From Actomonas aquatica (GTDB lineage Bacteria > Verrucomicrobiota > Verrucomicrobiia > Opitutales > Opitutaceae), in contig NZ_CP139781.1 in assembly GCF_019679435.2 (NCBI RefSeq), forward strand, positions 1,798,001 to 1,862,000: a stretch of 64,000 bases of DNA, written 5' to 3'. The notes below the pieces were generated by a model. It was not told the DNA's origin. It was given only the letters and a program-made list of their open reading frames with translations, and did no database searches. Position 1 is the first letter of the stretch; every line of letters begins with the position of its first letter. The translations under genes were made by a program, and so were the position numbers. This document shows, in pieces, positions 1 through 64,000 of the stretch.

Positions 1-308
1 TCGAAGAGCACATCGTCGAACTCGCGCGCAGCCGCGACTGCATCGGCGTCATGTGCGGCCACATCCACACCGCGGCCGACAAGGTCTACGACGGCGTCCA
101 CTACCTCAACAGCGGCGACTGGGTCGAGTCCCTCACCGCCATCGTTGAACACGAGGACGGTCGCTTTGAGATCATCGACTTCGCCGAGTTCGTGAAGACC
201 TACCCGATGCCGGCCGACGAAGAAAACGAGCGCGTCGACGCCTCCGATCTCAACGAGGTCATCGCTCCCGCCCCGGCAACGGCGCCCATCACGCCCAACG
301 TCGCCTGA
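1..308 (+). CDS. Metallophosphoesterase, C-terminal part (LpxH-like)
   Basis: The 3' end of a gene that begins before the window; the frame is open from base 3. The visible ~100 residues carry CGHIHTA, the last metal-binding GHxH motif of calcineurin-like phosphoesterases, followed by YLNSGDWVES, a pattern typical of UDP-2,3-diacylglucosamine diphosphatase-like enzymes. Those remove UMP from a lipid A precursor at the inner face of the membrane. An acidic, then Ala/Pro-rich tail follows and is not part of the catalytic fold. The family is clear; the substrate is inferred from the motif only, because the N-terminal two thirds is missing. Confidence 0.7.
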   Translation, partial: EEHIVELARSRDCIGVMCGHIHTAADKVYDGVHYLNSGDWVESLTAIVEHEDGRFEIIDFAEFVKTYPMPADEENERVDASDLNEVIAPAPATAPITPNVA

Positions 309-311
309 TCG

Positions 312-331
312 CGCGCAGCAGCGGCTGCGCG
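312..331 (+). terminator. Hairpin between convergent genes
   Basis: An 8-bp perfect stem (CGCGCAGC at 312-319, GCTGCGCG at 324-331) with a 4-base loop, followed by TAGCTTTTA. It lies between the stop of the phosphoesterase gene and the convergent response-regulator gene, whose stop codon overlaps the T-rich part. A weak intrinsic terminator for the plus strand is the likely role. Confidence 0.45.
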
Positions 332-337
332 TAGCTT

Positions 338-1240
338 TTATTCCGCCACTTCGACGCGGTCGCGCCCGTTGGACTTGGCCGCGTAAAGCGCCTTGTCCGC
401 CGCCTGCACCAACGCCTTGGCCGTGGTGGCGTGGTGCGGCATGGCAGCGACGCCCGCGCTGATCGTCACCGTGAGTTCCTTGCCGTCCTCATCCAGTGGA
501 TACGGCGTCCCGTGAACGACCTCGACGATGCGAGTCGCCAGCTTGCGCGCGGCCTCGGCATCCAGCTCGACCAACAGCACGGCCAATTCCTCGCCGCCAA
601 ATCGCGCCAGACGATCAACCTTGCGCATCAGTCCGCCGAGCCGTCGGGCGGTCTCGCGCAGCACCGCGTCGCCCGCCGGATGACCGTGGGTGTCGTTGAC
701 CGATTTGAAGTGATCGAGATCGAGCAGCACCAGGGAGAAGTCGCGGCCAAAACGCTTCGCGCGTTCCGTTTCTTCGGCGAGGATGCGGTTGAACTCCCGC
801 CGATTGAGCAAGCCGGTGAGCGCATCGTGCGTGGCGAGGCGTTTGAGCTCCGCCAGGGTTTCGCTCAGCTTCAGCGCGTATCGCAACGAGCGCTCGAGCA
901 TCGAAGCCGAGATCTCGCCCTTGACCAAATAATCGAGCGCGCCGGCGTTCATCGCTTCGATGTCGATGCTCGAGGAAGATTCGGCCGTCAGGAAAATGAT
1001 CGGCACCTCACAGCCCGCCTCCTTGGCCTCCCGAATGAGCTCCAAGCCGTCCCGGGGACCAAGCTGAAAATCCAATAAACAGGCGGTGTGTTCGCCGCTG
1101 AGCAGCCGTTGTAGGCCCTCCTCATAAGTGGCCGCCCATTCGAAAGCGTAAACCTCACCGTGAAAGGCTTTTAGCTGCTGCTGCACAATCCGCGCCTGCA
1201 GGCGGTCGTCGTCGATGAGGAGAAGCTTACGTGAGTCCAT
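338..1240 (-). CDS. Response regulator with GGDEF domain (diguanylate cyclase)
   Basis: 300 residues. An N-terminal receiver domain (about 1-125) has the acidic cluster IDDD at 9-12 and the likely phospho-acceptor Asp57 (LLDFQLG). A GGDEF domain (about 135-295) follows with the active-site variant GGEEL, which is catalytically competent in this family, and an RxxD motif (RKVD) five residues before it, matching the allosteric inhibitory site for c-di-GMP. The protein should make cyclic di-GMP from two GTP when phosphorylated. No histidine kinase is adjacent, so its partner is unknown. The gene upstream on the same strand is trpA, with an 87-bp gap, so co-transcription is possible but not functionally expected. 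Confidence 0.9.
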   Translation of the reverse strand: MDSRKLLLIDDDRLQARIVQQQLKAFHGEVYAFEWAATYEEGLQRLLSGEHTACLLDFQLGPRDGLELIREAKEAGCEVPIIFLTAESSSSIDIEAMNAGALDYLVKGEISASMLERSLRYALKLSETLAELKRLATHDALTGLLNRREFNRILAEETERAKRFGRDFSLVLLDLDHFKSVNDTHGHPAGDAVLRETARRLGGLMRKVDRLARFGGEELAVLLVELDAEAARKLATRIVEVVHGTPYPLDEDGKELTVTISAGVAAMPHHATTAKALVQAADKALYAAKSNGRDRVEVAE

Positions 1241-1327
1241 ATGGGCCTACCCGTATTGCCCTATCGCGTTTGTGAGCTGCAAGCGTTTAACACGTGGAGC
1301 GCTGTCTTCATCGCGGACAGATCCAAT

Positions 1328-2134
1328 TTAGTCTCGCCCCACTCCGGCGACCAGATCGGAGACTTTAGCCGCCATCGCCGGACCGATCTCCGCGCGAGCG
1401 TCCACGCGGTCGCGGATCACATTCACGAGCGCGCTGCCCACCACGACACCGTCAGCATGCGCGGCGACTTCATGGACGTGTTCGCGGCGCGAGATGCCGA
1501 AGCCGACGACCACAGGCAGCTCCGTGTGGCGTTTGATGGTCGCAATCGCGTCGGGCACGTTGGCCGCCACGCTGTCCCGCTCGCCCGTCACGCCTTCGCG
1601 AGACACGTAATAGATGAAGCCGGTCGTCGCCGCGGCGATGGTCGGTAGGCGGGCTTCCGGGGTGGTCGGCGCGACGATGAAAACCGTCTTCAGGCCATGC
1701 GCCTGGCAGGCTGCGGAGAGTTCGTCGGCTTCCTCGGGAGGCAGATCGAGCGTAAGCAGACCGTCGAGCCCGGCTTCTTTGGCGCGCTTCACGTAGGCAT
1801 CGACGCCGTTGGAAAACACCAGGTTGTAGTAGGTGTAGAACACGATGGGCGTCTCGGGGAATTCGGACCGCAGCTCAGCCACAAACGCAAACACCCGCTC
1901 CGCCGTCATCCCGCCCTCCAGCGCGCGCTGGGCGGCGAGCTGGTTGGTCAGGCCGTCAGCCAGAGGATCGGAAAACGGCACGCCCAACTCCAGCACGTCG
2001 ACGCCGTTGCGCAGCAAAGCGCGGCAGGCTTCGAGGGAGCTGTCGAAATCCGGATCACCGGCACAGAGGTAGGCCACAAAAGCGGCACGGTTTTGAGCCT
2101 GGGCGCGGGCGAAAGCTTGGGCGATGCGATCCAT
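1328..2134 (-). CDS. trpA: Tryptophan synthase alpha subunit
   Basis: 268 residues, the usual length. It cleaves indole-3-glycerol phosphate to indole and glyceraldehyde 3-phosphate and passes indole to TrpB. The diagnostic segment LELGVPFSDPLADG places the catalytic residues exactly at Glu49 and Asp60 as in the E. coli enzyme. The phosphate-binding loop near the C-terminus (GFGISRREH) is present. No trpB or other trp gene lies next to it; the neighbours are an EEP-family hydrolase upstream and a diguanylate cyclase downstream. trpB must therefore be elsewhere or beyond the window. Confidence 0.95.
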   Translation of the reverse strand: MDRIAQAFARAQAQNRAAFVAYLCAGDPDFDSSLEACRALLRNGVDVLELGVPFSDPLADGLTNQLAAQRALEGGMTAERVFAFVAELRSEFPETPIVFYTYYNLVFSNGVDAYVKRAKEAGLDGLLTLDLPPEEADELSAACQAHGLKTVFIVAPTTPEARLPTIAAATTGFIYYVSREGVTGERDSVAANVPDAIATIKRHTELPVVVGFGISRREHVHEVAAHADGVVVGSALVNVIRDRVDARAEIGPAMAAKVSDLVAGVGRD

Positions 2135-2195
2135 GAGTCCGCCATCGCGCCAAATTCCCCGCGCGGGGGCAAAGCCTATTTCGCAACCGACGCCA

Positions 2196-2969
2196 TCAAC
2201 TCAGCTCAAAATCCACCAGCACGGGCCGGTGATCGGAGAGCATCGCGCGCACCACCCGACAACTCGGCTCGCGCGCGCGGGGCGGCATAAAAACGAAGTC
2301 CAGCAACCGCGCCGGCAGCGGCGACGGAAAGGTGCGGCCGCGCCGCGGGTGCAGCGTGTAAGGTGCCAAGTCCTGCAGGTGGCGCTTGAGCGCGGCGGTC
2401 ACGTCGGACGCACCGCCGGGCGTATTGAAGTCGCCGCAAACGATCGGCAGCACCGGCCATTCGCCGCCGTGGGCCTGCCGTTTGGCGCGGAGGAAATCGA
2501 GCAACTGCTCGAGCTGCCGGAAGCGGTGCATCCGCGAGCGATAATGCAGGTGCAGGTTAACCAACGGCACCCGCATGCCGTGCAGGTCCACCTCGGCGAA
2601 AATGAAGCCCTTCTCGCCGACTTGGCGTTGGCCGAAGCTCACCGTCTCGGACGCGATGATGGGATGCCGCGACAAGATGCCGTTGCCGTAGGCGAGATTG
2701 ATCAGTCCTTCCCGGCGGTTGTGCACCCCGAAGACCGAGTAGGGCATGCCGGTGTGCTGGCTCAGGTAGTCGAGCTGGTCAAAGTTGCCTGCCCAGCGCG
2801 ACCGTTGGTCGATCTCCTGCAGCGCCACGACATCGGCGTCCAACCGCGTCAGCAGATCGGCAATCTTACGCAGATTGCGCCGCAACTTCTCGGCCGAAGT
2901 GATCCCTTGGATGGGATTCAGCCCGCGGCCGTGGGCGATGTTGAATGTCACAATGCGCACCCGTTGCAT
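2196..2969 (-). CDS. Endonuclease/exonuclease/phosphatase (EEP) family hydrolase
   Basis: 257 residues spanning one EEP fold. Characteristic motifs in order: TFNIAHGRG near residue 8, VALQEID around 50 (metal-binding Glu), LVNLHLHY near 125, CGDFNTP near 170 (catalytic Asp and Asn) and LSDHRPV near 245 (catalytic Asp-His). No signal peptide or extra domain is visible. The family includes DNA-repair nucleases, sphingomyelinases and inositol phosphatases. Sequence alone does not separate these, though the set of motifs resembles the small metal-dependent hydrolases of unknown substrate rather than exonuclease III. Confidence 0.85.
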   Translation of the reverse strand: MQRVRIVTFNIAHGRGLNPIQGITSAEKLRRNLRKIADLLTRLDADVVALQEIDQRSRWAGNFDQLDYLSQHTGMPYSVFGVHNRREGLINLAYGNGILSRHPIIASETVSFGQRQVGEKGFIFAEVDLHGMRVPLVNLHLHYRSRMHRFRQLEQLLDFLRAKRQAHGGEWPVLPIVCGDFNTPGGASDVTAALKRHLQDLAPYTLHPRRGRTFPSPLPARLLDFVFMPPRAREPSCRVVRAMLSDHRPVLVDFELS

Positions 2970-3040
2970 GCACTTAGGGTGATCCGACGCCGGGCCGATT
3001 CAAGATTCCATGCGGGTTCATTATATTCCCCTTGCGTTAT

Positions 3041-3056
3041 ATTCCCGCTTGGGAAT
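3041..3056. promoter_or_regulatory. Candidate ArsR operator
   Basis: A perfect inverted repeat, ATTCCCGCTTGGGAAT, lies 12 bases before the arsR start codon. A second half-site context (TATATTCCC) occurs at 3022-3030, so the stretch holds a direct repeat of TTATATTCCC plus the palindrome. Position and symmetry fit autorepression by the ArsR dimer released by arsenite. The assignment rests on position, not on a known consensus. Confidence 0.5.
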
Positions 3057-3067
3057 GTTCCCGCTTC

Positions 3068-3451
3068 ATGGAGCTCGTTGAGATCTACCAATGCCTCTGC
3101 GATCAGACCCGCCTGCGCATCCTGAACCTGTTACTGCGGGGGCCACTCTGCGTCTGTCACCTGCAGGAGGTGCTGGAGGAGAAACAGGTGAAGGTCTCCA
3201 AACATCTCGCCTACCTCAAGGAGCGCGGACTCGTGACCGCTGAGCGCCGCGGCACGTGGATGATCCACGCCATCGCGACAGATCGCGCTCCCGAACTCGA
3301 ACGCAACCTCGCCTGCCTGCAGGACTGCACCCGCGAGAACCCGATTTTCACCGAAGACCTCAAGCGCCTCACCCAGCTGGAATCGACCGTCGACGCGGTC
3401 AACGCCTGCTGTGCTCCGAGCACCTGCGCCTCCACCCCCTCCCAAACCTGA
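3068..3451 (+). CDS. arsR: ArsR/SmtB-family metalloregulator
   Basis: 127 residues from ATG 3068 (MELVEIYQCL). The frame stays open upstream to a TTG at 3032, but that would place the start inside the candidate operator, so the ATG is preferred. The winged-helix region contains ILNLLLRGPLCVCHLQEVL; the CVC pair in the recognition helix region matches the arsenite-sensing cysteines of classical ArsR repressors. The C-terminal tail has more cysteines (NACCAPSTC), which could add metal contacts. It is the first gene of a four-gene arsenic operon and should derepress it when As(III) binds. Confidence 0.9.
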   Translation: MELVEIYQCLCDQTRLRILNLLLRGPLCVCHLQEVLEEKQVKVSKHLAYLKERGLVTAERRGTWMIHAIATDRAPELERNLACLQDCTRENPIFTEDLKRLTQLESTVDAVNACCAPSTCASTPSQT

Positions 3452-3483
3452 CGCCCTCCTTGCCCAGCCCAACCCACCCAACC

Positions 3484-3942
3484 ATGAGCACCACCGCCAC
3501 CACGCCCGCCGCCGTTTCCATCCACCAGCTCAAGGCCGCTCTCAGCGCCGCCCCAGAGCTCCCGCTCACCGTCATCTGGACCGATGGCGAGCCGATCGAA
3601 CCGCACTTTCACGTGACCGAAGTCGGCCGCGTGCAAAAGGACTTCGTGGATTGCGGCGGCACCGTGCGCCGCGAGGTCACGTGCCTGCTGCAGACCTGGG
3701 TCGGTCCGGACGAGGACCATCGCATCACCGCCGACAAGTTGCTCAAAGCCTTCGCGCACGCCGAGCCGATCCTCGGCGCCGAGGACCTGCCCGTGGAGCT
3801 CGAATACGAGGCCTGCAACGTGGTGCAGCTCAAACTCGTCGAGGTCCGCCAAGAGGCCGATCGTTTCGTGATCCAACTCGGCCACAAGCACACAGATTGC
3901 CTCGCCAAGGACGTGTGCCTGCCCGGCTCCGGCTGCTGCTAA
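3484..3942 (+). CDS. DUF6428-family protein of arsenic operons
   Basis: 152 residues from ATG 3484, 32 bp after arsR. The segment VGRVQKDFVDCGGTVR and the C-terminal cysteine-rich end (HTDCLAKDVCLPGSGCC) are typical of a small protein that recurs in ars operons of Bacteroidota and Verrucomicrobiota; I recognise it as DUF6428. The function is unknown. The terminal cysteines suggest it could bind As(III) or Sb(III), perhaps as a chaperone for the efflux pump encoded next. That role is inference from context. No signal peptide or membrane segment is visible. Confidence 0.75.
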   Translation: MSTTATTPAAVSIHQLKAALSAAPELPLTVIWTDGEPIEPHFHVTEVGRVQKDFVDCGGTVRREVTCLLQTWVGPDEDHRITADKLLKAFAHAEPILGAEDLPVELEYEACNVVQLKLVEVRQEADRFVIQLGHKHTDCLAKDVCLPGSGCC

Positions 3943-3978
3943 TCTCCCCTACTGCCCCCCTCACGTTCCGCTCGCGCC

Positions 3979-5034
<1,056 letters not shown>

Positions 5035-5060
5035 TTTTCCATCACCTTCCCTCCTGCTTC

Positions 5061-5498
5061 ATGAAACCCAATATCCTCATTCTCTGCACCGGTAACTCCT
5101 GCCGCAGCCACATGGCCGAAGGCCTTCTACGCGCCGCCGCTGGCGATCTCGTGGACGTCCACAGCGCGGGTTCCAATCCCGCCGGTTACGTGCACCCCAA
5201 AGCCATCGCCGCGCTCGCCGAGCTCGGACTCGACCTCTCCGGTCACAGTTCAAAGCACATGAACGATTTCCTCGATCGCGACATCCACACCGTGATCACC
5301 GTCTGCGGCAACGCCGACCAAGCCTGCCCCACCTACCCGGGCCAAGTGAACCGCTACCACTGGGGCTTCGACGACCCCGCCCACGCCACCGGCACGGACG
5401 AGGAAATCATGGCGGAATTCCGCCGCGTGCGGGACGAAATCAAACTCGTCTTCGAAGCCTACGCCGCCGGCCTCCGCGCCGCCCGAGAACTGGGTTAA
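5061..5498 (+). CDS. arsC: Arsenate reductase, thioredoxin-coupled type
   Basis: 145 residues with the low-molecular-weight tyrosine phosphatase fold. The P-loop [13 protein letters not shown] holds the nucleophilic cysteine and arginine. [10 protein letters not shown] supplies the two further cysteines spaced CX6C that form the cascade of the thioredoxin-dependent (S. aureus pI258-like) enzyme. It reduces arsenate to arsenite, which Acr3 then exports. It is the last gene of the ars operon, 26 bp after acr3. Confidence 0.95.
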
Positions 5499-5545
5499 AG
5501 CCGACCCCTGCCGTTTTCGCCGACCGGCCTATCCGGACTGTCGAT

Positions 5546-5848
5546 TCACCCCATGGTGAGGCTGTCCGGATCCTGCCGCGCATCCCAAATGCGCACGATC
5601 TCCACCGAGCCATTGGCTTCGTCGATTCGGTAGAAGATCAAGAACCACGGGTGATGCAGCACGCTTCGGTAACCTGATCGCCCCACCACCGGACGGCCGC
5701 GATAAGGCAGGCTCGCCAACGAAAAAACAGAACCTACCAGCCCCAAACCAAGTCGCTCGGCCGCGGCAGGGCTCTTGGTCGCAAGGAAAGCAACGGCCCG
5801 CTCAAGATCGAGTTCGGCTTGCCGGTTAAGACTTACGCTCCAGCCCAT
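5546..5848 (-). CDS. RelE/ParE-family toxin
   Basis: 100 residues with the RelE/ParE fold signature: a helical N-terminus (AELDLERAVAFLA), then GRPVVGRSGYRSVL and the C-terminal strands FLIFYRID and VEIVRIWDARQDP. The start codon overlaps the end of the upstream antitoxin gene by 16 bp, the standard translationally coupled arrangement. ParE members poison gyrase and RelE members cleave ribosome-bound mRNA; the key residues do not settle which applies. The short linker and RIWDARQDP ending are closer to ParE. Confidence 0.8.
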   Translation of the reverse strand: MGWSVSLNRQAELDLERAVAFLATKSPAAAERLGLGLVGSVFSLASLPYRGRPVVGRSGYRSVLHHPWFLIFYRIDEANGSVEIVRIWDARQDPDSLTMG

Positions 5849-6048
5849 TGCCGCACTTTTTGCTCGAGTTGTTCACGAGTGTATTCGCGTGCTCCCTCTT
5901 TCTCCAGCGATCGGATGCCTTCATCAAGGGCTGCGAGCATGGCGGGAGTCTCAGAAATGAGCCGCGAGTTGAGCCAGTCGGCGATTTTACCCTGATCCTC
6001 CACGCTGAGCTTTTCGATAGCGGCTTCGATCTCAGTGACAGTGCTCAT
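5833..6048 (-). CDS. Addiction-module antitoxin
   Basis: 71 residues. The N-terminal segment TEIEAAIEKLSVEDQGKIAD resembles the short helical antitoxins of the addiction-module (PF09720-like) family, followed by a charged region EGAREYTREQLEQKVRQW that would bind the toxin. It overlaps the toxin gene by 16 bp and precedes it, so it is translated first. Such pairs usually autoregulate. I see no clear operator upstream; the adjacent DNA is the duplicated segment described around 6091-6348. Confidence 0.75.
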   Translation of the reverse strand: MSTVTEIEAAIEKLSVEDQGKIADWLNSRLISETPAMLAALDEGIRSLEKEGAREYTREQLEQKVRQWAGA

Positions 6049-6090
6049 ATCGACAGTCGTGGCTCATTTGGCCGGTTCGGGCAAGCCTCC

Positions 6091-6348
6091 TGCGGGTTCT
6101 CATCCCTCACGCGTCCTCCAGCCTCCCCCAATCGAAAATCGAGAATCAAAAATCGAAATTCCTAAAAATGGGGCGACCAACGGGATTGGCTTCGCCTCCG
6201 GCTCGTTCCGCTCTCGCGGAATCGACGCTGCGCGTCGCCCCTTCTCCGCTTCGCTTCGTCGAACCCTGCGGGTTCTCATCCCTCGCGGGTCCTCCTGCCC
6301 TCCCAATCGAAAATCGAAAATCTCAAAAATGGGGCGACCAACGGGATT
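6091..6348. repeat. Imperfect direct repeat ending in the tRNA-His 3' end
   Basis: Two related copies, 6091-6187 and 6267-6348. Each begins with the same 18 bases (TGCGGGTTCTCATCCCTC), continues through a C/T-rich stretch and an AATCGAA-type heptamer array, and ends with 24 identical bases (6164-6187 and 6325-6348) that contain the last part of the tRNA-His gene. The first copy holds five heptamers and the second three, so the offset between copies falls from 176 bp to 161 bp across the array, with one further single-base difference. The DNA between copies is G+C-rich with no gene. Confidence 0.85.
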
Positions 6349-6407
6349 CGAACCCGCGACCCCTAGAATCACAATCTAGTGCTCTAACCAACTGAGCTAT
6401 GGTCGCC
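6330..6407 (-). tRNA. tRNA-His (anticodon GTG)
   Basis: 78 bases including an encoded CCA. Read on the minus strand it starts with the extra G(-1) of tRNA-His, paired with C73. The acceptor stem is G1-C72 to A7-T66, the D arm follows TAGCTCAG, and the anticodon stem CTAGA/TCTAG encloses loop TTGTGAT with anticodon GTG. The T arm contains GGTTCGAATCC. All invariant positions are present. A second copy of its 3' end lies downstream at 6169-6187. Confidence 0.97.
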
Positions 6408-6501
6408 ATGTGAGGGGGCGGAGAAAATCGGCCCCCATTTCCGCTCTGTCAATGCAGAGTTTTACCGGTTTCCACCGGCTTTTTTCTGCCCAGCCGCCGT
6501 T

Positions 6502-7179
6502 TCAGGCGTCAGGCGAATTTTTGGTCGCTTCCGTGTGCCGCACATCCCGGCCCTTCGCGAGGTAGATCATTTCCTCGGCGATGTTGGAGGCGTGGTCGGC
6601 AATACGTTCGATCGATTTGGAGATGAACATGAGCTCCAAGGCCCGACTCGTCGTGGCCGGATTTTCGATCATGTAACTGGTGAGCTCCCGGTAAAGCTGG
6701 CGGTTGATGGCGTCGACTTCGGCATCGCGTTTGCAGACGGCGAGGGCCTTGGGCTCGTCTTCCTGCAGGAAGCAGTCGAGCGCATCGCGCAGCATCTCCA
6801 CTGCGATTCGCGCCATGCGCGGGATGTCCACGTAGGGCTTGATGGAGGGCTCGGCGGCGAGCTTGGCCACGCGACGGGCGATGCTGGTGGCTTCGTCCCC
6901 CACCCGCTCCAGATCGTGGCTGGCCTTCATGCCCACGATCACCAGACGCAGCTCGGTCGCGACCGGGGAACGCAGGCTCATGTAGCGCACGGCCTCCTCA
7001 TCGATCTTCACTTCCAAATCATCCAACTCGTCGTCGGCCGCGGTGACTTGGTCGGCCAGCGAGATGTTGCCCTCCACCAACGCGTCGACCGCCTGGCGCA
7101 CCTGGCGCACGGCAATCTCTCCCATCAACACGAGTTGGGAGCGGAAGGTTTCGAGTTCGGAATCAAAAAATCGTTTCAT
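6502..7179 (-). CDS. phoU: Phosphate signalling regulator PhoU
   Basis: 225 residues from ATG 7179 (MKRFFDSELETF); a TTG 21 bp further upstream is in frame but less likely. It has the two three-helix PhoU repeats. The second metal-binding signature appears in the repeat around SIERIADHASNIAEE and its counterpart as SHDLERVGDEATSIA. PhoU links the Pst transporter to the PhoR/PhoB system and dampens uptake when phosphate is plentiful. It is the last gene of the pst operon, after pstB, as in many bacteria. Confidence 0.95.
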   Translation of the reverse strand: MKRFFDSELETFRSQLVLMGEIAVRQVRQAVDALVEGNISLADQVTAADDELDDLEVKIDEEAVRYMSLRSPVATELRLVIVGMKASHDLERVGDEATSIARRVAKLAAEPSIKPYVDIPRMARIAVEMLRDALDCFLQEDEPKALAVCKRDAEVDAINRQLYRELTSYMIENPATTSRALELMFISKSIERIADHASNIAEEMIYLAKGRDVRHTEATKNSPDA

Positions 7180-7232
7180 ACAGGGGACGGCAGGCAGCAA
7201 GGAATTCGCAAGTCAGTGGAGACACAAGTCCA

Positions 7233-8087
<855 letters not shown>

Positions 8088-8105
8088 GACGTAGGAGCAC
8101 GTCCC

Positions 8106-9173
8106 TTACCAGCGGTAGCGGGAACGCAAACGGTTGCGAAGAATAATCGAGGTGGTGGCGATGAGGGCGACGATCGCGAGGAAAACGAAGGCGGTGCCGT
8201 ATTGGACGCGCTCGGAATACTCGTTTTGCGGGATCTTGGAGCTGACGACGTAGATGTGATACGGCAGCGCCATCACGCCCTGGAAGAGGAAGTCCATGAC
8301 GTGCTCCACTTCCCACGGCAGCTTGTCGCGAATGACATACGCCGCGGTGAACATGATCGGCGCGGTCTCACCGGCGACGCGGGCGATACCGAGAATCGAC
8401 GAGGTCAAAATACCCGGCGTGGCATAAGGCAGCACGGCCTTGCGGATGGTCTGCCACTTGGTGGCACCGAGCGCGAGCGAGCCCTCGCGAAAGCCCTTGG
8501 GCACCGCTTTGAGCGACTCCTCGGAGGCCGTGATCACCACCGGCAACACCATGAAGGCGAGCGTGAACCAACCGGCCATGAGCGAGACGTTCCACCCGAA
8601 GAAGATCACAAACATACCGAAGCCGAAGAGGCCGAAGACGATCGAGGGCACACCTGCCAGATTCAAAATGGCGAGGCGGATCGCCCGCACCACCGGCCCC
8701 TGTTTGGCATATTCGTTGAGGTAAATCGCGCTGGCGACGCCGAGCACGAGCGCGATGGTCATGGAACCGATCACGAGCAGAATGGTGCCCACAATGTTGG
8801 GGAAAATACCGCCGGCGGAATAGACGTAGGTCTTGGGCTTCAGGTCGGGCGCGGTCGTGCCGCTGGCTTCGGCTTGGGCTTCGAGGCTGGCCCGGAAGTC
8901 GCGGTATTCGTCGTCGGCCAACTCGTATTTGTCTCCCTGATACTCGAAGACGTAGAGCGACTTCGGCGCCTCGGTCAGGAACGGCACGTTGATGAAGGGA
9001 AACTCCGCCTGAAAGACCGTGCGGGAGCCTTTGATAATGATGTCGCCGAAGACCACAGCACCGGCCAGCAGGATGACGTAAGTGGCGAGACGGAAGACCC
9101 AGCCCATGCCGACTTCGGCGCGACGCCGCGCGCTCGGACGAGAGGAAAAGATGTGTCGATGTTTATCGCTCAT
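8106..9173 (-). CDS. pstA: Phosphate ABC transporter permease PstA
   Basis: 355 residues with about six membrane segments. The permease loop [20 protein letters not shown] is the EAA motif that docks PstB. Between the first membrane helix (about 25-45) and the second (about 125) there is a hydrophilic stretch of some 75 residues, longer than in E. coli PstA. This parallels the even larger insertion in PstC encoded upstream. It lies 9 bp after pstC and should be co-translated. Confidence 0.95.
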
Positions 9174-9182
9174 GGGGAGTCC

Positions 9183-10778
9183 TCAGCCGATGGAGATACG
9201 GTAGCGCTGCACGATCTTCTGCGCGACGTAGTTGATGACGAGGGCGATGAAGAAGAGCAGCATACCCACCACAAAGAGCGCCCGGTAGTGGATGCCCCCC
9301 TGCACCACTTCACCCATCTCCTGGGCGATGATGCCGGTCATGGTGTGCACCGGCTGCGTAAAGGCCGCGAGGCCGGTGGAAAAATCAGGAATGGCGATAC
9401 GATTACCGGCGCACAGCAGCACGACCATCGTCTCACCAATCACGCGGCCGAAACCCAGCAGCACGGCCGAGATGATACCCGATAGCGCCGCCGGCAGGAT
9501 GATGCGCAGAATCGTCTGCAAGCGCGTGGCGCCGAGCGCGAACGACGCCTCTTTGAAAGCGCGCGGCACGTTCTGCAACGCGTCCTCCGCGAGGGTGAAA
9601 ATGGTCGGCACCGCGATGAGCGCGAGCAGCACGCCCGCGGTGAGCGCGTTGAGGCGTTCGGCCACCGGGAAGCCCGGCACCCACTCAAGCCAGGACCAGC
9701 CAGACATCACGCGCAGGGCCTCGCCCAACACTGCGATACCGAAGAAGCCGAGCACCACCGACGGGATGGCGGAGATGAACTCGATGCAGGGTTTGATGAA
9801 GCGTTGCTCCTTCCCGTTCGCGAGTTGGTTCACGTAGATGGCCGCACCAACGCCGAGCGGCACGGCGATGGCCAGCGCCACCATCGAGACCATCAGCGAT
9901 CCGGTGAAGAGCGGCAGCACGCCATACCAGTCCTGCCAAAAACTCGCAGTCAGCCAGTTGCTCCCGGTGAGGAAACTGGACACAGCCTTCGTGAACGGCA
10001 CCGGCTCCTGCCAGTCCCATGCCGCCATGGACGCTTCGATGCGCGAAAAGCCGTCACGGTATTGGCGCACCAGCTCCTTGAAGCGTTCGAACCGCGCCGC
10101 CAGTTCCGGCGTCGGCAGATCGGGATTCGGCGCCTCCAACACACCATCGAGGGCGGCGGCAAAGTCGGTATTGAGTTCGCGATAAACCGGCAGGAAATCG
10201 ATCAACACCTGCACCTCGGCACCAAAGTCGATCTCGTCGATCGTGACCTCGGCGGCCTCGGCGGTTTTGCCCTCGGCCAGCAACTGGCGTCGTTCTTCCT
10301 CACGGTCGGCATTGATGAGCGCGCGCGTTTTGACCGCCGTGGCGACGTCGCCGAGGTCCATCACGGCGCCGCGCAGCGGCTCGACCGTGTCGCCGAAATC
10401 GTAGGAATAATCGTCAAAGGGCATCAGCCGCCGATTGGCGTCGGCCAGCTCCATGCCTTCCACCTGCGTGTAGTGCTGAAACGCCTTGATGCGCAGGTCG
10501 AACAGGTAGCGAGTGAGCGCCGTGTGGTCCTCCTCCTGCTGGCGCATGAAGTCGACATACTCGAGTCCCGCTTTGCGGTAGAGCTCGAGGTTGGCGCGGT
10601 TCTGACCAAAGAAACCGGCGCCCTCGCGGAAGAGGAAGACCGTGATCAGCCCGAGCACCACGACGGCCACAAACGCGTTGCCACCGAAGAAGGCCTGAAT
10701 GCACTCGTCGAGCGTGAGCCCGAGGAAGCGGGTGCGGGTCTTGGTGATGGCGAATTTAGGACGGGTCGTGGTATCCAT
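9183..10778 (-). CDS. pstC: Phosphate ABC transporter permease PstC with large periplasmic insertion
   Basis: 531 residues, well over the ~320 of E. coli PstC. The first membrane segment is at about 35-52 (NAFVAVVVLGLITVFLF). Some 220 mostly polar, helix-prone residues follow before the conventional permease core begins near 285. The EAA loop reads EASFALGATRLQTILRIILP. The insertion is Glu/Asp/Arg-rich with no cysteine pairs and should face the periplasm. Together with PstA it forms the channel. A 123-bp gap with a stem-loop separates it from pstS upstream. Confidence 0.94.
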   Translation of the reverse strand: MDTTTRPKFAITKTRTRFLGLTLDECIQAFFGGNAFVAVVVLGLITVFLFREGAGFFGQNRANLELYRKAGLEYVDFMRQQEEDHTALTRYLFDLRIKAFQHYTQVEGMELADANRRLMPFDDYSYDFGDTVEPLRGAVMDLGDVATAVKTRALINADREEERRQLLAEGKTAEAAEVTIDEIDFGAEVQVLIDFLPVYRELNTDFAAALDGVLEAPNPDLPTPELAARFERFKELVRQYRDGFSRIEASMAAWDWQEPVPFTKAVSSFLTGSNWLTASFWQDWYGVLPLFTGSLMVSMVALAIAVPLGVGAAIYVNQLANGKEQRFIKPCIEFISAIPSVVLGFFGIAVLGEALRVMSGWSWLEWVPGFPVAERLNALTAGVLLALIAVPTIFTLAEDALQNVPRAFKEASFALGATRLQTILRIILPAALSGIISAVLLGFGRVIGETMVVLLCAGNRIAIPDFSTGLAAFTQPVHTMTGIIAQEMGEVVQGGIHYRALFVVGMLLFFIALVINYVAQKIVQRYRISIG

Positions 10779-10825
10779 GCAGCGGCGACAGAGGGCGAAG
10801 GTTCGCGGGCGGACAAATCAGCAGA

Positions 10826-10857
10826 GGGTCCCGCCTGACCACCGTCAAGCGGGCCCC
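10826..10857 (-). terminator. Stem-loop between pstS and pstC
   Basis: GGGTCCCGC (10826-10834) and GCGGGCCCC (10849-10857) pair at eight of nine positions around a 14-base loop. There is no T-run on the minus strand, so it is more likely an mRNA-stabilising or attenuating hairpin than a full terminator. It would leave PstS, needed in excess, more abundant than the membrane components. Confidence 0.4.
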
Positions 10858-10901
10858 TTGTGACAATTGTGCGAAGCTCGGCGCAGGATGCGTGATCAGG
10901 C

Positions 10902-11711
10902 TCAGTTGACCGGCACAAAGCCGATCTGGCCCACGATGGCCTGCCCCTCGGCGCTGAGGGTGAAGTCGACGAAGTTGGCCGCTTCGCCCTCCGGCTCACC
11001 GTTGGTGTAGTAAAAGGTCGGACGCGCGTAGGGATAGTCCTTGGACTGCACGGCTTCCTTGGACGGCTTGCTGCCCTCGATATCGACCACGGCGGTGCCG
11101 GGCGTGTCGGCGTAAGCCAGACCCACGTAACCGATGCCGTTGGGGTTACCCGCGACCTCGGACGCAATCTGCTCGTTGCCGGCCATCTTCTGGGACGACG
11201 GCGCATAATCGCGGCGCTTCATGGCGAGGTCCTTGAAATCCGAATACGTGCCCGAAGCGGTGTTGCGGGTGTAGATGGAGATCGGGCCCGGGTTGCCGCC
11301 CACGGCCGACCAATCGGTGATGTCACCGGTGAAGATACGCTCGACCTGACGCTTGGTGAGCGACTTCACGGGATTGTCGGCGTGCACCAGAATGGCGATG
11401 CCGTCGTAAGCGACGACGATGGGCTTGAGCGTCACGCCCTTGGCGCGGCCGGCCGACATCTCGGTCGGCTTGGCGCGACGGGAGGACATGCCGATGTTGG
11501 CGGTTTCGTCGATCACGGCGGCGATGCCGGTGGACGAACCTTCGGCGGCGATCTCAAAGGACACGCCGGGGTGCTTCGCGCGGTAGGTTTCGGCCAGCAT
11601 GGGCACGAGCTTCGCGCCGAGCGTATCGGAGCCCTTGATCACGAGCTTCTGGGCAAAGGTCGGGGCCGCGAGCACGGCACCGAGGGCGAGGAGAGAGAGG
11701 ACTTTTTTCAT
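10902..11711 (-). CDS. pstS: Phosphate-binding protein PstS (copy 1)
   Basis: 269 residues with a signal peptide (MKKVLSLLALGAVLAAPTFA). KGSDTLGAKL and AAEGSSTGIAAVI are phosphate-contacting loops of the PstS/PBP-like family, and SIYTRNTASGTYSDF supplies the second lobe. It captures orthophosphate in the periplasm for PstCAB. It is 35 bp downstream of the porin gene and should be co-transcribed with it from the Pho-box region near 13063. A close paralogue lies at 13267-14091. Confidence 0.95.
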   Translation of the reverse strand: MKKVLSLLALGAVLAAPTFAQKLVIKGSDTLGAKLVPMLAETYRAKHPGVSFEIAAEGSSTGIAAVIDETANIGMSSRRAKPTEMSAGRAKGVTLKPIVVAYDGIAILVHADNPVKSLTKRQVERIFTGDITDWSAVGGNPGPISIYTRNTASGTYSDFKDLAMKRRDYAPSSQKMAGNEQIASEVAGNPNGIGYVGLAYADTPGTAVVDIEGSKPSKEAVQSKDYPYARPTFYYTNGEPEGEAANFVDFTLSAEGQAIVGQIGFVPVN

Positions 11712-11746
11712 TTCGAATCCTTAAAGCAAAGAGAGTGGTGGCGGGC

Positions 11747-12997
11747 TTAGAAGTTAACTTGGAGCTGCGAGCGCACGCCGTCGGCGGACTCGTCGACGTT
11801 GCCGCGCTCGGCGGTGCCGTGCACGTAGCCGAACTGGAGTTTCAGGTCGGAGCCCACGATGTAGTAGTTAAAGCCGAGGTAATACTCGGTGAGGTTGTCA
11901 CCGGTGAGCGAAGCCGGCGCGGAACGCACGCCGTCGGACACCTTGATGCCGCGACCGTCGGAGTCGGTATAGCTGTAACGGCCCACGATTTCGAACTGCT
12001 CGGTGATGCCGTAGGAGCCCTGCACCCACACGCCCCACGGGGAGGCGTCGGTGGTGCCGGCGATGCCGTTGTCGATATCGGCGGAGAGGAACTCACCGGA
12101 AACTTTCCACGGGCCGCGCTCGGCGTTGGCGTAGAGGTTGAAGACGGTCAGGTCGCTGTCCTCGGTGGGGGTGCGGCCACCTTGGTCGGGCAACAGGCCC
12201 ACGGCGGCGCCGAGGCGGAAACTGCTCTCGGCATTCACGATCGAGTAACCGGCATCGGCCCAGTAAGCGAAGGTGTTGTTGCTGTCGCTACCGGCAGAGG
12301 ACGCGCCGCCCGGCCCCTCGGTGCGCTCGGGATTGGTGATGGCCGCGCCCCAGAAGAAACCGCCGGTCTTCTGCTTGCGGGCATTGGGCACGGCGTCGAA
12401 GAACACACCCGTGCGATAGGAACCGGCGCCGAGACGACGACCGTTGTTGCCCTCGACAAAGTAGCGGGTGGCACCGGAACGCTCGATGGCGTCGAGGCTG
12501 CCGGAGGAGGTCCACTCCTCCATGCCGAAGTTCACCTTGCGCACGCCCACATCGAGGTTGAAGGGCAGCTCACCACCGAGGTTGCCGGTGTATTCGATGA
12601 AGGCTTTGTCGAAGTTCTCGCCCGCGAAGTCGTAGACGAGGTTGGCAGACCAGTTGGCACCGACCGAGGCCTTGGCGCCAAAGTAGAGGCGGCGCAGGAA
12701 AATGTGACTGGTGTCGGCGACGTTGGCATCGGAACTGAGACCGGCGTATTGCGCCTGGATACGACCGCTGATCGCGAGCGAGTGGGTGGACTTGCCGCCG
12801 GAGACGGAGCTGATCACCGCCGCATGGGACTCGGCCGTCAGCTCGGCGCGAATGTCTTCGGCCTCCTGGTCGGTGAGAATGCCCTTGCGCACAAGGACAT
12901 TGAGCAGGGCCCCACTATCTTGGGCCACAGCGAAGGAGGCGAAACCGCCGAGGAAGGCGCCGAGGAGCGCGACGCGTCGTAACAGGGAGTTAGTCAT
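11747..12997 (-). CDS. Phosphate-selective porin (OprO/OprP-like)
   Basis: 416 residues with a signal peptide (cleavage near AVAQDSG). An N-terminal helical segment (LVRKGILTDQEAEDIRAEL) precedes alternating amphipathic strands, and the protein ends in F (LQVNF), the usual outer-membrane assembly signal. The segment VRKVNFGMEEWTSS is typical of the Porin_O_P family, which makes anion-selective, phosphate-inducible channels. As first gene of the porin-pstS-pstC-pstA-pstB-phoU unit it would let phosphate cross the outer membrane. Its own upstream DNA carries PhoB-like 7-mer repeats. Confidence 0.88.
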   Translation of the reverse strand: MTNSLLRRVALLGAFLGGFASFAVAQDSGALLNVLVRKGILTDQEAEDIRAELTAESHAAVISSVSGGKSTHSLAISGRIQAQYAGLSSDANVADTSHIFLRRLYFGAKASVGANWSANLVYDFAGENFDKAFIEYTGNLGGELPFNLDVGVRKVNFGMEEWTSSGSLDAIERSGATRYFVEGNNGRRLGAGSYRTGVFFDAVPNARKQKTGGFFWGAAITNPERTEGPGGASSAGSDSNNTFAYWADAGYSIVNAESSFRLGAAVGLLPDQGGRTPTEDSDLTVFNLYANAERGPWKVSGEFLSADIDNGIAGTTDASPWGVWVQGSYGITEQFEIVGRYSYTDSDGRGIKVSDGVRSAPASLTGDNLTEYYLGFNYYIVGSDLKLQFGYVHGTAERGNVDESADGVRSQLQVNF

Positions 12998-13062
12998 GGA
13001 TGTCGAAGGGAAACGTTGCGGTGAGGGTTACGCTGCAACAGCGGACGACATTGCCTGAGTAT

Positions 13063-13091
13063 TGTTACGGTTTCGTGACGGTCGTGTTACG
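13063..13091 (-). promoter_or_regulatory. Candidate Pho box upstream of porin-pst operon
   Basis: On the minus strand, three 7-mers CGTAACA, CGTCACG and CGTAACA stand exactly 11 bp apart (4-bp spacers), 66 bp before the porin start. The E. coli Pho box is a pair of 7-mers containing TGTCA with the same 11-bp period. Related units occur nearby: CTGTCACG at 13112-13119, CGTAACA at 13135-13141 and TGTAACA at 13154-13160, plus an inverted pair TGTGACG/CGTCACA at 13177-13194. PhoB control is inferred from period and position. Confidence 0.65.
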
Positions 13092-13193
13092 TAGCAGGAA
13101 CTTCATGCTTTCTGTCACGTTTTTGCCGCCCTTCCGTAACACTTACGCACGTCTGTAACAAATGCGCCCGCGGCACTGTGACGTGGTCGTCAC

Positions 13194-13226
13194 AAAAAAG
13201 GCCGCCCCGCATTACGGGACGGCCTT
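13194..13226 (-). terminator. Intrinsic terminator of second pstS
   Basis: A GC-rich 11-12-bp stem (AAGGCCGTCCCG/GCGGGGCGGCCTT on the minus strand, slightly imperfect) followed by a T6 run. It lies about 40 bp past the stop of the second pstS gene and before the porin promoter region, so the two transcription units are separated. Confidence 0.85.
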
Positions 13227-13266
13227 ATGGACTTTGGCTAGTGATTAGGAAACTCGGGGCCGCGGC

Positions 13267-14091
13267 TTATTGGCCCACCGGCACGAAGCCGACCTGCGCA
13301 GCGATGCGTTGACCCTCTTCACTCAGGGTGAAGGCGATGAACTCGGCCACGATGCCGGTCGGCTCACCATTGGTGTAATAGAACGTCGGACGGGCGTAGG
13401 GATACTCGCCGGAGTTGACGGACTCCGCCTCAGGCAGGTGTCCGTCGATCGTGGCGACCTTCACGCCTGGGGCCTGCGAATAGGCCAGACCGACGTAGCC
13501 GATGCCGTTCGGGTTGCCGGCGACCTCGGACGCGATCTGTTCGTTGCCAGCCATTTTCTGGGAGGAAGGAGCGTAGTCGCGCTTGCGCATGGCGAGCGCC
13601 TTGAAATCGGAATACGTGCCCGAGGACGTGTTGCGGGTGTAGACCGAAATCTCCCCCGGATTGCCGCCCACCGCGGCCCAGTCGGTCACGGCACCGGTGA
13701 AGATCTGCTCCACCTGGCGCTTGCGCAGGTCGCTGATCGGGCTGTCGGCATTCAAGATCACCGCGAGGCCGTCGAAGGCCACAACGTGCTCAGTCATCTC
13801 CACGCCCTTGGCGGAAGCGGCGGACATCTCGGTCGGCTTGGCCGAGCGGCTCGACATGCCGATATCGGCCGTGCCGTCGATCACCGCGGCGATGCCGGTG
13901 GAGGAACCTTCGGCGGCGATTTCGAAAGAGACCCCGGGGTGACGGGCTTTAAATTCCTCAGCGAGAATCGGGACCAACTTGGCACCGAGCGTATCGGAAC
14001 CCTTGATCACAATCTTCTGCGCCGAGACCGACGTCACCGCCGCCACGGTGGCCAACATGCAACCCAACAGGAAACGAAGAGGAGTTTTCAT
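13267..14091 (-). CDS. pstS: Phosphate-binding protein PstS (copy 2)
   Basis: 274 residues from ATG 14091 (MKTPLRFLLGCML, a signal peptide ending near VSAQ). The frame is open for 49 more codons upstream, but those cover the Pho-box repeats and lack a signal sequence. It shares most residues with the first PstS, including KGSDTLGAKLVP, AAEGSSTGIAAVID and the run APSSQKMAGNEQIASEV. Differences cluster in the segment around residues 105-125. It has its own Pho-box region and terminator, so it forms a monocistronic unit and may differ in affinity or expression timing. Confidence 0.93.
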   Translation of the reverse strand: MKTPLRFLLGCMLATVAAVTSVSAQKIVIKGSDTLGAKLVPILAEEFKARHPGVSFEIAAEGSSTGIAAVIDGTADIGMSSRSAKPTEMSAASAKGVEMTEHVVAFDGLAVILNADSPISDLRKRQVEQIFTGAVTDWAAVGGNPGEISVYTRNTSSGTYSDFKALAMRKRDYAPSSQKMAGNEQIASEVAGNPNGIGYVGLAYSQAPGVKVATIDGHLPEAESVNSGEYPYARPTFYYTNGEPTGIVAEFIAFTLSEEGQRIAAQVGFVPVGQ

Positions 14092-14136
14092 CGCGACCAG
14101 CGTGAGCGTGGCGGGAAGGGCCGCTCCAGCGTATTC

Positions 14137-14165
14137 GGTGACAGCCGCGTAACGTTTGCGTGACG
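14137..14165 (-). promoter_or_regulatory. Candidate Pho box upstream of second pstS
   Basis: On the minus strand, CGTCACG, CGTTACG and TGTCACC are spaced by exactly 11 bp. They begin 46 bp before the pstS start codon. A further CGTGACA (plus strand 14178-14184) lies beyond. The arrangement matches the repeats before the porin gene. Confidence 0.65.
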
Positions 14166-14223
14166 GCGTCACCCGGTCGTGACAGCTCCCCTGCCCGCCC
14201 GCGGCCGCGCGTGAAGCGGACAC

Positions 14224-14253
14224 AAAAAAGCGGGCCACCGTAGTGGCCCGCTT
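14224..14253 (-). terminator. Intrinsic terminator after the beta-helix protein gene
   Basis: On the minus strand AAGCGGGCCACTACGGTGGC begins a perfect hairpin (stem AAGCGGGCCAC paired with GTGGCCCGCTT, loop of about 8 bases), followed by T6. It starts 30 bp past the stop codon at 14283 and ends the TonB receptor-secreted protein unit. Confidence 0.9.
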
Positions 14254-14282
14254 GATACGAAAGGACGTTAAACGCGCGAGGC

Positions 14283-16106
14283 TTAGTCGAGCTCGTAGAC
14301 CTCGACGATCGCGATGCCGGTGGCATCGTTGACGCCGGAGACGACGACCGTGTAAGCGCCCGGGGCGAGCGTCGCGAGCATCGCGGCGTCACCGGTGGCG
14401 TTGAGCGGGAAGCCACCAAGCTCAGCGCTGTAAGCGATGGTCTGGGTGCGGACAACCGTGGTGCTGTCGAGCGGAGTGTTCTCACCGGCGCGGTAGAGGG
14501 TCAGCTGCGCGGCGGACAGGGTGCCGGACAGACCGAAATCAGCGGCGAGGGTCGGGCCCGCCACGCGGATAAGCAGCGACTGGACCTGGGAACCGTTCAC
14601 CACGAAACCAGCGGTGAGGGCGGAGTTGCCGGTGCCCACGAAACCGCGGGTGGAGATGTTGACCGGCTTGGAGGTGGAGTTGCGCACGACCGGGGTGGTG
14701 ACGGTGACGTCGCCAGCCGGATCTTCACCGTTCTCATCGACGAAGACGCCGCGGGAGGAAACGTAGCCAGCGAGGGCGAGGTTGGTCCAACCCTGGATCC
14801 AGAGGTTGTTGCCGAAGGCGCCGACGTAGTCGGTCACTTCCGCACCAGCGGCGCTGGCGTCGAACACGGTGGTGGTCCAGATCGGGGAGTTGTCCTTGTC
14901 GGCGGAACGCGGATCGAGGAGCTGGGCGAGCGGAGCGCGGGAGACGCCGAGCATCATCGGGTCGGCGATCATGTTGTTGAGCGTCGCGTCGGTGAAGTAG
15001 CTGGTGGCGTCGAGGTCGTCCGAGCTACCCGAGGTGCCCCAAGCGGTGGTGGTGTTGGAGTCGGCGTCGTGGCTGAACCAGACGTTGCTCTTGATCTCCG
15101 GCATGACGTCGCCGATGTCCTTCTCGATCTCGATGCCGGCCTTGAAGTCGACGAACACGGAGTTCACGAGGTGCACGGTGGCGTTGTCACGCGGGTTGAT
15201 CGGGGCGGCGGCGCTGGAATCGCCGATGCCGATGGCGGTGAGGTTGGACACCCACACGTTGCCCTTGGGGGTGCCGGCGATCGAAGAGGTTTCGCCATCC
15301 CACTCGATGGCCTTGTCGCCGTAGGGCTCTTCGTTGGTCTTCACCTGGACAGTGAAGAGGTATTGCAGGGTGCCGCGGAAGCCGGTGTCGAAGTCGAAGG
15401 AGTCGTCACCGCAGAAGGCCGCCACGAGGTGGTCAGGGGAGACGGTGCCACCGAAGAACTCGAAACCGTCGTCGTAGTTGGCGAACACTTCGATGTAGGA
15501 GAGGGTCGTGCCGGAACCGACACCACCGCCGGTGAGACCGTTAATCTCGTTACCAGCACCGAGGTCGGCACCACCGTGGCGGATGGAGACGTAGGTCATC
15601 ACGCCGGAGCTGTCTTCGTCATTGGTGCCACCGAAGGTGATGAGCGGGATTTGGTCGGCGGTGACCGAAAGACCTTCGATCTGGTCGCTGACCGGAGCTT
15701 CGGCGGTCTCGCCATCGGCGCGAGAGTTGATCGTAGCGTTGCCGAGCAAGATCACGCCGCCCCAGAGACCCTTACGGTCCGGACCGAGCGAGCCGTCGAG
15801 GGGATCGAGTTCGGAGGTGAAGACGATGGGGGCCTCGGCGGTGCCTTCGGCCATGATTTTGGAATCCTTCGTGATGATAAGGGCAGCCGCGCCAGCGCCG
15901 GAGCTGACTTCGCCCTTGATGACGGTGCCGGGGTCGATGGTCAGGACCGCTTCGTTGGTCACGAAGACGTAGCCGCTGAGCTTGTATTCATTGTCAGCCG
16001 TCCAGTGGGTGTCGGCGGTGATCGAGCCGCTCACGTTCACAGTCGCGGCGTGCAACGAGGCCGCAGCGCTGAGAAGCGCCACGGAAACCAGGGATTTCAG
16101 TTTCAT
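14283..16106 (-). CDS. Secreted beta-helix-like protein with C-terminal repeat module
   Basis: 607 residues from ATG 16106 (MKLKSLVSVALLSAAASLHA, signal peptide). Residues ~25-440 contain regularly spaced Gly/Asp-rich segments such as VLTIDPGTVIKGE, GLWGGVILLGNATI, SYIEVFANYDDGFEFFGG and DDSFDFDTGFRG, suggesting a right-handed parallel beta-helix. Residues ~475-607 form a module (GFVVNG, LLIRVAGPTLA, ending VEVYELD) that also ends two other secreted proteins in this window. The gene starts 57 bp after the TonB receptor gene and is certainly co-expressed with it. Surface capture of a phosphate-containing substrate is plausible from context only. Confidence 0.7.
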   Translation of the reverse strand: MKLKSLVSVALLSAAASLHAATVNVSGSITADTHWTADNEYKLSGYVFVTNEAVLTIDPGTVIKGEVSSGAGAAALIITKDSKIMAEGTAEAPIVFTSELDPLDGSLGPDRKGLWGGVILLGNATINSRADGETAEAPVSDQIEGLSVTADQIPLITFGGTNDEDSSGVMTYVSIRHGGADLGAGNEINGLTGGGVGSGTTLSYIEVFANYDDGFEFFGGTVSPDHLVAAFCGDDSFDFDTGFRGTLQYLFTVQVKTNEEPYGDKAIEWDGETSSIAGTPKGNVWVSNLTAIGIGDSSAAAPINPRDNATVHLVNSVFVDFKAGIEIEKDIGDVMPEIKSNVWFSHDADSNTTTAWGTSGSSDDLDATSYFTDATLNNMIADPMMLGVSRAPLAQLLDPRSADKDNSPIWTTTVFDASAAGAEVTDYVGAFGNNLWIQGWTNLALAGYVSSRGVFVDENGEDPAGDVTVTTPVVRNSTSKPVNISTRGFVGTGNSALTAGFVVNGSQVQSLLIRVAGPTLAADFGLSGTLSAAQLTLYRAGENTPLDSTTVVRTQTIAYSAELGGFPLNATGDAAMLATLAPGAYTVVVSGVNDATGIAIVEVYELD

Positions 16107-16162
16107 GCTGTATTTCTTGGGTTGTGGTGTGTGGAACACAGAGAGGGATGGGAAAGCCCGGC

Positions 16163-19060
16163 TCACTCGAAGAGGTAGCTGAGCGAAAGGGAGAAGCTGC
16201 GACCGGATTGGTAGCGGCTGTAGATGAGGTCACGGTCGGGTAGCCCGATCAGTTTCTCCTTGTCGGAATCGAGGAGATTCTTGGCGCTGAGTTTGAGCTT
16301 CCAGCGGGTGCCGAGGCGTTGGCTCAGCACAAAATTGAGGTCCGGGGCCGGCTGTTCGTAGACGTCCGGCATCGGGCCAAACACGACCAGATCGAGACGC
16401 TCGCCCACGACGTTGTAGGACAGCGTCGCGGAGGTGCCGGACTCCTCGCGGGAGTAATTGATGTCGGCGTTAAACACGTAAGGCGACTGGCCGAGCAGCT
16501 CGCGCTTGTCGGCGGCGTTGGGGTCGTAGGCGCGCAGGATGGACATCTCCGCCTCCGGGATCGTCACCTCGGATTCGATGAAGGTGAGGTTACCGCCCAG
16601 CGACCAGCGGCGGAAAGCTTCGCCGAGGAAGGACAGGTCACGACGGAACTCGAACTCGATGCCATAGACCGTGCCCTTCTCCACATTCTGCGGTTGGATC
16701 GAACCCACCGCCGGCTGGTAAAGCACCTCGATCGGCTGGCTCATGTCCTTGTAGAAGGCGCTCACCGCGACGGTCTCGCCCTTGCCCGGGAACCACTCCC
16801 AACGCAGGTCAAAATTATCGATGACGGTGAGTTCGAGGTCGGCGTTGCCGAGGTAAACGTCGCCGGTGAACACGTCGGCGTAACGGATGTCGGAGAGTTC
16901 CTTGTAGGTCGGACGCGCGATGGTGCGGCCGTAGGCGGCGCGCCAGTTCATGCGTTTGGTCTGCGCCCACACGAAATTGATCGCGGGGAGGAAATTGTCG
17001 TCATCGACGATGCCGGTCTTCGGCGTCAGGCCCGGCACCTCCACCGGCGTGGTCACGATCTCGGTGCTCTCGTAACGCGCGCCGAAGACGCTGCGCCAGC
17101 GCTCGCTGATCTGGTAATCGAGCATCGCATACACCGCGCTGATGTCTTGTTCGCCGATGTATTTGTTGGGCTCCTGCTGACGCGAAATCGTGTTGCCGAA
17201 GGTCACGCCATTGGCGTCGCGGTCGATGATGCCGACTGCCCCCGGGAACGCTTCGACGGCGTCGCGGGTGCGGGCGGAGCGAAAGTATTGGAAGCGCTGT
17301 TCGTCGTAATCGCGCTCGTTGCTCGAGGCCATGCCACCGAACTTGAGGCGCGACTCGTAACCGCCGAAGTGCAACGGCACGGTGATGTCGATGCCGCCTT
17401 CGGTCGCCTCCTCAGTGAGCTCGCGGAAGTAACGGTCGGGCTGCACGCCGGTGGCGTTGACCGGATTGCCGTCGAGGTCGTAGAGGGCGTTGAGGGTGCG
17501 GTAGTCGGGCTGGTCCTGCGTGCTCTCGGACTGCGAGAGGCGCCACTCAATCTCGGTTTCGCCGAGGCCCATGAAGAGGCTCTTGCCCTGCAACTGCGCC
17601 GAGGCGACGGAGCGCTCGGTCCGGAGCAGATCGTAGATTTCGTAGATCGCGCCGCCGTAGTTGAAGACCTCCTCGCCGACACCGCGCTTGACGGTGTCAT
17701 CCACGCTCTCGTTGTAGACCAAATCGAGGCTGACCTCGTGATCGATCGTCGGGCGCACCGCCAGCTTGATGAGGCCACCCTGGGCATCCGAAATCGTGCT
17801 CGAGGTCACGCCAAACTGGGGCGTTCCCGCCGGCGCGAGGGTCGGATCGAAGGAGAGCAGATCCGCGTCGGAAGTGAGCAGATAACGCAGCACGACGTTG
17901 TCGGGCGTGCCGGTGAAGCGGCCGATCACGCCGTCGTCGTAATGGCTGTAGGAGCGGCTCTTGTTGAAGCTGCCGGTGATGCCGAAGAGGCCTTGGTCAC
18001 CGAACTCGAAGCTGTTACCGGCGGCTACGCTGAGGCTCGTCGTCGGCTGACCGCGACGCTCGTAGGGATAAAACGGAGTAGTGAAAAGCTTCGTCGCCGC
18101 ATCGAGCTGCTCGGCCGGCTCAAAGTTGCCAAACAAGTCGGCTTGAATCTCGGCAGAAACGCGATTCGGGAAGGTTTCCGGCAAGCCATCCGGCACCCGG
18201 CCCATGTTGCCCTGCGAGGCGAGAATCTGCTCGTCGTAAACGTTGCTATTGCCGCCCGAGGCGATGGAAGCGGTGAAGAAGAAATGGTCGGGGAACGACT
18301 TGGTCTTCAGGTTGACGCTACCGCCGGAAAACGCCCCCGGTTGATCGGGCGTGAACGACTTGGTGGTGACGACGCTTTCGATGATGTCGGTCGGAAACTG
18401 GTCCATCTGCACCGCACGTTTGTCGGGGTCGGCGCTGGGCACCGAGACGCCGTTCATGAGGGTGTTGGAGTAACGGTCACCGAGACCGCGGATGAGCACG
18501 TATTTGCCGTCCACGACGGACGCGCCGGTCACCTTGCTGAGCGCTTCGGCGGCATCGCCGGCCCCAAGGCGGGAAAACTGATCGCTGCCGATGGCGTCGC
18601 TGATGGTGGCCGCCTTCTGGCGCGCCACGAGCAGACCGATATCGGAGGATTGCACCACGTCGGCGGAGACGGTGAACGCCTCCATCTTCACCACGTCGCT
18701 GCCCATCGCCGCCAACGGAATGTCGAGACGCAGGGTTTCGCCCGCACTGATGCTCAGGTCCGTGATGTTGGCCGCTTGGTAACCCTCTTTGATGACCGAC
18801 AGCGTGTAGGTGCCCACCGGCAGATCGGAGAGCACGTAAGCACCCGCGAGATCGGTGGTGGCAACAGCGCCGGTTTCGACGACGGTCACCTCGGTCCAGG
18901 ACACCCCGAACCCGGTGCCTTCGTCGATCACTCGACCGGACACAGCACCAGTCGCGCCCGATTGGGCATGCGCGGCGGCAACCAAGACCAGCGCCCCGGC
19001 GAGGGCGGCGAAAGAACGAAGGATGTATCGGGCGCCCAAACGACGCGGGATGCGTGACAT
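16163..19060 (-). CDS. TonB-dependent outer-membrane receptor
   Basis: 965 residues. A signal peptide (cleavage near AAHAQ) is followed by a carboxypeptidase-regulatory-like domain (~38-120, GAVSGRVIDEGTGFGVSWTE). The plug (~150-260) contains GDAAEALSKVTGASVVDGKY and LIRGLGDRYSNTLMNGV. A 22-strand barrel continues to the terminal SLSLSYLFE. Domain layout resembles SusC-like and TonB receptors of Bacteroidota and Opitutales. It is followed directly by the secreted beta-helix-like protein and flanked by pst genes; PhoB-like repeats precede it. The substrate is unknown, but an organic phosphate compound would fit. Confidence 0.9.
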   Translation of the reverse strand: MSRIPRRLGARYILRSFAALAGALVLVAAAHAQSGATGAVSGRVIDEGTGFGVSWTEVTVVETGAVATTDLAGAYVLSDLPVGTYTLSVIKEGYQAANITDLSISAGETLRLDIPLAAMGSDVVKMEAFTVSADVVQSSDIGLLVARQKAATISDAIGSDQFSRLGAGDAAEALSKVTGASVVDGKYVLIRGLGDRYSNTLMNGVSVPSADPDKRAVQMDQFPTDIIESVVTTKSFTPDQPGAFSGGSVNLKTKSFPDHFFFTASIASGGNSNVYDEQILASQGNMGRVPDGLPETFPNRVSAEIQADLFGNFEPAEQLDAATKLFTTPFYPYERRGQPTTSLSVAAGNSFEFGDQGLFGITGSFNKSRSYSHYDDGVIGRFTGTPDNVVLRYLLTSDADLLSFDPTLAPAGTPQFGVTSSTISDAQGGLIKLAVRPTIDHEVSLDLVYNESVDDTVKRGVGEEVFNYGGAIYEIYDLLRTERSVASAQLQGKSLFMGLGETEIEWRLSQSESTQDQPDYRTLNALYDLDGNPVNATGVQPDRYFRELTEEATEGGIDITVPLHFGGYESRLKFGGMASSNERDYDEQRFQYFRSARTRDAVEAFPGAVGIIDRDANGVTFGNTISRQQEPNKYIGEQDISAVYAMLDYQISERWRSVFGARYESTEIVTTPVEVPGLTPKTGIVDDDNFLPAINFVWAQTKRMNWRAAYGRTIARPTYKELSDIRYADVFTGDVYLGNADLELTVIDNFDLRWEWFPGKGETVAVSAFYKDMSQPIEVLYQPAVGSIQPQNVEKGTVYGIEFEFRRDLSFLGEAFRRWSLGGNLTFIESEVTIPEAEMSILRAYDPNAADKRELLGQSPYVFNADINYSREESGTSATLSYNVVGERLDLVVFGPMPDVYEQPAPDLNFVLSQRLGTRWKLKLSAKNLLDSDKEKLIGLPDRDLIYSRYQSGRSFSLSLSYLFE

Positions 19061-19153
19061 GCGACCGACACCGCCATGAGGCGAGCCTCCTACTCAAACC
19101 GAATGAAAGGCCGCCACCAACATGTTACCCGGCCGACAAGTCGCCGTAACCTA

Positions 19154-19171
19154 CGTGACGCTCACGTGACA
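19154..19171 (-). promoter_or_regulatory. Candidate Pho box upstream of TonB receptor
   Basis: Plus-strand 7-mers CGTGACG (19154-19160) and CGTGACA (19165-19171) have the 11-bp period seen before the porin and second pstS genes; CGTAACC at 19145-19151 is a further near match but at a 9-bp offset. They lie about 95-110 bp before the receptor start. Two in-phase units make this the weakest of the three sites, but the same 7-mers in three places of one locus are unlikely to be chance. Confidence 0.5.
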
Positions 19172-19192
19172 GCGTCACGCAATTGTGGCCAA

Positions 19193-21916
19193 TCAGTTAC
19201 CGTTGTCGGCGTTCTCGCTGTCCTTCTCGGTCGCTGCCTGCGTGAGGGTCACCAGGTCCTGCAATGAGGTGAAGTGCTGGCTCAGGTCGAAGTCGCCCCC
19301 TAGTCCACCCACGATGCGGTCGAAGAGCTCCTTCTTGGAATCCTTCAGGTCCTGGATGCGTTCCTCGATCGTGCCGGCCGTGACCATGCGATACACAAAA
19401 ACGGTGTTGGTCTGGCCGATGCGATGCACCCGATCGACCGCCTGCGCCTCCACCGCGGGGTTCCACCACGGGTCGAGCAGGAACACATAATCGGCCGCGT
19501 GCAGCGTGATACCGGTGCCAGCCGCCTTGAGCGAGACCAACATGGCCGCCGCGCCTTCGCCTCCCTGAAAGTCCTGCACGGGCTTTTGGCGGTCGAGGGT
19601 CATGCCGGTGAGTTCATACTGCGGCAAATCCGGGTAATGGAGCGCCAACGCCTCCTTCACGCGGTCGAGCAGCATGACAAACTGCGAAAAAATCACGACC
19701 TTGTGACCGCTCTCGATGATCTCGGCCAACTTGTCGACCAGCAGCCCGATCTTGCCCGAGTCCTCCAGCGGCGATTTGCGCCACGGCAACATGTCCGGGT
19801 CGCAACACACCTGGCGCAGGCGCGTGAGCAGCGCGAGGAAGCCGAACGACTTCTCCCGCATCGCCTCGCCCACGTCGTCGCCGAGCCGCTGCAGGCCTTC
19901 GGAACAGATACGGGCGTATTCGGCCCGCTGCACGTCGCTCATCGGGCAGTGCAGGTCCATCTCCACCTTCGGCGGCAGCTCCTTGGCCACTTCACTCTTG
20001 GTGCGACGCAGGATGAACGGCGCCAGCTGCGCCCGCAGGCGCTCCAACGTGCCGACACGGTCGACATTGAGCTGAGATTCGAAACTGGAGCGCGAACCGA
20101 GCAGCCCCGGCAGCAGGAAGCGGAAGATCGACCACAGATCCAGCTGGCGGTTTTCCAGCGGCGTTCCCGTCAGGACGACGCGGTGTTGCGCGCGCACGGC
20201 GAAGGTCGTTTGCGTGACCTTGGCGTCGGGGTTCTTGATGAACTGCCCCTCGTCGAGCACCGCGTAACCAAACTCCACCTTGGGCAGGAGCTCGCGGTGT
20301 TTGCGCAGCTGCGTGTAGCTGGCCAACCAGATGATCGGCGCCGTGTTTTCCACGAAGTCGTTGCCCGTTTTGAGCACGTTGGTGGTCAACTCCGGGAAGA
20401 AGCGCTCGATCTCCTCGCGCCACACCGGCACGACCGAGGCCGGGCAGACGATGAGGTGCGGCTTCGCGGTGATCGGACGGGCCTTGAGCAGCGAGATGAC
20501 CTGCAGCGTTTTGCCCAGACCCATCTCGTCGGCCAGCAGACCGTGGCACCCCACATCGGCGAGGTGATGCAGCCACTCGACCCCGCGCCGCTGGTAGGGA
20601 CGCAGCAACTCCGGCAACGCCGCGTCCACCGGCTGAGGCTTCAGCACACCCTCGCGCCATTCCTCCAACTCCGGCGTGACCGTGAGTTTGAAGCGCGAGT
20701 CGTTGAACAGGGAAAACACCAGATACGGCGACAGTGCGTCGGCCATATGCGTGTCGGAGACATTTTTGCGCCAGGCCTCGATCGCCTGCAGCTGCTCCGT
20801 CGGCAGCTCCACGATGCCCACGCTGGGCAAAATCACCGGCGAGGTCCCGCGCCGCAGCAGCGAGCGCACTTCCTGATCGGTCAGCAACTGCTCACCGGCC
20901 TTGAAGATCCAGCGCAAGTCGAGCGCCGGGGCGGCCGAATCGCGCCCCCCTGCCCCGTTTTCGCCCCCCGCGACATCCTTGCGACCAGCGACCGCCTCGA
21001 TCTGGATCGTCTTGGTGCCTTGGATCAGGTTGGCCGCGTTGTTATCGAGCTCGATGTTGAAGAGACGGCGCCAGGAGCTGAGCGTGCCCTTCAGGAAATT
21101 GGGGATCTCCATGACGTTCTCGAGCAGGTAGACCCCACTCTCGCTGTCATATTGGAAGTGCGCCTTGCGCGCGTAGGCCGCCAGACCGATCAACTTGGCG
21201 CGCTCGCCGGACGTGACATGCGCCTGCCCGTCGGCGTGGGCCGCGGTCCCCAGCGCCTGAGTCCGCTCTTTGTCTTTGGTCTGCCAAAAGGCGCGGAAGC
21301 TGAGCCCGCCGACTTTGGTTTTAAAGACCAGCACCAGGGTGCGCGACGAAACCCGCGCCCCCGAGGCACCGCCGATGCGATGAGAGGAGGTCTTTTGCGT
21401 GGCCGACCAAGGCGAACGCGTGGTGCGAGCCGCCCCGCCACTGGCGGCGGCCATGCCCCGCCCAAATGTCGCCGTGCCGTGCCCGTTGCTGCGACCGTTG
21501 CCGTTGGAGGAACCGTTGCTGTGACCATTGGAACTGACCGCCACCGCTTCGGGCTCCGGCTCGGGTTCTTCGGTCGGCAGGGGCGAAATCTCATCGGCCA
21601 CCAACTCTTCGATCTCGTGCAGGCCCGCCACCGCCAGCGCCCGCGCGTTATCCAAATCCGTCGAGGACGAGCGCACCGAGAGTTTGCCGTTGGCCCACTC
21701 GATGACCGCGTATTCGTCCTTCTTGTCCACCCGCCGGTGCACGATCGCATCGTGATCGGTCAACTCCAGTTCACGCACCTCACCCTCTCGATAAAGGCGA
21801 TGACCATCTTCCAACTGCGGCGTTGAAAAATGGGGCTCCCACTCGTCGGCGAGCTTTTCGAACCAAAATTCCAGGGACTGCGGGGTGTAGACGCGCTTGG
21901 GACCGTGCGATTGCAT
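19193..21916 (-). CDS. SNF2-family ATP-dependent helicase
   Basis: 907 residues from ATG 21916 ([12 protein letters not shown]); an upstream start at 21970 would add 18 hydrophobic residues of low plausibility. The first ~115 residues are conserved-looking. A Gly/Ser/Asn-rich linker (~125-180) follows, then a beta-rich region. The SNF2 ATPase holds [12 protein letters not shown] (Walker A), [14 protein letters not shown] (DEGQ in place of DEGH) and LTGTPLENR. The C-terminal helicase domain ends with [18 protein letters not shown]. Such bacterial proteins act on DNA-bound complexes such as stalled RNA polymerase. It is a single gene with no obvious partners. Confidence 0.92.
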
Positions 21917-21994
21917 CCAGAGAAAAAGGAAAACCGTAGGGGGGAGCCCCCCCCCGGCAACGTAAATCACCTAAATCGTGCAAATAGCTCTCAT

Positions 21995-23305
21995 CTAGAG
22001 ACCTAAGTGCAATCGAATGGCCTCGACCGTGCGGTCCAAGGCACCGCGGTTGGCCACATGCCACGCCCGACCGGCTCCACCCATCCGTTTTCGGGCCGCC
22101 TTATCCTGCAGGAGTTTACTCACCGCCGGCGCGACTTCGGCCGCATCTGCCAAGCGCTGCGCGGCCCCCACTTGCACCAAATCCTGTGCGATGGCGCGGA
22201 AGCTGCCCATGCCCGGTCCGAAGAGAATCGGTCGCCCCAATCCGGCCGCTTCGACCGGGGTTTGGCCTTCGGTGTGCGGCGGCAGGCTCTTGCCCACGAC
22301 CACCAGGTCGGCCAGCTGCGTCAGGCGCTGCAACTCCCCCGTCGTATCCGCCACCGCGATGTCCACCTCACTAGGCGCGACGCCACGCGACCGCAGGTGA
22401 TAACGCTGGCCCGTCGCTGCCACCAAGGCCTCCACCTCTGCCCGACGCTCGGCGTGCCGCGGCACCAGCAGGAGCCGGAGCACTCCACCGTCTTCGGTCC
22501 CCAGGCCGGCCGCGCGCGCTTTTTGCCACGCCTCCACCAGGACCGCCTCCTCTCCCGGCCAGGTCGAAGAACCCAGTAAAATCGTATCGGCCGCGGCGAA
22601 CCCGAGCTCCTGCCGCAGTGCCAATCGCGCCGCCGCGTCGATCTCCGTGATCGCGTTGTCGACTTTCAGGTTGCCGGTCACCCTCACCCGCTCCGCTGCA
22701 AAACCGAGCTCTATAAAGCGCCGCGCGTCCTCGGCCGACACCGCCAGGAGCTGCGTCACGTTGCCCATCAGCCCCGGCACCAACGCCCGCACCTTACGCA
22801 TACGCCGATAGCTGCGATCACTCAGACGCGCGTTGATCGAGAGCACCGGCACCCCACGACGCGCCGCCTGATGCATGTGCTCCGGCCAGCGCTCCCCTTC
22901 CGTGAGCACCAACACATCGGCCTCCACCTGCCGCCAGGCGCGCGCCACGAAGGGCCAAAAATCCATCGGGAAATAAGCCACCGCCACCGTCTCCGCCGCA
23001 TATCGCTCCCGCGCCAGCCGGTAACCCGTGCTCGTCGTGGTGGTGAGATACACCTCCACATCGGGCAGCGCCGCCAGCCGCCGCAGTAGCGGACCGATCG
23101 CCAGCAACTCGCCCACACTCACCGCCTGCAGCCAGACGCGGCGTTTGCCGCTCGCCGACTTCGCCGGCAAGCCACTCGGCACCGCGCCAAAACGTTGCCC
23201 AAAGCCATCCCCATAGCCGCCGCGCCGCCGCATGCGCCACAGGTAATATGGCGCCAGGACGAGCATCACGGGCAGAAAGACCAATCGGTAGAACCACAGC
23301 GCCAT
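21995..23305 (-). CDS. waaA: 3-deoxy-D-manno-octulosonic acid (Kdo) transferase
   Basis: 436 residues from ATG 23305 (MALWFYRLVFLPV, a membrane anchor). The frame stays open another 65 codons upstream but that part is Arg-rich and overlaps the divergent peptidase gene. VWLQAVSVGELLAIGPL is the donor-domain motif, and TEGERWPEHMHQAARRGVPV matches the conserved region around the catalytic Glu of GT30 enzymes. It adds Kdo from CMP-Kdo to lipid IVA at the cytoplasmic face of the inner membrane. This shows that the organism makes lipopolysaccharide. Confidence 0.93.
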   Translation of the reverse strand: MALWFYRLVFLPVMLVLAPYYLWRMRRRGGYGDGFGQRFGAVPSGLPAKSASGKRRVWLQAVSVGELLAIGPLLRRLAALPDVEVYLTTTTSTGYRLARERYAAETVAVAYFPMDFWPFVARAWRQVEADVLVLTEGERWPEHMHQAARRGVPVLSINARLSDRSYRRMRKVRALVPGLMGNVTQLLAVSAEDARRFIELGFAAERVRVTGNLKVDNAITEIDAAARLALRQELGFAAADTILLGSSTWPGEEAVLVEAWQKARAAGLGTEDGGVLRLLLVPRHAERRAEVEALVAATGQRYHLRSRGVAPSEVDIAVADTTGELQRLTQLADLVVVGKSLPPHTEGQTPVEAAGLGRPILFGPGMGSFRAIAQDLVQVGAAQRLADAAEVAPAVSKLLQDKAARKRMGGAGRAWHVANRGALDRTVEAIRLHLGL

Positions 23306-23393
23306 CGGCAAAGGGTCTGAGGAATCGAAAAAGCCCGCCCCCCTCAAAACATTATTTGGCGTTTCCCCATAAGCGCGCATGGTTTGCGTCACC

Positions 23394-26243
23394 ATGATTC
23401 CTGCCTCCCCGCGTTTCCGACGTCGCCTCCCCACCCTCTTCGCCGTCGTCGCCGGCCTGCTGCTCGGCCTCTGTGCCACCGCTCGCGCGGCCGATTTCAC
23501 CCACGAAGAGAGCGACCTGCCGGCCGACGAATCCGTTCGCTACGGCAAACTCCCCAACGGCCTGCGTTACGCGCTCATGCCCAACACCGAACCCCGCGAG
23601 CGCACCGCCCTGCGCCTGCTCGTGGAAACCGGCTCGCTGCAGGAAACCGAGGACCAGCTCGGTCTCGCCCATTTCCTCGAGCACATGGCCTTCAACGGCA
23701 GTGAGCACTACCCGCCCGGCACCCTCATCGAGTTCTTCCAACGCATGGGCATGAACTTCGGCGCCGACACCAATGCCTTCACCAGCTTCGACCGCACGGT
23801 CTACATGATCGACCTGCCCGATTCCACCGAACAACACCTCAACGAGGGCCTGCTCGTCTTCCGCGACTACGCCGGCGGCATGCTGCTCCTCGATGAGGAA
23901 ATCGAAAAGGAACGCGGCATCATCCTCTCCGAAAAACGCACCCGCGACTCCGTCCAGTGGCGCTCCTTCCTCGCCGAACTCAACTTCTTCTACGGCGACA
24001 CCCGCATCGCCAACCGCCTCCCCATCGGCGAGGCCGATGTGCTCTCCTCCGCCCCCCGCGCCGAATTCGCCGACTACTACGACACCTGGTATCGCCCTGA
24101 CCGCATGACCGTCGTCGCCGTCGGCGACTTCGATATTGATCTCGTCGAACGCCTCATCACCGAGCAGTTCAGCGACCTCACCGCCCGCGGCCCCGCCCGC
24201 CTCGATCCGCCCGCCGACACCGCGCCCGACGCCGATGGCGTGAAAGTCCTCTACCATCACGAACCCGAGGCCGGCAACGTCACCGTGGGCATCCAAATCT
24301 CCACGCCCTACACCGAGGAGCCCGACACCGCCGCCACCCGCATCCAGGACCTGCCGCGCGATCTCGCCCTCGCCATGCTCAACCGCCGCCTTTCCGAACT
24401 GGCCAAACAAGAGGGTGCCCCCTTCTCCAGCGGCAGCGCCTCCGCCGGTTCTTTCTATAAGGTGGCCGATTCCGCCTCCATCGAGCTGCGCACCCTGCCC
24501 GACCAATGGCCGGCCGCGCTCACTGTGGCCGAAAACGAACTCCGCCGCGCCCTCCAATACGGTTTCCAGGAACCGGAACTGCGCGAGGTCATCGCCGGCA
24601 TGCGCAACGGCCTCGAACAATCCGTGCGCCGCGCCCCCACCCGCCGCTCCAGCGGACTCGCCATGAGCATCCTCTCCGCCGTGGCCGACGACAATGTCTT
24701 CACCACCCCGCAGACCAATTACGACCTCTTCATGCCTGCCCTCGACATGGTGAGCATCGAGGCCTGCAACGCCGCCTTCCGCGAACTCTGGAACGTTGAT
24801 CACCGCTACGTCACCGTCATCGGCAACACCGGCACCGAACAAACCGACGCCCCCGAGGGCAAAGTTCGCGAGCTCTTTGCCGCCGCCCAAGCCGCCCCAG
24901 TCGAAGCGCCGCCCGAGATCGAAGAAGCCGCCTTCGCCTACACCGACTTTGGCCCCTCCGGCGAAGTCTACTCCCGCGAATACGTCGAAGACCTCGACCT
25001 CACCCTCGTCGAGTTCGCCAACCGCGTGCGCCTCAACGTCAAGAAGACCGACTTCTCCGCTCAAAGCATCAGCATGAGCATCCGCGTCGGCACCGGCCAA
25101 CTCTCCGAACCGATCGATCAACCCGGCCTCGGCGTTTACACCTCCAACACCTTCACCCTCGGCGGCCTCGGCAAGCACTCAGCCGACGACCTCCGCCGTA
25201 TCCTCGCCGGCAAAAACGTCGGCGTAGGCTTCGGCGTCCAGAGCGACGCCTTTGTCCTTTCCGGCGGCACCACCCCCGACGACTTGCTGCTTCAACTCCA
25301 ACTCGCCGCCGCCTACCTCGTCGATCCGGGTTTCCGTCCCGAGGCCGATCGCCAGATGCGCAAAGCCATCGCGCAATATTACACGCAGCTCGCCCACAAC
25401 CCGCAGGGCCCGCTCCAAACCGAAGTGCCGCGTCTGCTCGCCAACGGGGATTCGCGCTTCGGCCTGCCCCCCCAGGAGGTGCTCGATCAGCGCAACCTCA
25501 CCGAAGCCCGCTCCTGGCTCATGTCGGAATTTGCCCAAGGCTCCATCGAGATCGGCATCGTGGGCGACCTCGACGTCGACGCCACGATCGAAGCCGTTGC
25601 CCAGACCTTTGGCGCCCTGGCGACCCGCGGTCCGAAGCCGCACTACGCCGAGCGCCGCGAAGTGTCCTTCCCCGACGAACCGTTCACGCGCGACTACGCC
25701 GTGCCGACCGAAATTCCGAAGGGCATCATCGCCCTCTTCTGGCCGACCACCGACGGCATGGACGTGCAGGTCGACCGTCGTCTGCGCGTGCTCGCCAACG
25801 TGCTCGGCGACCGTCTTCGCCTGAAGATTCGTGAAGAGCTTGGCGGCTCCTACAGCCCCAACGCCGGCAGCTCCACCAGCGACACCTTCCCGGGCTACGG
25901 TTCGCTCAGCGCCTCCATCGTGGTCGACCCCGCCGAGGCCCAGAACCTCGCTCAAGTCACCCGCGACCTCGCCGACGACCTCGCCGAAAACGGCACCAAC
26001 GCCGATGAACTCGAACGCGCCGTGCTGCCCATTCTCACTGGCCTCAAGGAAAGCGCCCGGACCAACGGTTACTGGCTCGGCGCCGTGCTAGCGTCCTGCC
26101 AAGAGTTCCCGCAACGCCTCGACTGGGCGCGTTCCCGCTACAGCGACAACGAGTCCATCACCGTCGAAGAGATCAGCGCCCTCGCCGCAAAATACCTCCA
26201 CGACGACCAAGCCTTCCAAGTCATCTCCCTCCCGGAAAAATAA
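23394..26243 (+). CDS. M16-family zinc metallopeptidase (two tandem units)
   Basis: 949 residues from ATG 23394 with a signal peptide (cleavage near ARAAD). HFLEHMAFNG at ~95 is the inverted zinc motif HxxEH, and EIEKERGIILSE about 75 residues on provides the third ligand. The second half repeats the fold without the motif, as in pitrilysin-type proteins; the segment REELGGSYSPNAGSS matches the substrate-binding R/Y region of M16 C-terminal units. It should degrade short peptides in the periplasm. Divergent from waaA with 88 bp between starts. Confidence 0.92.
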   Translation: MIPASPRFRRRLPTLFAVVAGLLLGLCATARAADFTHEESDLPADESVRYGKLPNGLRYALMPNTEPRERTALRLLVETGSLQETEDQLGLAHFLEHMAFNGSEHYPPGTLIEFFQRMGMNFGADTNAFTSFDRTVYMIDLPDSTEQHLNEGLLVFRDYAGGMLLLDEEIEKERGIILSEKRTRDSVQWRSFLAELNFFYGDTRIANRLPIGEADVLSSAPRAEFADYYDTWYRPDRMTVVAVGDFDIDLVERLITEQFSDLTARGPARLDPPADTAPDADGVKVLYHHEPEAGNVTVGIQISTPYTEEPDTAATRIQDLPRDLALAMLNRRLSELAKQEGAPFSSGSASAGSFYKVADSASIELRTLPDQWPAALTVAENELRRALQYGFQEPELREVIAGMRNGLEQSVRRAPTRRSSGLAMSILSAVADDNVFTTPQTNYDLFMPALDMVSIEACNAAFRELWNVDHRYVTVIGNTGTEQTDAPEGKVRELFAAAQAAPVEAPPEIEEAAFAYTDFGPSGEVYSREYVEDLDLTLVEFANRVRLNVKKTDFSAQSISMSIRVGTGQLSEPIDQPGLGVYTSNTFTLGGLGKHSADDLRRILAGKNVGVGFGVQSDAFVLSGGTTPDDLLLQLQLAAAYLVDPGFRPEADRQMRKAIAQYYTQLAHNPQGPLQTEVPRLLANGDSRFGLPPQEVLDQRNLTEARSWLMSEFAQGSIEIGIVGDLDVDATIEAVAQTFGALATRGPKPHYAERREVSFPDEPFTRDYAVPTEIPKGIIALFWPTTDGMDVQVDRRLRVLANVLGDRLRLKIREELGGSYSPNAGSSTSDTFPGYGSLSASIVVDPAEAQNLAQVTRDLADDLAENGTNADELERAVLPILTGLKESARTNGYWLGAVLASCQEFPQRLDWARSRYSDNESITVEEISALAAKYLHDDQAFQVISLPEK

Positions 26244-26265
26244 AGACCGTCGCCGTCTCACTAAA

Positions 26266-27022
26266 TGTAGCAGCGGCCGTCTCGGCCGCTCTCCTGCCCC
26301 TCCGTCACCAATGCCGGCTGAAGCCGGCACTCCGCCCGACCAACGAACGCGGGCGACACGCCCGCGGCTACATCTCCCGTCCGAGTGTAGCAGCGGCCGT
26401 CTCGGCCGCTCTCCTGCCTCTCGGCTCGTAGCGGCTGCTTCAGCTGCCGCTTCGCCCTGCCCCTCCGCCACCAATGCCGGCTGAAGCCGGCACTCCGCCC
26501 GACCAACGAACGCGGGCGACACGCCCGCGGCTACATCTCCCGTCCGAGTGTAGCAGCGGCCGTCTCGGCCGCTCCCACCTGCCCCTCAGCCACTAATGCC
26601 GGCTGAAGCCGGCACTACGCCCGGCCAACGAACGCGAGCGACACGCCCGTGGCTACACCTCCCGTCCGAGTGTAGCAGCGGCCGTCTCGGCCGCTCCCAC
26701 CTGCCTCTCGGCTTGTAGCGGCTGCTTCAGCTGCCGCTTCGCCCTGCCCCTCCGCCACTAATGCCGGCTGAAGCCGGCACTACGCCCGACCAACGAACGC
26801 GGGCGACACGCCCGCAGCTACACCTCCCGTCCGAGTGTAGCAGCGGCCGTCTCGGCCGCTCTCCTGCCTCTCGGTTCGTAGCGGCTGCTTCAGCTGCCGC
26901 TGCGCCCTGCCCCTCCGCCACCAATGCCGGCTGAAGCCGGCACTACGCCCGGCCAACGAACGCGGGCGACACGCCCGCGGCTACACCTCCCGTCCGAGTG
27001 TAGCAGCGGCCGTCTCGGCCGC
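26266..27022. repeat. Composite array of GTAG-headed palindromes (REP-like)
   Basis: The 815-bp gap between the M16 and exosortase genes holds no gene but an ordered array. Unit A (GTAGCAGCGGCCGTCTCGGC, continuing CGCT) starts at 26266, 26386, 26549, 26671, 26836 and 26999. Between A copies come unit D (GTAGCGGCTGCTTCAGCTGC) in three of five intervals, unit B (ATGCCGGCTGAAGCCGGCAC) and unit C (GCGGGCGACACGCCCGCGGC, whose reverse strand begins GTAG). Intervals are 120-122 bp without D and 163-165 bp with D. A and D point one way, C the other. GTAG-headed imperfect palindromes are typical of REP elements mobilised by RAYT transposases. Confidence 0.88.
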
Positions 27023-27058
27023 TCCCGCCTGCCTCTCAGTCGCCCCACCACCGAACGC

Positions 27059-28111
27059 TCACGCCCCGGCCCGCTCGCCGTCGCCATCGCCATCCACATC
27101 CCCGTCTCCGTCCTCGTCTTCCTCGTCCCCAACCGCCCACTGAATCTGGAAGAGCGGCAGCAGGCACAACAGACCGACTACCGTCAGGCCCAGCACCGAA
27201 TACCCCGCCACATCATGCACCGTGCCTTCGATGGCGCGGTGCCCGTAGCGGTAAGCCCAGCCGGTCAGGAACAGCGAACGGATCAGGTTCGTCAGAAACG
27301 CAAAGCACATCGCCGCCGCGACCAGCGCGACCTTCTTCCACAGCTTGTCGAGGAAGACCGCCGACAGGAACGATCCGGCAAACAAACACGCCGTGAGCGA
27401 ACGAATGCCCGAGCAGGCCTGCTCCACGCCCACACGATTCGGCTCCCCATCCGCCAACGGCGGCAGGACCAACACATTGCCTTCCTGCTGCAGCGGCAAT
27501 CCCAACACATCAAAGGTGAAAAACACCACCGTCGTAACCTTGTGCAGCAGGAACAGGCTGAGCTGATTCTCGATCACCGACACCATCGGCGCCGACACCA
27601 GCCACACCAGCGCCGGAAACAAAAACAGTCCCGCCAATCGCACGCGCGGATCATCCAGAAAACCCGTGGCCGGTCGGGCATGCGTCGTCTCCGGCGCATT
27701 CACAAACAGCAGCGTGAGCACGATCGCACCCGTGCCCAGCGACAGCGCCAACGATCCCGGATGTGACGGCCCCGCGCCCGCCCGATAAAACGCGCCGAGC
27801 AAAAACATCAGCGCGCCGCACAGCATCGCAGAGCCCACCAGCGTATTCATAAACCACTTACGCCAGCCCGCCACGCGCGGACTCTCCGTCGCGGCACAGG
27901 CCTGCACCTCCACGGTGATCTTGGCCCAGCGATCATAGACCACAAACGCCACAAACGCCGGCACAAGCCAACCGAAGCCGTAATCTTCGCGATTCGCCCA
28001 CCAGTGGGAATGATCCCACACCACGAAGCCCATGAACCCGACCGCCAGCAACATCGCCAGCAGCAGGGGAAGGGTGAGCAGCTCAACCGCTTGTTTCCAA
28101 TACAACTTCAC
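27059..28111 (-). CDS. Exosortase/archaeosortase-family membrane protein
   Basis: 350 residues with about eight membrane segments. EQACSGIRSL holds the catalytic cysteine, NLIRSLFLTG the conserved arginine and EGTVHDVAGYSV the histidine: the full Cys-Arg-His triad of exosortases. These enzymes process PEP-CTERM or similar C-terminal anchors of secreted proteins. The C-terminus is an unusual Asp/Glu/Gly tail (EEDEDGDGDVDGDGDGE). None of the secreted proteins in this window ends in a PEP-CTERM signal, so substrates are elsewhere. The gene abuts the palindrome array. Confidence 0.88.
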   Translation of the reverse strand: MKLYWKQAVELLTLPLLLAMLLAVGFMGFVVWDHSHWWANREDYGFGWLVPAFVAFVVYDRWAKITVEVQACAATESPRVAGWRKWFMNTLVGSAMLCGALMFLLGAFYRAGAGPSHPGSLALSLGTGAIVLTLLFVNAPETTHARPATGFLDDPRVRLAGLFLFPALVWLVSAPMVSVIENQLSLFLLHKVTTVVFFTFDVLGLPLQQEGNVLVLPPLADGEPNRVGVEQACSGIRSLTACLFAGSFLSAVFLDKLWKKVALVAAAMCFAFLTNLIRSLFLTGWAYRYGHRAIEGTVHDVAGYSVLGLTVVGLLCLLPLFQIQWAVGDEEDEDGDGDVDGDGDGERAGA

Positions 28112-28217
28112 AGGGGGAAAGCGCGGACGTTGGTCACGCCGTCCTGCCCGGGCCAGTCCAAAACGACGTCACTTTGCGAGAGCCCCCACCTCACGCCCCC
28201 CGCCCCGCCGTTCCACT

Positions 28218-28282
28218 TGTCACGTAATACGTGACAGTCCGCCCGCCGGCCTCCCGCTCCACTTGTCACGTATTACGTGACA
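28218..28282. repeat. Two copies of a 19-bp palindrome
   Basis: TGTCACGTAATACGTGACA at 28218-28236 and TGTCACGTATTACGTGACA at 28264-28282, 46 bp apart and differing only in the central base. In the second copy the symmetry extends to 14-bp arms (CCACTTGTCACGTA and its complement). They lie about 107-171 bp upstream of the exosortase start, in the 277-bp space between it and the 3' end of fabF. A third copy lies inside the coding sequence at 40722-40740. Either a regulator binding site or a small dispersed element. Confidence 0.8.
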
Positions 28283-28388
28283 AGTGGCTCACGGCTACCG
28301 GTGCGGGTGGGGGGTGGGCGAATTTAGCGGTGGGTCGGTTCGGTGAACCGTCAAATCGTCGGTTCGGCCGCTCTCGCGGTCGGTCCGC

Positions 28389-29708
28389 TCAGATCGCCTG
28401 GAAGACGAGCGAGGCGTTGGTGCCGCCGAAGCCGAAGCTGTTGGCCAGCGCGCCACGCACCGTCTTTTGCACCGCGACGTTCGGGGTCACGTTGAGGCCC
28501 GTCGCCTCCACCGCCCCATCGAGCGTCTCGATGTTGATCGACGGCGAAATGATGCCGGTCTCGATCGCCTTGATCGCCGTAAACGCACCCATCGAGCCGG
28601 CCGCGCCGAGCAGGTGACCCGTCATCGACTTCACCGCACTCACGTTCAGCGAGTCCAGTTGCGTCGCAAACACGCTCGCAATGGCCGCGGCTTCTTCGCC
28701 GTCGCCACCCGGAGTGGAGGTCGCGTGCGCGGCCACAAAATCGATCGCCTCCGGGCCTACACCGGCCGAGTCGAGTGCCGCGCGCATCGAGCGTTGGGAG
28801 CCTTCGCCGCCCGGAGCCAGCGACGACAGGTGGTAGGCATCGGCCGAAGCACCGTAACCACTCACCTCGGCATAAATCCGCGCGCCGCGCGCTTTGGCCT
28901 GCTCGTATTCTTCGAGCACAAACACCACCGCCCCCTCCGACAGCACGAAGCCGTCGCGATTCGCATCATAGGGCCGCGAGGCACGGGTCGGGTCGTCGTT
29001 GCGGGTCGAGAGCGCGCGCATCTGCGCAAAGGCGCCCACCGCCAGCGGCGTCACGGTCGATTCCGCGCCACCGGCCACCATCACATCGGCGTCACCGCGC
29101 GCGATCGCCGCCGCCGCTTCGCCCACCGCGTGACCCGAGGTCGCGCAGGCCGAGGCCACCGCCATGTTGGGGCCTTTGGCATTGAGCAATAGACTCACCT
29201 GACCGGAGAGCAGGTTCGGCGCGATTTGGATAATAAAGAACGGCGAGATCTTCCGGAAGCCGCCCGTCCGCCAGGTCTCCTGGGTCGCTTCGATTTCCGG
29301 CAAACCGCCGAGGCCGACACCCAGGTTCACGCCCATGCGTTCGGCCTTGAACGAGCCGCGATGCGCATCGAGACCGGAATCGGCATACGCCTCCACCGCC
29401 GCCGTCGCGCCCAAGTGGGTGAAGCGACCAAACTTTTTGGCGTCCTTGCGCGTGAACACGGCTTCCAACGCCGGACCCTCCGCACCGTAAGGGTGCAACG
29501 GATTCGCCAACGCAGCGGTCGCATCGAAGTCCTTCACCTCACCCGCGATCTTGGCCGCACAATCGGTGGCATCAAAGCGGGTGATCGGGCCGATACCCGA
29601 CTTGCCCGCGGCCAAACCCGCCCAGGTATCGGCGGCGTTGAGGCCCAGCGGCGTGACCGCTCCGAGACCGGTTATAACTACACGGCGTTGTGATTGAATG
29701 ACTTTCAT
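28389..29708 (-). CDS. fabF: Beta-ketoacyl-ACP synthase II
   Basis: 439 residues from ATG 29708 (MKVIQSQRRVVITG); an in-frame start 18 bp earlier is less likely. The Cys-His-His triad is visible: ACATSGHA near 190, AAHATSTPGGD near 330 and SMTGHLLGAAG near 365. The C-terminal NSFGFGGTNASLVF is standard. It condenses malonyl-ACP with acyl-ACP in fatty-acid elongation. No acpP or other fab gene is next to it. Confidence 0.94.
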   Translation of the reverse strand: MKVIQSQRRVVITGLGAVTPLGLNAADTWAGLAAGKSGIGPITRFDATDCAAKIAGEVKDFDATAALANPLHPYGAEGPALEAVFTRKDAKKFGRFTHLGATAAVEAYADSGLDAHRGSFKAERMGVNLGVGLGGLPEIEATQETWRTGGFRKISPFFIIQIAPNLLSGQVSLLLNAKGPNMAVASACATSGHAVGEAAAAIARGDADVMVAGGAESTVTPLAVGAFAQMRALSTRNDDPTRASRPYDANRDGFVLSEGAVVFVLEEYEQAKARGARIYAEVSGYGASADAYHLSSLAPGGEGSQRSMRAALDSAGVGPEAIDFVAAHATSTPGGDGEEAAAIASVFATQLDSLNVSAVKSMTGHLLGAAGSMGAFTAIKAIETGIISPSINIETLDGAVEATGLNVTPNVAVQKTVRGALANSFGFGGTNASLVFQAI

Positions 29709-29802
29709 TGCGCGCAAAACAGACACCCGTGAGCCAGCGTCGCAGATTTGTCACCTTTGAAGTGGTGGTTTTAGCGGTCTCGATTGTCGAAGGGAACTTG
29801 AT

Positions 29803-29820
29803 CGTTAAAAGCCTGTTAAC
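29803..29820 (+). promoter_or_regulatory. Possible weak Pho-like repeat before the VTC gene
   Basis: CGTTAAA (29803-29809) and TGTTAAC (29814-29820) have the 11-bp period of the Pho-like 7-mers in the pst locus, and a TTGTAAC follows at 29822. They end 21 bp before the start codon. The match is poor at the sixth base, so this is only suggestive. Confidence 0.25.
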
Positions 29821-29841
29821 ATTGTAACTGCCGCATCGCCG

Positions 29842-30588
29842 ATGGACGCATCCCAGAGCCGCGAAGAGTATAAGTTCCTCCTCCCCGCCGACTTGGCGGA
29901 GAGCGTGCGCGCTCAGATCGCCGAACACCTCCCCGCTGACCAAGGCTCACCCGGCGGCTATGACATCGTCTCGGACTACTTTGATAACGCGGAGCGGCTT
30001 ACCTACTGGCAAAAATTAGTAGGCCATCCCAACCGCCGGCGCATTCGCACCCGCACCTATTTATCGAGCAAAGCCCACCGCCAGCCGGCCGCCTTTATCG
30101 AAATCAAACACAAGCTCCTCGATGATACGGTCAAACGCCGCATTCCGGTGCCCGCCGCGTTTCTCGACGAGCGCGACCCAGCCGCGCCGCTCGTCCTCCC
30201 GCCGATCGACGAGGACGACTCCCAGCCCCGCTCCCAGTGGCGGGCGCGCGCCGAGTTGGAGGAGTTGCTCGCCAAAGGTTTCAACCATCCCGTCGTGCGC
30301 ATCTGGTTTCACCGCCACGCCTACGACGCCGGTCGCACCGGGCGACTGCGCGTGACCTTCGACAGCCAGCTGCGTTGGCAACCGCTCGCCGAACTCGCCG
30401 GCGATCTGCCCCCCACGCCGCGCCCGCTCTTCGGCCCTGGTGAAACCATCATGGAGGTAAAAACCGCCGGCGCCGTGCCCTACTGGTTTCGTTCCCTCGT
30501 CGCGCAACACCGTCTCGTGCCGCGCGGCACCAGCAAATACGCCCGCGCGCTTCAACACCTGAACCCTTCCACCCAACTGGTCGGCTGA
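29842..30588 (+). CDS. VTC-domain polyphosphate polymerase
   Basis: 248 residues covering one VTC domain. The tunnel-lining basic and acidic residues are visible: REEYKFLL near 7, RRRIRTRTYL near 65, FIEIKHKL near 83, RLRVTFDSQLRW near 172, IMEVKTAGAVPYW near 205 and the closing RGTSKYARAL near 230. VTC enzymes polymerise ATP gamma-phosphate into inorganic polyphosphate. The gene is followed after 48 bp by a DUF4956 membrane protein, the standard partner, and then by an outer-membrane barrel. Confidence 0.9.
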   Translation: MDASQSREEYKFLLPADLAESVRAQIAEHLPADQGSPGGYDIVSDYFDNAERLTYWQKLVGHPNRRRIRTRTYLSSKAHRQPAAFIEIKHKLLDDTVKRRIPVPAAFLDERDPAAPLVLPPIDEDDSQPRSQWRARAELEELLAKGFNHPVVRIWFHRHAYDAGRTGRLRVTFDSQLRWQPLAELAGDLPPTPRPLFGPGETIMEVKTAGAVPYWFRSLVAQHRLVPRGTSKYARALQHLNPSTQLVG

Positions 30589-30636
30589 AGCCGCCCTTGC
30601 GTCCGCGAATCGCCGCGTTGTTCATCGCCCCCTTTC

Positions 30637-31356
30637 ATGGAGACATCCAATGACATCCCCCACCCTGACTCGCTGTTGCAGTTTATGGAGAGGTTCCTCG
30701 ACCTCTCCCTGCCCTCCGCTGGCGAGGTGGTATTGGCGATGTTGCTGAGTCTGGCGCTCAACCTCGTCATCGCCCGCGTCTATCGCTCCACCTACCGCGG
30801 CACCCGCTACTCGCAGGACTTCGTGCAGGCGCTCGTCATCATCGGAATGGTGACGACCATCCTCATCATGGTGGTAAGCGGCAATGGCGCCATCGCCTTC
30901 GGCATGTTCGCCGCCTTCTCCGTCATCCGCTTCCGTCGCGAACTGCCCCAGGCCCGCGACGTGGGTTTTGTCTTTTTCGCCATGTCCATCGGCATGGTCG
31001 TGGGCGCGCGTTTTTACGGGACGGCCCTGCTGATCACTTTGATCGTGAGTGCCGCCATCTGGATCCTGACGCGCATCGACGCCTTCGCGCCGGAGCGCGC
31101 CTCCCACCTCCTCTCCGTGCGCGTCGACAGCGACAACGACTTCGCCGCCGAAATCAACCCGGTGCTCGACCGCTTCACCGTCAAACACCAGCTGCTGCGC
31201 GTCGCCAGTGTGCAGGCCGGCATGCTCACCGAGCTGCGCTACGGCATCCAACTCCGCGAAGAGAACCAACTCGCGAGCTTCGTCGAAGCCCTGCAACAGA
31301 GCTGCGGCAACAACCGCGTGGTCATCGTGCCCACCGGTCAGGCCTTCGATACATGA
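30637..31356 (+). CDS. DUF4956 membrane protein
   Basis: 239 residues. Four hydrophobic segments lie in the first ~145 residues (for example EVVLAMLLSLALNLVIARVY and FVQALVIIGMVTTILIMVV). GAIAFGMFAAFSVIRFR is the family's signature between helices. A soluble ~95-residue C-terminal domain follows. DUF4956 proteins are habitually encoded beside VTC polymerases and may anchor them or move polyphosphate through the membrane; the role is not established. Its stop overlaps the next start (ATGA). Confidence 0.88.
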   Translation: METSNDIPHPDSLLQFMERFLDLSLPSAGEVVLAMLLSLALNLVIARVYRSTYRGTRYSQDFVQALVIIGMVTTILIMVVSGNGAIAFGMFAAFSVIRFRRELPQARDVGFVFFAMSIGMVVGARFYGTALLITLIVSAAIWILTRIDAFAPERASHLLSVRVDSDNDFAAEINPVLDRFTVKHQLLRVASVQAGMLTELRYGIQLREENQLASFVEALQQSCGNNRVVIVPTGQAFDT

Positions 31357-32585
31357 GCCTCCGTCGCGCGATCCTTTTCTCCAGCATCGGCCTCGCCCTG
31401 CTGGGCACCTGCACCTCGGCCGACGCCAAAGAGAAAGCTCCCAAAACCTATTGGGAAGACCTTACCGACGGCACCATTGATCTCTACGAGAGCGATACCA
31501 ACCGCGTGCTCCAACGCCTGCGTCTCGCCGGCCGCGCCCACTACCAGGCCGCCCGCGTTGAGGGCAACGACGCCAGCGAGCGCGAGTTCACGCACGAGTT
31601 CGACGAATACCGCCGCTTTCGCGTCGAAGCCCAACTCGACCTCCTCCACTTCGCCTCCGCCGAGATCGGCGCCGACCTCGTCGATGATAACCGTTTCCGC
31701 GGCCGCGCCGATCACACCGGCTTCGGCTATCAAAAACTCTCCAATGCCTGGATCAGCGTCGATCTGGAGAGCGCCTTGGAATGGAACTGGGTGGATGACT
31801 TCGACGTCAAAATCGGCCGCCAAAAAGTCGGTATCGGCTACGAGCGCGACCAGTCCTCCACCGACATCCTCACGGTCGAACGCAGCGCCCTCGCCGACTA
31901 CCTCGGCGGCGAAAACGAACGCCCCACCGGCGTGTTGGTGAGCGCGGAGAAAGGCGACTTCGAACTGGATCTCGGTTACTTCAGCACCACGCCTTCCGAC
32001 GGCCTCGCCTCCTTTGAGGGCGACGGTTTCCTCTACAGCCGCCTCACTTGGAAACCCACCAAACGCTGGACGGTCGCGACCGACTGGGTGCAGGCCGACA
32101 ACAACGGCAACGGCGGCGACGATGCCGTGCTCGGTTACGCCTCCGCCGGCACCTTGTCCGTCGCCTACGAACGCGACCGCTTCGGCGCCGCGCTCTACGG
32201 TGCGCTCGGCGACAACGGCGGACCGCGCCACGGCAATCGCCGCGCCCGCCGCCAAGGCGATTTCTCCGGCTACGTCGTCATGCCCTGGCTGTGGCTCAAA
32301 CAGGACCTGCTCCAACTCGTCGCCCGCGGCCAATGGCAACGCAGCACCGAATCCGAAGGCATCCGCCTCGGCTCCCGCTACCTGCGCGCCGTCGACGACA
32401 TTCCCGGCTTCAACATCGAAAACGGCTACGGCGATCGCCACGAATCCTACTACGTGGGCCTCAATCTCCACCCGTGGAAGGGCCGCACCAAGATCATGGG
32501 CGGCATCCAGACCGACCGCCTGCGCACCGTGCGTTCCACCGTCGATGCGACCACGCAATGGGTCGCTGTGCGCACCGCCTTTTGA
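31353..32585 (+). CDS. Outer-membrane beta-barrel protein of the polyphosphate cluster
   Basis: 410 residues with a signal peptide (MSLRRAILFSSIGLALLGTC, cleavage near ADA). Alternating strands rich in Asp, Tyr and Trp run to a terminal phenylalanine (AVRTAF). The segments VDDFDVKIGRQKVGIGYER and GFNIENGYGDRHESYYVG resemble alginate-export/porin-like barrels. The start overlaps the DUF4956 stop by 4 bp, so the three genes are translationally linked. An outer-membrane channel coupled to polyphosphate synthesis would be unusual; the link is inferred from gene order. Confidence 0.75.
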   Translation: MSLRRAILFSSIGLALLGTCTSADAKEKAPKTYWEDLTDGTIDLYESDTNRVLQRLRLAGRAHYQAARVEGNDASEREFTHEFDEYRRFRVEAQLDLLHFASAEIGADLVDDNRFRGRADHTGFGYQKLSNAWISVDLESALEWNWVDDFDVKIGRQKVGIGYERDQSSTDILTVERSALADYLGGENERPTGVLVSAEKGDFELDLGYFSTTPSDGLASFEGDGFLYSRLTWKPTKRWTVATDWVQADNNGNGGDDAVLGYASAGTLSVAYERDRFGAALYGALGDNGGPRHGNRRARRQGDFSGYVVMPWLWLKQDLLQLVARGQWQRSTESEGIRLGSRYLRAVDDIPGFNIENGYGDRHESYYVGLNLHPWKGRTKIMGGIQTDRLRTVRSTVDATTQWVAVRTAF

Positions 32586-32673
32586 AAAACGCTTGCGGCT
32601 ATTGAGGCTCGCCCCCGGCCACTCCGGGTTTTGACATGCGCGTGGCCACATTCTTCACTGGCCTTTCGCAACT

Positions 32674-33165
32674 ATGGACCAGCTTCACGCCTATTGGCGC
32701 ATGGAATACATCGAGGCGCCGCGTTTTCCAAAAACCGAGCGGCCCTTCAGCGAACTCCCGGCGCTCGGCGATGACCGCGCGGCGCTCATCGTGCATCGCA
32801 GCACCTTGTCCTACCTGATGCTCAATCGCTTCCCCTACAACCCGGGGCACCTGCTCGCCATCCCCTTCCGCGAAGTGACCGACATCGAGGACCTCACGCC
32901 CGAGGAATCCGCCGACCTCATGGCTATCATGACGTTTGCCAAAAAAGTCATCCGCACTGCCCTCAAGCCCAACGGCTTCAACGTGGGCTTCAATCTCGGT
33001 TCCGCCGCCGGCGGCTCCATCCCCCACCTGCACGGCCACATCGTGCCGCGCTGGGATGGCGACACCAACTTCATGCCCGTCATCGGCCAAACCCGCACCC
33101 TGCCTCAGGCCCTCGAGTCGACCTGGGAAAAACTCGCCGCCACCGCCGCCGAATTGACTCGCTGA
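32674..33165 (+). CDS. HIT-family hydrolase
   Basis: 163 residues. HLHGHIVPRW is the histidine-triad signature at ~115, and GFNVGFNLGSAAGG precedes it as in Ap4A phosphorylase/HIT-like enzymes. These hydrolyse or phosphorolyse dinucleoside polyphosphates and related nucleotides in the cytoplasm. It stands 88 bp after the barrel gene and 77 bp before phoH; the latter neighbour is common in Verrucomicrobiota. Confidence 0.9.
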   Translation: MDQLHAYWRMEYIEAPRFPKTERPFSELPALGDDRAALIVHRSTLSYLMLNRFPYNPGHLLAIPFREVTDIEDLTPEESADLMAIMTFAKKVIRTALKPNGFNVGFNLGSAAGGSIPHLHGHIVPRWDGDTNFMPVIGQTRTLPQALESTWEKLAATAAELTR

Positions 33166-33242
33166 CCGCCCGCACCGCTCGCCCGGCGCCGCCCGCGACC
33201 TTGTTCGCCGCCGCGCCCTGTCCGTTGTCCGGTGCTCCGCCC

Positions 33243-34223
<981 letters not shown>

Positions 34224-34296
34224 CCCCTGAGCTCGCACTTCACGGCGTTTCACTGGCCCTTCCACCTCGACTCCTTTTTCGTCCCTTCCTCTTCCC

Positions 34297-36714
34297 TTGG
34301 CTCTGCTCCCCAAACTGAAGCTCCTGCGCGGCGGCAACACGCCTCGTCGCGTGCGCAAACGCGAAGCACCTCCCGGCCTGATCCAGTTTCTGGAACAAAG
34401 CCGCGTCATCGCCGCGCTCATCTTCATCGCCACCGTCGCCGCCATTGTGCTCATCAGCTTCGTGGGCGTGCGCACCAGCGATGTGCCGGTCCTGCCCAAC
34501 CAGACCGCTCCGGTCCGCATTGTCGCCAATGCGCCGTTCAGCTACGAAAGCGACGAACTCACCCGCGTTCAGCGTGAGCAGATCCGTGACCGCATCCCGC
34601 CGGTTTATCGCCTCGAGTTTGAGCCGCTCACTCAGTTCGAAACCAACATCCAAGACCTCCTCGAAGCCTTTGAACGTTTCGAACAGGCCTTCCCCGCCGA
34701 CGCCGCCTCTTCCCCCGCCGCCCACGAGCAACTCGAAACCATCACCCAGGACTTCAACCGCGCCGGTCCCTACCGCACCACGATCGACGATCTCCGCGCG
34801 CTGCTCTTCCTCGGCAATGCCACCCAACGTTTCACCGTCGTCGAAAACGCCCTGCTCGTCCTCCGCGAAATCTACGCCCAAGGCGTCCACGACGAGACCG
34901 CTCTCGGGGCCGAAACCGCCGCCGGCGGCATCACTGTTTTCCAGATCAACAAAGCCGATCAGGTCTCCAATCAGGCCGTCGAGTCCATGGAGGACGCCCT
35001 CACCCTCCTGCGCATCAACCTCGCCGCCGAAGGCATCGGTCGCCCCACCACCCTCGCCCTCTTCCGCATCTTCCGCAACGGCGTGACGCCCAACTTGGTC
35101 TACGACCAGGAGGCCACCCGCGCGCTGCAACAACAGGCCATCGCCGACCTCAAACCCGTCGTCGTCGAAGTCACCGGCGGCCAGACCATCATCGAGCCCG
35201 GCACTCGCGTCACCCCCGAGCAATACGAGATGCTCGTCGCCCATCGCCGCGAGGTCCTGCAATCCGGCACCGCCGCCATGGACGAAGGCCTGCAGCTCTT
35301 CGGCCGCGTGCTGCTCGTGCTCGCCATGGTGCTCGCCTGCTCGATCTACATTCGCCTCGAAGACATCGAGACCCTGCGCTCCAACAGCCGTCTCGGTCTG
35401 CTCGCCCTCGTCGTGATGCTCAACCTCACCGCCGTGCGCGTGAGCTACGAACTCGGCGCCCTGCCCTTCTTTGTCGAACACACCAGCGCCGCCGCCCTCC
35501 TGCCCTACATCGCGCCCACCGCCCTCGCGCCCGTCATCGTGGCGCTGCTCATCGACGCCGGCTCCGCCGTCTTCATGGCGCTGCTCATCTCCATTTTCAC
35601 CGGCGTCATCTACGGCAACCGTCTCGACCTGCTCGTGCTCACTTTCCTCGCGTCCATGGTCGCGATCTCCTCCGCCCGCCTGACCCGCAAACGTGGCGCC
35701 ATCGTGCGCGCCACCACGCTCGGCGGTGTGGTCGTGGCGACCTTTGCGATGTTGATCGGTGTCGTGGACCGCCTCCCGCCCCTCAGCGTCCTGCAGCAAA
35801 TGGGCGCCGGCCTCGGCACCGGCATCCTCACCGGCGTGGTCGTTGTCGGTATCCTTCCGCTGCTCGAGTCACTCTTTAAGCGCACCACCGACATCACCCT
35901 GCTCGAGCTCACCGACTACAATCACCCCCTGCTGCGCCGCATGCAGATGGAGGCCCCCGGCACCTACCACCATTCGCTCGTGGTCGCCCAATTGGCCGAA
36001 AACGCCGCCGATGCCATCGGGGCCAACGCCCTCCGCGCCCGCGTCTGCGCCCTCTTCCACGACATCGGTAAGATGGTGAAGCCGGAGTATTACACCGAAA
36101 ACCAACGCGAGGGCATCAACCCCCACGACTCCAACAACCCCTCCCTTTCCGCTCTCATCATCAAGAGCCACGTGAAAGAGGGCGTCGACCTTGCCCTGCA
36201 GCACCGCCTGCCCCGCACGGTCATCAATGTCATTCGCCAACACCACGGCACTTCCCTCATCCGCTACTTCTTCTACCGCGCGATGGGCGCCATCAAACCG
36301 CCCGGCCAGTCGCAGGCGCCGTTCCCCAAAGCCGAGGACAGCAACCCGCCGCTGCGCGACCCCGGCACCCCCGCCCTGCCCGGACTCGAACCGGTGCCCG
36401 TCAGCGAAACCACTTACCGCTACGACGGACCGCGGCCCCAGTTTAAGGAATCTGCCATCATCCTGCTCGCCGACTCCTGCGAAGCCGCTTCGCGCTCCCT
36501 CGCCAAGGTCACGCCCCAAGGTCTCGGCGAACTCATCGACAAAATCGTCCACGACCACATCGCCGACGGCCAGCTCGACGAATCCCCCCTTACCTTTTCG
36601 GAGATCACCCGTATCAAGAGCAGCTTCAACTTCACCCTGCTCAACATGCTCCACTCCCGCGTCGCCTACCCCACCGGCGAAAAACCCAAACCCGCCGAAA
36701 ACGCCGGAAGCTGA
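34297..36714 (+). CDS. 7TM-HD phosphohydrolase (PgpH-like c-di-AMP phosphodiesterase)
   Basis: 805 residues from TTG 34297; GTG 34351 is an alternative start. One membrane helix (~45-65) precedes an extracytoplasmic 7TMR-HDED domain (~70-320). Seven membrane segments follow (~335-530). The cytoplasmic HD domain has the motif CALFHDIGKMVKPEYYTENQ near 585, preceded by a histidine in TYHHSLVV. PgpH of Listeria and YqfF of Bacillus have this layout and degrade cyclic di-AMP. No diadenylate cyclase lies in the window. Position between phoH and ybeY is conserved in many bacteria. Confidence 0.9.
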   Translation: MALLPKLKLLRGGNTPRRVRKREAPPGLIQFLEQSRVIAALIFIATVAAIVLISFVGVRTSDVPVLPNQTAPVRIVANAPFSYESDELTRVQREQIRDRIPPVYRLEFEPLTQFETNIQDLLEAFERFEQAFPADAASSPAAHEQLETITQDFNRAGPYRTTIDDLRALLFLGNATQRFTVVENALLVLREIYAQGVHDETALGAETAAGGITVFQINKADQVSNQAVESMEDALTLLRINLAAEGIGRPTTLALFRIFRNGVTPNLVYDQEATRALQQQAIADLKPVVVEVTGGQTIIEPGTRVTPEQYEMLVAHRREVLQSGTAAMDEGLQLFGRVLLVLAMVLACSIYIRLEDIETLRSNSRLGLLALVVMLNLTAVRVSYELGALPFFVEHTSAAALLPYIAPTALAPVIVALLIDAGSAVFMALLISIFTGVIYGNRLDLLVLTFLASMVAISSARLTRKRGAIVRATTLGGVVVATFAMLIGVVDRLPPLSVLQQMGAGLGTGILTGVVVVGILPLLESLFKRTTDITLLELTDYNHPLLRRMQMEAPGTYHHSLVVAQLAENAADAIGANALRARVCALFHDIGKMVKPEYYTENQREGINPHDSNNPSLSALIIKSHVKEGVDLALQHRLPRTVINVIRQHHGTSLIRYFFYRAMGAIKPPGQSQAPFPKAEDSNPPLRDPGTPALPGLEPVPVSETTYRYDGPRPQFKESAIILLADSCEAASRSLAKVTPQGLGELIDKIVHDHIADGQLDESPLTFSEITRIKSSFNFTLLNMLHSRVAYPTGEKPKPAENAGS

Positions 36715-36719
36715 TCATG

Positions 36720-36836
36720 TAAGAAGTCAGATGTAGGATGTCAGAAGCAAGTCCGGCGCCCCCCTTTCAGGCTGACGGCACATCTCACATCGCACATCTG
36801 ACATCAGATATCCTACATCTGACATCCCACATCAGA
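36720..36836. repeat. Heptamer arrays upstream of ybeY, with inverted partner
   Basis: 36781-36836 is eight consecutive 7-bp units (CATCTCA, CATCGCA, CATCTGA, CATCAGA, TATCCTA, CATCTGA, CATCCCA, CATCAGA), ending one base before the ybeY start codon. At 36720-36747 four units of the complementary type (TAAGAAG, TCAGATG, TAGGATG, TCAGAAG) stand in the opposite sense, giving a 14-bp perfect inverted repeat (36726-36739 with 36810-36823). The stretch is much more AT-rich than its surroundings and contains no gene. Confidence 0.88.
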
Positions 36837-36837
36837 C

Positions 36838-37308
36838 ATGCCTCGCTCCGTCTCCCTCCACAACGCCCACCCGCGGCTCAAACTCGATCGCAAGGCCGTC
36901 CTCCGCGTCATCGCGCTGCTCGACGCCGCCGCCGATCGTTTTGACGGAGGACCGCCCGACGGTGAACTCTCCCTCGCCTTCCTGACCGACCCTGCCCTCG
37001 CCGACCTCCACGGTCAATTCCTCGACGACCCCACCACGACCGACGTCATCACCTTCGAGGGTGAACCCCAGTTTGGCACCGCCGGTGAAGTCTGCGTCTC
37101 GGCCGACACCGCCGCGGCCTTCGCGAAGAAACACGACAAGGACTTCAGCGAGGAACTCACCCTCTACGTCGTCCACGGCTGGCTCCATCTCGCCGGCTAC
37201 GACGACCTCGAACCGGCCAAAAAACGCCGCATGCGCGCCGCCGAAGCCCGCGCCATGAAACTCCTCTCCGAAGCGTCGGCCGTGCCGACATTTAGTTGGA
37301 AAAAGTAA
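36838..37308 (+). CDS. ybeY: Endoribonuclease YbeY
   Basis: 156 residues. VVHGWLHLAGYDD corresponds to the zinc motif H-x3-H-x5-H, but the third histidine is replaced by aspartate. Bacteroidota YbeY proteins often have Asp there too, so activity is still likely. The segment TDVITFEGEPQFGTAGEVCVS is the typical substrate-groove region. YbeY trims the 3' end of 16S rRNA and takes part in ribosome quality control. The start ATG directly abuts a heptamer array. Confidence 0.9.
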   Translation: MPRSVSLHNAHPRLKLDRKAVLRVIALLDAAADRFDGGPPDGELSLAFLTDPALADLHGQFLDDPTTTDVITFEGEPQFGTAGEVCVSADTAAAFAKKHDKDFSEELTLYVVHGWLHLAGYDDLEPAKKRRMRAAEARAMKLLSEASAVPTFSWKK

Positions 37309-37360
37309 GGCATGAGGCCCACGGTGGACTGAACTGGCCCAGTTCAAAATCCCCCGCTTC

Positions 37361-38257
37361 GTGAAACGCATACCCGCTCCCCTGTGGCCAGCTTTGGCGT
37401 ATTGCCTGGGTTTCCTCGCTGCGCCCACTTTTGCCCAATCGGATGAGAATCCCACCGAGCCAGTGCTTCCACCCGGCGTGGTTGAACACGCCAGCTACAC
37501 CCTCAAATTGGGAGCCTTCCCGGCGAACTCGAACATCCGGCGTCCCGCAACCTTCCTCGCACCCGGCACCGCGGTAACCCTTCGCCTATCTTCCGAATTC
37601 GGCGAGGTCACTAACATCCGTTGGTATCGCAACAACACCTTGCTCACGAATACCAGCGAACTGGTCATCCCCGCGTTCGATTCCCCCGACAGCGGCTACT
37701 ACCGCGCAACATTCTCCGGCCACGCGGAATACAGCAGCACCAACACGGTCCTGCTCCTGGCCGGCATCGCCGACCGACATCGCCTCATCAACCAATCCAC
37801 CCGTGTGACGATCTCCCCATCGTCACCTCGGGCGACCTTCGGTTTCGTCATAAATCCACCGCTGGCCGGTTCCTACGGCGATCTACGAATTCTTATTCGC
37901 GTCATTGGTCCCGCATTGGCAGGATTTGGAGTCGCTTCGCCACTCTCCGACCCGGTCTACCGCCTCTACAGCAGTGCCGGCGATGACGTGACGCCGGGCA
38001 TGGTATTTCTCGACTACGTCGGCGCTCACCAAGACTACCGCGATCGCGTCAACACCACCTCGACCGCCGTCGGTGCTTTCCCGGTGGATTCCGATATTCA
38101 GTCAACCGTCCCTCCACGCAACCTCGCCGATGTCGTCCAACTCTCCGCTGGAGCTTACACCCTGACCGTCTCCTCTGCCTCGGGTGCCACCGGCGAAGTC
38201 CTGGTCGAAATCTACGACACCTGGACCGATCCGGCCGAAAACCCCACCGATCAGTAG
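37361..38257 (+). CDS. Secreted Ig-like protein with shared C-terminal module
   Basis: 298 residues from GTG 37361, with a signal peptide (cleavage near PTFAQ). Residues ~45-135 form an Ig-like domain (NIRWYRNNTLLTNTSELVIP, then SGYYRATF). Residues ~145-290 match the C-terminal module of two other secreted proteins in this window: GFVINPP, RILIRVIGPALAGFGV, VGAFPVDSD and LSAGAYTLTVSSASG, ending VLVEIYDTW. No enzymatic motif is visible. The product is probably exported or attached to the cell surface; its function is unknown. Confidence 0.75.
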   Translation: MKRIPAPLWPALAYCLGFLAAPTFAQSDENPTEPVLPPGVVEHASYTLKLGAFPANSNIRRPATFLAPGTAVTLRLSSEFGEVTNIRWYRNNTLLTNTSELVIPAFDSPDSGYYRATFSGHAEYSSTNTVLLLAGIADRHRLINQSTRVTISPSSPRATFGFVINPPLAGSYGDLRILIRVIGPALAGFGVASPLSDPVYRLYSSAGDDVTPGMVFLDYVGAHQDYRDRVNTTSTAVGAFPVDSDIQSTVPPRNLADVVQLSAGAYTLTVSSASGATGEVLVEIYDTWTDPAENPTDQ

Positions 38258-38387
38258 CGGCATCCCGGTTAACGCGCTTCACACCACTGCTACCGTGCCG
38301 GTGTTCGCGTGGAAGCGTTAACGCCCCAGCGGCCAATCGCTCACTTGCGCTTGCGAGTGCCGCTCGCCGTCGCACGCTGAGCCGTTC

Positions 38388-39125
38388 ATGTCTGCGGCCC
38401 AGCGTTCCAGCTCCAAAACCAAACCCAAGTCCGGCTTTCACACGGCGCGCAATGCCTTCCTGTCCGGCCTGCTGCTGCTCGCTCCGCTGGCGGTTACCTG
38501 GCTCGTCTTTTCCTGGTTGATCACCAAGGTCGGCGGCACCTTCCGCCCCGTTTTCCAGGTCTTCGCCCCCGAGTCCTTCAAACGCGAAAACCTCGAGCTC
38601 ATCTGGAACGTGCTCACCACCATCATCGTGGTGGGACTCGTCACCCTGCTCGGCTACGTTTCGCGCTACGTGCTGTCCGCCTACTTCGGCCGCACCGCCG
38701 AGCGTTTCATCGACAACATTCCCGGGGTCGGCTCCGTCTACCGCTGGGTCAAACAGATCGTCGACACCTTCTCCGCCCAGAAGCGCAACATCTTCGAAAA
38801 GGTCGTCCTCGTCGAATATCCCGCTCCCGGATCCTGGGTGGTCGGTTTCCTCACCAACCGCGCCGCCGGCGAGATCCAACACCGCACCGAAAACGAACTC
38901 GTCACCGTCTTTATTCCCACCACGCCCAATCCCACCTCGGGCTTCCTGCTCTTCTACCCTCAACACCGTGTCACGACGCTCGACATGTCCGTCAGTGAGG
39001 CGATGAAACTCATCATCTCCGGCGGCACCGTCGTCCCACCTTGGCCGCCGCCCCCGCCCACCAACCCGCCCTTCGAAATCGAAGCCGGCGAAGAGGACAC
39101 GCCCCCGCGCAACGACGCTTCCTGA
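38388..39125 (+). CDS. DUF502 membrane protein
   Basis: 245 residues with two membrane segments (~25-48, FLSGLLLLAPLAVTWLVFSW; ~75-100, VLTTIIVVGLVTLLGYVSRY). The family motifs IPGVGSVYRWVKQIVDTFS and PNPTSGFLLFYP are present. The C-terminal tail is Pro- and acid-rich. The family is widespread and uncharacterised in function. It is 3 bp before the next gene, so the two are translated together. Confidence 0.9.
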   Translation: MSAAQRSSSKTKPKSGFHTARNAFLSGLLLLAPLAVTWLVFSWLITKVGGTFRPVFQVFAPESFKRENLELIWNVLTTIIVVGLVTLLGYVSRYVLSAYFGRTAERFIDNIPGVGSVYRWVKQIVDTFSAQKRNIFEKVVLVEYPAPGSWVVGFLTNRAAGEIQHRTENELVTVFIPTTPNPTSGFLLFYPQHRVTTLDMSVSEAMKLIISGGTVVPPWPPPPPTNPPFEIEAGEEDTPPRNDAS

Positions 39126-39128
39126 TCC

Positions 39129-39743
39129 GTGGCCGGCCCGACCCTCCACACCGAGGTCCATATCCTGCAAAAGGCTCCCCCCAAGGAAGCCTTCCAGCCC
39201 GCCACAGCCTATTCCGCCGAACACGGCACTTTGCGCATCCTGCAACGGGTCCCGCGCAAACCCACGCCCAACCACATCGGTCTCGATCTCTTTGATCACG
39301 CCGCCCTCATCCTCGACGCTGGCTCCGGCGGCACGTGGTTTGTGAAAGAGGTGCGCCTGCTCCACCGCCACACCGGCATCGGCCAAAACTACCGCCGCCT
39401 GCAGCACGCCTCCACCTTCACCGCCCTCATCGCCCGCAACCCCGTGCACGAAGAGAGCCGCGAGTCCGTCGACGCGTTGCTTCACACCGCGCTCCACGCC
39501 TTCGCGACGAGCGACCGCCCCGACATTGTCGGTTTCAAAAGCCTCTACTGCTTCGCCCGCGACGAGGGCTACCCGCTTAAACAACACTGGTATCCCACCC
39601 TGCCGCGCGACGACCGCACCGACCTCGCCGCCCTGCTCAACCAACCCGTCGCCGAGCTCGTCACCTCCACCGACCGCGTCGCCCACCTCCAACGCCGTCT
39701 CGAAGACTACCTCCGCGGCCACACCGACATCCTGGTGGAATGA
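39129..39743 (+). CDS. RecO-like DNA repair protein (divergent)
   Basis: 204 residues from GTG 39129. The first half follows the RecO plan: a short OB-fold stretch (EVHILQKAPPKEAF, then AEHGTLRILQRVPRKP). The second half is helical, and VGFKSLYCFARDEGYPLKQHW is reminiscent of the conserved RecO helix before the zinc region. The four zinc cysteines are absent, as in many RecO variants. RecO loads RecA with RecR at gaps. The similarity is read by eye, so the name is tentative; otherwise it is a protein of unknown function coupled to DUF502. Confidence 0.45.
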   Translation: MAGPTLHTEVHILQKAPPKEAFQPATAYSAEHGTLRILQRVPRKPTPNHIGLDLFDHAALILDAGSGGTWFVKEVRLLHRHTGIGQNYRRLQHASTFTALIARNPVHEESRESVDALLHTALHAFATSDRPDIVGFKSLYCFARDEGYPLKQHWYPTLPRDDRTDLAALLNQPVAELVTSTDRVAHLQRRLEDYLRGHTDILVE

Positions 39744-39852
39744 AGAATTCTGAAGAGTGAAGGGTGAAACCGCCGGGTCATATTTTCACCATTCACTCTT
39801 CACCATTCACCATTCCTTCCACCATTCACCCTTCACTATTCACCATTCCCAA
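39741..39852. repeat. Heptamer arrays upstream of the nuclease-helicase gene
   Basis: 39785-39852 holds nine 7-bp units of type TTCACCA (TTCACCA, TTCACTC, TTCACCA, TTCACCA, TTCCTTC, then a 5-base unit, TTCACCC, TTCACTA, TTCACCA, TTCCCAA), ending two bases before ATG 39855. Complementary units (TGAAGAA, TGAAGAG, TGAAGGG) occur at 39741-39764. AGTGAAGGGTGAA at 39756-39768 is the exact reverse complement of 39825-39837. Confidence 0.88.
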
Positions 39853-39854
39853 AG

Positions 39855-42308
39855 ATGGACTTCGACCTCGCCGCCAAAACCGCTCGACTCTCTGTCGGTG
39901 AGCTGGCCGATTTTTCAATCGGCCCGCGCGACGGTGGCGACGGTCCGACCGGCGTCTGGCGCGCCCAACTCGGCTCGCATTGGCACCGCGAGATGCAGGT
40001 GCAGACCACCAGCGAACACCCCGACGCCCATTTTGAAGTCACCATCGAGGGGGACGTCTATCACCGCGGCTGGCGCCTCCAACTCACCGGCCGTATCGAC
40101 CAACTCATTACGCTCGGCGACACCACTGTCCTACGCGAGATCAAGACCGTCACTCGCCCGGTGCCCATCGCCGAATCCGAGCTGCGAGCCGACTACCCGC
40201 ACTACTTCGCCCAGCTCGCCATCTACCTCGCGCTGCGCCGCATCAACGCCCCCACCGATCGCGAAAACCTCCGCGGCGAACTGGTCTTCGTCGAAACCGC
40301 CAGCGGCCTTTCCCAAACCCTCGTCCTCACCCGCGACGACGAGTCCCTGCTCGACCAGCGCCTCGATCGTGTCACCCAGTTTCTCGACCTCAATCAACGC
40401 GCCCTGGAGCGCCGCCGCACCCTCCACTTTCAACCGCCCTTCGCCGCGCTCCGTCCCGGCCAGGAAGACACCCGCGCCCTGCTCGAAAACGCCCTCGCCA
40501 CCCGCCCCATCGTGGCCTTCGAAGCCCCCACCGGCTTCGGCAAAACCGGCGTCATGCTTGAGGTCGCCCTGCACGCCCTGCGCGACGCCCGCGTCGATCG
40601 CATCCTCTACCTCACCAGCAAATCCACCGGACAACTCCAGGTCGTCGAAACGCTCCAGCGCATGACCGCCCCCCCCGCGCCGGCCAACACCCCCACCTCC
40701 CCCGCGGAAGCCCCCGACACTTGTCACGTATTACGTGACAGTTCCACGCAAGCGCCTAATGGGGAGGGTCATACGCTCGCGGTCTGGCACGTGCGCAACA
40801 AGGCCGAGCACTGCGTCAACCACTCCTTCCACTGCACCCGCGACAATTGCCGTTTCATCAACGACCTTGAGTCGCGCTGGCCGCAGAGCGGACTCGATCG
40901 TTTCCACCTCTTCGAAGACCACCCGCGTGACCTGCCCACCCTGCGTGCCGCCGGGGACCACGCTGGCATCTGCCCCTACGAGATCACCCGCACCGCCCTC
41001 GCCTTTCAGGACGTCTGGATCGGCGACTACAACTACGTCTTCGCCCCGCGCAACCGCGGTCTCTTCGAGAACCAACCCGGCTGGAATCCCGCCCGCACCC
41101 TGCTCATCGTCGACGAGGCACACAACCTGCCCGCCCGCGTCGCCGACGCCCATTCCCACATCCTCACCGGTGCCGCCTGCCGCGCCACCCTCGCCGAACT
41201 CGATCACCAACGTGTGCCCAGTTCGTTGATACGCGCCTGGGAAAGCCTCACCCTGATCGTGGCCGGCCAACGCGCCTGCGATGCCGTCGATCTGCCCACC
41301 GAGGACGACCTCCTCGATGTTCTCCAACGCATCGCCGATCAGCTCCTTAACGTTCCGCTCGACTACACCGCCCTCGGCCCCGATCTCGCCGACACCCTCT
41401 GGCTCTGCGCCGACCTCGTGGAGTGGCTGCAGAGCCCCACCCTCACTCGCCTGCTCTGGGCGCCCGTCGATGCCGAGCTTCATTTCACCTGCCTCGACGC
41501 CGCGCCCGTCATCGGCAGCCTGCTGCGCGGCTTTGGCCAGGTGATGCTCGCGAGTGCCACCCTCGGTCCACCCGACGCTTTCAACGCCTCCCTCGGCCTC
41601 GACACCGCCGCCTTGCACTACGTCGAGGCACTCACCCCGTGGCGCGACCACAGTTACGACGTCGCCATCGATGCCCGCGTCGACACGCGCTACCAGCAAC
41701 GCAGCCGCCACTACGCGCTCACCGCCGCCACCGTCGCGGACCTTCACACGGCCGCCACCCGCGGTCCGGTTGTGGTCTTTTTCCCCAGTTACGCCTACGC
41801 CCGCGCCATCGAGCAACAGCTTGTCGATGACGGTCATCCGTTGCGCGTCGCGCTCCAGCCGCGCCTGCCCGATCTCGCCGCCCAGTCGGCTTGGGTGGAG
41901 CAAAACCTCACCTTCGCCGACGCGCTTTTCCTCGTGCTCGGCAGCAGTTTTGCCGAAGGCATCGATCTGCTCGGCGGCCGCGTCTCCCACGCCATGGTCG
42001 TCGGCCCCGCCCTGCCCGAGGTCAATGCCCGCCAACGCGCCCGCCTCGACGAGCTCGAGCGCGCCGGCGCCACCCGCGAGGCCGCCTTTGATCGTGTCTA
42101 TCGCATCCCCGGTATCCAAAAAGTGAATCAGGGCCTCGGCCGCCTCGTGCGCGCCCCCGGCCAACACACCCGCGTCCTGCTCCACTGTCGCCGTTTTATG
42201 GATACCGCCTTCGCCCGCCTGCTGGCGCGCGATTACCAGTTTGGCGAAACGCTGCCCGACAAAGACGCCTTCCACACCTGGTTGGAAACGCCTGTCCGCA
42301 CCGACTAG
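39855..42308 (+). CDS. PD-(D/E)XK nuclease-XPD/DinG-type helicase fusion
   Basis: 817 residues. The N-terminal ~190 residues look like a PD-(D/E)XK nuclease: LTGRIDQL (Asp), TVLREIKTV (E-x-K) and HYFAQLAIYLALRR (the Q-x3-Y motif). The helicase part has Walker A EAPTGFGKTGVM near 220 and the DEAH box LLIVDEAHNLPAR near 415. Between them lie four cysteines (HCVNHSF, HCTRDNCRF, GICPYE) placed as in Fe-S helicases of the XPD/DinG family. The motif LGSSFAEGIDLLGG and the closing VNQGLGRLVRAPG complete the superfamily 2 set. The linker near residue 290 is encoded by a dispersed palindrome. It should unwind and cut DNA; the exact role is unknown. Confidence 0.82.
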   Translation: MDFDLAAKTARLSVGELADFSIGPRDGGDGPTGVWRAQLGSHWHREMQVQTTSEHPDAHFEVTIEGDVYHRGWRLQLTGRIDQLITLGDTTVLREIKTVTRPVPIAESELRADYPHYFAQLAIYLALRRINAPTDRENLRGELVFVETASGLSQTLVLTRDDESLLDQRLDRVTQFLDLNQRALERRRTLHFQPPFAALRPGQEDTRALLENALATRPIVAFEAPTGFGKTGVMLEVALHALRDARVDRILYLTSKSTGQLQVVETLQRMTAPPAPANTPTSPAEAPDTCHVLRDSSTQAPNGEGHTLAVWHVRNKAEHCVNHSFHCTRDNCRFINDLESRWPQSGLDRFHLFEDHPRDLPTLRAAGDHAGICPYEITRTALAFQDVWIGDYNYVFAPRNRGLFENQPGWNPARTLLIVDEAHNLPARVADAHSHILTGAACRATLAELDHQRVPSSLIRAWESLTLIVAGQRACDAVDLPTEDDLLDVLQRIADQLLNVPLDYTALGPDLADTLWLCADLVEWLQSPTLTRLLWAPVDAELHFTCLDAAPVIGSLLRGFGQVMLASATLGPPDAFNASLGLDTAALHYVEALTPWRDHSYDVAIDARVDTRYQQRSRHYALTAATVADLHTAATRGPVVVFFPSYAYARAIEQQLVDDGHPLRVALQPRLPDLAAQSAWVEQNLTFADALFLVLGSSFAEGIDLLGGRVSHAMVVGPALPEVNARQRARLDELERAGATREAAFDRVYRIPGIQKVNQGLGRLVRAPGQHTRVLLHCRRFMDTAFARLLARDYQFGETLPDKDAFHTWLETPVRTD
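40722..40740. repeat. Third copy of the 19-bp palindrome, inside a coding sequence
   Basis: TGTCACGTATTACGTGACA, identical to 28264-28282, occurs in the reading frame of the nuclease-helicase gene and encodes part of DTCHVLRDS. It falls in a Pro/Ala/Thr-rich linker between Walker A and the Fe-S cysteines, a place where an insertion would be tolerated. Confidence 0.85.
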
Positions 42309-42465
42309 CATCAAGTCGGGCACCGCGTCACCGGCTCCGAACCGCAGCTTTCACCTATCCAAGGTGCGAGTTTAGGCCACTCAGCATCTGGGAAGAGCCG
42401 TGCCATCCGGGGCTGAAATCGCCCGGCCTGCGCCTAAGTGCGCCGCGAAATCTGCGGTTACTAGC

Positions 42466-42487
42466 CGCCGCCGCAGGCGGGCGCTAC
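42466..42487 (-). repeat. Isolated GTAG-headed palindrome
   Basis: On the minus strand GTAGCGCCCGCCTGCGGCGG is a GTAG head followed by an imperfect GC palindrome, like the units of the array at 26-27 kb but with a different stem. It lies in the 261-bp space before the LamG protein gene, where I see nothing else. Confidence 0.5.
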
Positions 42488-42569
42488 GCAAGTGTGCGTA
42501 TGGTGAGTTCAAGCGACCTGCAATACCGTGGGGCTGGCTCCAACCCACGCCTTTAACCGTTCCCAAACT

Positions 42570-45386
42570 ATGCCTAATCACCTCTCCCCCTCCCGTCGCT
42601 GGTGGCGACGTCTGACCGCGGTCGCGACCTGTCTCGCATTGCCGCTTGCCGCCTGGGCTCAGGCCGACCTCGCCGGCCGCTACGTCGGCACCCTCAACAC
42701 CAAGGTTAATGCCGGCGGCTTTGCTTTCGAATCCGGCTTCGGCGTCTACATCGCCGACGTCGATGCCAACGGCGACATCACCCTCAACGGCAACCTCACC
42801 GGCACGGTCGACGCCGCCGGTAATGTCACCTTCGCCGGCGGCAGCGCCTTCTCCCTCATGGGCATCACCTCCGCCACGATCTCGGGTGGCGTGTTGAGCT
42901 CCGACTACGGCGCCTTGGTCGCCAATGGCACCACCCGCTACAAGATCAACGCCAGCACCGGCTTCACCTCGTCGGGTGGCGGGGTTGGCGGTGGCAATGG
43001 CGGTAACGGCGGCAACGGCGGCAATGGCGGCTCCACCACCGGTGACCTCCTCGCCTACTACTCGTTCAACGACTCCAGCAATCCCTTCGCCGACGACTCC
43101 GGTCGCGGTGTGACCCTGGCTCCGGTCAATGGCTCGCCCAGCGTGACCGACGGCGCTTTTGGCAACGGCATTCGCCTGCAAAACGTCCGCCTTCGCGCCC
43201 TGGTTAATGACTCCTTCAGCTCGGACGCCGTGACCATTTCCTACTGGATTCGCGTCCGCGGCGCCGGCAACTGGAACCCCCGCGTGGTCGCCGTGCAGCG
43301 CCCCGGTTCCTCCAGCCACTACTACGGCACCTTCATCGACGGCAGCAGCACCACCGCGAATCGCAAGTTCGCCCACTACAACGAAACCACCTCCGGTTCC
43401 GCCTCGCTCATCTACACCGACACCGGCGTGCATCCCACCGGCACGACCGAGCCCTATCGACACGTCGTGGCCGTGCACGACGGCTCCACCGTCCGCCTCT
43501 ACTACAATGGCCAACTCGTTAAAACCGCCGCTGCCAACCCGCTCAAAGCCTTCTCTTCGGCCATGCTCTCCATCGGCGGCTCCGACAACAACCTCGACCT
43601 TCTCACCGCCGATCTCGACGAAGTCCGCATCTATAACCGCGCGCTGACCGCGGCCGAAATCACCTCGCTTTCCAGCAACCAAGAGGTCGGCACCGCCGTC
43701 GATGTCGACGGCTCCGAGGGCCAGATCGCCTACAACGTCATCGCCGCGCCCAACAACCTCGTCGGCTACCGCAACCGCGTCGGCCAATCCCTCCAGTTCT
43801 CCATCACCGGCTCCACCTCCGGCGCCGTCTGGGGCTCGGGCGTCTACACCGACGACTCCTCGCTCGCCGCCGCCGCAGTCCATGCCGGCGTGGTCGCGCC
43901 CGGTCAGACCGCCACGGTCACCGTCAACATCCTCGCCGGCCAGTCCTCATACGCGGCCACCACCGCCAACGGTGTGACCACCCGCACTTGGGGCTCATGG
44001 GGCGGTTCCTACTCCTTCGCCGACGCCACCAACGTCACCATCGGCGAAGTCGCCACCCAAGCGCCGACCCTCGCCACGTCCTTCACCGTCGCCAACACCA
44101 GCATCGCCCTCGGCCAACGCCTGGTGCTCCCCATTCAGATCGACGGAGTCGGGCCGTTCACCTTCCAATGGTATCTGAACGGCGTGCTCATCCCCGGCGC
44201 CACCGCCAACCCCTACGTCATCCCCACCGTGACGTCCGCCAACTCCGGCACCTACTCCGTGCGCGTCGCAAACATCGCCGGCGCCAACACCTACAATGTC
44301 GGCACCGTCGCCGTGAACGGTCCGGGAGCCCCGACCTTCACTCTGCAGCCGTTCAACAAGGTGGTCGCCCCCGGTGGCACCTTTGCCCTCGCCTGCTCCG
44401 TCTCCGGTTCCGGTCTCTCCTACCAATGGTATCGCAACAACGTGCTGCTCGCCGGCGAGACGGGCTCCATCCTCCTGCGCAACACCGCCAACTCCGGTGA
44501 CGCCGGCAACTACCACGTGGTCGTCACCAACAGCGATGGCTCCGTCACCTCGCAGACCGCCACCGTTACCCTGAGCAACACCGCCTCCACCCTGCGCAAC
44601 ATCTCGGTGCGCACCAACGCCGCCGCCGGCCAGGTCATCAAACCCGGCTTCGTCATCCGCGGCAGCGGCTCCAAGCGCGTGCTCATTCGCGCCATCGGCC
44701 CCGGCCTCGAGCAGTTCAACCTCACCGGCGTCATGCCCGACCCCATGGTCACGGTCTACAATAGCTCCGGTGCCGTGGTCGCCACCAACGACGACTGGGA
44801 CGCCGCCTCCGTCACGCCCTTCGCCGCCGGCGTTGGTGCCTTCGCCATCACTCCGGGATCCAAGGACGCTGCCCTCGTGGTCGACCTGCCCGCCGATGAT
44901 TCCTATACCGCCGACATCACCGGTGCCGACGGTCAGGGTGGTCTCATCATCCTCGAGGTCTACGACGCCGACGAGACCCCCACCTCCAAACTCGTCAACG
45001 TCTCCGTCCGCTCCAATGCCGACAGCGGCAGCGACGCCCTCATCATGGGCATGAGCCTCCAGGGCACCGGCAAGCGAACCCTGCTCGTCCGCGGCGTCGG
45101 TCCGACCCTCGGTGGCTTCGGAGTCCCCGGCACCATCGCCGATCCGCAGCTCACGATCTACGACGCATCGCAGCGCTCCGTGCTCGCCAACGACAACTGG
45201 AGCAACGCCGACTTCGTCTACGAGCTCCTCGAAGCGTCCAACTTCGTCGGCGCCTTCGCCCTCGGAGCCGGCTCCGGCGACGCCGCCACTCTGTCGCTGC
45301 TCGATCCCGGCAACTACACCATCCAGATCACCCCGACCGACTCCAACGACGGCGAGGCCCTGGCCGAAATCTACGAAGTGCCGTAA
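42570..45386 (+). CDS. Secreted LamG/Ig-domain protein with two C-terminal modules
   Basis: 938 residues from ATG 42570 with a signal peptide (cleavage near AAWAQ); an in-frame GTG at 42528 would put 14 residues before it. After a beta-rich N-terminal domain (~30-130) and a Gly/Asn linker comes a LamG/concanavalin-like domain (~160-375: DLLAYYSFNDSSNP, LSIGGSDNNLD, DLDEVRIYNRALTAAEI). Two Ig-like domains follow (~510-670: FTFQWYLNGVLIPG, LSYQWYRNNVLL). The C-terminus holds two copies (~673-797 and ~808-938) of the module with GFVIRG, RVLIRAIGPGL and ILEVYDAD / AEIYEVP. LamG and Ig domains suggest binding of surface glycans or particles. Confidence 0.82.
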   Translation: MPNHLSPSRRWWRRLTAVATCLALPLAAWAQADLAGRYVGTLNTKVNAGGFAFESGFGVYIADVDANGDITLNGNLTGTVDAAGNVTFAGGSAFSLMGITSATISGGVLSSDYGALVANGTTRYKINASTGFTSSGGGVGGGNGGNGGNGGNGGSTTGDLLAYYSFNDSSNPFADDSGRGVTLAPVNGSPSVTDGAFGNGIRLQNVRLRALVNDSFSSDAVTISYWIRVRGAGNWNPRVVAVQRPGSSSHYYGTFIDGSSTTANRKFAHYNETTSGSASLIYTDTGVHPTGTTEPYRHVVAVHDGSTVRLYYNGQLVKTAAANPLKAFSSAMLSIGGSDNNLDLLTADLDEVRIYNRALTAAEITSLSSNQEVGTAVDVDGSEGQIAYNVIAAPNNLVGYRNRVGQSLQFSITGSTSGAVWGSGVYTDDSSLAAAAVHAGVVAPGQTATVTVNILAGQSSYAATTANGVTTRTWGSWGGSYSFADATNVTIGEVATQAPTLATSFTVANTSIALGQRLVLPIQIDGVGPFTFQWYLNGVLIPGATANPYVIPTVTSANSGTYSVRVANIAGANTYNVGTVAVNGPGAPTFTLQPFNKVVAPGGTFALACSVSGSGLSYQWYRNNVLLAGETGSILLRNTANSGDAGNYHVVVTNSDGSVTSQTATVTLSNTASTLRNISVRTNAAAGQVIKPGFVIRGSGSKRVLIRAIGPGLEQFNLTGVMPDPMVTVYNSSGAVVATNDDWDAASVTPFAAGVGAFAITPGSKDAALVVDLPADDSYTADITGADGQGGLIILEVYDADETPTSKLVNVSVRSNADSGSDALIMGMSLQGTGKRTLLVRGVGPTLGGFGVPGTIADPQLTIYDASQRSVLANDNWSNADFVYELLEASNFVGAFALGAGSGDAATLSLLDPGNYTIQITPTDSNDGEALAEIYEVP

Positions 45387-45425
45387 CGCCCCCCCTAGCG
45401 GATAACTACCGCACCCGCCCTCTCC

Positions 45426-45462
45426 AGCCCCGCCGGACTCTCGCCCGGCGGGGCTTTTCTTT
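45426..45462 (+). terminator. Intrinsic terminator after the LamG protein gene
   Basis: A perfect 11-bp stem AGCCCCGCCGG/CCGGCGGGGCT with a 7-base loop, followed by TTTTCTTT, 40 bp past the stop codon. Confidence 0.92.
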
Positions 45463-45467
45463 CCCGG

Positions 45468-45563
45468 GTAGGGCGGGACCTCCGGGCCCGCCGCGTCGCG
45501 TAGCCCTTACCTCACGCCCGGTCGGCCCGGCGCTTGCCCGCCTCAGGCGGGGTCCGACCCTAC
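45468..45563. repeat. Pair of inward-facing GTAG-headed palindromes
   Basis: GTAGGGCGGGACCTCCGGGC begins at 45468 on the plus strand; on the minus strand GTAGGGTCGGACCCCGCCTG begins at 45563. The two heads point outward with palindromic bodies between, the arrangement of paired REP elements. The segment between terminator and pyrR contains nothing else recognisable. Confidence 0.6.
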
Positions 45564-45614
45564 CTTGCAGGATATGCTTTACCCCTCCGCACCCTCCCGG
45601 CAAAACCGGCACTC

Positions 45615-46145
45615 GTGCCTGCGCCGCTGACTTTCGACGCCCCCGAGATCCACTCCGCCATCGAGCGGATCACCACCGCCATTCGCGAACGCCACGGAGA
45701 AAAACCGCCGCTCGCCCTCATCGGCATCGCCAACGGAGGCAGCGAGCTCGCCCGCCGCCTCCATGCCGCCCTCGGCATCACCGAGCGCCTCGGCGAGATC
45801 GATATCTCGTTCTACCGCGACGACATCGGCCGCAATCCCATCCCCAAGGAATCGCGCCCCACCATCATCCCCTTCGATGTGCACGGGAAGGACATCCTGC
45901 TCGTCGACGACGTGCTGCACTCCGGCCGCACCCTCAACGCCGCCCTTAACGAACTCTTCGACCACGGCCGCCCCGCCTCCGTCGAACTCGCCATCCTCGT
46001 CGATCGCGGCGGCCGCAAGCTGCCCTTCGCCGCCAACTACACCGGCATCACGGTCGAAACCACCGGCGCGCAAAAAGTCACCGTCGACCTCGCCCCTGAA
46101 GACCCGACCCAGGACCGCATCACCATCGCTCCCGCCAAAGCCTGA
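45615..46145 (+). CDS. pyrR: Bifunctional pyr operon regulator / uracil phosphoribosyltransferase
   Basis: 176 residues from GTG 45615 (the open frame continues upstream through the palindromes, which is unlikely to be coding). The PRPP-binding loop KDILLVDDVLHSGRTLNAAL near 95 and ISFYRDDIGRNP near 60 are standard PyrR features. PyrR binds pyr mRNA leaders in response to UMP and has weak uracil phosphoribosyltransferase activity. It heads a pyrR-pyrB-pyrC cluster, as in many bacteria. Its stop codon shares a base with the following heptamer array. Confidence 0.92.
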   Translation: MPAPLTFDAPEIHSAIERITTAIRERHGEKPPLALIGIANGGSELARRLHAALGITERLGEIDISFYRDDIGRNPIPKESRPTIIPFDVHGKDILLVDDVLHSGRTLNAALNELFDHGRPASVELAILVDRGGRKLPFAANYTGITVETTGAQKVTVDLAPEDPTQDRITIAPAKA

Positions 46146-46193
46146 TCCCGCATCCCGCATCCCGTATCCCGCATCGCGCATCCCGTATCCTCT
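46145..46193. repeat. Heptamer array upstream of pyrB
   Basis: Seven consecutive 7-bp units (ATCCCGC, ATCCCGC, ATCCCGT, ATCCCGC, ATCGCGC, ATCCCGT, ATCCTCT), from the last base of the pyrR stop to 5 bases before the pyrB start. In the phase CATCCCG/TATCCCG the units resemble those before ybeY. No inverted partner is visible; the upstream space is occupied by pyrR. Confidence 0.9.
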
Positions 46194-46198
46194 TCTCC

Positions 46199-47146
46199 AT
46201 GTCCTGGAACCGCCGCCACCTCCTGACCCTCGAAGAGCTCTCCCTCGACGAGCTCAATCAAATCCACAGCACCGCCACCGCGTTTAAAAAAATCCTGACG
46301 CGCAGCGTGAAGAAAGTCCCCGCCCTGCGCGGCAAGACCATCGTCAATCTCTTCCTCGAACCGAGCACGCGCACCCGCATGGCCTTCGACATGGCCGCCA
46401 AGCGACTCTCGGCCGACGTCATCTCCCTCGACGCCAAAACCTCCTCCACCACCAAGGGCGAATCCCTCCGCGACACCGCCCAAAACATCGAGGCGCTCCA
46501 GGCCGACATGATCGTGGTGCGCCACTCCGCCCCCGGCTCCCCTCTCTACCTGTCCAAGATCCTCGGCATCCCCGTGATCAACGCCGGTGACGGCGCCCAC
46601 GAGCACCCCACCCAGGGCCTGCTCGACACCTTCACCATGCGCGAACGCATCGGCGACCTGAAGGGCCGCCGCGTCGTCATCCTCGGCGACATCCTCTACA
46701 GCCGCGTCGCCCGCTCCAACATCCAGGCCCTTATCAAATTTGGCGCCGACGTCACCCTCTGCGGCCCCTCCACCCTCGTGCCCCACCGCTTTGAGTCCTT
46801 TGGCGTGAAAGTTTCGCACAACCTGCGCGAGGCCCTCCACGACGCCGAGGTTGTCATGCTGCTCCGGATACAGCACGAGCGTCAGAACGCCGGCATGTTC
46901 CCCTCCATCGGCGAATACACCTCCATGTTTGGTCTCAATCAGGAACGCGCCGCCTGGCTGCACCCCGACGCCATCATCATGCACCCGGGCCCCATCAACC
47001 GCGGCGTCGAGATCGACAGCGAACTCGCCGACGGTCCCCGCAGTGTGATCCTCGACCAGGTCACCAACGGCATCGCCGTGCGCATGGCCGTCCTCTACCT
47101 CTGCTCCGGCGGCCAACCCGAATACGTCACCAGCAGCGCCGCCTGA
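46199..47146 (+). CDS. pyrB: Aspartate carbamoyltransferase, catalytic subunit
   Basis: 315 residues. FLEPSTRTRMAFDMAAKRL near 58 is the carbamoyl-phosphate site, HEHPTQGLLDTFTM near 138 the domain-linking signature, and MHPGPINRGVEID near 263 the C-terminal substrate loop. It joins carbamoyl phosphate to aspartate in the second step of pyrimidine synthesis. No pyrI regulatory subunit follows, fitting the PyrR-regulated type. pyrC lies 142 bp downstream. Confidence 0.95.
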   Translation: MSWNRRHLLTLEELSLDELNQIHSTATAFKKILTRSVKKVPALRGKTIVNLFLEPSTRTRMAFDMAAKRLSADVISLDAKTSSTTKGESLRDTAQNIEALQADMIVVRHSAPGSPLYLSKILGIPVINAGDGAHEHPTQGLLDTFTMRERIGDLKGRRVVILGDILYSRVARSNIQALIKFGADVTLCGPSTLVPHRFESFGVKVSHNLREALHDAEVVMLLRIQHERQNAGMFPSIGEYTSMFGLNQERAAWLHPDAIIMHPGPINRGVEIDSELADGPRSVILDQVTNGIAVRMAVLYLCSGGQPEYVTSSAA

Positions 47147-47239
47147 GGGCTGGCGCCAAGTTCCAATCAAGCAGTGACCAAGTAACAAGAGCCCGCCTGC
47201 CTCTCGCTCCTCCTGCCACTTGTCCACCTGATACCTTTT

Positions 47240-47288
47240 CAGCTTCTCAGCTTTTCACCCTTCACTCTTCTCCATTCCCCATTCTCTG
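47240..47288. repeat. Heptamer array upstream of pyrC
   Basis: Seven 7-bp units (CAGCTTC, TCAGCTT, TTCACCC, TTCACTC, TTCTCCA, TTCCCCA, TTCTCTG) end exactly at the base before the pyrC ATG (47289). The units resemble the TTCACCA type found before the nuclease-helicase gene 7.4 kb away. The first two units are poorer matches. The rest of the pyrB-pyrC spacer holds no gene. Confidence 0.82.
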
Positions 47289-48587
47289 ATGCCCAGCCTC
47301 TGGATCAAAAACGCCCGCGTCATCGACCCGGCCAACAAGCGTGACGCCGTCGGTGAGCTCTTCGTCAAGAACGGCCTCATCGTCGACAGCCTCTCCGCCG
47401 CCGAAAAGAAGAAGGCCAAGGTCATCGACGCCGACGGTCTCGTGGCCTGCCCCGGCCTCGTCGACATTCACGTCCACTTCCGCGAGCCGGGTCAGACCCA
47501 CAAGGAAAACATCGCCACCGGCTCCCACTGCGCCGCCGCCGGCGGTTTCACCACCGTGGTCTGCATGCCCAACACCTCGCCTCCCGCGAGCAACACCGGC
47601 ACCATCCAGTTTATCAAGGACGCCATCAAACGCGACGCCGTCGTGAAGGTCCTGCCCACCGGCTGCATCACCGTCGACATGAAGGGCGAAAAACTCGCCT
47701 CCATCGGCTCCCTCGCCAAAGCCGGCGTCGTCGCCATCACCGACGACGGCGACTGCGTGCAGAGCAACGAGCTCATGCGCCGCGCCTGCGAATACGCCAA
47801 GATGTTCGACCTGCCCCTCATGGACCACTGCCAGGACCACTCCATGACCGTCGGCGCCGTCATGAACGAGGGCGAAGTCTCCGCCCGCCTCGGTCTGCGC
47901 GGTTGGCCCAACGCCGCCGAAGACCTCATCGTCGCCCGCAACATCATCCTCGCCACCTACACCGGCGCCCACATTCACCTGCAGCACATCTCGTCGGCCA
48001 ACTCCGTCGAGCTCATCCGCCGCGCCAAATCCCGCGGCGTTTCGATCTCCGCTGAAGCCACCCCGCACCACATCGCGCTTACCGACGACTGCATCGAGAC
48101 CTACGATCCGAAGTTCAAGATGAACCCGCCCCTGCGCACCGCCGCCGATCGCGACGCGATCATCGAGGGTCTGCGCGACGGTTCCATCGACATCGTCGCC
48201 ACCGACCACGCGCCGCACACCGACTACGAAAAGGATCAGGAATTCGACTACGCGCCCAACGGCATTCTCGGACTCGAAACCTCCCTCGCCGTCACCCTCG
48301 ACGTGCTCGTGCGCAAACACCGTTTCCGCCTGCCCAAGGTCATCGACCTGATGACCCGCAAGCCCGCCGAACTCATGAAGCTGCCCGCCGGCACCCTCAG
48401 CGTCGGCGCCGCCGCCGACATCTGCCTCTTCGATCCCAAGGAGGAATGGACCTACGACGCCAAAGCCGGCTTCTCCAAGTCCTCCAACAGCCCGTGGCAT
48501 GGCGAGACCCTCCGCGGCCGCGTCAAAACCACCATCGTCGACGGCAAGGTCATCTACGACGGCAAGACGGTCAAAAAGCGCGGCTGA
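47289..48587 (+). CDS. pyrC: Dihydroorotase
   Basis: 432 residues, class I type. DIHVHFREPGQTHKENI near 58 has the HxH metal ligands; MDHCQDHSM near 178, HLQHIS near 233 and ATDHAPHT near 303 complete the binuclear zinc site. It closes carbamoyl aspartate to dihydroorotate, the step after PyrB. The N-terminal SLWIKNARVIDPANKRDAVG is typical of the amidohydrolase beta-sandwich. Confidence 0.95.
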   Translation: MPSLWIKNARVIDPANKRDAVGELFVKNGLIVDSLSAAEKKKAKVIDADGLVACPGLVDIHVHFREPGQTHKENIATGSHCAAAGGFTTVVCMPNTSPPASNTGTIQFIKDAIKRDAVVKVLPTGCITVDMKGEKLASIGSLAKAGVVAITDDGDCVQSNELMRRACEYAKMFDLPLMDHCQDHSMTVGAVMNEGEVSARLGLRGWPNAAEDLIVARNIILATYTGAHIHLQHISSANSVELIRRAKSRGVSISAEATPHHIALTDDCIETYDPKFKMNPPLRTAADRDAIIEGLRDGSIDIVATDHAPHTDYEKDQEFDYAPNGILGLETSLAVTLDVLVRKHRFRLPKVIDLMTRKPAELMKLPAGTLSVGAAADICLFDPKEEWTYDAKAGFSKSSNSPWHGETLRGRVKTTIVDGKVIYDGKTVKKRG

Positions 48588-48677
48588 GCTCGCCCCCTCC
48601 GCATCGCCGCTCCGCCGACGACCGGCCCTCCCTTTCCTCTGGCTCCAACTCCCTCGGCTCACAACTCCAGCTCCTCC

Positions 48678-49667
48678 ATGTTCTGCTCCTCCCTCCTTCG
48701 CGCCGGCCGCCTCGGCCTCGCCGCGCTTTGCTTCGCAGTTGTCGGCGTCTTTGCCCAAGACGCTACCGCCCCTGAAGAAGGCGAACTCACCGCCGAGCAA
48801 CAAGCCGCCCTCGCCGAAGCGATGTCGCAAATGTCCTTCGCCCAGCAGTTGCAAGCCGTCGGCGTGCCCATGACCACGGGCCCCGCCACCGCGCAACTCG
48901 GCGACATCGCCGAGGTGAAACTGCCCGAGGGTTATCACTTCGTCGGAGCCGACGGCCTCGAGCTGTTCTATGAGCTCACTCAAAACATGCTCAACGGCAA
49001 CGAAGTCGGCGTCGTGCTCTCGCCCGACGGCTGGATGCTCTTCTTCGACTTCGACGACATCGGCTACGTCGCCGATGACGAGAAGGACGACCTCGACGCC
49101 GCCGAACTCATGGAGTCCATGGTCGACGGTCAGGAAGCCGCCAACGAGGCCCGCGCCGAACGCGGCTGGGACCAGATGCGCCTGCAGGGCTGGGTCCAGC
49201 AACCGCACTACGATACGCAAACCAACAACCTCAAGTGGGCCTTCAACCTGTCGTCCTCCACCGACAATTTTCAGGAGACGTGGATCAACCAAAACATCCG
49301 CCTGCTCGGCCGCACCGGCGTCATGAACGTCACCATGGTCGGCAACCCGGCCAATTTCGCCGCCGAAGAAGCCGCCGCCGACGCCCTACTCGCCAACAAC
49401 TTCTCCTACCTGCCCGGCGAACGCTACGCCGAGTTTAAGGAAGGTGACAAAGTCGCCCAATACGGCCTCGCCGCCCTCGTGCTCGGTGGTGCCGGCGCCG
49501 TCGCCGCCAAGACCGGCCTGCTCGCCAAACTCGGCATCATGCTGGGCAAGTTCTGGAAGTTCATCGCCATCGGGGTGATCGCCTTCTTCAGCTTCTTCAA
49601 AAACCTCTTCCGCCGCCTCACCGGCAGCCACCCGGTGGAAAAGAACGACGACGCGCCGAACGCCTAA
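48678..49667 (+). CDS. DUF2167 membrane-anchored protein
   Basis: 329 residues. A signal peptide (cleavage near VFAQD) and an acidic N-terminal stretch precede the DUF2167 core: ATAQLGDIAEVKLPEGYHFV, LSPDGWMLFFDFDDIGYV and RLQGWVQQPHYDTQTNNLKW. Two hydrophobic segments near the C-terminus (AALVLGGAGAVAAKTGLLAK, FIAIGVIAFFSFF) anchor it with a short basic tail inside. The family is found in many Gram-negatives; its function is unknown. Confidence 0.9.
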   Translation: MFCSSLLRAGRLGLAALCFAVVGVFAQDATAPEEGELTAEQQAALAEAMSQMSFAQQLQAVGVPMTTGPATAQLGDIAEVKLPEGYHFVGADGLELFYELTQNMLNGNEVGVVLSPDGWMLFFDFDDIGYVADDEKDDLDAAELMESMVDGQEAANEARAERGWDQMRLQGWVQQPHYDTQTNNLKWAFNLSSSTDNFQETWINQNIRLLGRTGVMNVTMVGNPANFAAEEAAADALLANNFSYLPGERYAEFKEGDKVAQYGLAALVLGGAGAVAAKTGLLAKLGIMLGKFWKFIAIGVIAFFSFFKNLFRRLTGSHPVEKNDDAPNA

Positions 49668-49691
49668 GCGCGTCCTCGCACCGCGCCCATC

Positions 49692-50831
49692 ATGTCGGAC
49701 CTCGCGAGCCTGCTTCTCGTGGCTTGGGCGCTTTACGCCCTCCACGGCCTCGCCTGGCAACGCCGACCTCGCTTCCACCTCAATGCGTGGCTCGGTCGTC
49801 CCCGCGCCACGCCCCGCCCGCGCACCTGGAGCGTTTTTGGGCTGCTCCCCAACGGCTGGCGCCTGCGCACCGACGATCTGCCCTTCGCCTTTTCCGCCGA
49901 GGGCATCACCAACCTGCCCGTCGCCTCGCTCGCCCGCCCCGCGCCCTTGCCCACCCACCTTGAGGCCTGGACGTGGGAAGAGATCGACAAGGTCGAACAG
50001 CGCGGCGCCGACCTCTGGATCAACGGCCGCCGCTTCTGCCCCGCCACCGGTCATCTCACCCCGGCCGCCCTGCGTCGCCTCGCCGCCCTTTCCGCGGCCG
50101 AGCGCCCTGCGCGTATCCAGGAACTGATGACGTCCTGGCTGCGCCCGACCCGCCTCCGGCGCCTGCACCGCCTCCTCATCCGCCTCACCAGCACCACCGC
50201 CTCCTGCAACCTCACTGCCGCGTTCCTCCTCGCCCTCGTGAGCATCTACTACGGCTTCGAACTCCCGGCGCTGCTCGACGACCGCTGGAGCGAAGCGCTC
50301 GCCCGCACCACGCCCTGGATTCTGGGTTATGCGCTCCTCCTGCAACTCGGCGCCATCGCCACCGCCTGGTCCGCCGCCAAACGCCTGCAACGCCACGGCG
50401 GCGCCGCTCCCGGCAAACTTTTCTCCGCGGCGCTCTTCATGCCACCCCACACCTTTCACCTCCGCGCGCTCGTCGGTGAAGGGCTTTGGCCCACGCTCCA
50501 TCCCCTCGCTGCGTCTCTGGCTTTCGCGCCACCCGCCGCGCGCCGTGAACACGCCTTCCAGGTTTTGGCCGACCTGCACCACCCGCTGCCCCTCGCCGCC
50601 AACGCCGACGACCTTCCGCGCCGCATCGCCCGCGACCACCGCGCTGCCTTCCTCCCCCTGCTCGAGTCCGCCCTCACGGCCCACGGCATCGACCCCGCCG
50701 CCCTGCTCGCGCCCCCGCGCCATCACACCGCCGCCGCCTGCGCCTATTGCCCCCGCTGCCACGACCAATTTGTCACGGCCAGCGGCCAATGCCCCCATCG
50801 CATTCCCCTGCGGCCCCTCGATCGCGCGTAA
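49692..50831 (+). CDS. Membrane protein with C-terminal zinc-ribbon-like cysteines, unknown function
   Basis: 379 residues that I do not recognise. A short hydrophobic N-terminus (DLASLLLVAWALYAL) is followed by a soluble region (~25-160) containing DLWINGRRFCPATGHLT, then two membrane helices (~175-195 and ~215-240) and a helical domain. The C-terminus has ACAYCPRCHDQF and QCPHR, a pattern of four cysteines and two histidines that could bind zinc. It follows the DUF2167 gene by 24 bp, so the two may form an operon with each other and perhaps with the CPBP protease. Confidence 0.7.
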   Translation: MSDLASLLLVAWALYALHGLAWQRRPRFHLNAWLGRPRATPRPRTWSVFGLLPNGWRLRTDDLPFAFSAEGITNLPVASLARPAPLPTHLEAWTWEEIDKVEQRGADLWINGRRFCPATGHLTPAALRRLAALSAAERPARIQELMTSWLRPTRLRRLHRLLIRLTSTTASCNLTAAFLLALVSIYYGFELPALLDDRWSEALARTTPWILGYALLLQLGAIATAWSAAKRLQRHGGAAPGKLFSAALFMPPHTFHLRALVGEGLWPTLHPLAASLAFAPPAARREHAFQVLADLHHPLPLAANADDLPRRIARDHRAAFLPLLESALTAHGIDPAALLAPPRHHTAAACAYCPRCHDQFVTASGQCPHRIPLRPLDRA

Positions 50832-50905
50832 CAATCCCTTTGGCGTAATTTCCGACGTTGGCATTCCCGCCTCGCTTGCTGTGATCGCAGGCCTTCAGCC
50901 ACACC

Positions 50906-51787
50906 ATGCCGACCGACAACCTGTCTCCCTCCGCCCAACTGGGCCTCAGCATCCAAGTGCTGTTGCTGCTCTGCGGCTTGGTGGTTCTGGTGAAACTCTT
51001 CCTCACCAAAGCGGGCCGCGAGGCATGGCGTCGCCCCAGTCCGCTCGCGCCCTTGCCGTGGACTGGCGTTGAATTTGGCGTCGCGCTGCTCGTCGTGCTC
51101 TTTGGCGCCGTCGGCGGTCAGATCGTCGCCTCGCTCGTCGTCGCCGGACTGCCCTTTTCCGAGGAGCAGGAACTCCCGATTCTTGGCGCCGGTTTCCAAC
51201 TCGGCATGCTCGCCGGCGCGGCGATGGCTCAACTCGTTATCGTGCGCACCCGCGCCCCGGTCGCGATCGATGAACCCGCGCCGGTGGATCCGCCGCCGCT
51301 CGATCCCGCTCAGCCCTCGCCTCCACAACACGCCCCGTGGATCGCCGGCCCGGTCACACTGCTGGCCGCCATTCCCCTGCTCACCGCAACCAACATCGGC
51401 TGGATCTTCCTGCTCGATCGCCTCGGCCTCAGCACGGACAAGCAGGACATGATCGACGTCTTTGCCGAGAGCCAATCCCTGCCCGTGCTCCTCGGCATGA
51501 GTTTCCTCGCCGTCATCATCGCGCCCGTGACCGAAGAGGTGATTTTCCGCGCCGGCCTATTCCGTTACCTGCGCACGCGTCTGCCCCGTCCCGTCGCCCT
51601 CGTTTTGCCCGCCGCCATCTTCGGCCTCCTCCACGGCAACCTGGTGGCCTCGCTGCCCCTCATTCTGCTCGGCGTGGTCTTCGCCCTCGCCTACGAACGC
51701 ACCGGCCGTATCTCCGTGCCGATCGTCGCCCATGCGTTGTTTAACCTGAACACCATCCTGCTGCTGATCGCCGGCGTCGACTTCTGA
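50906..51787 (+). CDS. CPBP-family intramembrane metalloprotease
   Basis: 293 residues with about eight membrane segments. APVTEEVIFRAGLFRYL near 205 is motif 1 (EExxxR), FGLLHGNLVAS near 245 is motif 2 (histidine), and VPIVAHALFNLNTI near 275 is motif 3. These correspond to the CAAX-protease/bacteriocin-immunity (Abi) fold, whose bacterial members cleave or process membrane proteins. Its target is unknown. thiL begins 14 bp after its stop. Confidence 0.9.
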   Translation: MPTDNLSPSAQLGLSIQVLLLLCGLVVLVKLFLTKAGREAWRRPSPLAPLPWTGVEFGVALLVVLFGAVGGQIVASLVVAGLPFSEEQELPILGAGFQLGMLAGAAMAQLVIVRTRAPVAIDEPAPVDPPPLDPAQPSPPQHAPWIAGPVTLLAAIPLLTATNIGWIFLLDRLGLSTDKQDMIDVFAESQSLPVLLGMSFLAVIIAPVTEEVIFRAGLFRYLRTRLPRPVALVLPAAIFGLLHGNLVASLPLILLGVVFALAYERTGRISVPIVAHALFNLNTILLLIAGVDF

Positions 51788-51801
51788 CCTGACTTTGCCC
51801 C

Positions 51802-52761
51802 ATGTCCCCCTTCACCACCCAACGCCGCCTCGCCGTCACCAGTTTGGGCGAAGCCAAACTGATCGGTGAGATCCGCCGCTGGTTAAGCACCGCCTCCCCC
51901 CGCCCCCCCGGCGGCATCGGCGACGATTGTGCCGTCCTGGCGGGCTCCATGCGCGACCAACTCATCACAGTCGACCCGGTCATCTACGGGGAGCACTTCG
52001 ACGACAGCGTGCCCGCCCGCGGGGTCGGCGCGAAGCTCTTCAACCGCAACCTCAGCGACATCGCTTCCATGGGCGGTCGCCCCCGCGCCGCCGTCATCGC
52101 ACTGGCCCTCAACGAGCAGGTGCGCCTCGACTGGTTGCGCGAGTTTTACCGCAGCCTTGCCACCATCGCCCGCCAACACCGCGTGCCGATCATCGGCGGG
52201 GATATTGCCCACCATGCCTCCGGTCTCATCGCCACCATGACCATTATCGGCGAGGCCCCCGAGGATCGCCCTCTCACCCGCCAGGGCGCCGCGGCCGGCG
52301 ATTGGATCTTCGTCACCGGCACCCTCGGCGGCAGTCGCCTCGGCTGGCATTACAAATTTTCTCCGCGCCTCGCCGAGGGCCAATGGCTCGCCCGCCATCC
52401 GCACGTGCGCTCCATGATGGACGTGAGCGACGGCCTCGCCAAAGACGTGCACGCCCTCACCCCGAACGCCTGCCGCGCCGCCCTCGATGGCAAAGCACTG
52501 CCGATCAGCCGCTCCGCCCGCAAACTCGCCACGACCAGCGGCGTCAGCCCGCTGCATCACGCCCTCACCGACGGCGAAGACTACGAACTGCTCTTCACCC
52601 TTAGCGGCAAAGCCGATCCGGCCGCCTTCATCGCCGAGTGGCGGGAAATCTTTCGGCGCCGTCTCACCTGCATCGGCCGCTTCGTCAAACGTCGGGCCCG
52701 TTCGCCTTATACCGACGAACTCGATCTCGCCTCCGTCCATGGCTTCGAACATCTGCGCTGA
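51802..52761 (+). CDS. thiL: Thiamine-monophosphate kinase
   Basis: 319 residues. GGIGDDCAVL near 37 and FNRNLSDIASMGGRP near 80 are the Mg-ATP binding loops, MMDVSDGLAKD near 206 the second Asp motif, and TDGEDYELLFTL near 256 the C-terminal signature. It phosphorylates thiamine monophosphate to the active diphosphate. The gene overlaps tsaE by 23 bp. No other thiamine gene is nearby and no THI-box is visible upstream. Confidence 0.94.
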   Translation: MSPFTTQRRLAVTSLGEAKLIGEIRRWLSTASPRPPGGIGDDCAVLAGSMRDQLITVDPVIYGEHFDDSVPARGVGAKLFNRNLSDIASMGGRPRAAVIALALNEQVRLDWLREFYRSLATIARQHRVPIIGGDIAHHASGLIATMTIIGEAPEDRPLTRQGAAAGDWIFVTGTLGGSRLGWHYKFSPRLAEGQWLARHPHVRSMMDVSDGLAKDVHALTPNACRAALDGKALPISRSARKLATTSGVSPLHHALTDGEDYELLFTLSGKADPAAFIAEWREIFRRRLTCIGRFVKRRARSPYTDELDLASVHGFEHLR

Positions 52762-53179
52762 ACTTCGCGCCGGTCTCACCACCAGCGACGCCGCCGCCAC
52801 CCGCGCCGCCGCGGCCGCGCTCGCCAGCGAGTTGCCCGACGACACGGTGCTCGCCCTTCACGGCGACCTCGGCGTCGGAAAAACCACCTTCGTGCAGGGA
52901 CTCGCCGCCGGCCTCGGTATCCAGGATCCGGTGACAAGCCCCACCTTCAACCTCTACACCCTCTACGAAGAAGGGCCGCGCCGCCTGCTCCACCTCGACG
53001 CCTACCGCCTCGACAACGAGGACCAGGTCGAAGCCCTCATGCTGGAAGACTTTTTGGTGAGCCCCTGGATCGCCGCCATCGAATGGCCCGAACGCATCCC
53101 CGGCTGGCTCCCGACCAACACCTGGCATCTCGACCTCGGCATCACGCCCGACCAACGCCACACCCTCCGCCTCCGGTAA
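52739..53179 (+). CDS. tsaE: tRNA threonylcarbamoyladenosine ATPase TsaE
   Basis: 146 residues from ATG 52739, which lies inside the end of thiL (23-bp overlap, different frame). Walker [14 protein letters not shown] near 42, [13 protein letters not shown] near 70 and the histidine-aspartate [10 protein letters not shown] near 86 are the family's marks, as is [12 protein letters not shown]. TsaE powers the TsaB-TsaD complex that makes t6A37 in tRNAs reading ANN codons. Confidence 0.94.
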
Positions 53180-53350
53180 CGCGGGCGCGGGACCGCCGAC
53201 ACGCCCGTCCGGCCCCACCCCACCGAACGCGGGCGACACGCCCGCTCCCTCCTGCCCCTCGGTCTTTGCGGTCTTTGCGTTAAAACGCACCGGCCGAGCG
53301 GCACGTTGCCTTTCGGCTCGTCCCCCCGACTCCCCACTCTCCCAAAAAAA
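53180..53350. other. Intergenic space with a degenerate palindrome and 9-bp repeat
   Basis: The space contains one degenerate unit C (GCGGGCGACACGCCCGC near 53229) without the GTAG head, and a tandem 9-mer GGTCTTTGC GGTCTTTGC near 53261-53278. No gene or promoter is evident. Confidence 0.55.
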
Positions 53351-53380
53351 ACGGGATGACCACATGGAGCGGTCATCCCG
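53345..53380 (-). terminator. Intrinsic terminator of the RGG-protein gene
   Basis: A perfect 10-bp stem CGGGATGACC/GGTCATCCCG (53352-53361 with 53371-53380) followed on the minus strand by T8. It starts 10 bp past the stop of the minus-strand gene. On the plus strand the T-run is absent. Confidence 0.93.
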
Positions 53381-53390
53381 TAAAAGTGCC

Positions 53391-55541
53391 TTACTCGGCC
53401 GACTTCTTTTCGTCGTCCGTTTCCGCCGGCGGTTCGGCCGTCTCAGCGGCCGGTTCCTCCGCGGTCGGAGTCGGAGCCGGTTCAGCCGGAGCGGCTTCCG
53501 CTGCCTTCTTCTCCGCTTCCGGTTCGGATTCCGTTTCCGGTGCGGCGGCAGGCTCATCCGGGACTGCCTCAGGCTCGGTCTCGGCTTCGGACTCATCCAC
53601 GTCCGCAGCAGCTTCTGCAGCAGCAGCGGGCTTGGTCGCTTTCGCCGGTTCCGCCTGGGGCTTCGGTTTCGCTTCCGGCATCGGCGGCGCGGCAAAGAGG
53701 CTGCCGTCAATGAACTCGGTCACGTAACCTTCGGTCACCAGCCAACGCAGATCGAGCTGCATGCGCTTGATCTTCGGCTGGTCATCTGGAGCAAAGGGAG
53801 AAGTCGTGCCAGTCGCGGCCGGAGCCGGAGCTTCCGCAGCGGCGGGAGCAGCCGCCTCGGGGGCCGGCGTCTCAGCTTCGGCTGCGGTCTCCTCTGCTGC
53901 AGCCGGCTCTTCCGGCGGCGTGGTTTCAGTCGCGGGCGCGGCGGCCGGGGCTTCCGGCGCAACCGGGGCTGCGGTCGCTTCCGCTACCGGCGTGAGCCCG
54001 AGGAACTTGTCCGGCAACTCGCTCACCTTCACCATCGAGTGCGTCTCGATGAAGTTGATCAGCTCGTCGATCGAATCGGCAAAGGTCTGACCCGGCACGC
54101 GGAACTTCCGCTTCACCGCGCAAACGTAGCTGATGCCCTTGGAGCCCTTCTTGAAGATCGTGAATCCTTCCCGGCGCAGGCGACCGCGCAACGCGTTGGC
54201 GGTGTCGAGCGGGAAGCGTTGTTGGCGCTCCAACGCGCCGACCACGGCCCGTTTGATTTCACCGTCCGGCATCTTCTCGATGATGTTGCCGTGGAAACGG
54301 CCATGCTCGTAGGTGCGCACCGCTTTGTCGCGGGCGTGGCTGAGCAGGTAGACCTTGGCTTCAGTAAGGCTGTCGAAGCTCGGCGCGGCAGGCGCAGCCG
54401 GAGCGGCGGCCTCGGACACGGCACTCTCCTCGGCGGCCGGAGCTTCCGTCGCCTCGCCTTCGGGAGCCGGGGCCTCAGCCGCTTCCGGCGCGGCTTCGGC
54501 GGCAGGAGCGGTCGGGGCGGCCGGCGTTTCCGCGGGCTTCGGGGCACCGTCGAGCGCCCACGTGTAGCGGGTGACCTTCTTCATCATCTCCAGCCAAGCG
54601 TCGACGACTTCCTGCTCGCGCACCGATTCGATGCGATTGCGGAAGGTCTCAAACGGCATGCGGCTGAGCCGGCTGGCGTGATGCTGTTGGCAAATCTGGC
54701 TGTAGAGGTGGTAGTTCGGCGGGCCAAGCAACTCGCCCGTGACACCGCAGCGGTTGATCACTTGGAAGCTGCCCTTCGGCGGGTCCACCTCGACCTGCTC
54801 CGCGCGGAAGAACTTTTCCACATGGTGCTGCATGATGTGGTTGATCGCAGCATCCTCGGACTCAAACGGCATCCCATCCGGCAGCGACACGTAGAACGGA
54901 CGCTTCTCCGCGGGCTCGGCTCCTTTGGCAGCCGGCTTGCGCTCGAGCACGACCACGAAGCGATCGTTCTTGCCGATCACGGTCTTCGCGATGTCGAACA
55001 ACTCGAAGGTGCGGCACGACGCGCGGATCGTCTTCGACAGCGCGGCAAAGCTCACGTCCTCCGGGTAAAACGTCACATCAAAATACGGGCTCACGTAGGG
55101 AGCCGGCGGCATCGCCGGACCACCCGGGCCACCAGGACCGCCCCGACGACGATCACCGCGGAAACCTCCGCGACCACCGCGGCCTTCGCCACCACGACCT
55201 TCGCCGCCGCGACCACCGCCGCCACGGCGTTCCCCACCACGACCTTCGCCGCCCGGGCGCTCACCACGACCGCCGCCAGCGGGACGATCGCCGCGCTCAC
55301 CGCGACCTTCAAAGCCACCTCCGGACGGAGCACCGGCCGGGCGCTTGAAGCCGCGGCGATCCTTGCGCGGTTCGCGCGGTCCGCCTTCGCGGCGCGGGCG
55401 GTCATCACGACCACGCGGTCCGCCGCCTTTCTCGGCTTTGTCTTGGGTCCATTGCGTGCCGAAGCTGAAGCTTTCAAGCTGGCTCAGATCGAGCTTGTTG
55501 AAGTCCTTCTTCGGTTCTTCGTTCGTTGGCTTGTCGTCCAT
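53391..55541 (-). CDS. RGG-rich protein with conserved domains, unknown function
   Basis: 716 residues from ATG 55541 (MDDKPTNEEPKKDF); the open frame continues upstream but without coding character. Residues ~35-147 are an RGG/GRGG-rich tract as in RNA-binding proteins. A folded region (~150-335: FDVTFYPEDVSFAALSKTIR, FQVINRCGVTGELLGPPNYH, ICQQHHASRLSRMPFETFRN) follows, then an Ala/Glu/Pro linker. A second folded part (~390-520: SHARDKAVRTYEHGRFHG, LRREGFTIFKKGSKG) and a helical segment (RMQLDLRWLVTEGYVTEFI) precede a long acidic Pro/Ala/Glu tail. RNA binding is inferred from the RGG box. I do not know its role. Confidence 0.75.
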   Translation of the reverse strand: MDDKPTNEEPKKDFNKLDLSQLESFSFGTQWTQDKAEKGGGPRGRDDRPRREGGPREPRKDRRGFKRPAGAPSGGGFEGRGERGDRPAGGGRGERPGGEGRGGERRGGGGRGGEGRGGEGRGGRGGFRGDRRRGGPGGPGGPAMPPAPYVSPYFDVTFYPEDVSFAALSKTIRASCRTFELFDIAKTVIGKNDRFVVVLERKPAAKGAEPAEKRPFYVSLPDGMPFESEDAAINHIMQHHVEKFFRAEQVEVDPPKGSFQVINRCGVTGELLGPPNYHLYSQICQQHHASRLSRMPFETFRNRIESVREQEVVDAWLEMMKKVTRYTWALDGAPKPAETPAAPTAPAAEAAPEAAEAPAPEGEATEAPAAEESAVSEAAAPAAPAAPSFDSLTEAKVYLLSHARDKAVRTYEHGRFHGNIIEKMPDGEIKRAVVGALERQQRFPLDTANALRGRLRREGFTIFKKGSKGISYVCAVKRKFRVPGQTFADSIDELINFIETHSMVKVSELPDKFLGLTPVAEATAAPVAPEAPAAAPATETTPPEEPAAAEETAAEAETPAPEAAAPAAAEAPAPAATGTTSPFAPDDQPKIKRMQLDLRWLVTEGYVTEFIDGSLFAAPPMPEAKPKPQAEPAKATKPAAAAEAAADVDESEAETEPEAVPDEPAAAPETESEPEAEKKAAEAAPAEPAPTPTAEEPAAETAEPPAETDDEKKSAE

Positions 55542-55867
55542 GCGAAAACGGGCGGGCGCCCGTGCTAGTCGGGTAGTTGTTTGATAAGTGTCGGCAGTTG
55601 AGCACGAAGGCTCAGGGCGCAGTGTCCACGGCCCCTCTGGACACGCAAGCACGATTCCGTGGGCTCGCCGACCACCAGCACGACTGTATTTCGCGCACTT
55701 CTTCCGCACGGTTCGGCCACTTAAGTGTCCTGCCCATCGCGCCGATGACGAGCAGTCACTCTCCGCAAAGATGCTTGCCCAACGCGACTTGCCCAATGCC
55801 AGACGCTTGCGTGAAGCGCCAGATTCCCTTGGCATCTGCCCGTCGTTACCCCCGTCCCCCCGGCTTC
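55542..55867. other. Divergent intergenic region with an inverted repeat
   Basis: 326 bp between the divergent RGG-protein and cyclic-nucleotide-binding genes. It must hold both promoters, but no sigma-70-like boxes stand out in this GC-rich DNA. A perfect 7-bp inverted repeat, GTGTCCA (55622-55628) and TGGACAC (55638-55644), could be an operator. A GC palindrome CGGGCG/CGCCCG lies near 55549. Otherwise I see nothing. Confidence 0.4.
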
Positions 55868-57880
55868 ATGGAATCCAAAACACAGCCGAACTATATCCCC
55901 CCGCCGCAACCGCTGCCCAAGCCGGACCAGTCCGAGCTGCTTTCCGTCGTCTCTCTTTCTTTGGCCAAAGACATCCGGGCGACGGTCTACGACGAGGAAC
56001 ATGTGGTGGTGAAATACACGCCCGCCCGCACCTATCTCGCTCTCACGCCCGCCCAGTGGAAGGTGCTTAAAGCCTTCGCCGATCGCACCGCCACCGTCCC
56101 GCAAGTCCTCTTCGAACTCATCTCCGACCGTCGCTGCATTCCGCTGCGCGAGTTCTACGAGATCATCATCAAGGCCTACGAACGCGGCATCCTCCAGGCC
56201 GTCGGTGAACCGGCCCCAGCTGAAGTGCCGGCCGAGGATTGGACCCATCGCGCCTCCGGCCGCAAGGTGCGCCCCATGGTCATCGTGGCCGCCGTCGGCG
56301 CGGTGGTTTCCATGGTCCTGCAACCCTTCGCCCTGCCCACCGCCTGGTGGGAGCTGCTGGTGGGTTGGCTGATCGCCTGCGTGGCGGCCAGCTCGGGTTA
56401 CTTCCTCTCCGCCTGCGTCGCTCGTGATGAAGAATCGGAGATCTACCACCCTGGCTGGCGCTTCCGCACCCTTTTCCCGCGCTGGAACGCCGACCTGCAC
56501 GACGCCGTCATGGGCGGCCGTGAGACCGTCGTAAATGTCGCCCTCGCGCGCATCGCTCCGCTCCTCGTCGCCATGGGCATCGTGCCCTTCCTGCACCCGG
56601 GCATCTCCTTCCTACTCTTCTGTGCCTTCATCTACCAGCTGTCGCCCTTCTGGTGGTCGCCTGGCCTCACCCTGCTGCACGCCCGCTACGGAAAACCGTC
56701 CTTGGACGCGTTCAGGTCCTTCATCTTCGAACCCAACCGCAACCGCTGGTTCGCCTTGCGCACCCGCCTCAAGCACACCGACCTCAAGTTTCTGAATCTC
56801 CACCTGGGCATGACGGCGGGTTGGCTGCTCCTCGTGCTGCTCGCCGGCTCTCTGCCCCTGCGTGCCAACGCCCTCGAACTCTGGCAAAACTACCAATCCT
56901 CCGGCGGCCTGCATTTCACTGCGCTGGCCATGCTGGCCCTGCTCGGCTTCATGGTCGTCGGCTCGATCGGCACCGCCGTGTGGCTGATTGCCCATTCCGC
57001 GCTGCATCGCATCACCACGTGGATCAACAAATCCCTGCCACCCAAATCCGTGCCCCTCTCCGCTGAGGCGCTGCAGGAAACCATTTCTTCCTCCCTACTC
57101 TTCAAGGGCTTTGGCCGCGACGAACGCGCTCGTATCGCCGAAGCTGCCGCCCCCCGTGAATACAAACGCGGCGCTATGATCGTGAAGGAAGGGGATCCCG
57201 GCGAAGAAATCTTCCTCGTGCACAGCGGTCGGGTGGAAGTCCTGCGCGACACCCCCGCCGGCCGCCCGGAATGGGTGGCTACGCTTGAGCGCGGTGACGT
57301 GTTCGGCGAACGCGCCCTCCTGGAGACCGGCGTGCGCACCCGCTCCGTGCGCGCCCTCAGCCCCTGCATCCTGCTCGCGCTGCACCGCCAGACCTTCGAG
57401 GACCTCGTGCTCTCCCGCCTCAATCGCACCCAAGTGGAGGAGATTCTGCAAAAGGTCGCCTTCCTCCATCGTATCGAACTTTCCGCTACATGGAGCCCGC
57501 AGGCCATGTTCGCCTTCGCCCGCCGCGCGCTCATGCAGTCCTTCGAGGTCGGCCAGACCCTCATCCGTGCACACGACGACAACCAGTATTTCTTCCTGCT
57601 CTACGAAGGGGAACTCTCCGTGCAGAAGAACAAAACCGAAGTCGCCCGCCTCAAAGCCGGAGACTTTTTTGGTGAGATCAGCGCCCTGCAAAACAGCACG
57701 GCCACCGCCACCGTCAAAGTGCGCACCCCCGCCAAATGCCTGGTGGTCGCCAAGCGGGAGTTTTTGCAGTTCCTTGTGAACGACTTCCTCGTCGGCCTGC
57801 ACTTCGAAAAGATCAGCTCCGACCGCCTCGGCGAACCCATCTTCCCGCTCCGCGGCCGCAGCTTCGACGTCCTGCGCTGA
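55868..57880 (+). CDS. Membrane protein with two cyclic-nucleotide-binding domains
   Basis: 670 residues from ATG 55868 (MESKTQPNYIPP). The N-terminal ~115 residues include a small winged-helix-like part (LALTPAQWKVLKAFADRTAT) that resembles PqqD-type domains. Residues ~135-400 hold about six membrane segments arranged as in M50-type peptidase-like exporters, but no HExxH zinc motif is present. Two cyclic-nucleotide-binding domains follow: ~420-540 (IVKEGDPGEEIFLVHSGRVE, GDVFGERALLETGVRTRSV) and ~545-665 (FFLLYEGELSVQKNKTEVAR, GDFFGEISALQNSTATATV). The first has the GERALL-x-R phosphate cassette; the second, ending STATATV, lacks the arginine. It is likely a ligand-gated membrane regulator. 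Confidence 0.75.
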   Translation: MESKTQPNYIPPPQPLPKPDQSELLSVVSLSLAKDIRATVYDEEHVVVKYTPARTYLALTPAQWKVLKAFADRTATVPQVLFELISDRRCIPLREFYEIIIKAYERGILQAVGEPAPAEVPAEDWTHRASGRKVRPMVIVAAVGAVVSMVLQPFALPTAWWELLVGWLIACVAASSGYFLSACVARDEESEIYHPGWRFRTLFPRWNADLHDAVMGGRETVVNVALARIAPLLVAMGIVPFLHPGISFLLFCAFIYQLSPFWWSPGLTLLHARYGKPSLDAFRSFIFEPNRNRWFALRTRLKHTDLKFLNLHLGMTAGWLLLVLLAGSLPLRANALELWQNYQSSGGLHFTALAMLALLGFMVVGSIGTAVWLIAHSALHRITTWINKSLPPKSVPLSAEALQETISSSLLFKGFGRDERARIAEAAAPREYKRGAMIVKEGDPGEEIFLVHSGRVEVLRDTPAGRPEWVATLERGDVFGERALLETGVRTRSVRALSPCILLALHRQTFEDLVLSRLNRTQVEEILQKVAFLHRIELSATWSPQAMFAFARRALMQSFEVGQTLIRAHDDNQYFFLLYEGELSVQKNKTEVARLKAGDFFGEISALQNSTATATVKVRTPAKCLVVAKREFLQFLVNDFLVGLHFEKISSDRLGEPIFPLRGRSFDVLR

Positions 57881-57962
57881 CCTTAGGGAAATCGGCGGGG
57901 AATCCGCGAAGGAAGCGCAGAGTCGCCAAGCCCCTCCGCCGCAAACGCGGTCGAGGACGCCC

Positions 57963-57993
57963 ACGTCCACCTCAGCGCAAAAAAGGTGGACGT
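57963..57993. other. Hairpin after the cyclic-nucleotide protein gene
   Basis: Perfect 10-bp arms ACGTCCACCT and AGGTGGACGT with an 11-base A-rich loop, 83 bp past the stop. No T-run follows, so rho-independent termination is doubtful; it may stabilise the transcript. Confidence 0.4.
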
Positions 57994-58061
57994 CGACCTC
58001 CAGGCGACGTCAGCGCCCTGTCGGCCCGCTGCCACTCACCCTATGCCCCTTCAACCGCCAT

Positions 58062-58126
58062 GCGGGCGACACGCCCGCGGCTACATCCCCATCCATTTAG
58101 GTGTAGCAGCGACCGCCTCGGCCGCA
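58062..58126. repeat. Dispersed GTAG palindrome pair
   Basis: Units C (TGCGGGCGACACGCCCGCGG) and A-like (GTAGCAGCGACCGCCTCGGC) occur once each, in the same order (C then A) as in the array at 26-27 kb, with a short spacer. It is a single copy of one array junction 31 kb away. Confidence 0.75.
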
Positions 58127-58133
58127 ACCGGAC

Positions 58134-58160
58134 ACAAAAAAACCCGCAATGTGCGGGTTT
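58134..58160 (-). terminator. Intrinsic terminator of tRNA-Leu
   Basis: Perfect stem AAACCCGCA/TGCGGGTTT with a 3-base loop, followed on the minus strand by a T-run (TTTTTTT counting the stem end). It starts 6 bp past the tRNA-Leu 3' end. Confidence 0.92.
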
Positions 58161-58165
58161 AAAAA

Positions 58166-58250
58166 TGGTGCTCAGGAAGGGACTCGAACCCTTACACCTT
58201 TCGGCACACGCCCCTCAAGCGTGCGTGTCTACCAATTCCACCACCTGAGC
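58166..58250 (-). tRNA. tRNA-Leu (anticodon GAG)
   Basis: 85 bases with encoded CCA. Acceptor stem GCTCAGG/CCTGAGC, discriminator A73 and a long variable arm (TGCCGAAAGGTGT region) as expected for leucine. The anticodon stem CACGC/GCGTG encloses loop TTGAGGG with anticodon GAG, reading CUC and CUU. T arm contains GGTTCGAGTCC. Confidence 0.96.
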
Positions 58251-58376
58251 AGGTTTGAAGAGGGGAAGGCGGACTAAGAAAGATGCTCCCTTTCTTGTAA
58301 AGCCCCGAAATGTATTTTCTCAATTCCCTTGGAATGCCAGCCGCTCGCTGCGCATCTAGCCTTACTCTCGAAGCCC

Positions 58377-59309
58377 ATGACGATCGACGCCATCCAGCGC
58401 GCCCTGCTTGAGTCCTACCAGACTCTGGGAGGCATTAACCACATCAACGGCAGTAACTTGCCGTCGGATCAGTCCATCAATTGGCTCGCGGCCGAGATCA
58501 TGCACCTGCTCTTCCCCGGCTTCTTCGAATCGAAGCCCCTCGCCACGGAAGATGTGCCGAAAATCACCGCCGAGCGTCTGAAAAACGTCTGCGCCCGTCT
58601 AGAGGAGGAAATCGCCAAAGCCTTGAGCTTTGCCGGCCACACCGCGCCCGCCGCACGCGCCAGCGAGCTCGCCAGCGAAATCCTGCTCAAACTCCCGATG
58701 CTGCGCCAAATCTGCCGCACCGATGTGCAGGCCGCCTACGAGGGAGACCCCGCCGCCCGCAGCGTGGAGGAGATCATCCTCGCCTACCCGTGCGTGCTCG
58801 TCATCTCGATTCAGCGCTTCGCCCACGAGCTCTACAAACTCCAGGTCCCGCTCATCCCCCGCATGCTCACCGAGTATGCCCACGAGCGCACCGGCACCGA
58901 CCTCCACCCGGGGGCGACGATCGGCACCCACTTCTTCATCGACCACTGCACCGGCGTCGTCGTCGGCGAAACCACCCGCATCGGCAACCACGTGAAGATC
59001 TACCAAAACGTGACCCTCGGCGCGAAGTCGTTCGAACTCGATGAAGACGGCAACCCCATCAAGGGCGTCAAACGTCACCCCGACATCGAGGACCACGTGA
59101 CCATCTACCCAAGTGCGACCGTCCTCGGCGGCAAAACCGTCGTGGGCCGCGGCTCCATCATCGGTTCCAATGTGTGGCTCATGAAGTCCGTGCCCGCCGA
59201 AAGCATCGTATATTACGAGGGCGATCGCACTTCCGTCGTGCGTAACCAGAACGATCGCAAGGCCTCCCGCACCAACCCCGACCACGAAGCCTGGGACTGG
59301 ACGATCTAG
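58377..59309 (+). CDS. cysE: Serine O-acetyltransferase (EpsC/CysE-like)
   Basis: 310 residues from ATG 58377. An N-terminal helical domain (~1-190) precedes a left-handed beta-helix of hexapeptide repeats: DLHPGATIGTHFFIDHCTGV (catalytic His region), VVVGETTRIGNHVKIYQNVT and VLGGKTVVGRGSIIGSNVWL. The extended N-terminus and the ending VYYEGDRTSVVR are typical of the longer EpsC-type enzymes. It acetylates L-serine to O-acetylserine for cysteine synthesis. No cysK is adjacent. Confidence 0.92.
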   Translation: MTIDAIQRALLESYQTLGGINHINGSNLPSDQSINWLAAEIMHLLFPGFFESKPLATEDVPKITAERLKNVCARLEEEIAKALSFAGHTAPAARASELASEILLKLPMLRQICRTDVQAAYEGDPAARSVEEIILAYPCVLVISIQRFAHELYKLQVPLIPRMLTEYAHERTGTDLHPGATIGTHFFIDHCTGVVVGETTRIGNHVKIYQNVTLGAKSFELDEDGNPIKGVKRHPDIEDHVTIYPSATVLGGKTVVGRGSIIGSNVWLMKSVPAESIVYYEGDRTSVVRNQNDRKASRTNPDHEAWDWTI

Positions 59310-59389
59310 GGGCGAGGCTGTCGCACCGACTCATCAGCTTCGCCGCGCGTAGACCCCTCCGCCGTAGCCGCGTTGGAGCTCAGCGACAA

Positions 59390-59410
59390 CGTGGCCGCCG
59401 TCGGGCCACG
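59390..59410. terminator. Hairpin between convergent genes
   Basis: CGTGGCC and GGCCACG arms with a 7-base loop in the 125-bp gap between cysE and the convergent LytTR regulator gene. It is followed by CTTTCG on the plus strand, so terminator strength is low. Confidence 0.35.
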
Positions 59411-59434
59411 CTTTCGCCTCCGCCCCCCTCCGCC

Positions 59435-60163
59435 TCAGCGGGTGAACAGAGTGTCGAGCTTGCCGCGCAGGCTGCGGCTCAACGGCAACTCCACCCCTTT
59501 GCGCAACACCAGCGTGTAGTCGCCATGGGAGTTGGGCCGCACTTCATTGATCTCGTCCAAACGCACCAGCGCCGAGCGGTTGGCGCGCAAAAACAGTTCT
59601 TTGCCGAGGCGTTTCTCCATCGCCGCCATCGTATCACGCACCATGTGACGCGGACCGGCAGCCGTGTGCAACACGACGTAGTTGTCCGCCGCCTCCACCC
59701 AGTCGATCTCGCGCGGTGAGAGCAGCACCAGACGCCCGTCAACCTTGAAGGTCAGACGCTCCGGCTCGCGAGTCTCACTGCCATTGGTTTTGGGCCCGGT
59801 ATTCTTCTCCCGCCATGTCCGCGCCCGCTCGAGCGCGACCTGAAAACGTTCCCGATCAAAAGGCTTCAGCAGGTAGTCGACCGCCTGCACTTCAAAGGCA
59901 TCGAGCGCAAAACTCTCGTGCGCCGTCGCGAATACCACGGCCGGACGGTTGTTCGGCGGCAACTTGGCCAACACCTCCAAGCCGTTGGCTCCGGGCATTT
60001 CCATATCGATGAAGAGGATGTCCACGTCGCCGTCGGCCAAGCGGGTGATCGCGTCCGTCCCGCTGCCACACTCACCCACAATTTCCATTTCGGATTCACG
60101 CTCCACCAGTCGGCGGAGTCGTTCTCGCGCCAACGGTTCGTCATCCACAATCAGTATGCGCAT
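59435..60163 (-). CDS. LytTR-family response regulator
   Basis: 242 residues from ATG 60163 (MRILIVDDEPLARERL; an in-frame ATG at 60172 is the alternative). Receiver domain 1-~120 with IVDDEPLARE, phospho-acceptor in LFIDMEMPGANG (~Asp54) and the lysine of LLKPFDRE. LytTR DNA-binding domain ~145-240: IDWVEAADNYVVLHT, FLRANRSALVRLDEI and LPLSRSLRGKL. It should activate or repress genes behind 9-bp direct repeats. It is the third gene of a two-kinase operon. Confidence 0.93.
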   Translation of the reverse strand: MRILIVDDEPLARERLRRLVERESEMEIVGECGSGTDAITRLADGDVDILFIDMEMPGANGLEVLAKLPPNNRPAVVFATAHESFALDAFEVQAVDYLLKPFDRERFQVALERARTWREKNTGPKTNGSETREPERLTFKVDGRLVLLSPREIDWVEAADNYVVLHTAAGPRHMVRDTMAAMEKRLGKELFLRANRSALVRLDEINEVRPNSHGDYTLVLRKGVELPLSRSLRGKLDTLFTR

Positions 60164-60252
60164 TGCCGTCATCGGTGCCGCTGATTTTGCGCACAAGTGC
60201 CAATGAAATAACATCAAAACCGCAGCGCATGAATTGTGGTTCTTTTGCCACC

Positions 60253-62298
60253 CTATGCTTCAACCCGCTGGTTCGCGGGCAACTTGGGTAAACTGAGCCG
60301 CACCTCCGCTCCCGACCGATCCGTTCGGTTGCCCACTTCCAGGCGTCCGCCCAGCGTCGCCGCCAACTGCATCGAAAAGCGCAGCCCCGTTTGGTGCCCG
60401 ACCGCATTCGCCGCGCCGCTCGCCTGCGCTTGGCCAAACCCCGCCCCTTCGTCGCGCACCCGCAGCGTCCACCCCGCCGCATCGCTGCTCGCGGCGATCT
60501 CCACCAACCCGCCTTCCCGGCAAAACTTCACCGCGTTGTGCACCACGTTGCTCAACACCCGCTCCAAGCGCAGCGCATCCGTCACGATCTCTTCGGCCGC
60601 CGCCACCTCCTGCTCGACCACCACGCCTTTGGCCGCCGCCACCGGCATCACATCCGTCACCACCCGCGCCACCACCTCCGCCGGTCGCAAACGCGTCTTC
60701 TCGCCCCCCTGCCGCCCGAGCTGGGCATCCAGAAACGCGTTGATCATCTCCACTGATCGACCCGCCGCCCGTTCACTGTCCGCCAGCAAGGTGCGCCCGC
60801 CTTCATCCAACCGCGGCCCCCATTGATCGCGCAACATGCCCAGCCCAAAACGCACCACCGCCAGCGGCGCTTTCAGGTCATGCGTCGCGATGCCCATAAA
60901 CGTGTCCTTGTCGGCATTCGCCTGCGCCAACTCCCGGTTGGCCGCTTCGATCTGCCGGTTCGCCCGCCGCACCGACACATAGCGCCACGCGACCATCAAT
61001 CCGACGACCAACACCACCGCCGCCGCCCCCGCCCATCCATTGCGCAGCGCGCGCGCCCGCGCTGCCTCCGCCGCCGCCTGCGCCTCGGCCAACTCCAGAC
61101 GCTCCAGCTCGCGGTCCTTCTTCTCCACCGCGAACAACACATTCAAAAACTGCGCCCGCTGCCGCATCCGCTCTTCATTCCACTCCCGCCGATAGGCCTC
61201 GCGTTTCGCCGCCGCCGTCCACGCCTGCTCGTCCTGCCCCAGACGGCGATGCAGCTCGATCAGCTGCCCATATTTTTCCTCCAAGGTATCACGCCGCCCC
61301 TGCGCCTCCAACTCCGCCACACTGTCGCTTAATACCTCCAATGCCCACGCTTCCTGCCCCGGCACTGCCGCCAAAGCTTCCCCAAACGTGCCGGCAAAAC
61401 TCGCTCGCTCCGCCACCGCCCCCACCTCGACAAACGCCGCCATCGCCCCCTCGTAATTCCGTCGCGCCTCCGCCAGTTCGCCGCCCCGCGCCTGCACCGC
61501 CGCCAGCATCATCTGGAGCCCCGCCTGCAAGTAGGCGTTGTCCGCTTCACTCGCCAGTGCCACCGCCTCTTCGATGTGCCGCCGCGCCCCCGCCACGTCG
61601 CCTGACCGCAGCGCCCGGTCGCCAAGGTTGTTGTAACTCATTGCCTGCCCCACCGTATCCTCCGCCTCGATACGCATGGCCAGCGCTTCCCGCTCCAGCT
61701 CCTCCGCCCGCGCGGCATCACCGAGGTCGAACCACACCACCGCCAGGTTCCCCAACGTCTCCGCCACGTAGGCCGGCGGCGACTCTCCCAAGCGATCGTA
61801 GTCCAGCGCACGCTGATAATACTCCACCGCCAAATCCCGCTCGCCCGAGTCATGGAACACCGCGCCCAGATTCGACGCCGCCCCCGCCGCCCAGGTCCAA
61901 TCCTCATGCGCCGCAAAGGTCTCCAAGGCCGGCGAAAACGACGCCACCGCCGCCGGATAGTCGCCCAATCCCCACTGCGCCAATCCGATGCCGTTACGCG
62001 CCCGCGCCGCGAGCTGATCACTCTCGATTCGCTCCGCCAATGAGAGCGCACGCTGCGCCAGTCCCAGCTCCAATTCGAAGTGCCCCCGCGCATCGGCGTC
62101 GCTCGCTCGCTCCGCCAAAAACCCCGCCCACGCGGCCCACTCCGTCGGCTCCGCCGCCTGTTCGCCCGGCTCCCGCAGCCATGCTTCCGCCGCCACCGCG
62201 TCCTTCGCCCAACGCTCCGACCATTCCGCCTCGCTTGGCGGCGGCTCGGCCGCGAGCCCTCCGACCCAGCAGAGTAGTCCGACGCAGACTCGCCTCAC
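60253..62298 (-). CDS. TPR-containing sensor histidine kinase
   Basis: 681 residues from GTG 62298, one base after the stop of the upstream kinase gene. A signal peptide (VRRVCVGLLCWVGGLAAEP) leads into about eight TPR-like helical repeats (~40-400, for example ALSLAERIESDQLAARARNG and GRRDTLEEKYGQLIEL). A membrane helix (GAAAVVLVVGLMVAWRYVSV, ~440) and a coiled coil (RQIEAANRELAQANADKD) follow. The kinase core has H-box MGIATHDLKAPLAVVRFG, N-box LSNVVHNAVKFCREGG and G-box VRDEGAGFGQ. The repeats should sense a periplasmic protein or peptide. Confidence 0.88.
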   Translation of the reverse strand: MRRVCVGLLCWVGGLAAEPPPSEAEWSERWAKDAVAAEAWLREPGEQAAEPTEWAAWAGFLAERASDADARGHFELELGLAQRALSLAERIESDQLAARARNGIGLAQWGLGDYPAAVASFSPALETFAAHEDWTWAAGAASNLGAVFHDSGERDLAVEYYQRALDYDRLGESPPAYVAETLGNLAVVWFDLGDAARAEELEREALAMRIEAEDTVGQAMSYNNLGDRALRSGDVAGARRHIEEAVALASEADNAYLQAGLQMMLAAVQARGGELAEARRNYEGAMAAFVEVGAVAERASFAGTFGEALAAVPGQEAWALEVLSDSVAELEAQGRRDTLEEKYGQLIELHRRLGQDEQAWTAAAKREAYRREWNEERMRQRAQFLNVLFAVEKKDRELERLELAEAQAAAEAARARALRNGWAGAAAVVLVVGLMVAWRYVSVRRANRQIEAANRELAQANADKDTFMGIATHDLKAPLAVVRFGLGMLRDQWGPRLDEGGRTLLADSERAAGRSVEMINAFLDAQLGRQGGEKTRLRPAEVVARVVTDVMPVAAAKGVVVEQEVAAAEEIVTDALRLERVLSNVVHNAVKFCREGGLVEIAASSDAAGWTLRVRDEGAGFGQAQASGAANAVGHQTGLRFSMQLAATLGGRLEVGNRTDRSGAEVRLSLPKLPANQRVEA

Positions 62299-62299
62299 C

Positions 62300-63403
62300 T
62301 CAAGCCGCCTCCTCTTGGCGCGGCTCCCGTGGCAAGCGTATCCGCACGCACAAGCCGCCGCCTTCCGCCGGCTCCAACGCAAAGGCATGCGCCTCGCCGT
62401 AAAGCTCCGCCAGCCGCGCCCGCGTATTGCCCACACCGATACCTTCGCGCGTGAAGCCCCCCGGCGGCATGCCCACCCCATTGTCCTCCACCGTTATCTC
62501 CAGCTCCTCGCCCGTGGGCGCCGCCATCACCAGAATCCGCCCGCCTTCGGTGCGCGGTTCCAGGCCGTGCTTGATCGCATTCTCCACCAGTGGTTGCAGC
62601 AGCAGGCTCGGCACCCGCCATTCCCGCACCGCCGGATCCACCTGCACCTCCACCGTGAACCGATCGCGAAAGCGGATACGTTCGATATCCAAATACTTCT
62701 GCACAAACGCGACTTCGTCCGCCAACCGCGTCAACGGCTGACCCGACTGGTTCATCGTCAGTCGCAACAGCTCACTCAGGCGCACGAGCATCGCGTCCGC
62801 CGCGTCTACATCGCTGTGCATCAGCGACGCGATGCCGTTCAGAGTATTGAAGAGGAAGTGCGGCTTCAGCTGCCGCAACAGCGCCTGCAACCGCGCCTCC
62901 GCCAGATGCTTCTCCAACTCCAGCGCATGCACCGTGCGCTCGTGGTATTTGCGGTAATAGTCGAGCGCGTGACTGGCCGAAAACACCACGCCATAAACCA
63001 GCAAATTAAACGGAAAGGTCTTCACCAGCAGCGGCCGAAACACCTCCAGAAACGTCAGCGGCTCATCGATCAACCACCCGTGCACCAGCCCCACCATCGA
63101 GCGCAGCACCACATAAAGCAGCGAGATCACCAACGCCGCCCCCAGATGTATCAAACCCACCCGCAGCGGCCGCGCTTCGTCCGGCGGAAACTTCCGCGCC
63201 AGCAACAGAATCGGCACCGACAACACCGCCCACACATACCAGTCGCCCAACGAATAACTGATCGCCTCGCCCCACGACACCGAACGTCCGATCAACGAGC
63301 TCGACAGGTAAAACTGACTCGCAAACGCCAAGCCCACCAAGGTCCACAGCAGCAACACACCGCTGTAGCGAAGCCAGGGACGGGAAGGGGCAGAAGAAGA
63401 CAT
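62300..63403 (-). CDS. LytS-type sensor histidine kinase
   Basis: 367 residues from ATG 63403 (MSSSAPSRPWLRYSG). Four membrane segments occupy ~10-160. The His_kinase region has QLKPHFLFNTLNGIASLM (phospho-acceptor histidine) near 205, and the ATPase domain shows LLLQPLVENAIKHGLEP (N-box) and VEDNGVGMPPGG (G-box). Such kinases normally pair with LytTR regulators, which here is separated from it by a second kinase gene. It is the first gene of the minus-strand operon. Confidence 0.92.
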   Translation of the reverse strand: MSSSAPSRPWLRYSGVLLLWTLVGLAFASQFYLSSSLIGRSVSWGEAISYSLGDWYVWAVLSVPILLLARKFPPDEARPLRVGLIHLGAALVISLLYVVLRSMVGLVHGWLIDEPLTFLEVFRPLLVKTFPFNLLVYGVVFSASHALDYYRKYHERTVHALELEKHLAEARLQALLRQLKPHFLFNTLNGIASLMHSDVDAADAMLVRLSELLRLTMNQSGQPLTRLADEVAFVQKYLDIERIRFRDRFTVEVQVDPAVREWRVPSLLLQPLVENAIKHGLEPRTEGGRILVMAAPTGEELEITVEDNGVGMPPGGFTREGIGVGNTRARLAELYGEAHAFALEPAEGGGLCVRIRLPREPRQEEAA

Positions 63404-63541
63404 AACCGCGAACAACGCGCCGACGCGTGCAGTCACTCCAACGCCTGCGCAGAAAGTCACCAGCTAAAATCCATCCATCGGGTCCAGCGTTGCCCCCATC
63501 CACTTCTTCACGTCTCTTCGCATTCCTCGCGGTTTCACCCA

Positions 63542-64000
63542 GTGCCCACCCACGCCCACAGTCCCGTTTCCCCGACCCGCGCCGCGGTTCCGCCGCTGCT
63601 GCCGGTGCTGGTGCCCCTCATCATCGCCTCCATCGCGCTCAACGTCGCCTTCGCGTGGCTCTTCCCCAACGAAGACGAACCGCGCCGCCCCGCCCCCAAC
63701 GTCCGCTTCACCGCCGCGACCGCCGCCGTCGGCATCGATTTTACCCACCGCCACGGCACCGAACCCGCGCCCACCAGCATGGGCGGCGGCGTCACGGTCT
63801 TTGACGCCAACGGCGACCGCCATGCCGACATCTTCTTCGTCAACGGCGCTCCGTGGCCGTGGTCCGATCACGCCTGGCAAACCCCTGCCACCAGCCACCT
63901 CTACCTCAACGACGGCACCGGCCAGTTCGCCGACGTCACCGCCGCCGCCGGACTCGACCTCGTCATGAACGCCATGGCCGCCGTCGCCGGTGACTACGAC
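63542..64000 (+). CDS. FG-GAP/ASPIC-like secreted protein, N-terminal part
   Basis: The reading frame opens at GTG 63542 (VPTHAHSPVSPTRAAV) and runs off the window. A membrane helix (LLPVLVPLIIASIALNVAFA, ~20-40) is followed by FTAATAAVGIDFTHRHGTEP, typical of the entry to CRTAC1/UnbV proteins. Then comes the calcium-loop FG-GAP unit GGGVTVFDANGDRHADIFFV and the second NDGTGQFADVTAAAGL. It should be a beta-propeller anchored by its N-terminus. It is divergent from the LytS kinase gene, with 138 bp between starts. The start codon is uncertain. Confidence 0.75.
   Translation, partial: MPTHAHSPVSPTRAAVPPLLPVLVPLIIASIALNVAFAWLFPNEDEPRRPAPNVRFTAATAAVGIDFTHRHGTEPAPTSMGGGVTVFDANGDRHADIFFVNGAPWPWSDHAWQTPATSHLYLNDGTGQFADVTAAAGLDLVMNAMAAVAGDYD

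Follow-up and report, generated by a model that had tools for sequence, protein, structure and literature searches.

Exported proteins that stand beside a TonB-dependent receptor and respond to phosphate are known from Caulobacter crescentus and Flavobacterium. In C. crescentus the lipoprotein ElpS (cc0170) is made under phosphate starvation, and the gene order cc0170, cc0171 and gsp genes is found in Caulobacter and others, the pair co-occurring in genomes (PMC2996285). Overproduction of ElpS was accompanied by more secreted alkaline phosphatase activity. In the portions of that paper cited here, ElpS production continued upon deletion of cc0171, cc0171 was expressed alike in rich and poor media, and no change in cell phosphate was detected on medium shift (PMC2996285). 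In Flavobacterium the exoproteins FI, FII and FIII are induced under phosphate depletion together with three TonB-dependent receptors (TBDTs). That study relates FI-FIII to the lipoprotein of Caulobacter, at 31-36% identity and 50-54% coverage, and likens FI to a polygalacturonase; other TBDTs of this organism are induced by iron depletion (PMC8115612). Furthermore, in Citromicrobium the gene of a TonB receptor is described next to that of a phytase (PMC3400609), and a Verrucomicrobiaceae strain was reported with Pst and eight TonB receptors, which the cited part of the paper does not tie together (PMC12872454). Our literature search, which covered papers available without subscription and included one noisy query, recognised no paper on such a pair in Verrucomicrobiota, and in the partial texts on ElpS-type pairs no transport or binding test was found. 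We here describe a verrucomicrobial locus of the ElpS/TonB-receptor kind that probably serves, under phosphate starvation, the energised import of a phosphorus compound.

Layout of the locus and its Pho-box-like repeats

The window, i.e. the whole 64-kb stretch of DNA analysed, stems from a genome of 6.1 Mb that is assembled in one contig. On the minus strand the order of elements is TonB receptor, beta-helix gene, hairpin, pstS1, hairpin, porin, pstS2, pstC, pstA, pstB and phoU (Table 1), and from this gene order and the hairpins it follows that receptor and beta-helix gene form a two-gene unit of their own at the upstream edge of the pst cluster. A preliminary description of this DNA had recognised the receptor and an exported beta-helix-like protein as such a unit, which the ORFs, Pfam and the structure model bear out. 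It had placed the pair between pst genes, which is inexact, as a SNF2-helicase-like ORF lies on the other side, and it had not mentioned the OprP-like porin that Pfam identifies here. Its statement that classical phosphate uptake in Proteobacteria uses porins only is not right, since the PhoB regulon of Caulobacter is reported to include various TonB receptors (PMC11208175).

Table 1. Position and assignment of the elements of the locus (coordinates of the window)
Feature	Position	Strand	Basis
TonB-dependent receptor, 965 aa: signal peptide, CarboxypepD_reg, plug, beta-barrel	16163..19060	-	ORF, Pfam, model
Secreted right-handed beta-helix protein, 607 aa from ATG 16106	14283..16106 (open frame to 16166)	-	ORF, model, fold
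C-terminal domain of beta-helix protein, ~130 aa	14286..14678	-	Foldseek, genome comparison
Pho-box-like 11-bp repeats, upstream of receptor	19112..19194		repeat scan, matrix ranking
Terminator-like hairpin and T-run 3' of beta-helix gene	14228..14253	-	11 pairs, 8 G-C
Pho-box-like triple repeat, upstream of pstS1	14133..14165	-	1 mismatch; repeat scan, matrix
PstS1, phosphate-binding protein	13267..14091 (likely ATG 14091; open frame to 14238)	-	TIGR02136, 232 bits
Terminator-like hairpin 3' of pstS1	13198..13226	-	13 pairs, 9 G-C
Pho-box-like repeats, upstream of porin	13059..13198		0 mismatches at 13064-13091; repeat scan, matrix
OprP/OprO-like porin (Porin_O_P)	11747..12997	-	Pfam, E 7e-24
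PstS2	10902..11711	-	TIGR02136, 230 bits
PstC permease	9183..10778	-	BPD_transp_1; TIGR02138 over cut-off
PstA permease	8106..9173	-	BPD_transp_1; weaker TIGR02138 match; PstA by position
PstB ATPase	7233..8087	-	ABC_tran; PstB by position
PhoU	6502..7200	-	Pfam, E 1e-44
SNF2-helicase-like ORF, far side of pair	19193-21970		name by reading of ORF

The hairpin that follows the beta-helix gene is weak if taken alone, because the whole terminator scan gave 5 sites compared to 6.3 in shuffles and thus no excess overall. A scan for sigma-70 promoters gave 0 sites (1.0 in shuffles). Neither TonB motor genes nor type II secretion genes were found beside the pair; elsewhere the genome carries a single DUF3450 gene and a GspD-like secretin that scores below the family cut-off.

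The best 11-bp Pho-box-like repeats of the window precede the genes for the receptor, PstS1 and the porin, so that the Pho-like repeats of the preliminary description are confirmed by repeat scan and matrix ranking. The name Pho box follows the E. coli consensus. At a period of 11 we found five triple repeats with a score ≥15.5 over the 64 kb, all upstream of one of these three genes, compared to 0 or 1 at any other period between 7 and 16. As the repeat unit of the scan was composed after viewing the sites in the window, this tests the period and the location of the repeats only. A matrix was trained on the boxes of pstS1, the porin and a distant site (L203), with the receptor upstream left out of training. 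Ranked with two units over both strands of the 64 kb, the two receptor sites come 6th and 7th, preceded by the training sites and one more site upstream of the porin; with three units the best receptor site ranks 7th. The receptor's own box is a perfect two-unit repeat with a poor third unit and is not among the genome-wide matches to the triple-repeat pattern.

This pattern (≤2 mismatches) yielded 19 matches in the genome versus 9 for a reversed control. Three places lie in the locus itself, and of 13 other places six were inspected by sequence. In three of these six the box is situated 40-90 bases upstream of a TonB receptor gene, which is followed by PhoD (L204), by a PhoD-like phosphatase and a GntP permease (L206) or by a phytase (L208); the boxes are in reverse orientation to their genes, the unit being nearly palindromic. 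Given 63 plug matches in the genome, about 0.02 chance coincidences of box and receptor are expected (hand estimate). None of the remaining seven places is just upstream of a plug match. Among 129 upstream regions of helix and receptor genes from the loci described below, triple repeats with a score ≥15.0 were present in 19 at period 11, as opposed to 0-5 at other periods (L047 and L106 are one contig, counted twice in this set and among the 140 loci). Through these predicted boxes PhoB may regulate the pair.

The receptor and the beta-helix protein

Both the Plug and the TonB-receptor barrel family of Pfam match over cut-off, which assigns the receptor to the TonB-dependent class. Its model (pLDDT 84) is structurally closest to FecA, FhuA, HasR and BtuB1 from the BtuB1-BtuG1 complex (Z 34.6-38.2), with FecA as top match (Z 38.2, rmsd 3.3, 598 aligned). 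As judged from the model, these matches denote the general class and do not name the cargo. Most solved TonB receptors are of the siderophore, haem, copper and B12 types, hence structural closeness to them says little.

Translation of the partner more likely begins at the ATG at 16106, with an N-terminus (MKLKSLVS...) that by eye resembles a signal peptide; residues are numbered from this ATG. Searches with the partner gave nothing in Pfam at 0.1, a single meaningless match at 0.14 in NCBIfam and no sequence match in the PDB at E 1, and Foldseek alone found no strong match for the helix part. The AlphaFold2 model (mean pLDDT 84, pTM 0.74) has the fold of a right-handed beta-helix. A fold comparison (VIA) gave best matches at Z ~20-22, mostly over ~270-300 residues, and these comprise tailspikes, NosD, alginate epimerases, the pectate lyase Pel9A and PL6 lyases. 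Polygalacturonases are also among the best folds; the scores for the polygalacturonase 1bhe (Z 18.7) and Pel9A 1ru4 (Z 21.3) are fold-level scores among many others. The partner thus differs from SusD, whose fold is helical (TPR-type). No lipoprotein anchor was found, as there is no cysteine in MKLKSLVSVALLSAAASLHA of the window's partner, and the signal is of the Sec type. By eye, a lipobox-like cysteine is present in 10/10 proteobacterial and bacteroidotal comparison proteins and absent from the rows of Latescibacterota, Zixibacteria and Gemmatimonadota; the start of the Acanthopleuribacter protein is uncertain. The C-terminal domain resembles a pre-peptidase C-terminal-like beta-sandwich (Foldseek, E 5e-4) and occurs in many other proteins of the same genome, while it was present in only 4 of 59 sampled Verrucomicrobiota genomes.

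The preliminary description had proposed to look for phosphate-binding loops in the modelled partner. None was recognised, the invariant positions being mostly glycines and acidic residues. In 42 rows from Verrucomicrobiota E144, D165, E187, D213, E216, D234, D240 and E268 are invariant. In a cross-phylum set with 14 further proteins E187, D212, D213, E216, D234, D235 and D238 are kept in 15/15 rows, with exceptions at positions 144, 240, 268 and 270. The conserved acidic residues may form a metal site or an active site, and the latter leads to the main rival of an importer with a binding partner, namely that the helix is a secreted metal-dependent lyase or hydrolase which cuts phosphorus-rich polymers, the receptor taking up a fragment without any binding partnership. 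Besides the conservation of the acidic residues within and across phyla, the enzymes among the best fold matches and the pairing of other Pho-boxed receptors with enzymes speak for such a cut. Beta-helix folds are, however, common to binders and enzymes, the Z scores single out no particular enzyme family, Pfam gives no match to a catalytic family, and the cited part of the ElpS study gives a rise in alkaline phosphatase upon overproduction, not an activity of ElpS itself (PMC2996285). We consider this rival rather unlikely.

An acidic helix face would also suit the binding of metal. The receptor might then import a calcium, iron or zinc complex for metallophosphatases, Pho-regulated and with no phosphorus carried, and its closest solved barrels by Z are indeed receptors for siderophores, haem, copper and B12. 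Given the prevalence of these types among solved structures and the recurrence of the pairs beside pst and PHO4 genes (see below), this appears improbable to us; moreover, in the cited text the phosphate-responsive TBDTs of Flavobacterium are induced by phosphate depletion only (PMC8115612).

Pairing and phosphate-gene linkage across genomes

Of 387 Verrucomicrobiota genomes, 76 gave a match to the helix core. In 17 of these only weak matches were obtained, inside other, mostly very large frames; they were left out, so that 59 genomes were used for the PstC distance and 60 loci from 57 genomes for the neighbourhood. A receptor accompanies the helix in 58 of the 60 Verrucomicrobiota loci, either as the next gene or with one gene between (ORF heuristic), and the two exceptions (L060, L067) are cut by contig ends. 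Two gene orders exist: receptor followed by helix, or helix followed by a ~418-aa gene of no assigned family and then the receptor. Among the best 80 of 596 matches in named genomes, which span Bacteroidota, Rhodothermales, Ignavibacteria, Latescibacterota, Zixibacteria, Gemmatimonadales, Acanthopleuribacter, Verrucomicrobiota and others, the receptor is found with the helix in 61 loci. Several of the other 19 are cut by contig ends. Four loci (L110, L118, L131, L134) extend ≥6 kb to either side of the helix and have PHO4 and/or a small porin in place of a receptor, hence the helix may act without this receptor. When 42 helices from Verrucomicrobiota, the window's included, were combined into a profile, it matched the type II secretion-linked proteins of Sphingomonas and Indioceanicola with 246 and 256 bits, respectively; six proteins from Bacteroidota scored 292-453 bits. 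In Sphingomonas (L179) and Indioceanicola (L180) the helix is followed by the receptor and then by type II secretion (gsp) genes, in Pseudoalteromonas (L181) helix, receptor and motor stand beside siderophore and other genes with no annotated phosphate genes, and on a Marinobacter plasmid no receptor adjoins the helix protein.

Genes of a TonB motor are frequent in the 60 Verrucomicrobiota loci (ExbB-type 39, DUF3450 28, TonB 28, TPR gene 25, ExbD 23). They point to transport and thereby argue against an accessory or signalling role, in which the helix would raise surface phosphatase activity and the receptor would sense rather than transport. Such a role would fit the higher secreted alkaline phosphatase activity that goes with ElpS overproduction (PMC2996285, cited part); we give it little credence.

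In 9 of the 59 Verrucomicrobiota genomes, belonging to six genera, PstC and the helix are no more than 15 kb apart, where ~0.6-0.9 would be expected (hand estimate). In the other 50 PstC is not found within this distance, many assemblies being fragmented and two having no PstC match at 1e-30; in two more genomes PstC is found within 40 kb. Over all 140 loci Pst genes are present in 15, and the starred branches of a quick helix tree force ≥10 changes of this state, which is somewhat clustered on the tree (12 changes versus 15.4 in shuffles, FastTree only). A first count of 18/140 had included L040, L091 and L149, which have a PstB match only and were dropped; PstB of L040 and L091 is 21% and 30% identical to that of the window, and L040 belongs to the cluster behind the profile. 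L102 is weak and was left out of the count; L111, L113 and L124 were counted although PstS is the only Pst match on which they rest, and L099 stands very close to the genus of the window. The pst neighbourhood is therefore a minority state, but a repeated and independent one. The preliminary description had asked whether the pair stays linked to pst genes in other Verrucomicrobiota; the linkage recurs, but most occurrences of this widespread pair are not next to pst.

PHO4 (PitA-type) transporters were found in 8 of the 140 loci. PhoB matches at ≥180 bits are present in 23, and carry little weight as these are general OmpR-type regulators. L147 comprises a TonB motor, receptor, helix, a gene with an MGDG-synthase domain, PstS, two Pst permeases, PstB and PhoB-type regulators. 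An Alteromonas plasmid carries in a row phoB, phoR, a phosphate-binding protein, a 2OG oxygenase, helix, receptor and TonB motor, and in Latescibacterota receptor and helix are followed by Pst permeases. That a carbohydrate or other uptake pair merely happens to lie beside pst in the window would agree with the pair being its own unit at the cluster edge and with the minority state of pst linkage. It is, however, very improbable in view of the recurrent linkage to pst, phoB and PHO4, the upstream boxes and the starvation data on related pairs in the partially cited literature.

Regarding other neighbours, 342 genes were eligible in the 60 Verrucomicrobiota loci (180-1000 aa, outside the module), of which 100 were drawn at random and four, cut by locus ends, dropped. 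The remaining 96 gave matches to 109 families. The 25 commonest of these include no carbohydrate family, by which we rejected a carbohydrate-uptake reading as far as these 25 go, while rarer families may include some; carbohydrate genes beside the pair had been named beforehand as the outcome that would count against a phosphate role.

Proposed role and comparison with described systems

For the preferred reading, an energised importer of a phosphorus compound, we propose the following sequence. At low phosphate PhoB would bind the 11-bp repeats, and receptor and beta-helix protein would be made along with the porin and the Pst system. The beta-helix protein would be exported via Sec and end at the cell surface, where it would work with the receptor, conceivably as a two-protein complex and presumably as binder rather than enzyme, in capturing a phosphorus-containing compound. 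The cargo would most likely be an organic phosphate or phosphodiester, possibly held via divalent metal ions on the acidic face. The receptor would import it, the direction of transport presumably being inward, with TonB energy; periplasmic phosphatases would release phosphate, which the two PstS proteins would pass to PstCAB, and the porin would provide a parallel route for free phosphate. Of the interpretation given in the preliminary description, the idea of energised passage across the outer membrane, linked to Pho and aided by an exported protein, is supported by the boxes, the recurrent pst/phoB/PitA linkage and the starvation data (PMC2996285, PMC8115612, in the parts cited); the points corrected above are not. 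The polyphosphate or organic phosphorus that it suggested as cargo are candidates.

A broader form of this proposal is tentative. The pair may be dedicated to importing phosphorus with TonB energy in a wide range of bacteria, in many of them through a TonB2-type motor of its own, and would then constitute a second outer-membrane entry beside the OprP porin. Its helix would capture phosphate compounds via divalent metals on a conserved acidic ladder, in Proteobacteria, Bacteroidota, Verrucomicrobiota, Latescibacterota, Zixibacteria, Gemmatimonadota and Acidobacteriota, and it would be one of at least four Pho-boxed receptor units in the present genome. If the importer reading is right, phosphorus enters Verrucomicrobiota by TonB-driven import with a surface partner, besides the porin, and it becomes possible to test directly what the ElpS-like family does, which was described in 2010 as phosphate-induced (PMC2996285, in part). 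The pst setting and the boxes before pair, porin and PstS make the phosphate link plainer than in Caulobacter, where the pair stands at secretion genes, and the three further Pho-boxed receptor units (PhoD, PhoD-like, phytase) offer parallel test cases in one genome.

Considering the published kin in Caulobacter and Flavobacterium, the window holds an ElpS-like member of an already known kind, the tie to ElpS and FI being made through gene arrangement, homologues and published descriptions and not through direct alignment to either. As with ElpS/Cc0171, an exported protein stands beside a TonB receptor with a tie to phosphate, and the homologues in L179 and L180 share the cc0170/cc0171 arrangement. 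In contrast to the lipoprotein ElpS, the window's partner has a Sec-type signal, no cysteine and a C-terminal beta-sandwich domain, and in contrast to cc0170/cc0171 with their type II secretion genes, the pair is located at pst with the receptor first (PMC2996285, cited part). In Flavobacterium johnsoniae the exoprotein likewise lies by a TBDT or by phoBR, as FI (Fjoh_3856) beside the TBDT Fjoh_3857 (PUSIII) and FII in the phoBR cluster (PUSIV); these proteins are lipoproteins, and plant-associated Bacteroidetes are reported to lack PstSABC, whereas in the window Pst is adjacent (PMC8115612, in part). The combination of TonB receptor and surface partner resembles SusCD/PusCD, of which the Flavobacterium PusCD is phosphate-induced, but since the partner here is a beta-helix and not a SusD, this is a comparison of how the systems work only (PMC8115612, cited text). 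Many relatives carry DUF3450, a long ExbB, ExbB, ExbD, TonB and a TPR gene like the TonB2 system of Vibrio vulnificus (TtpB2 = DUF3450, TtpC2, TtpD2), which serves iron uptake, while no such motor stands beside the window's pair (PMC6957404, in part). Particular to the window are its pst setting, the missing lipoprotein anchor and a C-terminal domain that is rare in the phylum.

The C-terminal domain of the beta-helix protein

The secreted right-handed beta-helix protein ends in a domain of about 130 aa, which we consider a candidate secretion or anchoring domain. Its fold resembles that of the pre-peptidase C-terminal domain, and a Pfam search returned no match for the copy in the window. About 70-80 occurrences of the domain, some of them in tandem, were found in the genome of the window, and in all seven other loci examined in this genome (L002-L008) a copy forms the end of the protein. 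Among 59 sampled genomes of the phylum it is present in four, with 35-72 matches per genome.

Variation in the helix protein and its neighboring genes

In some helix proteins the beta-helix domain is repeated, occurring two or three times within a single chain (L045, L048, L069, L070, L125, L182). Among the 60 Verrucomicrobiota loci with the helix core, 21 encode an uncharacterised protein of about 418 aa between the helix and receptor genes (L049-L053, L055-L057, L061, L064, L068, L076-L079, L086, L087, L093, L094, L096, L097), for which weak TPR-like matches were the only ones obtained. In 11 of the 60 the helix gene is followed by a gene for a protein of about 258 aa with a PEP-CTERM-like tail (L058, L059, L072, L073, L080, L081, L084, L085, L088, L089, L092); in the one protein scanned, this tail scored slightly under the Pfam cut-off. 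In some Bacteroidota (L110, L118, L131, L134) the helix gene adjoins a gene for a PHO4 phosphate transporter, a small porin or both, and no TonB receptor was found near it.

Pho-box-like repeats elsewhere in the genome

Three additional TonB receptor units of the same genome have Pho-box-like repeats upstream. The top Pho-box-like array of the genome outside the pst locus, with 0 mismatches, is that of locus L203; directly downstream lies a small lipoprotein-like ORF, for which Pfam gave no match.

Coordinates of the C-terminal domain in the window and of Pho-box-associated features at other loci of the same genome
Feature	Position	Strand
C-terminal domain of the beta-helix protein, ~130 aa	14286-14678	-
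Receptor and PhoD unit, Pho-box-like repeats upstream	L204:2349-6852	
Receptor, PhoD-like and GntP permease unit, Pho-box-like repeats upstream	L206:6862-12531	
Receptor and phytase unit, Pho-box-like repeats upstream	L208:2225-6219	
Pho-box-like array and small lipoprotein-like ORF	L203:7805-8298
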